Source: a virus. From it: a DNA stretch of 24,903 nucleotides. The stretch lies in the IMG/VR virus record IMGVR_UViG_3300045019_000155, positions 1 through 24,903 of that record. One strand, given 5' to 3'. Below, piece after piece: positions 1-24,903 of the stretch (position 1 is its first letter; every line of letters starts with the position of its first letter). The notes beneath the pieces were generated by a model. It did not search any database, was not told the DNA's origin, and saw only the letters and a program-made list of their open reading frames with translations. Position numbers and translations under genes: made by a program.

Positions 1-184
1 TCGTTGACGGTTCCATTGCTCTTGGTGGCGAACTCAGGCCCATCCGCCGATGCGGTTTATACTCAACGGCAAAGTGTAAATTCAATGCACCCACGAGGCG
101 AAACAGTTTTGCAGGGGGCGGCTGCTTCGCTAGGCATCTAATCGAAGGCGCATCGATTGAAAGCTCGGTCGTCGATCCGCCTGA

Positions 185-217
185 GGGGGCCGCGCGCATG
201 GTTGCAGCGCGACCCCC
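185..217. terminator. GC-rich hairpin, possible terminator
   Basis: Five G, one mismatch, then CGCGC pair with GCGCG, A and five C, around a loop of about 11 bases. The stem is very strong, but neither strand carries a proper U-run, so a Rho-independent terminator is only one reading. It lies beyond the end of the minus-strand lysis operon and could instead belong to flanking host DNA. Confidence 0.3.
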
Positions 218-309
218 TTCCTAGGCTTCGACAGGCGACTTGCAGGCGCCTTGCGAGGCCCGGGCCATTAAGAGGGAAGCCGCCCCCGGGGAAGGGAGCG
301 GGCCAACTC

Positions 310-376
310 TCCGATAAAATCGGACGATAGAAATGCCAACGACGGTGGCATTTGAAACTCCGATCTTATCGGAGTT
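310..376. repeat. Three tandem palindromes after the late operon
   Basis: Three perfect inverted repeats follow each other. 310-324 is TCCGAT-AAA-ATCGGA; 331-353 is AAATGCCA, 7 bases, TGGCATTT; 356-376 is AACTCCGAT-CTT-ATCGGAGTT. The first and third share the same 6-3-6 core and sit 49 bp apart. The array starts 7 bases after the last minus-strand stop codon at 383, so a compound transcription terminator of the late operon is plausible. The twin TCCGAT-N3-ATCGGA core also looks like a paired site for a dimeric DNA-binding protein. Confidence 0.6.
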
Positions 377-382
377 ATGCGG

Positions 383-478
383 TCAGCGATTGGGCCGCCG
401 GTTCGCCCAGATCGCAGCCGCGATCAATGGGCCAAGGGTCACAGCCGATGTGACCCCGAGGACGATGTAGAACTGCAT
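383..478 (-). CDS. 31-residue single-span membrane peptide at end of lysis cassette
   Basis: A short ORF begins with ATG at 478, two bases after the TGA of the DUF1353 gene, and ends at TGA 383. The product starts MQFYIVLGVTSAV, has one hydrophobic span (about residues 3-25, rich in Ala, Val, Leu and Ile) and ends in the basic tail NRRPNR. That predicts one transmembrane helix with a positive C-terminus. It is the last ORF of the minus-strand lysis/late operon and is followed directly by the palindrome array at 310-376. Its place beside holin, endolysin and lipoprotein suggests an accessory lysis membrane protein, such as a second holin, pinholin or antiholin. This is inference from position; no family is recognised. 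Confidence 0.5.
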   Translation of the reverse strand: MQFYIVLGVTSAVTLGPLIAAAIWANRRPNR

Positions 479-480
479 CG

Positions 481-903
481 TCACGTATCCGGTCGGCGCT
501 TGAGCGGATCTTTCCACCCTGATCCGCCGCCGAGCCGCACCGCCCTGAACATCACCTCACGGCGCCAGGCCGGAACCCCGACAACAGACATCGCCTCACG
601 AAAGATCATGTCCGCCTCCTTGCGGCTGTAGGTCTTGCTCGGGAGGACGCCGCCGCGGTCGTAGAGAAAGTCGTGGATGATCGCAGGGCGGGCCCACAGG
701 CCGAGCGGGGGAAAGAGGTTCCAGAGGCCCCAGGGGATCGACGCGAAGTCCGTCTCGAAGCCGACCGGGACGCGGATCACCTCGTCGCTGTCCTCGGACC
801 CGACGCGGTACTCCAGCGTCTCAAGCAGGCGGACGCAGTAGCGCCCTTCCCGACTGTCTCCGGCCTCTTCGACCCGGAAGCGCTCTGTGATGCGCGCAGT
901 CAC
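481..903 (-). CDS. DUF1353 phage protein
   Basis: A 140-residue protein of the DUF1353 family (PF07087), common in tailed-phage lysis or tail regions and of unknown biochemical role. The family signature is visible in the middle: the stretch VPVGFETDFASIPWGLWNLF, then the IIHDFLYDRGG box, and a C-terminal half with SRKEADMIFREAM and VMFRAVRLGG. I chose the GTG at 903 because it overlaps the stop of the upstream lipoprotein gene (GTGA, 900-903). An in-frame extension to 1098 would run antisense to normal codon usage and is Arg/Pro-rich. The length fits the family. It lies between the lipoprotein and the 31-residue membrane peptide, all apparently one transcript. Confidence 0.85.
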   Translation of the reverse strand: MTARITERFRVEEAGDSREGRYCVRLLETLEYRVGSEDSDEVIRVPVGFETDFASIPWGLWNLFPPLGLWARPAIIHDFLYDRGGVLPSKTYSRKEADMIFREAMSVVGVPAWRREVMFRAVRLGGGSGWKDPLKRRPDT

Positions 904-1112
904 GGCGCAGGCGTCACCGGAGGACAGCGGACCGTCCCGTTGATCTGGCCGCCGCTGGACGGGTTCAGGGGGCCGACAGAGGCGCTGTAGGTCACCGTCC
1001 GCTCGCAGTGGGCGTAGGTCTTGCCCAGCAGCTCCAGAACCTCGACAGGCGAGGTGGACGCGCACGCGGTCAGGCTCACGGCCAGGAGGCCGAGGCAAAG
1101 CATCTTCAGCAT
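900..1112 (-). CDS. Small lipoprotein, possible outer-membrane spanin
   Basis: A 70-residue protein with a bacterial lipoprotein signal: positively charged start MLKML, a hydrophobic core, and the lipobox LTAC with Cys17 as the lipidated residue. The mature part is about 54 residues, with two further Cys and Pro near the end. It starts with ATG 1112, 20 bases after the endolysin stop, with a purine-rich AAGGA upstream. Directly downstream of an endolysin, a short lipoprotein is the usual place for an Rz1-like outer-membrane spanin. However, no Rz-like inner-membrane partner with a coiled coil is visible, and the mature part is not unusually Pro-rich. The lipoprotein call is firm; the spanin role is inference. 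Confidence 0.75.
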   Translation of the reverse strand: MLKMLCLGLLAVSLTACASTSPVEVLELLGKTYAHCERTVTYSASVGPLNPSSGGQINGTVRCPPVTPAP

Positions 1113-1131
1113 GTGGGTGGTCCTTGCTGGC

Positions 1132-1566
1132 CTAGAGGCCGTTGGTCACGGGCGTGCCGGGGCCGCCCTTCTGGGTGAGCACCTGGCGGCGCATCCGGGG
1201 TGCGAACGACAGGTGGATGATCCCGCGCCCGCTCTCGTGGATCAGCTGGTCGAAGACTAGGGGCGACGCGGCGAGAAGCTTGGCCGCCTCAAGCACGCCC
1301 TTGCCGCTCGGGATGATGTCGGCTGCGAAGCCCAATGCATGGTCGGAGTTCGCGACGCCGCCGACGGCCTGGTTGACCTCCGGGTTGCGATAGCCCGACG
1401 TGATCTTGAGCGGTCCGCCCAGGATCGCCCTCGCCCACTCCAGGCCCAGCGCCAGGGTGCGCAGGTTCTGCAGGTGGTCGCCGGCCGGGGCGTTCTTCAG
1501 GCCAAGCCGGTCCGCGGCGTCAGAGCGGGTCAGCTCGGCCAGGGTGAAGTGGGGTGTGAGGTTCAC
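1132..1566 (-). CDS. Endolysin, M15-type zinc peptidase
   Basis: A 144-residue peptidase of the M15_3 family (PF08291), expected to cleave the peptide cross-links of peptidoglycan at lysis. Zinc-site signatures are visible: SGYR at residues 57-60, SDHALGFAAD at 74-83 (His76 and Asp83 as ligands) and the downstream HLSF with His118, as in D,D-carboxypeptidase-like endolysins. The N-terminal part NLTPHFTLAELTRSD is the typical start of these phage enzymes. I chose the GTG at 1566, which overlaps the holin stop (GTGA, 1563-1566), over an upstream ATG at 1602 that would add twelve residues inside the holin frame. There is no signal peptide, so export should depend on the adjacent holin. Confidence 0.9.
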   Translation of the reverse strand: MNLTPHFTLAELTRSDAADRLGLKNAPAGDHLQNLRTLALGLEWARAILGGPLKITSGYRNPEVNQAVGGVANSDHALGFAADIIPSGKGVLEAAKLLAASPLVFDQLIHESGRGIIHLSFAPRMRRQVLTQKGGPGTPVTNGL

Positions 1567-1772
1567 GGCAGCACCCCGGGCGTTCTGGAGTTCCGCCGCC
1601 ATTTCCAGATCAGATAGGCGGTCTGAACGACCATGAAGACGGCGGTCAGCGCGGCGACCACAATACTCAGCGCAACCTGACCGTCCGCAGCCGTCCAGGC
1701 CGCGGCTCCAGCTCCTGCCGTTGCCTTCCAGGCAGCTGCGCCGCTCTCTCCAATCAGTTCACGGGTCGTCAT
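1563..1772 (-). CDS. Holin-like small membrane protein
   Basis: A 69-residue protein with a polar, Ala-rich N-terminal half (residues 1-31), one clear hydrophobic span at about 33-56 (starting VALSIVVAAL and ending TAYLIW) and a basic tail KWRRNSR. One span plus a charged C-terminus and 60-70 residues is the pattern of T7-type holins. It is the first gene of the lysis cassette, directly upstream of and overlapping the M15 endolysin. The ATG at 1772 is preceded by GGAG at about 13 bases. A longer in-frame reading to 1904 adds a Pro/Arg-rich segment without coding character. The holin role is inferred from topology and neighbours. Confidence 0.75.
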   Translation of the reverse strand: MTTRELIGESGAAAWKATAGAGAAAWTAADGQVALSIVVAALTAVFMVVQTAYLIWKWRRNSRTPGVLP

Positions 1773-1845
1773 GTGTTGGGGTGCTCCAACGGCTAAGCGC
1801 GGCCTTGGCTGGCGCGCGCGGGGGAGGTGTGAGAATCTGGGGGCT

Positions 1846-2001
1846 ATGGAGTTCGAGCCCGGAAGCCCGCTCTGGATCATGGCCGCCGCTGCTGGCGGCG
1901 GCATTTTGCGTCAGCTCGTCATTTGGCTGTGGCAGGACGTGCGCCCGAAGGCCGTGCGCCTACTGGCTGGAGACAACCGCTCCAGTAGCCGCCGCGCGTG
2001 A
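1846..2001 (+). CDS. Possible 51-residue membrane ORF opposite the late operon
   Basis: A plus-strand ORF lies in the 187-bp gap between the transglycosylase stop (1960) and the holin start (1772), and overlaps the 3' end of the transglycosylase gene by 42 bp. It starts MEFEPGSPLW, has a hydrophobic stretch around residues 9-30 (IMAAAAGGGILRQLVIWLW) and ends in a basic tail. A GGAGG lies at 1823-1827, too far from the ATG (18 bases) to be a good Shine-Dalgarno. It may be an antisense lysis regulator or simply chance coding in GC-rich DNA. The gap has no minus-strand coding character, which is the main reason to list it. Confidence 0.25.
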   Translation: MEFEPGSPLWIMAAAAGGGILRQLVIWLWQDVRPKAVRLLAGDNRSSSRRA

Positions 2002-4005
2002 GACGATAGGCCGGAGCTTCTCGGCTTCTCGGAGCGCCCTCTGGGCCGCGGGCGGCATCTTCTTTTCTACCGCGGCCTTCGTGCCGCCTGAGGCGAAGAG
2101 CTTGAGTAGAGCGTCGATCTTTCGCTTGGTCTGAAGGTCGGCCAGGGTCTTAGATGCAAACCCCGCCGCGCTGATGGGAACGGTCGCGCCGCCTGACGCG
2201 CCCGCAGCGCCGGTGTTGAGCATCGCCGAGAGCCCGCCGGTCGTCGGCGACAGCCGCCCGAAGAGCCGCAAGGCGTCCTGCACCTTGTCGCCCTTGATGA
2301 TCGCGTCGAGCGCAGCCTTCTCGTCAGGCTTTAAGCCAGGCTGCTTCTTGCGGACCTTGTCGAGCTCCTGCCTCAACGCGTTTTCGACGTTGCCACCGGT
2401 GCCCGTCTTGGCGGCCTTGAACTGCGCCTCTTCGACCGCGGTCTCGACCGCCTCGACCTTCTTGAGACGGGCATTCAGTTCGCGCGCCTGCTTGATCGCG
2501 CGGGCGCCGCGATCGCCATCGCCCGCCACCGTTCGGGGGAACTTCGCCGAAATGAACTCGTCGATGTTGGCGATGATCTTCGAGGCATAGCGGCGCTCAG
2601 CGTCATCGGCGGTACGACCGCCGATGTTCAGGCGGACGTATTGGCGCAGCTTATCCAGCTCGCTCAAGGTCGGCTCCTGGCCGGCTCGTCCCTGGATGTT
2701 CCGCAGGACCGCCGCGACCTTGGGCGTAACGTCCGCATCGACGTCCGCCAGATCGTCCGTGATCCCGTCGACCAGGTCGCGAAACCCGCTGCGGGCGAAG
2801 CGAACGCCCTCATTGTCGACAGCCTGGTAGGCTGCGTCCTTCGCCTTCTTGAGGGTGGCGGTCGTCATGATGCTCGGCGACTTGCCCGTTAGGGCGCGGA
2901 CGCGACTCCCGAGTCCGCTCATGAAGAGATCGCCGAGCTTGCCACCGATCCCGCCAAAGAGGGTATCGCCGATGAGGCCCGCAGCGTCGTCATGCTCGGA
3001 GAGCATCGCACCTGACATCATGCCCGACGTCACGGGGCCGCCGGGGATCATGGCGCTAAGCGCGAGGTTGCCGGCGAACTTGCCCGCCTTCCCCGGCGCG
3101 AGGCCGGTCGCCTCGGCCTTGTCCAACTTCCGCTCGGCCTGGCCCAGCAGATAGCGCGCAGGTAGGGCTACCGCCTGCAGCATACCGCCCGACGGCGACG
3201 CCAGATTAAACGGACTGAACGGGCGCTGTTTCGTCAGGCGGTCCTCGGTCCTGGCCAGCGGGTCGGCGATGCCTCGAAGGAAGCCTAGGGCCTGGGACGT
3301 CTCACGTTCGGGCGCCTGCTTAACTTGGCCGTCGAGCGTGATGTACCAAGATCCGGGCTCCGGTTGGTCGTCGGCGGACTGCATGACCCGCGGGAACGCG
3401 GCGGTGCCGACATTCTCGTCGCTGGGGTTGAGCTTCCCGGAGGCGGCAAGGGCGTCGAGCGCGGCCGATTGCGCCGGGTTCAACAGCTCTCCTGTCAACG
3501 CGTTCGCGTACCGCCCACGGGGCTGCGGCGAAGGGGCTGGCGGCTCAGACGCCGCCCCGCCAGCTAACGTGTCGACATAGTCCCGCGTCTCGGCGAACGG
3601 CGGAACGCCGCCGTGCTGTCGCACCGCACCCGGTCCGGCGTTGTAGGCGGCCAATGCAAGGCGCTCGTCTCCACCGAAGGCGTCGAACTGCTGCTTCAGA
3701 TAGCGGACGCCGCCACGAATGTTGTCGTAGGGATCGTCTGGGTTCACGCCCAGCTCGGCCGCGGTGGCAGGCATGAGCTGCATCAGTCCACGCGCCCCCT
3801 TCGGCGAGACGGCTCCGTGGTCGCCTGCGCTTTCCTTCTGCATCTGGCGCAAGACGAGATCCGGGTTCAGCCCCGCGGCCTGTGCCTCCGTGGTGGCGAA
3901 ATCTTCGTAGTCCCAGCGCTGCGCGCCGCGAACGGCCGTCGCCTCGTCCGGCGCGTCGATATCGACCTCGTCGCCGCGCGGGGTGCGAATGGTGAAGATG
4001 GGCAT
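1960..4005 (-). CDS. Virion lytic transglycosylase / DNA-ejection protein
   Basis: A 681-residue internal virion protein with a lysozyme-like SLT domain near the N-terminus. Residues 1-31 form a short leader (MPIFTIRTPRGDEVDI) often seen on such phage proteins. The SLT motifs then follow: catalytic Glu58 in QKES, GLMQLMP at 73-79, AAYNAGPGAV at 119-128 and ETRDYV near 139-144. The remaining 530 residues are a long, mostly helical, Lys/Ala-rich region without recognised domains. The arrangement matches the last and largest ejection protein of P22/T7-like phages (compare P22 gp16 and T7 gp16). It would be packaged in the head or tail and cut peptidoglycan during DNA entry. The ATG shares a base with the upstream stop (TAATG at 4003-4007). 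Confidence 0.88.
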   Translation of the reverse strand: MPIFTIRTPRGDEVDIDAPDEATAVRGAQRWDYEDFATTEAQAAGLNPDLVLRQMQKESAGDHGAVSPKGARGLMQLMPATAAELGVNPDDPYDNIRGGVRYLKQQFDAFGGDERLALAAYNAGPGAVRQHGGVPPFAETRDYVDTLAGGAASEPPAPSPQPRGRYANALTGELLNPAQSAALDALAASGKLNPSDENVGTAAFPRVMQSADDQPEPGSWYITLDGQVKQAPERETSQALGFLRGIADPLARTEDRLTKQRPFSPFNLASPSGGMLQAVALPARYLLGQAERKLDKAEATGLAPGKAGKFAGNLALSAMIPGGPVTSGMMSGAMLSEHDDAAGLIGDTLFGGIGGKLGDLFMSGLGSRVRALTGKSPSIMTTATLKKAKDAAYQAVDNEGVRFARSGFRDLVDGITDDLADVDADVTPKVAAVLRNIQGRAGQEPTLSELDKLRQYVRLNIGGRTADDAERRYASKIIANIDEFISAKFPRTVAGDGDRGARAIKQARELNARLKKVEAVETAVEEAQFKAAKTGTGGNVENALRQELDKVRKKQPGLKPDEKAALDAIIKGDKVQDALRLFGRLSPTTGGLSAMLNTGAAGASGGATVPISAAGFASKTLADLQTKRKIDALLKLFASGGTKAAVEKKMPPAAQRALREAEKLRPIVSRAAATGAVVSSQ

Positions 4006-5348
4006 TACTGCGCCCTCCTGACGCCGACGACGCTATATCCGCGCCCTTGGCTCGCCGATGCGGCCGGCGGCGCAGCAGCGCGCGCGCCCGCCCCATACTG
4101 CGTCTCGTAGGCCGCCTTTCGCGCCTCGCGCGCCGCTGTCAGCTCCTTCTTGATCGCTTCCAAGTTTCGGCGAAGCTGGCCTTGGCTCTGTCCTTGGTCG
4201 ATGGAGCCGAGCACCGATTGCAGAATGGCGTTTTCACGCTCAGTGACGTTGCCCAGCGCACCGCCGGTTGGGGAGTTGGCGCGCATTTCGTTCAGCTTGT
4301 CCAAGCCGACGTTGCCCCGGATTGTGTCGAGGGTGGCAGCCAGGTTCTTCGCCGGCGATCCTGGGACGCCGGCCGTAAGCGACATGGGTCCCGCGGTCAG
4401 ATTGTTGATCTGCCCCAAGGCTTCGTCGATCTTCCCGAGGACGATGTCTGTGGTGCGCGCTTGCGCGTTGAGAGCCGATCGAGCTCTGGGCGCCAGCGCT
4501 GCCCGGTCAACCGCCGTGCGCGCTGTCCCTTCCTGTTCGATCCTCGCGCCGGGGGTCTGCGTGCGCCCAATACCTTCCGCTCCGGGGCCAGCGTAGTCCC
4601 GCCCTCGCATGTAAAGGGACGCTCCGCTCTCCGTGGGCACGTTGTACAGGGTCTCATCGACACGACCGCCGGCTTCGGCCGCCGCTGCGTCGCGGATCGC
4701 CTGGAGCGATCCGTCCATCATCTGCCAGCCGATGTGCTTGCCGTCCTGGTCGAAAGTCGGGCGCGCGCCCTTCGTTGGCGGCTCGCCGTAGTATCGGCCG
4801 GCGTTCTTCGGGTCCTGCATGTCGACGGTGAAGCCGTTGACGTTCGACAGGTTGACGCCCACGCGGTCGCCCGGCTTCGCGCCGCGCTTATCGACGGCCA
4901 CGCCATTCACGAAGTCGATTTCCGGCTGCACCTTGTCGAGGATGCCGACCATGTCGCCCACGCCTTTGTAGCCCCTAAGCGCGCCCTGCATCAGGTACGG
5001 CGCCAGGTCTCGGAGCGAGGTCGTGGAGCCCGTGGACGCGGGCACAGCGTTGCCGGCGCCTTCAGCCTGCGGACCACCAGGAAGCCCGCCCACGAGCCCG
5101 CCCCCGGCCTCCCCGCCCAGCCGGCTCAGAAAGCCCTGTTGCCAGTCCCGCTCGGCCGCCTTGGCGGCGCGCTCCGATAGGAACTGCTGGGCCCCGAGCA
5201 CGGTTTGCGGGCCCTCGCCGTTGCCGAGGTCGTTGAGGAGCGCCCCCAGCAGGAAGAGCTTGTCGGAGCCGGACCGCGGCTGCTGAGAGGGCAGCGTGAT
5301 CTGCGGCTTGGGAAGCCCTTGGTCTGACAGTCGACCGAACATCGCCAT
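4005..5348 (-). CDS. Internal virion protein, function unrecognised
   Basis: A 447-residue protein with no domain I can name. It starts MAMFGRLSDQGLPKPQ and contains a Gly-rich stretch, a middle region that includes VGVNLSNVNGFTVD, and an Arg/Lys/Ala-rich helical C-terminal third with a likely coiled coil (around EAIKKELTAAREARKAA). It starts one base after the upstream TAA at 5350-5352 and ends sharing a base with the transglycosylase ATG. Position between a hydrophobic-tailed protein and a virion transglycosylase matches the second of three ejection proteins in P22-like phages (gp7/gp20/gp16) or the T7 core proteins. The role is inferred from gene order only. Confidence 0.75.
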   Translation of the reverse strand: MAMFGRLSDQGLPKPQITLPSQQPRSGSDKLFLLGALLNDLGNGEGPQTVLGAQQFLSERAAKAAERDWQQGFLSRLGGEAGGGLVGGLPGGPQAEGAGNAVPASTGSTTSLRDLAPYLMQGALRGYKGVGDMVGILDKVQPEIDFVNGVAVDKRGAKPGDRVGVNLSNVNGFTVDMQDPKNAGRYYGEPPTKGARPTFDQDGKHIGWQMMDGSLQAIRDAAAAEAGGRVDETLYNVPTESGASLYMRGRDYAGPGAEGIGRTQTPGARIEQEGTARTAVDRAALAPRARSALNAQARTTDIVLGKIDEALGQINNLTAGPMSLTAGVPGSPAKNLAATLDTIRGNVGLDKLNEMRANSPTGGALGNVTERENAILQSVLGSIDQGQSQGQLRRNLEAIKKELTAAREARKAAYETQYGAGARAAAPPAASASQGRGYSVVGVRRAQ

Positions 5349-5349
5349 C

Positions 5350-6312
5350 TTAAGCCCTCGCGTTCTTCAGAGCGCCTGCGCCCAGCGAGAGCGCCGTCTT
5401 CGCCGCGCCGGCTCCGGCTCCCAGGCCCAGCAACGACGCGCCGCCGGTGAACGGCGCGAGGCCCAGCGAGCCGAGACCCATGGCCAGCGTACCAAGGCTT
5501 TGCAGCAGGCCGCCGCTTTGCTTTGAGGTCGTGGTGGAAGTGCCCTCCTGCGTCTGCCCCTGGAAGAGCTGGAGCGGGAGGCTCCCGATCAGGCCAGTAC
5601 GGGCTTGCAAGGCCGTGATCGGCGACATGCGAAGCGCCTGGTCGACCTCGCGCTCGGTCGCGCCAGCGCCCGCCATGGTGGCGATGTTGGCGCGCTCGTT
5701 GGCGTCGCGGTCCATCATCAGGCCGGCCTTGGCCATCATGTCCTGAAGCGAGAGCTGCGCGTTCGCTTCGCTCGCCGACTGGCGGCGCTGGGCGTCCAGA
5801 TTGGAGAGTTCGGCGGTGCGCGTGTAGCCCTGGTCGCGCAGGTTGGCGCCCAGGGACGCCCTGCCGCGGCCAAGGGCGTCTCGAGCCTCCGCAACAGCCA
5901 GCGCCCCGCCCGAGCCCCCGAACTTCCCGCTCCCGGCCATGTCCAGCGTGAGCTGGCTGAGGGTCTTGTCGCGGTCGGCGTCGAAGTCCGCCATCGCGGC
6001 GCTGATGACGTCGCCTTCGTAGCCCGACTTGTAGCGGTCCAGGCCGTCGAGGAGGCTCGCAGCGCTCACCGAGGGTGCGCTGGAACTGAGGGCCTTGTTG
6101 AACCAGTCGTTGTCGACCCCGAGCTTGTCGGCGCGCGCGAAGGCGGCGTTCTCACGGTCGGTAAGCGGCGCGATCAGCGACGACGGGTCCAAGGTGGACA
6201 GTTTGCCGATATCACCCATGGCGCCCTGTAGCGGCCCGGTGACCCACTCCGGGTTCGTGGGCGTCTGAACGACGCGGCTGGTCTCGGTCTTGGTCGATTT
6301 GGACTTACCCAT
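5350..6312 (-). CDS. Internal virion / ejection protein with hydrophobic C-terminus
   Basis: A 320-residue protein beginning MGKSKSTKTETSRVVQ, a Lys/Ser/Thr-rich start found on many podovirus structural proteins. The middle is helical and Ala/Asp/Arg-rich. The C-terminal 50 residues are strikingly hydrophobic and Gly/Leu/Ala-rich (for example LGTLAMGLGSLGLAPF), suited to membrane insertion like T7 gp14-type ejection proteins. Its ATG at 6312 overlaps the upstream stop (6305-6307) by 8 bp, so it is translationally coupled. No enzymatic motif is visible. Assignment as an ejection or internal virion protein rests on composition and on position directly upstream of two other virion proteins. Confidence 0.75.
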   Translation of the reverse strand: MGKSKSTKTETSRVVQTPTNPEWVTGPLQGAMGDIGKLSTLDPSSLIAPLTDRENAAFARADKLGVDNDWFNKALSSSAPSVSAASLLDGLDRYKSGYEGDVISAAMADFDADRDKTLSQLTLDMAGSGKFGGSGGALAVAEARDALGRGRASLGANLRDQGYTRTAELSNLDAQRRQSASEANAQLSLQDMMAKAGLMMDRDANERANIATMAGAGATEREVDQALRMSPITALQARTGLIGSLPLQLFQGQTQEGTSTTTSKQSGGLLQSLGTLAMGLGSLGLAPFTGGASLLGLGAGAGAAKTALSLGAGALKNARA

Positions 6313-6661
6313 GAAGCGGCTTCCTCAATTCATCGCCATGCAGGCGAAATCCATCGGCGCGCAGCAGGCGCGCCCAGCCCTTGCGGCCTTCGATACTCAC
6401 GTAGTCGCAGCCCATCGCCCGCCCCCAGGCTTCGACGCCGGGCTTCAGCGCCATAACCCCAGCCAGGTCGCCGCCGGCCAGCCAGACGTGCAGGGCGCGT
6501 CCGTCTGGTTCGTCTACGACTTCCGTGACCATGGCCGCGCTCTCGCCGGGCCAGATTTGGGCCTGACCGGTGCGCAGCGCGTGCTGCAGCTCATGTTCGG
6601 TCGTCTCGCCCAGGGCTGGGCGCAGCCAGGCGAGCCAGGCCAACCAGTCGGCAAGGCGCAC
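6305..6661 (-). CDS. Small virion-linked protein, acetyltransferase-like fold
   Basis: A 118-residue protein read from GTG 6661, which shares its first base with the nozzle stop (TAGTG). It contains QIWPGESAAMVTEVV, a central AGGDL turn, and a C-terminal block MGCDYVSIEGRKGW followed by LRADGF. That order resembles the degenerate GNAT-like proteins placed between nozzle and ejection proteins in podoviruses (T7 gp13-like internal virion protein). The cofactor-binding Q/R-x-x-G-x-G/A motif of true acetyltransferases is not visible, so a structural rather than enzymatic role is likely. A longer in-frame ORF to 6766 overlaps the nozzle coding region and looks like shadow sequence. Confidence 0.7.
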   Translation of the reverse strand: MRLADWLAWLAWLRPALGETTEHELQHALRTGQAQIWPGESAAMVTEVVDEPDGRALHVWLAGGDLAGVMALKPGVEAWGRAMGCDYVSIEGRKGWARLLRADGFRLHGDELRKPLHG

Positions 6662-8481
6662 TACCGCTTGCCCGCCGGCGCCAAGTTCACCGCGATCTGG
6701 CCCAGGCGCATGAAGGCGGGCAGAGACGCGCCCTCGAACAGCAGGCGGAACAGCCGACCGGAGCAACGGAAATCGACCTTGTCCTCGCCGGCCGCCATCG
6801 CAAACGGCCCCTTCACGTTCTCGTCGCCCTGAGGCTTGAGACGGCTGACGACCGTCACGTTAATCGGTCCCACCTGGTTCTTCACGTCGGGCCAGACGCC
6901 GAGCAGGAGCGCGGTCAGATCCTCGCTCAGGTATTGGTCTGCCGTCTCGATGGACCAGGCCAGCGGCTGGCCGTCGGCGCTCTGGCCGCGTTCGTGCCAG
7001 TAGACGTTCCCCTGAGGGGTCACGCCGATGGGATCGCCTGCCGGGCCGGCGTCAACAAAAGCTGATCGCGCCATACGACCGCGCGACCACCCCTGGCCGG
7101 CGAGGGAGAGCGCCACATAGCGGCTGTTCTCCGTCCCATCGCGATTGTCTGGGTAGTCCCAGCGGACTTCGGAGAAGCGCGAAATGGACGAGGCCACCAC
7201 CTTGTCGGCCTGGGCCGGGGTCAGGTTGTTGAAAAGCTCGTCCCGGATGGCGCACGGGATCGGTTCGACGGTCCCGCCGAGGCCATAGCGATAGAACTGA
7301 CCGTCGTTCCCCATCCAATACGCGGCCTGGCCCACCACCACGGCGGCGTTCGGGCCGATCAGCCCGCACTTCTGGGCGATCTGATCGAAACGCCAGATCT
7401 GATTTAGCGCGCCGACGAAGGTTCCGAGGAAGAGGCTGTGATTGGTCCAGACGAGCAGGTAGGGGCCGAGCACCCGGCCGGCTACGATCCGGCCGCCACC
7501 GGGGAGGATGTACTCGGCCGCCGTCGTCGCCGCGCTGGTCCGCCACTCAGTGTTCCGTCGCACCCCGGAATGGCGGATGCAGAGCGGGTTGAACTTGCCC
7601 GAGACCTCTTCATTGCAGCCGAGGGCGAAGATCATCTCTTGCGGCGCGATCAGGGCGAAGGTGCAGTTGCGGGGCGCGTTCGGGAGCGCTGCGGCCGGCG
7701 TGCCGGTGTTGTTGTCCCAGGCGTACAGCGTGCCGCCCCGCGGGTTGGCGACCAGCTCTTCGCCGAAAGCCCCGAAAGACCAGGTGCGCGGAAAATAATC
7801 GGCGGTGGACGGCTCGGAGTAGCCGCCGATGCTATAGGCCCCCGTGCTGTAGCCAGCGCCGCCGGTCCCATCGATCGAACCCGGCTGGAGGGCGCGCTGA
7901 GGCGCGAACTGCATTCCCGCGCCGCCCGTCGCCGGGACGTCAGCCTTAACCGCCGCCCCGCCGCCTGTGGCCGTCGAGGTCGCGTTGCTGCCGAAAGTGA
8001 ACTTGTAGTGGTCGGCGTCGACCTTGGTGACGACGAAAGTACCGTTGGGCGTGATGCCTCCAACAGCCGTGGCGCCGGAGATCGTCACGCTCGTACCGTC
8101 GCTGATGTTGTGGCCGACCTCGGTGACGGTCACGGTCGGCTTGCCGTTCTCGACCGCCAGAGGGTTCGACGCGAGCGTCTTGGAGAGCAGCGCGTTCGAG
8201 GCTGCGGTGATGGTGAAGGTGTCCGGGTCCACGACGGTGACGACGTAGGTTCCAGCCGGCGCGATCCGGCCGACGCCAACGCCGCCAGACACGACCACGT
8301 TCTCGCCGTTCTGGAGGCCGTGGCCCTGCACCTTCATGGTCAGGAGCGGCGATCCGTTCGTCACGATGACGTCGGCGCCGCGAATGGTGAAGGGCGGCAG
8401 CGCAAGCGTCGGCGTGATCGTCGCCAGGAGGCCGCCGACCCAGACCTGAAGCGCTGAGTGCGTGCCGAGGGATCGCGCCAT
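6661..8481 (-). CDS. Tail nozzle-like structural protein, N-terminus apparently missing
   Basis: A 606-residue protein of the large beta-rich nozzle or DNA-stabilisation class (P22 gp10 / T7 gp12-like). It opens with RSLGTHSALQVWVGG and TITP, which in relatives I recall sits 60-100 residues into the protein, after a region on the genomic scale of a beta-propeller blade. Two repeated beta modules follow (about residues 31-97 and 113-170, each with G-H-x-x-x-x-G, ISGA/VSGG, GTYVV/GTFVV and a DPDTF/DADHY turn). The propeller-like body then has YWMGNDGQFYRY, WDYPDNRDGTENSRYV and a C-terminal SGRLFRLLFEG, MRLG tail. The ATG 8481 lies inside another frame carrying a Gly-rich fragment. The missing N-terminus is inferred from family memory. 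Confidence 0.75.
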   Translation of the reverse strand: MARSLGTHSALQVWVGGLLATITPTLALPPFTIRGADVIVTNGSPLLTMKVQGHGLQNGENVVVSGGVGVGRIAPAGTYVVTVVDPDTFTITAASNALLSKTLASNPLAVENGKPTVTVTEVGHNISDGTSVTISGATAVGGITPNGTFVVTKVDADHYKFTFGSNATSTATGGGAAVKADVPATGGAGMQFAPQRALQPGSIDGTGGAGYSTGAYSIGGYSEPSTADYFPRTWSFGAFGEELVANPRGGTLYAWDNNTGTPAAALPNAPRNCTFALIAPQEMIFALGCNEEVSGKFNPLCIRHSGVRRNTEWRTSAATTAAEYILPGGGRIVAGRVLGPYLLVWTNHSLFLGTFVGALNQIWRFDQIAQKCGLIGPNAAVVVGQAAYWMGNDGQFYRYGLGGTVEPIPCAIRDELFNNLTPAQADKVVASSISRFSEVRWDYPDNRDGTENSRYVALSLAGQGWSRGRMARSAFVDAGPAGDPIGVTPQGNVYWHERGQSADGQPLAWSIETADQYLSEDLTALLLGVWPDVKNQVGPINVTVVSRLKPQGDENVKGPFAMAAGEDKVDFRCSGRLFRLLFEGASLPAFMRLGQIAVNLAPAGKR

Positions 8482-8779
8482 AGCCCACGTTCCACTCCAG
8501 CAGCGTTCCTCGCGGCAGCATCAGTTTGCTGTGGCCCGCCGCCCCGCCGCCGCCGCCGTAGTACGTGCCACCGCCGGTAACTGCGTCTACGTTGCCGGTA
8601 GCGCCACCGCCCGTGCAGAAAATCAGGGCCCATAGCGTTTCGGTCAGGGTGTACGAGCTGATACCCCAAGTGGGAAACAGCCTCGGCGTGGCCGTGTTGA
8701 TGACGCCGACCAGATTTGGCAGCGACAGATTGCGCTTGCCGCTCATCCGCTGCCCGCGAAACCCCAGCAGGCCGCGCAT
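8466..8779 (-). pseudogene. 5' fragment of a Gly-rich tail protein gene
   Basis: This frame starts with ATG 8779, overlapping the upstream TAA (TAATG), so it begins as a properly coupled late gene. About 105 natural-looking residues follow: an opening MSGKRNLSLPNLVGV, then GISSYTLTETLWALIFCTGGG, a Gly-rich stretch TYYGGGGGAAGHS and LPRGTLLEWNVGYGA. This is the pattern of Gly-rich tail-fibre-type domains. Beyond about 8466 the frame stays open to 7946 but turns into Arg/His/Pro-rich shadow sequence, while the nozzle protein takes over in the frame shifted by one base. The gene has therefore lost its 3' part. I see no slippery heptamer that would support programmed frameshifting, so deletion (or an assembly error) is the simpler view. 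Confidence 0.6.
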
Positions 8780-9195
8780 TAGTACTTGCCGCCGATGGCC
8801 ATGAAGGTCACGCCGTCCGCCACGGCGACGCCGATGGCGACCTCAAGCCCGATGCCAGGGCCGAGGATCAGCGGGTTGATGTCGCTGTACTCGAACGGCG
8901 TTTTGACCCCGGTGACGCCCGCGGCCGGCGCGGCGGGCGTGCCCGACAGACGGCCGTCGATGTACATCTTGGTCGCGCCAGACATCGAATAGAGCTGGAA
9001 GTGATTGGGCGACCCAAGGGCGCCGCTGTTGATGGCCCAAAGGCCCTCGATCCGCATGCCGTTGGGGTTATCGGCCGCCGCGATCAGCGTGACGGTCGCG
9101 GTCGGCGTGTCGATGTCGGTGTTCGCCGCCGTGCAGCGCACGGCGGCGCTCCACGGGGTCTGCGGCGACATGAAGCTGTTGGGTGTCGCGGACAT
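8779..9195 (-). CDS. Small phage structural protein
   Basis: A 138-residue, Ala/Gly/Thr-rich protein, probably all-beta, with segments such as WSAAVRCTAANTDIDTPTATV, PNHFQLYSMSGATKMYIDG and a C-terminal GVTFMAIGGKY. It has no named domain that I recognise. The ATG at 9195 follows TAGGAG, in which the stop of the previous gene forms part of the ribosome-binding site. It lies between two tail-type proteins of a late operon, so a minor virion or tail-decoration role is inferred from position and composition. Confidence 0.7.
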   Translation of the reverse strand: MSATPNSFMSPQTPWSAAVRCTAANTDIDTPTATVTLIAAADNPNGMRIEGLWAINSGALGSPNHFQLYSMSGATKMYIDGRLSGTPAAPAAGVTGVKTPFEYSDINPLILGPGIGLEVAIGVAVADGVTFMAIGGKY

Positions 9196-9204
9196 CTGGG
9201 GCTC

Positions 9205-9849
9205 CTACAGGGCGAGGGCGAAAGCGGCGGCCAGGGTGGCGGCTTCGGCGAGGGTCGCGGCTTTGCGCGCGGCCTGGTCTGTCGGGTAGTCGGACAGATC
9301 GCCGACGACGATCCCGCGCCAGTTGGCGTGTGTGCCGTCGGTGCCCAGCAGCTTGCCGGCGTTGCCGCCCTGGCCGGGGAGGTCGATGGCGTTGAACGCC
9401 AGCGCGTCGGCATAGGCCTTGTTGACGATGCCATCGGGCTCGGTCGGGGGTCCGATGCGCGTGAACTGCGCACGCCGGAAATTCGCCCCGTCGCTGACCA
9501 CCAGCCCGACCTCGCCGGGCCTGATCACGGCGGTCGCGCCGCCGCCTGTGGTCACGATCACATCGCCCGAGGCGTTGTTGCGGACGATGTACCACTTCTC
9601 CACGGCCGGCGCGGTGATGGTCCCGCCGGTGCCGCTGGTCACGTCCAGGAATGCGCAGCGGGCCTCATCCTCCAGGCCGTTCGCCGTGGTGAGGGTCTTA
9701 GCGCCGGAGAGAGCGAACGCGACGCGCTTGGCGATGGCGTCTTCCAGCGGCTGAAAAACCTGCTGGTTCAGGATCACGCCCCAGGCGTTCAGGTTGTCGC
9801 CCGGCGCCTGGTAGTTCAGGCGGAAGCGAAGAGACCACGTGCTAGGCAA
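9205..9849 (-). CDS. Tail fibre-like structural protein, TTG start
   Basis: A 214-residue protein opening with PSTWSLRFRLNYQAPGDNL, a start I associate with phage tail or fibre attachment proteins. A beta-rich middle follows (ALSGAKTLTTANG, VEKWYIVRNNASGDVIVTTG, RPGEVGLVVSDGANFRR) and then an Ala-rich helical tail. The middle repeats the style of phage fibre modules that display an N-N-x-S-G-x-V turn. The only sensible start is TTG at 9847-9849, preceded by GGAG at a good distance and overlapping the stop of the upstream gene (9842-9844) by 8 bp; there is no in-frame ATG or GTG nearby. The C-terminus is short for a host-recognition fibre, so it may be an adaptor for one. Confidence 0.7.
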   Translation of the reverse strand: MPSTWSLRFRLNYQAPGDNLNAWGVILNQQVFQPLEDAIAKRVAFALSGAKTLTTANGLEDEARCAFLDVTSGTGGTITAPAVEKWYIVRNNASGDVIVTTGGGATAVIRPGEVGLVVSDGANFRRAQFTRIGPPTEPDGIVNKAYADALAFNAIDLPGQGGNAGKLLGTDGTHANWRGIVVGDLSDYPTDQAARKAATLAEAATLAAAFALAL

Positions 9850-10090
9850 TGGCGGCTCCAGTGTCTTGCCTGATCCAGGCGACGCCGTTCGAGACGGCCA
9901 GAATGTCGAGATCGGCCACCCGCAGGACCCCGTTGGGCCAGTTGGCGGCAGGCGGGAGGTCCGCGGCGGCCACGGCGTAGACCACCACAGGCTGGCCGGG
10001 TTGCTGCAGCTGCGCGATGGCGTCCACGACCGCCTGAAAGAACGGTCGCGGGTCCTGCCGGGCGTCTACCGGCGCGACGAGGCCAGCCAT
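9842..10090 (-). CDS. Small conserved-type phage protein of unknown role
   Basis: An 82-residue protein starting MAGLVAPVDARQDPRPFFQAVVDAI... with a C-terminal half built around NGVLRVADLDILAVSNGVAWIRQDTG. That pattern of a short helical start then a beta strand pair (tested variable, NGVAWIR) is common among small head-tail or neck-region phage proteins. The ATG at 10090 shares one base with the adaptor stop (TGATG). No catalytic or metal-binding motif is visible. It is part of the coupled late operon; the virion-associated role is inferred from position. Confidence 0.7.
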   Translation of the reverse strand: MAGLVAPVDARQDPRPFFQAVVDAIAQLQQPGQPVVVYAVAAADLPPAANWPNGVLRVADLDILAVSNGVAWIRQDTGAAIA

Positions 10091-10719
10091 CAGCCGAGCC
10101 GGATATCGTACGCTTGTGGTCGCCGAAGCGCGGGGTCGCTGCGAAGCTTGCTATGCGCCCGGCTCTGATTTTCCTTGTTGGTCGCTTCCTGCATGGCGAC
10201 GTCGAAGCGCCCTTGGAACAAGGCCATCAGATCGGCGTCGCGTAGGAAGGGTGCCGCTTCGAGCAGCGTCCCGAACAGGTAGAGGTCGGGGTAGTCGGTC
10301 AGGATCGGGTTCGTGGGTTCGGCGTCGGAGAGCGCGAACCTGCGTAGATGGCGCAAGGTTACGGCGTAGGCCTGGTCAGCGGGCCGCTCGAAGAGGAGCG
10401 ATCCGCAGTCGATGGCCCAGAACTCGGGCCGGCCAGCGGTCGAATGTGCCTCCATCAGCGCCGGGTCGATGAAGCGCAGCTCGTCGCAGCCCCACATATG
10501 CACCGAGACGGCCTCTGAGAAGGTCGCCGGCAGGGTGATGGCCCGCGATCCTGGAGTGGCCTCCAGTGCGGCGTTGACCTCGTTCATTCGGCCTCGGAAC
10601 AGCCGGTTCAGGCGGCTTTCGGCCAGAACGATGAAGTCTGGGATGCGCGGGTTCAGGTCCGAGCGCTCCAGCCACTCGGCGGTCGCGCTCTTGAGGTCGC
10701 TGTAGGTGGACAGAGACAT
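10090..10719 (-). CDS. Head-tail adaptor (connector) protein
   Basis: A 209-residue protein of the short-tailed phage adaptor type (P22 gp4-like / SU10 adaptor-like), which would bind below the portal ring. It begins MSLSTYSDLKSATAEWLERS, followed by IPDFIVLAESRLNRLFR, a signature opening of this family. A beta-rich middle has ITLPATFSEAVSV and a helical end has LLEAAPFLRDADLMALFQGRF. The ATG at 10719 is preceded by AGGCGAG at about 8 bases. A longer in-frame extension to 11034 runs through non-coding and antisense sequence and is rejected. The gene is next to an opposite-strand insertion (10801-11080) rather than to the coat gene directly. Confidence 0.85.
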   Translation of the reverse strand: MSLSTYSDLKSATAEWLERSDLNPRIPDFIVLAESRLNRLFRGRMNEVNAALEATPGSRAITLPATFSEAVSVHMWGCDELRFIDPALMEAHSTAGRPEFWAIDCGSLLFERPADQAYAVTLRHLRRFALSDAEPTNPILTDYPDLYLFGTLLEAAPFLRDADLMALFQGRFDVAMQEATNKENQSRAHSKLRSDPALRRPQAYDIRLG

Positions 10720-10800
10720 AGGGAACTCGCCTGTTCGGTGAACGCGGATTGACACCCGGCCCCAAGTGCGTTGGTTAACGCTACCTAGGGGAGAGTTGGT

Positions 10801-11217
10801 ATGTTGAAGATGCTCGGCGCGGCTGTGGCCGCAGGTACGTTGATATGGGCGAGCGCTGCGGGCGCGGCGCAGGTGGTCACTTTCGACGCCAGCCGCTTTC
10901 CGACTGACGAGTTTTACATCGTTTGGGAGGACTGGAGACCGCCAACCTCCGGCCAACTGGTCAGGGTCACGCTCACTTGGAACGAGCTGAACTTCGAACC
11001 CGACACCGGCCTTATCGCGGAGTACCGGGGTCACTTCTACTACTGGGAAAATCTCACCAACGAGATCCGCAGCAATGACCTATATTCGTCCTCCTTGATG
11101 TCGTACTGGCGCACGATCCGCATGGAGATGCCGTCGAAGACCTCGCGCGCCGAGAAGTCGACGCCCTTGGGCATCACCAGGTCGGCAGTCGCGAATGCGA
11201 AGGCGCCCTTCTGGTAA
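10801..11217 (+). CDS. Secreted-protein gene cut at its 3' end, inside the late operon
   Basis: An opposite-strand gene with a clear signal peptide: MLKMLGAAVAAGTLIWASAA, with likely cleavage after AGA near residue 22. The mature part contains VVTFDASRFPTDEFYIVWED and VRVTLTWNEL, which suggests a small extracellular beta protein. The start is well supported by GGGGAG at 10788-10793, seven bases before the ATG, and a consensus -35 TTGACA lies at 10749-10754, although no good -10 follows. Natural-looking sequence ends at about residue 93 (11079). The rest of the ORF to 11217 is the antisense of coat-protein codons and is Ser/Lys/Arg-rich. The gene therefore seems truncated by the junction with the coat gene. 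It may be a host gene carried in by rearrangement, or a moron. Confidence 0.55.
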   Translation: MLKMLGAAVAAGTLIWASAAGAAQVVTFDASRFPTDEFYIVWEDWRPPTSGQLVRVTLTWNELNFEPDTGLIAEYRGHFYYWENLTNEIRSNDLYSSSLMSYWRTIRMEMPSKTSRAEKSTPLGITRSAVANAKAPFW

Positions 11218-12290
11218 AGCAGCGAAGTTCCCGAGAGCTTCGACGCCGTGCCGAGCACGGTCACGGCCGCGGTCGCCGAGGTGGTCGGAATGACCACGTT
11301 CTGACGCGCGCCGCCCGTGACGATAGCCGGCGAGATGTTGATGTTGCCCGCGCCGCCCGCAGCGTCGTCGGTGACGACGAACTGCATGGGAACGCCGGTA
11401 GACAGGCGGCTTTCCGGGTGAACCCGGAAGACGTTCCCGATGGTAATGACGTCGCCCTTCTTGAAGGTGCCGGTCCCGGTCGCGAGGGTGATGGTCGAGA
11501 TCGGGGTTTCCGAGTTCGCCGGGATCACGCCGACCAGGGTGGACGTGGTGTAGGCGCCATTCGCCGCGCCGCGGGTATGCGACGGCCACAGGGTGTTTTC
11601 CATGAAGTCGAAGCCGGCGGTGCGGCCCATGTAGCCTTCACGGTACTGCTCGCCGAGCGACTTCTGGTCGTTGAACAGGCCCTTCAGCGCGTCCACCAGG
11701 TCGGTGTTGTTCTGCGAGTTCAGGTTCGCATAGCGCTTGCTGAGCGGCGCCAGCGCATCGACGAGCTTCTGCCGGCCGTTCAGGACATCACGCCAGGTCG
11801 GGGCGCCGGTCAGCCAGATCGACTGGGCGACGTCCTTGTACATGGACATGGCGTCGGCCTCGATATTGGCCGCGAGTACCGACATGGCCGGCTCCAGGAT
11901 GCGGTCCGAGAAGTCGTCCAGTGAGAGGGTCAGATCGACCGAGTTGAAGTTGAGATCGACGCCCCTCTGGGTGCTGACCTTGAGGTTGACGCTCTGCTCT
12001 TTGGTGTCCTGAGCGACCAGCTGGCGGCCGTTGCGGACCACGTACTGGTTCGGCAGGCGCACCTTCAGGGTGTCGCCGATCTTGGCGCCGGGCTTGGCGA
12101 AGCTGTCGTCATACTCGCGGGTGATGGAGCCCACGAAGTTCAGCTTCTGGTGCAGGACGCGCAGGGCCTCGCGGGTGATCGCGGTACCCTTGCGCTTCGG
12201 CGTAGCCGGGCCGTAGTCGGTGAGGGTGTGGCAGGACCCGAAGCCCTGGATCACGGGAAAGCTCATCGGTTCGTCGCGGTCGTCGATCAT
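11040..12290 (-). CDS. Major coat protein, P22 type, altered at both ends
   Basis: A 416-residue protein whose core matches the P22 coat family (PF11651). After about 35 residues comes the usual opening AITREALRVLHQKLNF, then the segment YDDSFAKPGAKIGDTLKVRL, the Asn/Gly-rich middle, and near the end GISMRIVRQYDIKEDEY. Two oddities appear. The first 30 or so residues (from ATG 12290, MIDDRDEPMSFPVIQGFGS) are not what I expect for a coat N-terminus. The last 13 residues after the EDEY motif replace the usual conserved ending (a Leu-Tyr-Gly segment plus an R-P-E-type tail), exactly where an opposite-strand gene is also interrupted. ATG 12290 overlaps the TerL stop as ATGA. The product may not assemble. 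Confidence 0.8.
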   Translation of the reverse strand: MIDDRDEPMSFPVIQGFGSCHTLTDYGPATPKRKGTAITREALRVLHQKLNFVGSITREYDDSFAKPGAKIGDTLKVRLPNQYVVRNGRQLVAQDTKEQSVNLKVSTQRGVDLNFNSVDLTLSLDDFSDRILEPAMSVLAANIEADAMSMYKDVAQSIWLTGAPTWRDVLNGRQKLVDALAPLSKRYANLNSQNNTDLVDALKGLFNDQKSLGEQYREGYMGRTAGFDFMENTLWPSHTRGAANGAYTTSTLVGVIPANSETPISTITLATGTGTFKKGDVITIGNVFRVHPESRLSTGVPMQFVVTDDAAGGAGNINISPAIVTGGARQNVVIPTTSATAAVTVLGTASKLSGTSLLYQKGAFAFATADLVMPKGVDFSAREVFDGISMRIVRQYDIKEDEYRSLLRISLVRFSQ

Positions 12291-13615
12291 GCCGCCCATC
12301 CTCTCCGTGCTGGCTTGCCCCTGTGGTCCTCGCCGTTCGCCGTCTCGATCATCTGGCGGCGGTTGACCGCGAACTCGCCGAACGCATCGGAGCCGTGGCT
12401 TGCGCTGTCGTGCAGCGGGCCGGTGTAGGCGCTCAGGCTGCGGTTCCAGCGTTTGCGGTAGGACCGGAGCCGCAGCAGGCCGGTGGCGCACCGCTCGGCG
12501 TCGAACCAGGTGATCGGAATGACCTGGCGCGAGGCGTTGATGCGGTCCTCAGGATCGGCCGCAACGCCAACGCTGATGCCGCCTAGGCCGAGGCCTTGAA
12601 GCGTCTCGTAGCGGCTGCGCGCCCCAGCCCCCAGCTCCCGGACCATGACGTCGTGCGGGAGGTAGTGCGTGCCGTAGACGTAGGGCTTGCTGGCGATGGC
12701 GTCGCGGACGATGGACTGAAGCCCTTCGCCCGACGTCTCATAGTAGTCGATGGCCCGAACCTGTTGGCCGGACTGCTGGAAGAACCAGATAGCGGTGTAG
12801 TCGTCGACGCCCAGGTCCCAGGCCGTGTCCACCTTGAGCGCCGGGTCATAGGGCACGGGTCCAACCCGATTGCCGTCCTCGGCAGCCTTGATGAGGCTGG
12901 CGTAGTAGGCGCCAGGCGTGGCCGCGTCGAAGTCGACCAGATATTCCTGGTTGAACATCGCCTCGCCGTCGTCGGCGCCGTTCTCGCTGATCAGCTCGGC
13001 CTTTTCCTTGGCGAGCTGTTCGGCCGTGAAGACCCCCGTCTCGGTCGCCTTCGACTTCATCGTGAACCACGTCTGGTCCAGTGCTCGTGCGTCCCATGCT
13101 CTTGTGGCGTGGTTCCGGCCGCGCGGCGTCCAGATGAAGAGCGCCCAGCCGCCGTTCTCGGCCAGGATCGGGCGCAGATAGGTCCAGGCCTCCGGCTTGG
13201 CCAGCGCCCACTCCGAGAGCACCACGCCGACCGGCGGCGAGCCGACGAGGCTGTTGTAGTTGTCGGAGCCGAGAACCTGCCACGTCGAACCGCTCTTCAG
13301 CTCGATGAGCATTTCCTGTTCGTGCTTGCGGCGCCGGATCTCAGGCGGGAACGCCTCGTCGATGCGCTTCATGCCCGTGTGCGGGTTCACCGCACCCCAG
13401 ATCGCCTTTCGGGCCTGAGACGCCTCGGGCAGCATGTGCCAGTAGGTGCCCGGCCGCTGCATCGCCGAACAGGCGGTCCAGTGCAGCGCTACGTCGTCCT
13501 TGCCCCAGCGCCGGTGCGCAGCGACGTCCGCCCGAAGCCCGCCGTTCTCCAGGTAGCCCCAGAGCTTGCGCTGGTACGGCCGAGGGTCCCAGCCGTTCGG
13601 AAGCTCAATCGCCAT
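12287..13615 (-). CDS. terL: Terminase large subunit
   Basis: A 442-residue DNA-packaging motor protein with ATPase and nuclease parts. The N-terminal ATPase shows the Walker A-like box HRRWGKDD (residues 34-41), a Walker B-like VVLSEWA at 131-137 and the coupling motif TPRGRNH near 163-169. The C-terminal nuclease opens with DTAWDLGVDDYTAIWF and ends with the acidic HDSASHGSDAFGEF. Length and motif order are normal. The ATG at 13615 overlaps TerS by 11 bp. The stop overlaps the next ATG by ATGA, leaving no room for the portal gene that normally follows in P22-like genomes. Apart from that, the gene looks complete. Confidence 0.92.
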   Translation of the reverse strand: MAIELPNGWDPRPYQRKLWGYLENGGLRADVAAHRRWGKDDVALHWTACSAMQRPGTYWHMLPEASQARKAIWGAVNPHTGMKRIDEAFPPEIRRRKHEQEMLIELKSGSTWQVLGSDNYNSLVGSPPVGVVLSEWALAKPEAWTYLRPILAENGGWALFIWTPRGRNHATRAWDARALDQTWFTMKSKATETGVFTAEQLAKEKAELISENGADDGEAMFNQEYLVDFDAATPGAYYASLIKAAEDGNRVGPVPYDPALKVDTAWDLGVDDYTAIWFFQQSGQQVRAIDYYETSGEGLQSIVRDAIASKPYVYGTHYLPHDVMVRELGAGARSRYETLQGLGLGGISVGVAADPEDRINASRQVIPITWFDAERCATGLLRLRSYRKRWNRSLSAYTGPLHDSASHGSDAFGEFAVNRRQMIETANGEDHRGKPARRGWAA

Positions 13616-13892
13616 CCGTCTCGGGTGTGTAGCGCTTGATGTTCACGACCAGACCAAGTTCGCCATCGACCGTCGCATCTAAGGCCTGGCGAGGCTTTCC
13701 GTGGCCCCGATCGAGAAGGCTGTTCGCTGCCGCGACCTTCGCCGCGGCGCTGTCGCCGTTGGTGGCGACATCGACCAGCACGGCCAGCGCTAGCTCCGTG
13801 TACTGCTGCGCGGCCTCTCGAATGTCGGCCGTCGCCTTGTTGACGACGCCCTTCGGACGGCCTGCGCCAGCGCGTTTTCCGCCTCTGGCCAT
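13605..13892 (-). CDS. Terminase small subunit-like protein
   Basis: A 95-residue protein opening MARGGKRAGAGRPKGVVN, the AGRPKG AT-hook-like start common to small terminase proteins of alphaproteobacterial phages (DUF5681-type). A helical body with many Ala follows (ADIREAAQQYTELALAVLVDV, AANSLLDRGHGKPRQAL). It would recognise the packaging site and load TerL. It is the first gene of the minus-strand late operon and overlaps TerL by 11 bp. The region before its ATG is A/T-rich (13893-13922) with a weak Shine-Dalgarno. I could not identify a convincing late promoter there. Confidence 0.8.
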   Translation of the reverse strand: MARGGKRAGAGRPKGVVNKATADIREAAQQYTELALAVLVDVATNGDSAAAKVAAANSLLDRGHGKPRQALDATVDGELGLVVNIKRYTPETDGD

Positions 13893-13939
13893 TTTTGATT
13901 TCTTTGATTGTTTTTCAAACGTGCTGCTAGCTTGGCCTT

Positions 13940-14089
13940 ATGAAGCCTTTGCCCGCTTTCGTTGTCGCTGGCTGCGGAGCCGCGCTGTGGGCTCTCGTGT
14001 GGACAGGGAGCCTCGTCGAAGCCGCGCGAACAGGCATCCTACTGGCGCTGGTTGCGGCCGGAATTATGTTTGGCAGATCCCAGAAATGA
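13940..14089 (+). CDS. 49-residue two-span membrane protein
   Basis: A plus-strand ORF just upstream of, and divergent from, the terminase genes. The product starts MKPLPAFVVAGCGAALWALV, has a short polar turn (SLVEAARTG) and a second hydrophobic stretch ILLALVAAGIMFG before the basic end RSQK. This predicts a helical hairpin in the membrane. Codon choice is typical of the region (G/C in third positions). The Shine-Dalgarno is poor, which lowers confidence. Its TGA overlaps an ATG of a following ORF (ATGA at 14086-14089). Holin-like or superinfection-exclusion roles are possible but not shown by the sequence. Confidence 0.45.
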   Translation: MKPLPAFVVAGCGAALWALVWTGSLVEAARTGILLALVAAGIMFGRSQK

Positions 14090-14295
14090 GAACCGCCCTG
14101 CGTGCTGTCTTGGAGGTCGGCGCAGCAAAAAGCCCGCCGGGTGGGGCGGGCTCTAGGCGCTCTGCGAGCGATGGGAAGATTCTGCCGGAGAACGCGCGCA
14201 AACACAAGGGCTTGCTCGCAGAGGATCAGATCGCTTTCCGCTATCGGATGGCCCTAAAGACAGTCCTCGGGTCGGAAAGAAACGGGCCACCCTGA
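14086..14295 (+). CDS. Possible 69-residue basic ORF coupled to the membrane protein
   Basis: An ORF begins by ATGA overlap with the two-span membrane gene and ends TGA at 14293-14295, within a strong hairpin at 14283-14304. The product starts MRTALRAVLEVG and is rich in Lys, Arg, Gly and Ser, with no recognised domain. Against it: the ORF contains the strong minus-strand terminator at 14127-14152 and a 10-bp long-range inverted repeat, which suggest that the DNA is structured rather than coding. In favour: the classic coupling signal and a terminator directly at its stop. It should be treated as an alternative reading of this stretch. Confidence 0.3.
   Translation: MRTALRAVLEVGAAKSPPGGAGSRRSASDGKILPENARKHKGLLAEDQIAFRYRMALKTVLGSERNGPP
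14127..14152 (-). terminator. Rho-independent terminator, minus strand
   Basis: Stem AGCCCGCC (14131-14138) pairs perfectly with GGCGGGCT (14145-14152) around a 6-base loop. On the minus strand it is followed by five T (complement of 14127-14131). This is a textbook intrinsic terminator for leftward transcription. It lies between the early operon and terS, so it could separate early from late transcription. Confidence 0.75.
14160..14223. repeat. 10-bp perfect inverted repeat with 44-base spacer
   Basis: CTCTGCGAGC at 14160-14169 is the exact reverse complement of GCTCGCAGAG at 14214-14223. Together with the terminators at 14127-14152 and 14283-14304, it makes this 180-base stretch unusually structured. 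It may be a long-range stem of a leftward RNA ending at the 14127 terminator. A weak leftward promoter-like pair (TTGTGT and CAGAAT, 17 bases apart) lies between the arms. Confidence 0.45.
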
Positions 14296-14304
14296 GGGGT
14301 GGCC
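14283..14304. terminator. Bidirectional terminator hairpin
   Basis: GGGCCACC (14283-14290) pairs with GGTGGCCC (14297-14304) around CTGAGG. On the minus strand GTTTCTTT follows directly; on the plus strand TATCAGTTTTA follows. It sits 9 bases after the stop of the zinc-ribbon gene and overlaps the stop of the possible 69-residue plus-strand ORF, the usual place for a shared terminator of convergent genes. Confidence 0.65.
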
Positions 14305-14313
14305 CTATCAGTT

Positions 14314-14541
14314 TTAGCCGGTCACTACGAGCGGGCGCCAACGGACCGGGCCCGCAAGCGGAGGGTGTTGATGGTGGTTCTGGGGCGGGAGGGGATCACC
14401 CTTATTGGCGGCGATCTCCCGGCCACAGCCGTCGCAGCGATAAATCCCTGAAAGGGGGACTGTCTGAGACGGGCCATACACGTAGTCAAAGGCGGGGCCG
14501 TTGCCGAAGCGGAGGTTTGCGGCTTGGTTGTAGACAGCCAT
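14314..14541 (-). CDS. Small zinc-ribbon-like protein
   Basis: A 75-residue protein starting MAVYNQAANLRFGNG. A metal-binding segment is visible: YRCDGCGRE with Cys36 and Cys39, then KGDPLPPQNHHQH with His56, His57 and His59, and a short strand VRWRPLVV at the end. CxxC plus a His cluster fits a one-site zinc ribbon. Proteins with the GDPLPPQNHHQH pattern occur in proteobacterial phages and chromosomes without a known function. It stands alone, separated from the early operon by about 300 bp and closed by its own terminator. A perfect 9-bp hairpin (14548-14569) directly precedes its start and includes the only purine-rich stretch that could be a ribosome-binding site. Confidence 0.75.
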   Translation of the reverse strand: MAVYNQAANLRFGNGPAFDYVYGPSQTVPLSGIYRCDGCGREIAANKGDPLPPQNHHQHPPLAGPVRWRPLVVTG

Positions 14542-14547
14542 GACGGC

Positions 14548-14569
14548 GGTCCCTTTCTGAAAAGGGACC
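14548..14569 (-). promoter_or_regulatory. Start-proximal hairpin covering the ribosome-binding site
   Basis: GGTCCCTTT (14548-14556) pairs perfectly with AAAGGGACC (14561-14569) around a 4-base loop. Read on the minus strand, the 3' arm carries AAAGGGACC and ends 6 bases before the ATG at 14541, so the likely Shine-Dalgarno AAAGGGA is fully paired. That could hold translation low until the helix opens. A -35-like TTGACT lies upstream (complement of 14579-14584) without a good -10. Confidence 0.5.
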
Positions 14570-14603
14570 CCTCAACCTAGTCAACACTCGCGATCCAACC
14601 CGG

Positions 14604-14632
14604 TTGTCAGGCTAATGTGGCGTGTGTATAAA
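14604..14632 (+). promoter_or_regulatory. Strong sigma70-type promoter for a small RNA
   Basis: TTGTCA at 14604-14609, exactly 17 bases, then TATAAA at 14627-14632. Each box is one base from consensus. Transcription would start near 14639 and run rightward. No plus-strand gene follows for nearly 6 kb, so the promoter seems to serve only the short terminated stretch described next. Confidence 0.7.
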
Positions 14633-14638
14633 CAAGTG

Positions 14639-14714
14639 CTTCTTGTGACGCGGGTTGAGAGGCCCGGGGTTGCAGATAAGCCTGCGGTGTGCGCTAACAC
14701 CCGCAGGCTTTTTC
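14639..14714 (+). ncRNA. Candidate phage small RNA, about 76 nt
   Basis: A short stretch lies between a near-consensus promoter (14604-14632) and a perfect intrinsic terminator (14679-14713), in a 296-bp region with no supported ORF. The predicted RNA has a GC-rich 5' half (CGGGTTGAGAGGCCCGGGG) and a 3' terminator hairpin. Just at the start, ACAAG-TGCTT-CTTGT (14632-14646) is a small inverted repeat that could be a 5' hairpin or an operator. No Rfam family is recognised by eye. It would be an orphan RNA on the strand opposite to both flanking genes; targets cannot be judged from the sequence. Confidence 0.6.
14679..14713 (+). terminator. Rho-independent terminator of the small RNA
   Basis: AGCCTGCGGTGT (14679-14690) pairs with ACACCCGCAGGCT (14697-14709), with a single bulged base and the 6-base loop GCGCTA, followed by a run of five T (14709-14713). 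It is the strongest plus-strand terminator in the window. Confidence 0.8.
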
Positions 14715-14837
14715 ATTCTAGGCCAAGCCGCACCGATTCTCCGAATCCTTACCAAGGACCTTCTGCCAGCTGCGACATTTTGTCGCGGCGCCTCTGGGCG
14801 GCGGTGCTTACAGCAGAGCGGTAGTGGAGTAGTGTGG
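14715..14837. other. Non-coding gap with three short palindromes
   Basis: No gene is supported here. Three small perfect inverted repeats, each with a 3-base centre, follow one another: GATTC-TCC-GAATC at 14735-14747, CCTT-ACC-AAGG at 14747-14757 and GCGACA-TTT-TGTCGC at 14772-14786. The last lies about 50 bases after the stop of the leftward DUF6456-like gene and could take part in ending that transcript. The others look more like protein-binding sites than terminators. Confidence 0.4.
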
Positions 14838-15368
14838 TCAGGCAGCAATTCGAGATCTGCTGTCCGAATTGAGCAGCAAATCCAACGCCACTCGTAGCAC
14901 CGCCTCCAGCTCGCCCGCCCGCCGGTCATTACCTCCCGCCAACTCTCGTAGCGTCCGCCCGGCGCCGCAGACGCCATCCATGACCGTCAGCATGTCGACC
15001 TGGCCGCGGAGAATTTCTGAGCGCGCCTGCTCCAGCCAAGCCTTAGACGCAGCCGAGGCGACGTAGGCGCTCTGCAGGCGCAGCCATGGCGCGCTTCCGC
15101 CGCACGATGCGCTGTCGTCGATGCACGAGCGGATCGAGACGCCCTGGGCGTCGCGGACAGCATCGCGCCACTGCTTAGCAGTCGAGATCTGCGTCGCCGT
15201 CAGGCGCCTCTTCTTGATCAGCCAGAGGAGGCCGTCTCGGTCCTGTGGCGGAGGGAGCTTGGCGACCTTCGGCGGCGCGTTCGGGTCGGCCGGCGCGTGG
15301 CGGGGGGCAACAGGTGCGATCTTCCGCGAGGCCCGCTTCTGGCGAGCACGTTCCGCCTTCGACGTCAT
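14838..15368 (-). CDS. DUF6456-like regulator, last gene of the early operon
   Basis: A 176-residue protein with a basic, disordered start (MTSKAERARQKRASRKI), a Pro/Ala linker, and a helical domain beginning DGLLWLIKKRRLTATQI. The C-terminal pattern DMLTVMDGVCGAGRTLRELAG then LRVALDLLL resembles the DUF6456 family (PF20057) of alphaproteobacterial and phage proteins, thought to be DNA-linked regulators. Its place, last in the early operon and upstream of terminators before the late genes, is where lambdoid phages keep their late activator Q; that role is my inference. ATG 15368 overlaps the upstream stop (ATGA). The first residues and their DNA are nearly identical to the start of the preceding gene. 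Confidence 0.65.
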   Translation of the reverse strand: MTSKAERARQKRASRKIAPVAPRHAPADPNAPPKVAKLPPPQDRDGLLWLIKKRRLTATQISTAKQWRDAVRDAQGVSIRSCIDDSASCGGSAPWLRLQSAYVASAASKAWLEQARSEILRGQVDMLTVMDGVCGAGRTLRELAGGNDRRAGELEAVLRVALDLLLNSDSRSRIAA

Positions 15369-15826
15369 TCCTCATCTCCCAGATCGTTCATGTGCCGATA
15401 GATGACGAGCTTTCGCAGTGCGGAGAGATACAGTTCCCACGATCTGCCGCGTAGCCGGCCAGTACGGAAAGCAATGCGATCAGGGGACCGCATAATTTCC
15501 ACAAGGGTGAGGTACTCGTCCCGCTCTAGCTCGCGCTCGACCAGCTTCAGTTGCTCCCGCGCGGCAGAAGCGCGCGTGGTGTCGGCAGACTTTAGATCTT
15601 GTCGCAAACGGCAGAACCACCTCCAGGCAGCGTCTTGCTTCTGCGTCGGTCCGCCGTCGTTCCAATCGCGCTGCCGCGTCCGTTCAAGCACTGGTTCTTC
15701 GGGCGCGGGGACGCTGCGACGCTCCTGGGCTCGTGCTTCCTCCTTGGCGATGGCGGCGCGGTATTCAGCCAGCGCCTGCTTTTGACCCGCCTTCCGCTTT
15801 CTCAGCCGTTCGGCCTTCGACGTCAT
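15365..15826 (-). CDS. Unknown basic early protein
   Basis: A 153-residue charged, mainly helical protein. It starts MTSKAERLRKRKAGQKQAL, has a likely coiled coil in the first 45 residues, then a segment WRWFCRLRQDLKSADT and a C-terminal half with ERDEYLTLVEIMRSPDRIAF. I recognise no domain. It overlaps both neighbours by ATGA (15823-15826 and 15365-15368), so it is tightly coupled within the early operon. The 21-bp block around its start codon (15808-15828) is repeated with one change at the start of the next gene (15350-15370), suggesting a copied translation start. A nucleic-acid-binding role is possible from charge alone. Confidence 0.65.
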   Translation of the reverse strand: MTSKAERLRKRKAGQKQALAEYRAAIAKEEARAQERRSVPAPEEPVLERTRQRDWNDGGPTQKQDAAWRWFCRLRQDLKSADTTRASAAREQLKLVERELERDEYLTLVEIMRSPDRIAFRTGRLRGRSWELYLSALRKLVIYRHMNDLGDEE

Positions 15827-16203
15827 TCTTCACCCTCGGCGAAAATCCTGACCATTCGGGCGACCCACGCCTGCCGTTTTGGCGGCATGGCCGCGACCAG
15901 CTCGACGATCTCCCGAAGGTCGCTCGTCACCCTCAGGCTGAGAGCGAGGGCGTCTTGCTCCCTTCCCAGTTCGCTTGGCGGAAAGAGGTCCACCGGGCTG
16001 ATCTTCAGCGCCTTGGCCATGTTGCAGAGGCGCGACGCCGATATCCGGTTGTGGCCGCGCTCGTACTTCTGGACCTGCTGGAAGGTGATGCCGACCGCAT
16101 CGCCGAGACCCGTCTGCGAAAGCCCTCTTGCCAAGCGGAAGGAGCGCAGGCGCGCGCCCACTTCCACGTCGACCGGATCTGGATTCAGGTTGTCCCCGCT
16201 CAT
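15823..16203 (-). CDS. XRE-family transcription regulator
   Basis: A 126-residue protein with a classic HTH_3 domain at about residues 16-72: VGARLRSFRLARGLSQTGLG, DAVGITFQQVQKYERGHNRI and SASRLCNMAKAL. A helical tail of about 50 residues ending MVRIFAEGEE follows. This two-part form is typical of alphaproteobacterial XRE regulators. I chose ATG 16203, which overlaps the stop of the nuclease gene (ATGA), over an Arg/Pro-rich upstream extension. It sits late in the early operon, not at the immunity region, so it is more likely a delayed-early or host-linked regulator than the lysogeny repressor. Confidence 0.85.
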   Translation of the reverse strand: MSGDNLNPDPVDVEVGARLRSFRLARGLSQTGLGDAVGITFQQVQKYERGHNRISASRLCNMAKALKISPVDLFPPSELGREQDALALSLRVTSDLREIVELVAAMPPKRQAWVARMVRIFAEGEE

Positions 16204-16622
16204 CGGGTTCCTCGCGAATAGTAGCCTCTGGAGAATTTCGGCAGGTCGATCGCATGACCCTGGCGCACGAGCTGGGCGGCGACGTCTCGCTGGCCGATCC
16301 AGCACTGCGCCACGATGCGGTCGTAGCTCTTCCCCCGGCGCTTGCAGACCAGCGTCTGGCCGGCGGTGATGTTGGCGAGCGCCCTGGTGGCCCGGAGGCC
16401 GCCAGGCGCATTCCGCTCAGGCGCGTCGATCCCCCAGAGGCGGATCTTGAGATTGCCGTCGCAGCGGAAGGTGTCGCCGTCGGTGATGCCGGGCGAGGCG
16501 CAGAGGATCAGGTTCTCCTGCGCAGTCGCAGGCTCGCTCAGTCCGAGCGTGACGACGGCGGCTCCGGCCATTGCGGCAAGCCTTGCGCCAGCCAAAATGC
16601 TGCTGGCTCGTAGAGCGTCCAC
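16200..16622 (-). CDS. Secreted staphylococcal nuclease-like protein
   Basis: A 140-residue thermonuclease (SNase fold) with an N-terminal export signal. From GTG 16622 the first 34 residues form a signal peptide ending ATAQ. The SNase motifs follow: DGDT at 48-51, RLWGIDAPE at 61-69 (catalytic Arg61 and Glu69) and YDR near 100-102 (Arg102). The domain is on the short side and ends soon after the C-terminal helix. An in-frame ATG at 16802 overlaps the O-like stop but would add a non-coding-looking segment. ATG 16571 would leave a signal without positive charge. The 5' part overlaps a 60-residue ORF in another frame. An exported nuclease could degrade competing or host-released DNA; this is inference. 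Confidence 0.75.
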   Translation of the reverse strand: MDALRASSILAGARLAAMAGAAVVTLGLSEPATAQENLILCASPGITDGDTFRCDGNLKIRLWGIDAPERNAPGGLRATRALANITAGQTLVCKRRGKSYDRIVAQCWIGQRDVAAQLVRQGHAIDLPKFSRGYYSRGTR

Positions 16623-16720
16623 ATCGGTTGCGGCGGGCCGGCTGGGAGCGGACGCACGATCTTGTTCGGATCCACGCTGTCCCTCTCGCAAAGCCAACAT
16701 GCCAAGTCCTTCACCATCAT
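16538..16720 (-). CDS. 60-residue Trp/Pro-rich early protein
   Basis: A short ORF with the best ribosome-binding site in the early operon: AAAGGAG six bases before the first of two ATG codons at 16720. The product begins MMVKDLACWLCERDSVDP, has Trp-rich segments (MWTLYEPAAFWLAQGL) and ends WPEPPSSRSD. There is no domain that I recognise. The two Cys (WLC and ACW) are not in a metal pattern. It overlaps the nuclease start by about 85 bp in another frame, so both could be translated from one message with the nuclease start reached by coupling. The gap 16721-16798 before it holds nothing else. Confidence 0.6.
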   Translation of the reverse strand: MMVKDLACWLCERDSVDPNKIVRPLPAGPPQPMWTLYEPAAFWLAQGLPQWPEPPSSRSD

Positions 16721-16798
16721 TTGGTTCTCCTTTCCAGCCCCACTTTAGCCGGACGTCAGGGCCGCTCAGGACGGCGCGGATCGCAGTCGTAGACCTGC

Positions 16799-17890
16799 TC
16801 ATGCGGCGATCCCCTCGACCTGCGCGGCCATCGTGGATGCTCCCGGCACGAGGTGCGGGGGAACGCGACAGCCGGGGCGGCCGGGCTCGGGGCCGAGGCG
16901 CGCATCCCAGCGCCCCTGGTCGGCCCAAAGGCTGATCGCGATTGCCCAGCGATCCTCGTCCCAGTCCGCACCAAGCTCGCCGGTCGCGGCAGTCGCCCAC
17001 TGCTCGAAGGTTCGATCCTTCAGCCACAGGTGCAGGCCTGGTCCGCCGGTGCGCTTCAGGTCGGGATCGGCCGCCAGGTAGGCGAGCAGCCCGGCAACGA
17101 TCGACGCGGGTTCGGCTACCAGCTTGGCTTTCCGCCACTCGGCCCAAGCCTTGGATTTCGATTTCGCTCGGCGACGCATCTCCGGCGTGGAGATTTCCCA
17201 CAGCTTGGCGAAGTCCGGGTCAGCCTCCCATGGCTGACCGGCAGGCGGCTTGGTCGCGCTCGGCGGAGCCGGTGCGACAGAGGCGTTAGCCTCTACTACT
17301 AATATCCCTGTCCCTGTCCCTGTCTCTTGGATGGCGTTTCCCGAGGGACATCGCGTCCCTGTCCCTGGGGACGCCGCTTCATGTCCCTGGGGACACGCGT
17401 CGATGTCCCTAGGGACATCTGCGGGACCAACGCTGTGTGTCCCCGCCAGATACTCCTCGAATGTCGGCAGCGGTTGGTCGGCGCCGGTTCGTTGGTTCTG
17501 CTTCTTGATCCGGGCGCATTCGGTCCGCCAGCGCTGCTGGAGCTTGCTCTCCCACGCCGTGCGAGCCTGCTCGGCGACGACCGGGTGATAGAGGCGTCCG
17601 TCCGAGCAGAGCACGAAGCCGCGGAGCGCGCCTGCCTTGTGCTTCTTGAAGGTCTTCACGTCCCGCCCTAGGCCGATCAGCCGCGTCAACACGGCGTCGT
17701 TGTCCGGGAGCGACGCCGCCGGGATCTGGTGCCAGGACGCCGCCCACAGGAGGAGAGCATACCAGCACGCTTCAGGTTCTTCCTCGCTGGCCAGATCGCT
17801 GTCGCGCAGGCGTGCGACGTGGAGCGGCATGAAGGGGAAGTCCTGAAGGTCGCAATCGACCGGGGTCATGGGTTCGGCAAGCACGGTCAC
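16799..17890 (-). CDS. O-like replication protein with DUF1376 domain
   Basis: A 363-residue replication protein. The first 110 or so residues are DUF1376 (PF07120): DCDLQDFPFMPLHVARLRDSD, EACWYALLLWAASWHQIPA and GFVLCSDGRLYHPVVAEQA. A Gly/Pro/Thr-rich linker follows (about 155-215), then a C-terminal helical part around STPEMRRRAKSKSKAWAEWR and LHLWLKDRTFEQW. DUF1376 proteins occur next to DnaB in phage early operons as origin-binding or helicase-loading factors. The start is GTG 17890, overlapping the DnaB stop (GTGA). The DNA for the linker holds regularly spaced palindromes (17338-17416) that look like an origin within the initiator gene, as in lambda O. Confidence 0.85.
   Translation of the reverse strand: MTVLAEPMTPVDCDLQDFPFMPLHVARLRDSDLASEEEPEACWYALLLWAASWHQIPAASLPDNDAVLTRLIGLGRDVKTFKKHKAGALRGFVLCSDGRLYHPVVAEQARTAWESKLQQRWRTECARIKKQNQRTGADQPLPTFEEYLAGTHSVGPADVPRDIDACPQGHEAASPGTGTRCPSGNAIQETGTGTGILVVEANASVAPAPPSATKPPAGQPWEADPDFAKLWEISTPEMRRRAKSKSKAWAEWRKAKLVAEPASIVAGLLAYLAADPDLKRTGGPGLHLWLKDRTFEQWATAATGELGADWDEDRWAIAISLWADQGRWDARLGPEPGRPGCRVPPHLVPGASTMAAQVEGIAA
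17338..17416. repeat. Palindromic iterons, candidate replication origin
   Basis: Three copies of the 12-bp palindrome GTCCC-TR-GGGAC sit at 17361-17372, 17383-17394 and 17405-17416, at an exact 22-bp period. A degenerate copy, TTCCC-GA-GGGAC, lies at 17338-17349. The last perfect copy extends to the 16-bp palindrome ATGTCCCTAGGGACAT (17403-17418). Three tandem TCCCTG hexamers (17305-17322) and a short A/T-richer patch (17287-17306) lie on the minus-strand downstream side. The array is inside the linker-coding part of the O-like gene. Lambda, with four iterons inside gene O, is the precedent. Confidence 0.65.
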
Positions 17891-19299
17891 GACTGCCAGC
17901 TCCTAACGGCCGACGAAGCGATGTCGCAGTAGGTCAGCACCTCGCCCAATGGGCCGTGGCTGTTCTTCCCCACTATCCAATACATCTTTCTCTCGACGGC
18001 CTTCAGTTTTTGAAGGCGTTCACACTCCTGATCGAAGGTCTCCCCGTCGGCCGGCGGGCGCAGGTAGTACTCCGGGCGGTAGATGAAGATGACCTGGCGG
18101 GCGTCCTCCTCAAGCTCGCCGGCTTGGCGCAGGTCACTGAGCTGCGGGCGTTTGTCCTCGCGGCTCTCGACGCCCCGGTTGAGCTGTACGAGCCCGACAA
18201 CGGGCACGCCGAGCCGCTTGGCCATTTCGCCGACCTGCCCGGAGATGTCCGCCACCTCTGCGTGACGCGCGCCGCGCCGGTCGACGGGAGGGCGGACCTT
18301 TCCAAGGTGGTCGATGATCACGGGGCCTGGGCGAATGCCTTGGTTCCGCCAGCGGCGATGCTGCCTGCGGGCAGCCGCCTCCATCTGGGCGACGGTCAGG
18401 CCTGGCCGAACGTCCGTGAAGAGAGGCCACGCCTCGACGGTGTTGGTCGCCGCATCCAAGCGCGCCCATTGCTGCGGGTGCAGCATGTTCCGGCGAGCCA
18501 GATCGGGAGTCGGGTTGCAGCGCTCGGAGAACGCGCCGTAGTGCGACGCCTCCCGATCAAACGCCACGTCGGCCGCCAGGCGCATCCCGAGCGGGTCCGC
18601 ATCCATCTCCAGGGAGAAGAAGCAAACGCCCAGACCCTGGGACGCATTAGCCCTGGCGATGGTGAGGCCAGCGACCGTTTTCCCCATGCCCGTGCGTGCA
18701 GCGACCCAGGTCGCTTCACCCGCATTGAGCCCGCCCACGAACTCGTCGACCTCGCGAACACCCAAGGGGAACGCGATGGCGCCGGATCGACGGCGCGTAT
18801 TGGCGATGGCGTTGCGAACCATGTCGCCGGCCGAGATCCACTTCTCGGCGATCGTGGACGACTTGGCGACCTCGGCAGCGCCAGCCTCCAGCTCGCTCAG
18901 CAGATCGACGTAGCTGCCGCTCGCGGTGTCTTTGATCTTGGGGGAAAGGCCGTCGAGCACGCCAAGCAGAGCGCGTCGGCCCGCTCGGTCTGCGACGGCC
19001 TCGATGTGATCGCCCACGCCGAAGGTGCTCGCTCGATCCCACAGGGACCAGAGCTGATCGTAGCCGCCCCACGCCTTGAAGCCGGCGTGCTCCCCCAGGC
19101 GGTCGCGAACGATCTCCGGCGTTGGCGCGCCGCCAGAGCGAACGACCTTGATGACCGCGGCCCAGATATCTCCGTGGACGGGATCTCCGAAGTGCTCCGG
19201 CTGAAGGCGCTCAATGGCCGCCTCGCACTCGCCGGGCGCGTACATCGTCGCGGCGATCACCGCGACTTCGCTCTCGAAACTGAAGAGGCTGCTCTCCAT
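17887..19299 (-). CDS. dnaB: Replicative DNA helicase, DnaB family
   Basis: A 470-residue DnaB-type hexameric helicase that would unwind the phage replication fork. The N-terminal domain begins SFESEVAVIAATMY (residues 7-20), the region that binds primase and loaders. A linker follows to about residue 175, then the RecA-like motor: Walker A ARTGMGKT at 201-208, FFSLEMDADPLGMRLAADV for the DnaB motif, Walker B VIIDHLG, LVQLNRGVESR, and SDLRQAGELEEDARQVIFIY near the C-terminus. The length is typical. It starts at ATG 19299 sharing a base with the upstream stop (TGATG) and overlaps the O-like gene by GTGA, so helicase and loader are coupled. Confidence 0.93.
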   Translation of the reverse strand: MESSLFSFESEVAVIAATMYAPGECEAAIERLQPEHFGDPVHGDIWAAVIKVVRSGGAPTPEIVRDRLGEHAGFKAWGGYDQLWSLWDRASTFGVGDHIEAVADRAGRRALLGVLDGLSPKIKDTASGSYVDLLSELEAGAAEVAKSSTIAEKWISAGDMVRNAIANTRRRSGAIAFPLGVREVDEFVGGLNAGEATWVAARTGMGKTVAGLTIARANASQGLGVCFFSLEMDADPLGMRLAADVAFDREASHYGAFSERCNPTPDLARRNMLHPQQWARLDAATNTVEAWPLFTDVRPGLTVAQMEAAARRQHRRWRNQGIRPGPVIIDHLGKVRPPVDRRGARHAEVADISGQVGEMAKRLGVPVVGLVQLNRGVESREDKRPQLSDLRQAGELEEDARQVIFIYRPEYYLRPPADGETFDQECERLQKLKAVERKMYWIVGKNSHGPLGEVLTYCDIASSAVRSWQS

Positions 19300-19583
19300 C
19301 AGGCGGCCCCCGTCGGGTCGGTGGGGGCGCTCTCGGGCAGGACCCCGCGAACCTTGCTGGCGCGAAGTTCCGCCGCGTAGATCTCAAGCCGCGACGCGGC
19401 CTGTTCCGACCCAATGTAGTGCGCGATACGGATGACAGCCGTGCGGACAAGCAGCCACAAGCCGCTCCAGGTCTCGCCGGGGCGGCGCAGCGACACCTCT
19501 ACATCCGCGACCAAGTCGTGGGCTTGCTGCAGGCGATTGGCCTCGATGCCGGGGCGACCGCTGAAACGAACGATGTCACCCAC
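19299..19583 (-). CDS. Unknown small early protein
   Basis: A 94-residue, mainly helical protein. It opens MGDIVRFSGRPGIEANRLQQ, continues with AHDLVADVEVSLRRPGETWS and a central hydrophobic helix (GLWLLVRTAVIRIAHYIG), and ends in a Pro/Thr-rich tail. I recognise no family. It overlaps the preceding 53-residue gene by 8 bp and shares a base with the DnaB ATG, so it is firmly inside the early operon. A role linked to replication is suggested only by position directly in front of the helicase. Confidence 0.65.
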   Translation of the reverse strand: MGDIVRFSGRPGIEANRLQQAHDLVADVEVSLRRPGETWSGLWLLVRTAVIRIAHYIGSEQAASRLEIYAAELRASKVRGVLPESAPTDPTGAA

Positions 19584-19737
19584 GGATCGCCCTCCGGCGC
19601 ATCTGCTCGGCCTTGCGAACCATCCGCACGCCCAAGGCGGCGCACGGTTCAGTCCAGGCGTTAAGCTGCTGGCCGATCCATGCCAGGATCGCGGCGGCGA
19701 TCAGGGTGCAGTTTCGTCCGAAGGCGGTGGAGTTCAC
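19576..19737 (-). CDS. 53-residue protein with one hydrophobic segment
   Basis: Read from GTG 19737, the product begins MNSTAFGRNCTLIAAAILAW, has one hydrophobic helix (about residues 10-22), and then a basic helical end VRMVRKAEQMRRRAIRG. AGGGAG seven bases upstream makes this GTG credible. A longer in-frame reading to 19857 is Pro/Arg/Ser-rich shadow. It overlaps the 3' end of the HTH-like gene (19661-20068) by 77 bp in a different frame. Possible roles include a small membrane-anchored early protein, but nothing specific is visible. Confidence 0.5.
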   Translation of the reverse strand: MNSTAFGRNCTLIAAAILAWIGQQLNAWTEPCAALGVRMVRKAEQMRRRAIRG

Positions 19738-20068
19738 GCGCACGCTCCCTGGCTCGCGCTTCGGCCTGCTCGGCGTGGGCGGCTTGTTCAACGATGAAGG
19801 TTTCGAGGGTGTGGCCCGCCATGCCGGCGGCGGCCTCGATGACGATGCCCGGCCCATACGCCATGACGATCAGCGTCAGGGTCCGGCTGGAAAGATGGCC
19901 GTCCAGGATGTTCTCGGCCGTCTTCAGGCCGACCTGGAGGCTCTGGGCGACCGATTTGGCCGTGTGGAAGCTGTGTCGGCGCCGAAGCTGCTCGGCGACA
20001 GCCGCGCCAAAGGTCCCAGTAATTTTGTGCGGGTCTGACCCCATGAAAGTTCCGTCCATCCACGTCAT
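19661..20068 (-). CDS. HTH-like early DNA-binding protein
   Basis: A 135-residue protein whose first half contains a likely helix-turn-helix: VAEQLRRRHSFHTAKSVAQS, LQVGLKTAENILDGHLSS, then RTLTLIVMAYGPGIVIEAA. The spacing of the two helices and the following YGP segment recall small alphaproteobacterial prophage proteins with a Cro-like fold. The C-terminal third is a charged coiled coil (EQAEARARERARELHRL). Possible starts are 20068, 20059 and 20044; none has a strong Shine-Dalgarno, so I keep the longest. It is separated from the Cro-like gene by an opposite-strand gene (20107-20292), although it belongs to the same leftward operon. Confidence 0.65.
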   Translation of the reverse strand: MTWMDGTFMGSDPHKITGTFGAAVAEQLRRRHSFHTAKSVAQSLQVGLKTAENILDGHLSSRTLTLIVMAYGPGIVIEAAAGMAGHTLETFIVEQAAHAEQAEARARERARELHRLRTKLHPDRRRDPGMDRPAA

Positions 20069-20106
20069 TGCTGTTCCCGCTGACGACGGAAACGGAAGGA
20101 CTTGCG

Positions 20107-20292
20107 ATGGAGGCCAACGCGGCGGGGAACTACCAGAAGGGGCTGCGTTACCTCAGCGTCGGGCGGCGATTGAACGTCGCCGCCCGACAACTCGAAGAAG
20201 CCGACGCCAACGCCGTCAGGAAGCTTGCTGACATTCTGGCGGCGAAGGGGCTTCACTGGCTGCGGAGCGCTGTGCAGCCTGAACGAAGCTAG
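20107..20292 (+). CDS. 61-residue helical protein, antisense to the early operon
   Basis: A plus-strand gene in the 250-bp gap between two leftward early genes. The product begins MEANAAGNYQKGLRYLSVGR and continues RLNVAARQLEEADANAVRKL and ADILAAKGLHWLRSAVQ, strongly helical. GGAAGGA lies seven bases before the ATG at 20107, and third codon positions are mostly G/C as in true genes here. There is no recognised domain. Because leftward transcription from the Cro-like gene must cross it, its mRNA would be antisense to the early transcript; a role in the lysis-lysogeny decision is possible but unproven. Confidence 0.55.
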   Translation: MEANAAGNYQKGLRYLSVGRRLNVAARQLEEADANAVRKLADILAAKGLHWLRSAVQPERS

Positions 20293-20318
20293 GCATGGCG
20301 GCGCGCGAACCGGCGATC

Positions 20319-20558
20319 TCATTTCCGTTCCCCTTCTCCGGAAGCGATTGGGAAGAAGTCCGCAGGGCCGAGATCAAGTCCGGAAACGGCGGCATAACGC
20401 ATGAGTTCAACCTGCCTCTTTGCAGGTACGAGGCCACCCGTTCCGCCCCGACAGCGCGGATGTGACCACCTGAGAACCGCGCTTCGATCAATGCCGAGAG
20501 CGCGCGCCACCTTAGCGACGCCGCCGCAACGCTGAATAACCCGGGATGCTGGTTCCAT
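20319..20558 (-). CDS. Cro-like repressor, first gene of the early operon
   Basis: A 79-residue HTH protein of the small Cro/carph-isopro type: MEPASRVIQRCGGVAKVARA, LGIDRSAVLRWSHPRCRGGT, then VPAKRQVELMRYAAVSGLDL and GPADFFP. The C-G-G-x-x-x-V-A-x-x-L and RSAVxRW segments form the predicted HTH. I favour ATG 20558 because the best leftward -10 (TATACA, complement of 20563-20568) would put the transcription start at or next to this ATG, giving a leaderless message; no Shine-Dalgarno is visible. ATG 20582 would add eight residues but lie in the promoter spacer. It diverges from the repressor gene across the shared operator. Confidence 0.75.
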   Translation of the reverse strand: MEPASRVIQRCGGVAKVARALGIDRSAVLRWSHPRCRGGTGGLVPAKRQVELMRYAAVSGLDLGPADFFPIASGEGERK

Positions 20559-20562
20559 GCGG

Positions 20563-20593
20563 TGTATATGCGTTTCTAGCATAGAATCGTCAA
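20563..20593 (-). promoter_or_regulatory. Leftward early promoter with 19-bp operator
   Basis: Reading leftward: -35 TTGACG (complement of 20588-20593) and -10 TATACA (complement of 20563-20568), 19 bases apart. The spacer is filled by an operator at 20566-20584, with arms TATGC and GCATA around 7-9 bases. The same operator, again directly after a TTGACG, occurs at 21432-21450. A second small palindrome, TTCTA-GCA-TAGAA, lies at 20574-20586. Position between the Cro-like and repressor genes makes this the likely immunity switch. Confidence 0.6.
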
Positions 20594-20633
20594 GCGCTGA
20601 CTGGTCGTGTGCCGTTTTCTCTATGGCGCCAAG

Positions 20634-21422
20634 ATGCGCAATGCGATTGATGGGTTTATGGATCGCTTCGACAACATCAGCCCCGCGCTGCTCAAGGAGC
20701 AGCTTGGGAAGTATGGCCGATCGCAGGCGGGTCTCGCCCGGCACCTTGGCATCGACACGAGTGCAGTTAACCGCATCGTCAACGGCAAAAGGCAGATCAA
20801 GGCGGCAGAGCTAAAGCCAATTCACGATTACCTTGAGCTGACTGATACGTCGGGCGTGTCGGAAGATGAATATATATCTTCAGCTCAGATGAAAAATGAA
20901 GGCGCCCAGCGCATTATGCACATTGCGCGCCACGCCATAGATCGGCCGTTGAGAGAATTTATCCTAGAATCTTGGGCGAATGTATTTTCCATACTTCGTG
21001 GATATCTTAATTCGGAGGTCAATATATCCCCACCAGATGCCACTGAAGACTTCTGGAGGTTGGCCGAGGCCAATCCCGAGGTGCTCGTTCTTATGGGGCT
21101 AGGGAAGGGAATCGTTGATGGGCGCACTGCGGCGCAGCTTCGCTCGCTTGATCGAGCTGCGGAGCGAGCGATTGCCCTCGACCACGTGACATTTGAGTCT
21201 GATCCCGAGGCTCGCGCCGCATTAAAGGAATACCTCGCTATGGACGAAGAGGTGGCTGAGGTTTCTGCTCGGACCCTGCGGTCGCGACTCGCCGTGCAAG
21301 GGGCCATGCTCAGCTTTGTTCTTTCGGGCGATAAGGACGGGTTGAAGTCTGCTCTCAGTGAGATGATTGACGTGCTCAAGCCGATCGTAGATCGCATGGA
21401 TGGCAATCCCCCGCACAGTTAA
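20634..21422 (+). CDS. Phage repressor-like protein, HTH without S24 peptidase
   Basis: A 262-residue protein if read from ATG 20634; GTG 20607 and ATG 20658 are alternatives and none has a good Shine-Dalgarno. The N-terminal XRE-type HTH is clear: KEQLGKYGRSQAGLARHLGI, DTSAVNRIVNGKRQIKAAEL. The remaining 190 residues are helical and Glu/Asp/Leu-rich, with no S24/LexA Ser-Lys self-cleavage motifs, so induction would not follow the lambda RecA route. Placement, divergent from the Cro-like gene across an operator, supports a lysogeny repressor. The coding sequence is visibly richer in A+T than its neighbours (especially 20860-21030), suggesting separate acquisition. Confidence 0.75.
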   Translation: MRNAIDGFMDRFDNISPALLKEQLGKYGRSQAGLARHLGIDTSAVNRIVNGKRQIKAAELKPIHDYLELTDTSGVSEDEYISSAQMKNEGAQRIMHIARHAIDRPLREFILESWANVFSILRGYLNSEVNISPPDATEDFWRLAEANPEVLVLMGLGKGIVDGRTAAQLRSLDRAAERAIALDHVTFESDPEARAALKEYLAMDEEVAEVSARTLRSRLAVQGAMLSFVLSGDKDGLKSALSEMIDVLKPIVDRMDGNPPHS

Positions 21423-21425
21423 GTG

Positions 21426-21453
21426 TTGACGCTATGCGAAAATCGCATAGTCT
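21426..21453 (+). promoter_or_regulatory. Rightward promoter with perfect operator palindrome
   Basis: Directly after the repressor stop: -35 TTGACG (21426-21431), then the perfect palindrome CTATGCGA-AAA-TCGCATAG (21432-21450), and a -10-like TAGTCT (21448-21453) with 16-base spacing. The palindrome matches the immunity-switch operator at both ends (TATGCG and GCATAG at the same 19-bp spacing). A leader of about 115 bases follows to the ATG at 21576, with AGGGAGAG before it. Confidence 0.65.
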
Positions 21454-21575
21454 CCCTTCATCAGCTCGATGGAGGCCGCTGTGCCGCGTCAGTCATCCGT
21501 TTCCGGCTCTCCATCAGAACGCGCTCGTGACGCCGCCATTCCGGCCGCGTCCGACCTCTGAAGGGAGAGACCTCT

Positions 21576-22679
21576 ATGAACATGCATTCGCCGATCTCGG
21601 CCGGCAGCTCGCGTCGCGAACAGCGTAAGGCGCACTGGCGGAACGCTGCGCGAGAAGCCGTGGCGACCTGGCCGGCGCTTCAGCCGATCACCGACAAGTG
21701 GGTCCTGTGGGACAACACGACCGATGCGCTCCTTGATCGCGAGAAGGAGCTCGGAGAGAAGTGCCAAGCTCTTGCCCAGACCGAGCTGGCTGACAGCGAG
21801 GTTTTGCGCGACGCGCGGGCCGCCTACGATCAAGCGGAAAAGGACTACGGTGACGAGGTCGCCCGGTATCACGACGACTTCCTCTCGGCTGTCGCGGAGA
21901 TGGAGGCGCCGTCGACTGAGACCATCCTGGCGAAATTTCGGCTCTACATGGCAATTGCGTCCGCCCCTGCCGTGGATGACCTGTCCATCGAAGACGCGCA
22001 CTTGGCGCTTGAAGCGATCGTTGCCGATCTAGAACGGTTGAGCGCAGGGCCGTCCACGAACCCCACACACAGCGAGTTCGCGTTGGCCCGCCAGGCCCAC
22101 GAGGCAGCGTATGCGGCCTATGCCGCGTGCGATCCAGTTATCGATGACGAAAACGGTGAACCGCTTGGGAACGCCCTGGATGAGGCCCAATGGGCGCTTG
22201 AGGAAGCTACCCCGAACGACCTAACCGAGCTTGCCTACTCGATGCGGGCTGCGCTCCAGCGTGAAGTGCAATGGAACTTCGAAGACGCCGACAGCGCGGA
22301 TTACATTTCCGACCTGCTTGGCAGGCCCGGCTTTGAAGCCATCACCGCTCGAACCTATCTCGCGGTGTTGGAACTCGCCGGCATCGACCACCCGGTTCGC
22401 GACGCGAGCTTCGGTCGCAGCTTCGACGGGTTCGCTTTCGAGAACAATGACGAGCGCGAGGCTGCGTATCGGAAGCACCACGCGCTCCGCCGCGCCGTAC
22501 AGAAGGCCGTCACTGGCGCCGACGGCGCGCGTCCGTCCCGGCAAGCGATGCGCGACGCCTTTAACTTCGCGATCCGGATTGGTGCGACGCCGGACGTCGT
22601 TGAGAGGGCCGCCCTCAGTAAGGCTGCTGTGCGTGACCGCGAATGGCCCTCCCAAACCGATACCCGATCCGCCGCCTAA
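21576..22679 (+). CDS. Unknown 367-residue acidic helical protein
   Basis: A long acidic protein, first gene of the rightward operon, starting MNMHSPISAGSSRREQRKAH with a good AGGGAGAG site. It is mostly helical, with a coiled-coil-like region near residues 45-110 (DALLDREKELGEKCQAL, EVARYHDDFLSAVAEME) and a repeated style of short Ala-rich helices (ARQAHEAAYAAYAACDP). The C-terminal third contains YISDLLGRPGFEAITARTYL and a Ser/Thr-rich tail. I recognise no domain or catalytic motif. Proteins of this kind are frequent near integrase modules in alphaproteobacterial prophages, without a known role. It lies under the operator-bearing promoter at 21426-21453, so it may be co-regulated with the early switch. 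Confidence 0.7.
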   Translation: MNMHSPISAGSSRREQRKAHWRNAAREAVATWPALQPITDKWVLWDNTTDALLDREKELGEKCQALAQTELADSEVLRDARAAYDQAEKDYGDEVARYHDDFLSAVAEMEAPSTETILAKFRLYMAIASAPAVDDLSIEDAHLALEAIVADLERLSAGPSTNPTHSEFALARQAHEAAYAAYAACDPVIDDENGEPLGNALDEAQWALEEATPNDLTELAYSMRAALQREVQWNFEDADSADYISDLLGRPGFEAITARTYLAVLELAGIDHPVRDASFGRSFDGFAFENNDEREAAYRKHHALRRAVQKAVTGADGARPSRQAMRDAFNFAIRIGATPDVVERAALSKAAVRDREWPSQTDTRSAA

Positions 22680-22696
22680 TTCAGCCTGACCACGGC

Positions 22697-22724
22697 GTCC
22701 GCCAGCCCTGACCGGCTGGCGGAC
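22697..22724 (+). promoter_or_regulatory. Strong stem-loop between two operon genes
   Basis: GTCCGCCAGCC (22697-22707) pairs perfectly with GGCTGGCGGAC (22714-22724) around CTGACC. No U-run follows; instead AGGAG leads to the ATG at 22742. It is more likely an RNA-processing, stability or attenuation hairpin than a terminator, setting the expression of the 367-residue gene apart from the genes behind it. Confidence 0.5.
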
Positions 22725-22741
22725 ATCAGGAGATCACTCAC

Positions 22742-22996
22742 ATGAAGTGCATCGAGTGCAAGTTCTGGCGTCGGCAGTCCAACCGCTTCCATCCGGAAAG
22801 CGGCGACTGTCACCGTCACGCGCCCCGGCCCACGACGGAAGCGATTGTGGTGCTGGGCGGTGTGGGGCGCAGCGACGAAGACGAGGCGACGACCGAGCCG
22901 GCCGCTGACGGGGGGATCGTGCTCTGGCCGATCACCTACGAAGACGACTTCTGCGGGGAGTTCGCGCCGCTCACCGGTCGGAAGGGCTTCGTATGA
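22742..22996 (+). CDS. Small four-cysteine protein, likely metal-binding
   Basis: An 84-residue protein with four Cys in two pairs of positions: Cys3 and Cys6 (MKCIECKFW), Cys23 (GDCHRH) and Cys71 (DDFCGEF). The start KCIECKFW and the end FCGEF are typical of small phage and bacterial proteins that I have seen annotated only as hypothetical or zinc-binding. The four Cys could bind zinc or an iron-sulfur cluster. AGGAG lies nine bases before the ATG. Its stop overlaps the next ATG (ATGA). A strong hairpin (22697-22724) lies just upstream. Confidence 0.7.
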   Translation: MKCIECKFWRRQSNRFHPESGDCHRHAPRPTTEAIVVLGGVGRSDEDEATTEPAADGGIVLWPITYEDDFCGEFAPLTGRKGFV

Positions 22997-23412
22997 ACGC
23001 CCAGACCCCCGCCATCATCACCGAGGTCGAGCAGATCGAGGACGCCCTCGACCAACTGCTCACCACCGCGATCCGCACCGACCAGGATCGAGCCCGCGAG
23101 CCGGATTACAATCGGCCGCCGGTGTCTCTCCGCGACAGCGTGGCGGCCTACGTCGAGCGGCTGAAAGAGTTCACGCCCGCCCAACATCGTGCATACGACT
23201 TCCTCGACCGGCCCGTTGGCGAGGCCCTTCGCCAAGCGATCCGCATTCTCGGCGAACGCCTATTCGAGATGGGAGGCCTCAAGCTGATGTCGGACGTTCT
23301 CTACCGCGTCGCCGAGCGCGACCGCGTGCAGGAGCATCGGCGCATCGGGATCATGGATCGCCGCTGGGATGGCATCGGCCAGACGCCGACTTCGGCGGGA
23401 TGGCGGGCGTGA
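22993..23412 (+). CDS. Unknown 139-residue helical protein
   Basis: A charged helical protein that begins by ATGA overlap with the four-cysteine gene. It opens MNAQTPAIITEVEQIEDALD, continues QLLTTAIRTDQDRAREPD, and has a conserved-looking centre (RDSVAAYVERLKEFTPAQHR, RPVGEALRQAIRILGERLFE) with an Arg-rich end. I recognise no domain. It is the third gene of the rightward operon, 34 bp before the excisionase-like gene, so it could be an accessory of integration, immunity or host takeover; the sequence does not decide. Confidence 0.65.
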   Translation: MNAQTPAIITEVEQIEDALDQLLTTAIRTDQDRAREPDYNRPPVSLRDSVAAYVERLKEFTPAQHRAYDFLDRPVGEALRQAIRILGERLFEMGGLKLMSDVLYRVAERDRVQEHRRIGIMDRRWDGIGQTPTSAGWRA

Positions 23413-23446
23413 TCTTCGTCTTCCACGCTACTATCGGGGCGGTCGC

Positions 23447-23905
23447 ATGAGCCGTGGCCCGCTTGCGCGGCTGCAACGGCGCCCAGCACCGTCGGATTGG
23501 GGCGACGACGAGCCTATGACCCTGGCCGAGGCCATCGCGGTCTTCTGGCCAGACGGTCCCCTGACCATCCCCAGCCTTCGCACCGAGATCCGGAAGGGTC
23601 GGTTGACGCCGGCCGAGGTCGCAGGAAAGCATTACGTGACGCCCGCACAACTGCGGGCCCTATTCGAGCCCCGTGCATGGCGAGACGATCAAAAGGGCCG
23701 CGGCTCTATCTCAGGGCAGGGCGCGCCGACAGGAACTCGGAGGCCGTCTGGGTCATCCGAGACGGATCGCGCGAGATCAGCACAGGCTGCGGCCCTGACC
23801 GCCTGTCTGGGTCTGATGGGGCCGAAGCGCAACTCGCTGCCTACATCGCGTCGAAGTGGACCCCGGACGAAGCCCAGCGCACAGGTGATCCGGCTGACGT
23901 CCTAG
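23447..23905 (+). CDS. Excisionase-like HTH protein overlapping the integrase gene
   Basis: Read from ATG 23447 (GGGGCGG upstream), the first 80 or so residues look genuine: MSRGPLARLQRRPAPSDWGD, then MTLAEAIAVFWPDGPLTIPS, SLRTEIRKGRLTPAEVAGKH and YVTPAQLRALFE. This is the winged HTH pattern of small excisionase-like proteins placed just before phage integrases in alphaproteobacteria. After about residue 77 the frame continues for another 229 bp inside the integrase gene, as a Gly/Ser/Arg/Pro-rich shadow with low coding character, to the stop at 23905. Either the natural stop has been lost and the protein has a meaningless tail, or the overlap is real. It would bind near attP to direct excision. 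Confidence 0.7.
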   Translation: MSRGPLARLQRRPAPSDWGDDEPMTLAEAIAVFWPDGPLTIPSLRTEIRKGRLTPAEVAGKHYVTPAQLRALFEPRAWRDDQKGRGSISGQGAPTGTRRPSGSSETDRARSAQAAALTACLGLMGPKRNSLPTSRRSGPRTKPSAQVIRLTS

Positions 23906-24903
23906 TGGCCGAGGCCCTGGCTTTCTACGCTCAGAAGCGGGCACCGAAGCTGGCCGACCCGAAGGCGACCGCCGTTCGGGTAAAGACGCTCTTGGCCTGG
24001 TGGGGCGACAAGACCCTCGCCGAGGTGAAGATGTCCACCTGCGAGGCCTACGTCGAACACCGGGTCCAGCAGCCGCTCGCCCAGGCGAAGACCGAGGCGG
24101 CCATGCTCAAGCGCGTCTCGCCTGCCGGCGCCCGCCGAGAGCTGGAAGACCTGTCCGCCGCAATTGGCTTCTGGGCGAAGGAGTACCCCCTCAACCCACG
24201 ACCGATCGTGACCTTGCCGCTGAAGCCTGAGAGCACGCGCGATGCGCTGACCCGGTCGCAGGCGGCGCGGCTGCTTAAGGCGGCGATGGGCTGGCGCTGG
24301 GTTACGGATAAGAAGCGTTGGGAGCGCCTGTCCAAGTCGGCGATTTCCAATCGCGCGCACCTGCGCCGCTTCATCCTCATTGCTCTATATACAGGCACGC
24401 GCCCCGGCGTGATCCCGAAGCTCTTGTGGGTCGAGAGCCCGGTCCAGGCCTCGGTCGATCTGGAGAGCGCCACGATCTACCGGCGCGGCAAGCAGGAGCG
24501 CGAGCATCGGACGAAGCGCCGCCCGCTCGTAAGGATGCCCGCGCGGCTCCTGGCGCACATGCGACGCTGGCACAGCCTGGATGAGGCGGCGGCTATCGCG
24601 GCCCGACAGGATGATCCCGACGCCCCACCGCTAGCCAGCGTCCTGCATCATGGCGGCGCGCCCATCGCCGGCCGCATCCGGCGAGGGTTCGAGAGCTGCG
24701 TCCGCGACGCCGGCCTGGAGGGCGAGATCACGCCCCACTGGATGCGCCACACCTGCGCGACCTGGCTCATGGAGAACGACTGCCCGCTTTGGGACGCCGC
24801 TGCCTACGCCGGCATGTCGACGACGGTTCTTGAGAAGCACTACGGCCACCACCGGCCCGATCATCAGAGCAAGGCTCGGAGAGCTCTGGGAGGAACACGA
24901 TGA
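23677..24903 (+). CDS. int: Tyrosine recombinase integrase
   Basis: A 408-residue site-specific recombinase that would insert and excise the prophage. From ATG 23677 the start MARRSKGPRLYLR is the usual opening of this group. A SAM-like core-binding region covers about residues 75-175. The catalytic domain has Arg242 in ALYTGTRPG, Lys near 272-280 in RRGKQEREHRTK, the HWMRH box with His354 and Arg357, and the nucleophile Tyr389 in LEKHYGHH. All catalytic residues are present. The stop codon is the last triplet of the window, so the expected attachment site is just beyond the right edge and cannot be examined. The 5' end overlaps the excisionase-like frame by 229 bp. Confidence 0.93.
   Translation: MARRSKGPRLYLRAGRADRNSEAVWVIRDGSREISTGCGPDRLSGSDGAEAQLAAYIASKWTPDEAQRTGDPADVLVAEALAFYAQKRAPKLADPKATAVRVKTLLAWWGDKTLAEVKMSTCEAYVEHRVQQPLAQAKTEAAMLKRVSPAGARRELEDLSAAIGFWAKEYPLNPRPIVTLPLKPESTRDALTRSQAARLLKAAMGWRWVTDKKRWERLSKSAISNRAHLRRFILIALYTGTRPGVIPKLLWVESPVQASVDLESATIYRRGKQEREHRTKRRPLVRMPARLLAHMRRWHSLDEAAAIAARQDDPDAPPLASVLHHGGAPIAGRIRRGFESCVRDAGLEGEITPHWMRHTCATWLMENDCPLWDAAAYAGMSTTVLEKHYGHHRPDHQSKARRALGGTR

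What the first reader, a model, noticed from the sequence alone, without database searches (positions are those of the whole stretch)
17305..17418. Candidate lambda-style origin: 22-bp-spaced palindromes inside the O-like gene
Seen: three copies of GTCCC-TR-GGGAC begin at 17361, 17383 and 17405, exactly 22 bp (about two helical turns) apart. A weaker copy begins at 17338, and three tandem TCCCTG hexamers lie nearby at 17305-17322. All fall within the low-complexity linker of the DUF1376 gene next to dnaB. Known: lambda has four iterons inside gene O. Inferred: this is the phage origin and the DUF1376 domain binds it. I know of no described iteron set for DUF1376 replication proteins.
Basis: partly seen in the sequence, partly recalled or inferred. 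Interest (0 to 1): 0.75.

Follow-up and report, generated by a model that had tools for sequence, protein, structure and literature searches.

The report
Phage replication origin inside DUF1376 gene
A row of evenly spaced palindromes inside a phage replication gene is very probably the phage's replication origin, and the same layout recurs in hundreds of related phages, where the palindrome's sequence changes in step with one short helix of the protein, which suggests how such initiators recognise their own origin.

Summary
Three exact GTCCC-N2-GGGAC palindromes (0.07 expected) and a degenerate fourth lie 22, 22 and 23 bp apart in the linker of a DUF1376 protein gene. Each exact copy is in a different reading frame, so the constraint is on DNA.

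Scanning 2.9 million viral contigs for the palindrome pair alone gave 92 loci, 79 inside DUF1376 genes; a same-composition control gave 8 loci, none inside. In 65 non-redundant prophage genes chosen by protein only, the linker shows 22-24 bp periodicity (z 14, 13, 8) and 178 palindromes against 52 expected; a purine tract and an AT peak follow. This is the plan of the lambda origin inside gene O.

New here: the palindrome comes in many lineage-specific sequences, and its class tracks residues 119-135, the basic end of a long helix behind the winged-helix core. A profile of that segment from GTCAC-class proteins finds 36 proteins picked by GTCAC palindromes alone, nearly all with remote DUF1376 cores.

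Best reading: an intragenic iteron origin, bound by the DUF1376 protein through that helix. Binding and origin activity are inferred, not shown.

The parts
16799..17890 (-). Gene of the candidate initiator (363 aa): winged-helix DUF1376 core, long helix with basic end, disordered linker that contains the array, helical C-terminal part
   Evidence: PF07120 5e-6; phrog_22470 6.7e-38; model
17567..17836 (-). Stretch matching Pfam DUF1376 (residues 19-108), predicted winged helix
   Evidence: model pLDDT 94.6; best structural neighbours are winged helices of RepA_N initiators, Z 4.4-5.0
17486..17536 (-). Codons 119-135: basic end of helix 4, proposed reader of the palindromes (QRWRTECARIKKQNQRT)
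   Evidence: class covariation:
17405..17416 (.). Iteron 1, GTCCCTAGGGAC
17383..17394 (.). Iteron 2, GTCCCTGGGGAC
17361..17372 (.). Iteron 3, GTCCCTGGGGAC
17338..17349 (.). Iteron 4 (degenerate, TTCCCGAGGGAC); the copy next to the purine tract ends in GGGAAA in many GTCCC-class relatives too
17326..17331 (-). Junction word TCCAAG between iterons and purine tract, common in relatives
   Evidence: alignment of 52 linkers anchored on this word
17303..17329 (-). Purine-rich tract with GGGACA hexamers on the gene strand
17293..17306 (-). Short AT-rich stretch GATATTAGTAGTAG, proposed melting site
   Evidence: AT 0.60 in 17291-17310, neighbours 0.35-0.40; group AT peak
16919..17218 (-). Predicted helical C-terminal part (residues 225-324), presumed partner-binding part
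   Evidence: model (moderate to low confidence); analogy to O-like C-terminal halves of relatives
17887..19299 (-). DnaB-type replicative helicase, the presumed client
   Evidence: (PF03796 9.7e-53)

Best explanation
The array is the core of an intragenic phage replication origin of the lambda type. Dimers of the DUF1376 protein bind the four palindromic iterons, which lie about two helical turns apart on one face of the DNA. The bound complex opens the purine-rich/AT-rich stretch next to iteron 4, where the phage's own DnaB helicase is loaded. Sequence recognition is by the basic end of helix 4 (residues 119-135) that follows the winged-helix core; this helix and the iterons lie next to each other in the gene and change together. 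Shown: the layout, its conservation and DNA-level constraint, its predominant location in DUF1376 genes for three of the patterns scanned (GTCCC pair, TTCCG pair, GGGACA hexamers), and the covariation. Inferred: binding, dimerisation, melting, helicase loading and origin activity.
For: Palindromes real and clustered. The pair pattern alone hits 92 viral loci, 79 in DUF1376 ORFs, mostly at 23 or 22 bp; control palindrome 0 of 8; TTCCG class 38 of 50. The hexamer pattern alone: 47 of 52 in DUF1376 genes, in three reading frames. Protein-selected prophage set: periodicity 22/23/24 bp with z 14/11/10 and 14/13/8 on re-run; three control stretches of the same genes show no peak at 22-23 and no palindrome excess. 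Purine tract of at least 21/24 in 65 of 76 genes against 6 of 76 shuffles, then AT 0.64 against gene mean 0.36. Palindrome copies spread over all frames, 49/53/37. The lambda yardstick has iterons 20, 24 and 23 bp apart followed by AT 0.85, purine 0.90. Relatives share C-terminal halves with PHROG 'replication initiation O-like' families. Helix 119-135: class information share 0.31 against 0.01-0.10 elsewhere in the domain; same-class identity 0.54-0.77 against 0.22-0.33 for different class at core identity of 0.45 and above; module profile.
Against: No replication or binding data. GC skew shows no inflection here. The AT-rich stretch of the window is short. The basic-helix codons sit next to the array, so part of the covariation may be joint inheritance. 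The independent-pairs test on supported branches is too small to decide (median p 0.25). DnaB or a close DnaC-like neighbour was found near only 16 of 80 prophage genes, by a search reaching close relatives only.
Confidence: 0.83

Rival explanations
1. The palindromes are operators: a repressor (Cro/CI type) or the DUF1376 protein itself binds them to control transcription of the early operon, without an origin role.
For: Palindromic, dimer-type sites; Cro-like and CI-like genes at 20319-20744 and 20607-21422; an initiator may also autoregulate.
Against: No exact copy lies elsewhere in the window; sites sit deep inside the coding sequence, in an array phased at 22-24 bp followed by a purine/AT tract, in genes of many lineages; class tracks the DUF1376 protein's own helix.
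Confidence: 0.06
2. The element works as RNA: the palindromes form hairpins in the mRNA that control translation or termination.
For: The transcript folds better than shuffles (z -4.3).
Against: Arrays of palindromes fold by construction. The 2-nt centres are too short for hairpin loops, so the predicted fold pairs neighbouring copies. RNA structure gives no reason for fixed 22-24 bp phasing nor for tracking a protein helix.
Confidence: 0.03
3. The iterons are the origin, but the winged helix (or another protein) reads them; helix 119-135 covaries only because its codons are inherited together with the adjacent array.
For: Direct adjacency in DNA; identity drops together after the core in class-switched pairs; related winged-helix initiators read DNA with the winged helix (PMC5703833).
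Against: The recognition-helix segment 73-90 carries almost no class information (share 0.04) and has equal identity in same- and different-class pairs. The GTCAC-class segment recurs with remote cores while its palindrome stays the same. Among ECARIKK-type helices, all 59 genes with Q or D at residue 133 and exact palindromes have GTCCC, while GTCAC occurs only with E or V.
Confidence: 0.25
4. Low-complexity coding repeat: the repeats are maintained as a protein linker (GT/GQ repeats) and the DNA repeats are a by-product.
For: The region encodes a disordered linker (pLDDT about 50-60, residues 155-220).
Against: Palindromes occur in all three frames (49/53/37), hexamers as GQ, GT or DR, and 22 and 23 are not multiples of 3; codon-period controls peak at multiples of 3 instead.
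Confidence: 0.01

Closest known systems
Phage lambda ori / O protein (phage replication initiation O)
   Same: Four inverted-repeat iterons inside the initiator gene, 20-24 bp apart, followed by a purine-rich AT-rich tract (PMC7466680); helicase step nearby; some DUF1376 proteins have C-terminal halves related to O-like PHROGs
   Different: N-terminal domain is DUF1376, not an O N-terminal domain by Pfam/PHROG scan; iterons are 12-14 bp palindromes with a 2-bp centre instead of 18-19 bp; palindrome sequence differs by lineage; purine tract with GGGACA-type repeats in GC-rich DNA; the phage carries its own DnaB instead of a P-type loader
RepA_N plasmid initiators (pSK41/pTZ2162 RepA)
   Same: Winged-helix N-terminal domain, four binding boxes in the middle of the rep gene, origin DNA encodes a linker (PMC5703833); the best structural neighbours of the model (4pql, 5kbj, 4pt7, 4pta; Z 4.4-5.0)
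   Different: Weak structural match only, no sequence match to PF06970 in the Pfam scan; binding there is by the winged helix; boxes converge on A tracts
DUF1376 / YdaU (PF07120), incl. YdaU of E. coli Rac prophage
   Same: Same Pfam domain; Rac ydaU also has three TGTTNNAACA palindromes and a purine/AT tract in its linker
   Different: Function of the family is listed as unknown; no iteron set found in the open-access papers searched

Membership tests
DUF1376 (PF07120) | Match to the Pfam model | tested here: inconclusive
   27.2 bits, E 5e-6, under the gathering score of 30.1; phrog_22470 replication protein 6.7e-38 and Pfam-positive relatives make membership likely
Lambda-type intragenic iteron origin | Several inverted-repeat iterons inside the initiator gene at about two helical turns | tested here: met
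Lambda-type intragenic iteron origin | AT-rich unwinding tract next to the iterons | tested here: met
   group AT peak 0.64 against 0.36 after the purine tract; short in the window itself
Lambda-type intragenic iteron origin | Initiator binds iterons and the site drives replication | not testable with these tools
   needs binding and replication assays
Phage O protein family | O-type N-terminal DNA-binding domain | tested here: not met
   N-terminal part hits DUF1376 and phrog_22470/3992, no O-like model
Phage O protein family | O-like C-terminal half | tested here: inconclusive
   no hit in the window protein; hits in relatives phi297 and YdaU
RepA_N plasmid initiators | RepA_N domain by sequence | tested here: not met
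   no PF06970 hit at E 0.01
RepA_N plasmid initiators | RepA_N-type winged helix by structure | tested here: inconclusive
   Z 5.0, rmsd 3.3 over 81 residues; below the level that separates fold relatives

The most novel reading that the evidence does not exclude
Phage initiators of different core families carry an exchangeable reading segment: a short basic helix, somewhat like the basic region of bZIP factors, encoded directly beside the palindromic iterons it reads. Segment and iterons form one DNA cassette that is swapped or evolves as a unit, so a phage can change origin specificity in one recombination step.
Probability: 0.5. Interest if true: 0.85.

Novelty: new variant of a known kind. 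Interest (0 to 1): 0.72.

Why it matters
DUF1376 is a common phage domain of unknown function. The data give it a likely job (origin-binding initiator), give a way to find origins in many temperate phages from sequence alone, and predict the site of oriJ in the Rac prophage of E. coli K-12, inside ydaU. They also offer a natural series of matched helix/site pairs, from closely related proteins, with which the recognition code of an initiator can be tested by swaps of 17 residues.

Tried and rejected
G-quadruplex reading of (GGGACA)n: rejected as the general role, since the window and others have only three GGG runs and some lineages have pentamers or no G runs. GGGACA hexamer as the universal element: replaced by 'purine tract', as tandem GGGANR hexamers are missing in 28 of 80 protein-selected genes. 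A palindrome-pair count with one fixed arm and gap on the hexamer-selected set gave little, because palindrome centres differ between lineages; direct autocorrelation was used instead. Independent-pairs test on the core tree: undecided. Parsimony asks for 39 class changes on a poorly resolved core tree; not used as a count of events. Structure searches gave no match with E under 0.001 in the PDB. GTCAC palindromes are not specific to PHROG 22470-type proteins: only 5 of 120 loci; 35 others are YdaU-type DUF1376 and 51 another initiator-like family. GC skew as origin signal: nothing at the site. Paper searches for DUF1376, ydaU and oriJ found no description of iterons; subscription journals are mostly not covered.

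Full report
Observation. Exact matches: 3 in the window, 0.07 expected, none of 100 shuffles reaches 3. The gene (16799-17890, minus strand) gives a 363-residue protein; the neighbour 17887-19299 is a DnaB helicase. In gene direction the order is: winged-helix core, long helix, four palindromes at offsets 474, 496, 518 and 541, TCCAAG, purine tract AAGAGACAGGGACAGGGACAGGGATA, short AT-rich stretch. The three exact copies are in three different reading frames.

Is it conserved, and where? Three tests were chosen so that each selects loci by a different criterion. (a) By palindrome: GTCCCNNGGGAC twice, 20-26 bp apart, in all of IMG/VR gave 92 loci; 79 lie in ORFs matching a profile of the DUF1376 region, plus L061, a cut gene of the same type by inspection; intervals are mostly 23 bp (93) or 22 bp (16). 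The control GACCCNNGGGTC gave 8 loci, none in such an ORF; TTCCGNCGGAA gave 50, of which 38 are. (b) By purine hexamers: 52 loci, 47 in DUF1376 ORFs, with the hexamers read in frame 2 (31), 0 (15) or 1 (1), and with palindromes of many other sequences in front. (c) By protein alone: 80 prophage loci in GTDB genomes, nearest ones in Sphingomonadales and Caulobacteraceae at 77-81% identity. In 65 non-redundant members with a clear purine tract, the 140 bp before the tract show direct self-similarity at 22, 23 and 24 bp (z 14, 11, 10; 14, 13, 8 in the re-run), lesser peaks at 11-12, 33 and 45, and 178 perfect palindromes against 52 expected. Control stretches from the same genes have no peak at 22-23 and no palindrome excess; their peaks fall mostly at multiples of three, as expected from codons. 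AT content rises to 0.64 in the 10 bp after the tract, gene mean 0.36.

Comparison with lambda. The annotated lambda iterons start at 435, 455, 479 and 502 of L246 (spacing 20, 24, 23), and the 20 bp from 540 have AT 0.85 and purine 0.90. Lambda iterons are imperfect inverted repeats bound by O, the AT-rich tract is needed for unwinding, and the whole lies in gene O (PMC7466680). The layout here is the same. A second precedent is pSK41 Rep, with four boxes in the rep gene and an ori-encoded linker (PMC5703833). The model of the window protein's N-terminal 138 residues is confident (pLDDT 94.6) and its nearest solved neighbours are winged helices of RepA_N initiators, but at Z 4.4-5.0 only. The linker is predicted disordered. 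C-terminal halves of the relatives phi297 and YdaU match 'replication initiation O-like' PHROGs; the window's own does not.

What reads the palindromes? Half-sites fall into classes (GTCCC, GTCAC, TTCCG, CTGT, GATCG/TCCCG, TGAAAC and others). In the window's numbering, columns 119-135 carry most of the class information (share 0.31 of column entropy; 0.01-0.10 in all other parts of the domain, 0.04 in the presumed recognition helix 73-90; 0.11 in the linker start 136-150). Pairs of the same class are 54-77% identical there, pairs of different class 22-33%, at core identity from 45 to 90%; H1 and the recognition helix show no such difference. The same-class figure is dominated by GTCCC; for the other classes alone it is 37-51% at core identity 45-90%. 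L164 and L195 are 94% identical in the core, but 12% in this helix, with TTCCG and GTCCC palindromes. L171 and L097 agree on both sides (about 0.8) and differ over the array. Within ECARIKK-type helices, all 59 genes with Q or D at 133 and exact palindromes have GTCCC; GTCAC is seen only with E (6) or V (1), E also with GTCCC (5) and GTCGC (1).

Does the helix follow the palindrome across cores? A GTCAC scan gave at least 120 loci at 20-25 bp, mostly not in PHROG 22470-type proteins. Thirty-five lie in canonical DUF1376 (YdaU-type) proteins, 51 in another family with weak hits to 'replication initiation protein' PHROGs. A profile of about 50 residues from GTCAC-class members of the window's family finds 36 of the scan's proteins at E 1e-12 to about 1e-6 and, in its own family, two more GTCAC-class sequences, three TGAAAC-class and one unclassed, but none of 94 GTCCC or 16 TTCCG members at E 0.01. 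This is hard to explain by descent of the core. It does not separate function from joint transfer of adjacent DNA, except that the palindrome stayed while the segment diverged. The likeness to a bZIP basic region (NEAERxRR-type sequence, GTCA/TGAC half-sites) is an impression from reading, untested.

Mechanism. Shown: layout, phasing, DNA-level constraint, location, covariation. Inferred: dimer binding per palindrome, cooperative complex, opening at the purine/AT tract, DnaB loading. The interval of 22-24 bp keeps sites roughly on one face of the helix.

Limits. Classes come from word counts and 23 of 179 genes stayed unclassed. The core tree is short and poorly resolved; the sign test on supported branches is undecided. 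Shuffle z-scores treat loci as independent after removal of near-copies only. The window is a 24.9 kb fragment without other origin signals.

Side result. E. coli K-12 ydaU has TGTTNNAACA at L165 3012, 3045 and 3068 (0.21 expected in 7 kb), then an AT-rich purine tract to about 3133, i.e. NC_000913.3 1421511-1421632. Rac has an active origin, oriJ (PMC3945230); its exact place was not found in the papers at hand. The prediction is that this is oriJ.

Noticed in passing
L165 3012-3133 (NC_000913.3 1421511-1421632): Three TGTTNNAACA palindromes (33 and 23 bp apart) and a purine/AT tract inside ydaU of the Rac prophage: candidate site of oriJ. Also kept in relatives L481 and L490.
   Followed up: partly
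L334, L302, L303 and about 48 further loci: GTCAC..GTGAC arrays at about 22-24 bp inside another initiator-like family (weak hits to phrog_2447/3926).
   Followed up: partly
L104 5214-5330, L036 12100-12290: GTCCC palindromes with GTCAC-type repeats nearby, outside any DUF1376 ORF, in short or intergenic stretches; meaning unknown.
   Followed up: no
L045 6448-6486: Perfect tandem GTCCCTGGGGACG repeats every 13 bp, not in a DUF1376 gene.
   Followed up: no
L005 3001-3591: A DUF1376 domain followed directly by what reads like an HNH-type endonuclease sequence in place of linker and array (by eye).
   Followed up: no
window 16200-17201 (-): ORF overlapping the initiator gene's 3' part in another frame; its C-terminal part matches staphylococcal nuclease (PF00565, 1.4e-7), so the real gene is probably the shorter downstream part.
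   Followed up: no
window 17293-17304 (-): TAGTAGTAG next to the purine tract resembles DnaA-trio repeats; some relatives have GATGATGAT-like runs there (L027, L102, L169).
   Followed up: no
window 17887-19299 and L011 3510-4925: Gene order differs: dnaB precedes the DUF1376 gene in the window but follows it in phi297; Magia has no annotated dnaB next door.
   Followed up: partly
L490, L494, L496-L501: ydaU variants with about 340 bp extra sequence starting directly after the proposed origin tract; in L490 the frame stays open.
   Followed up: no
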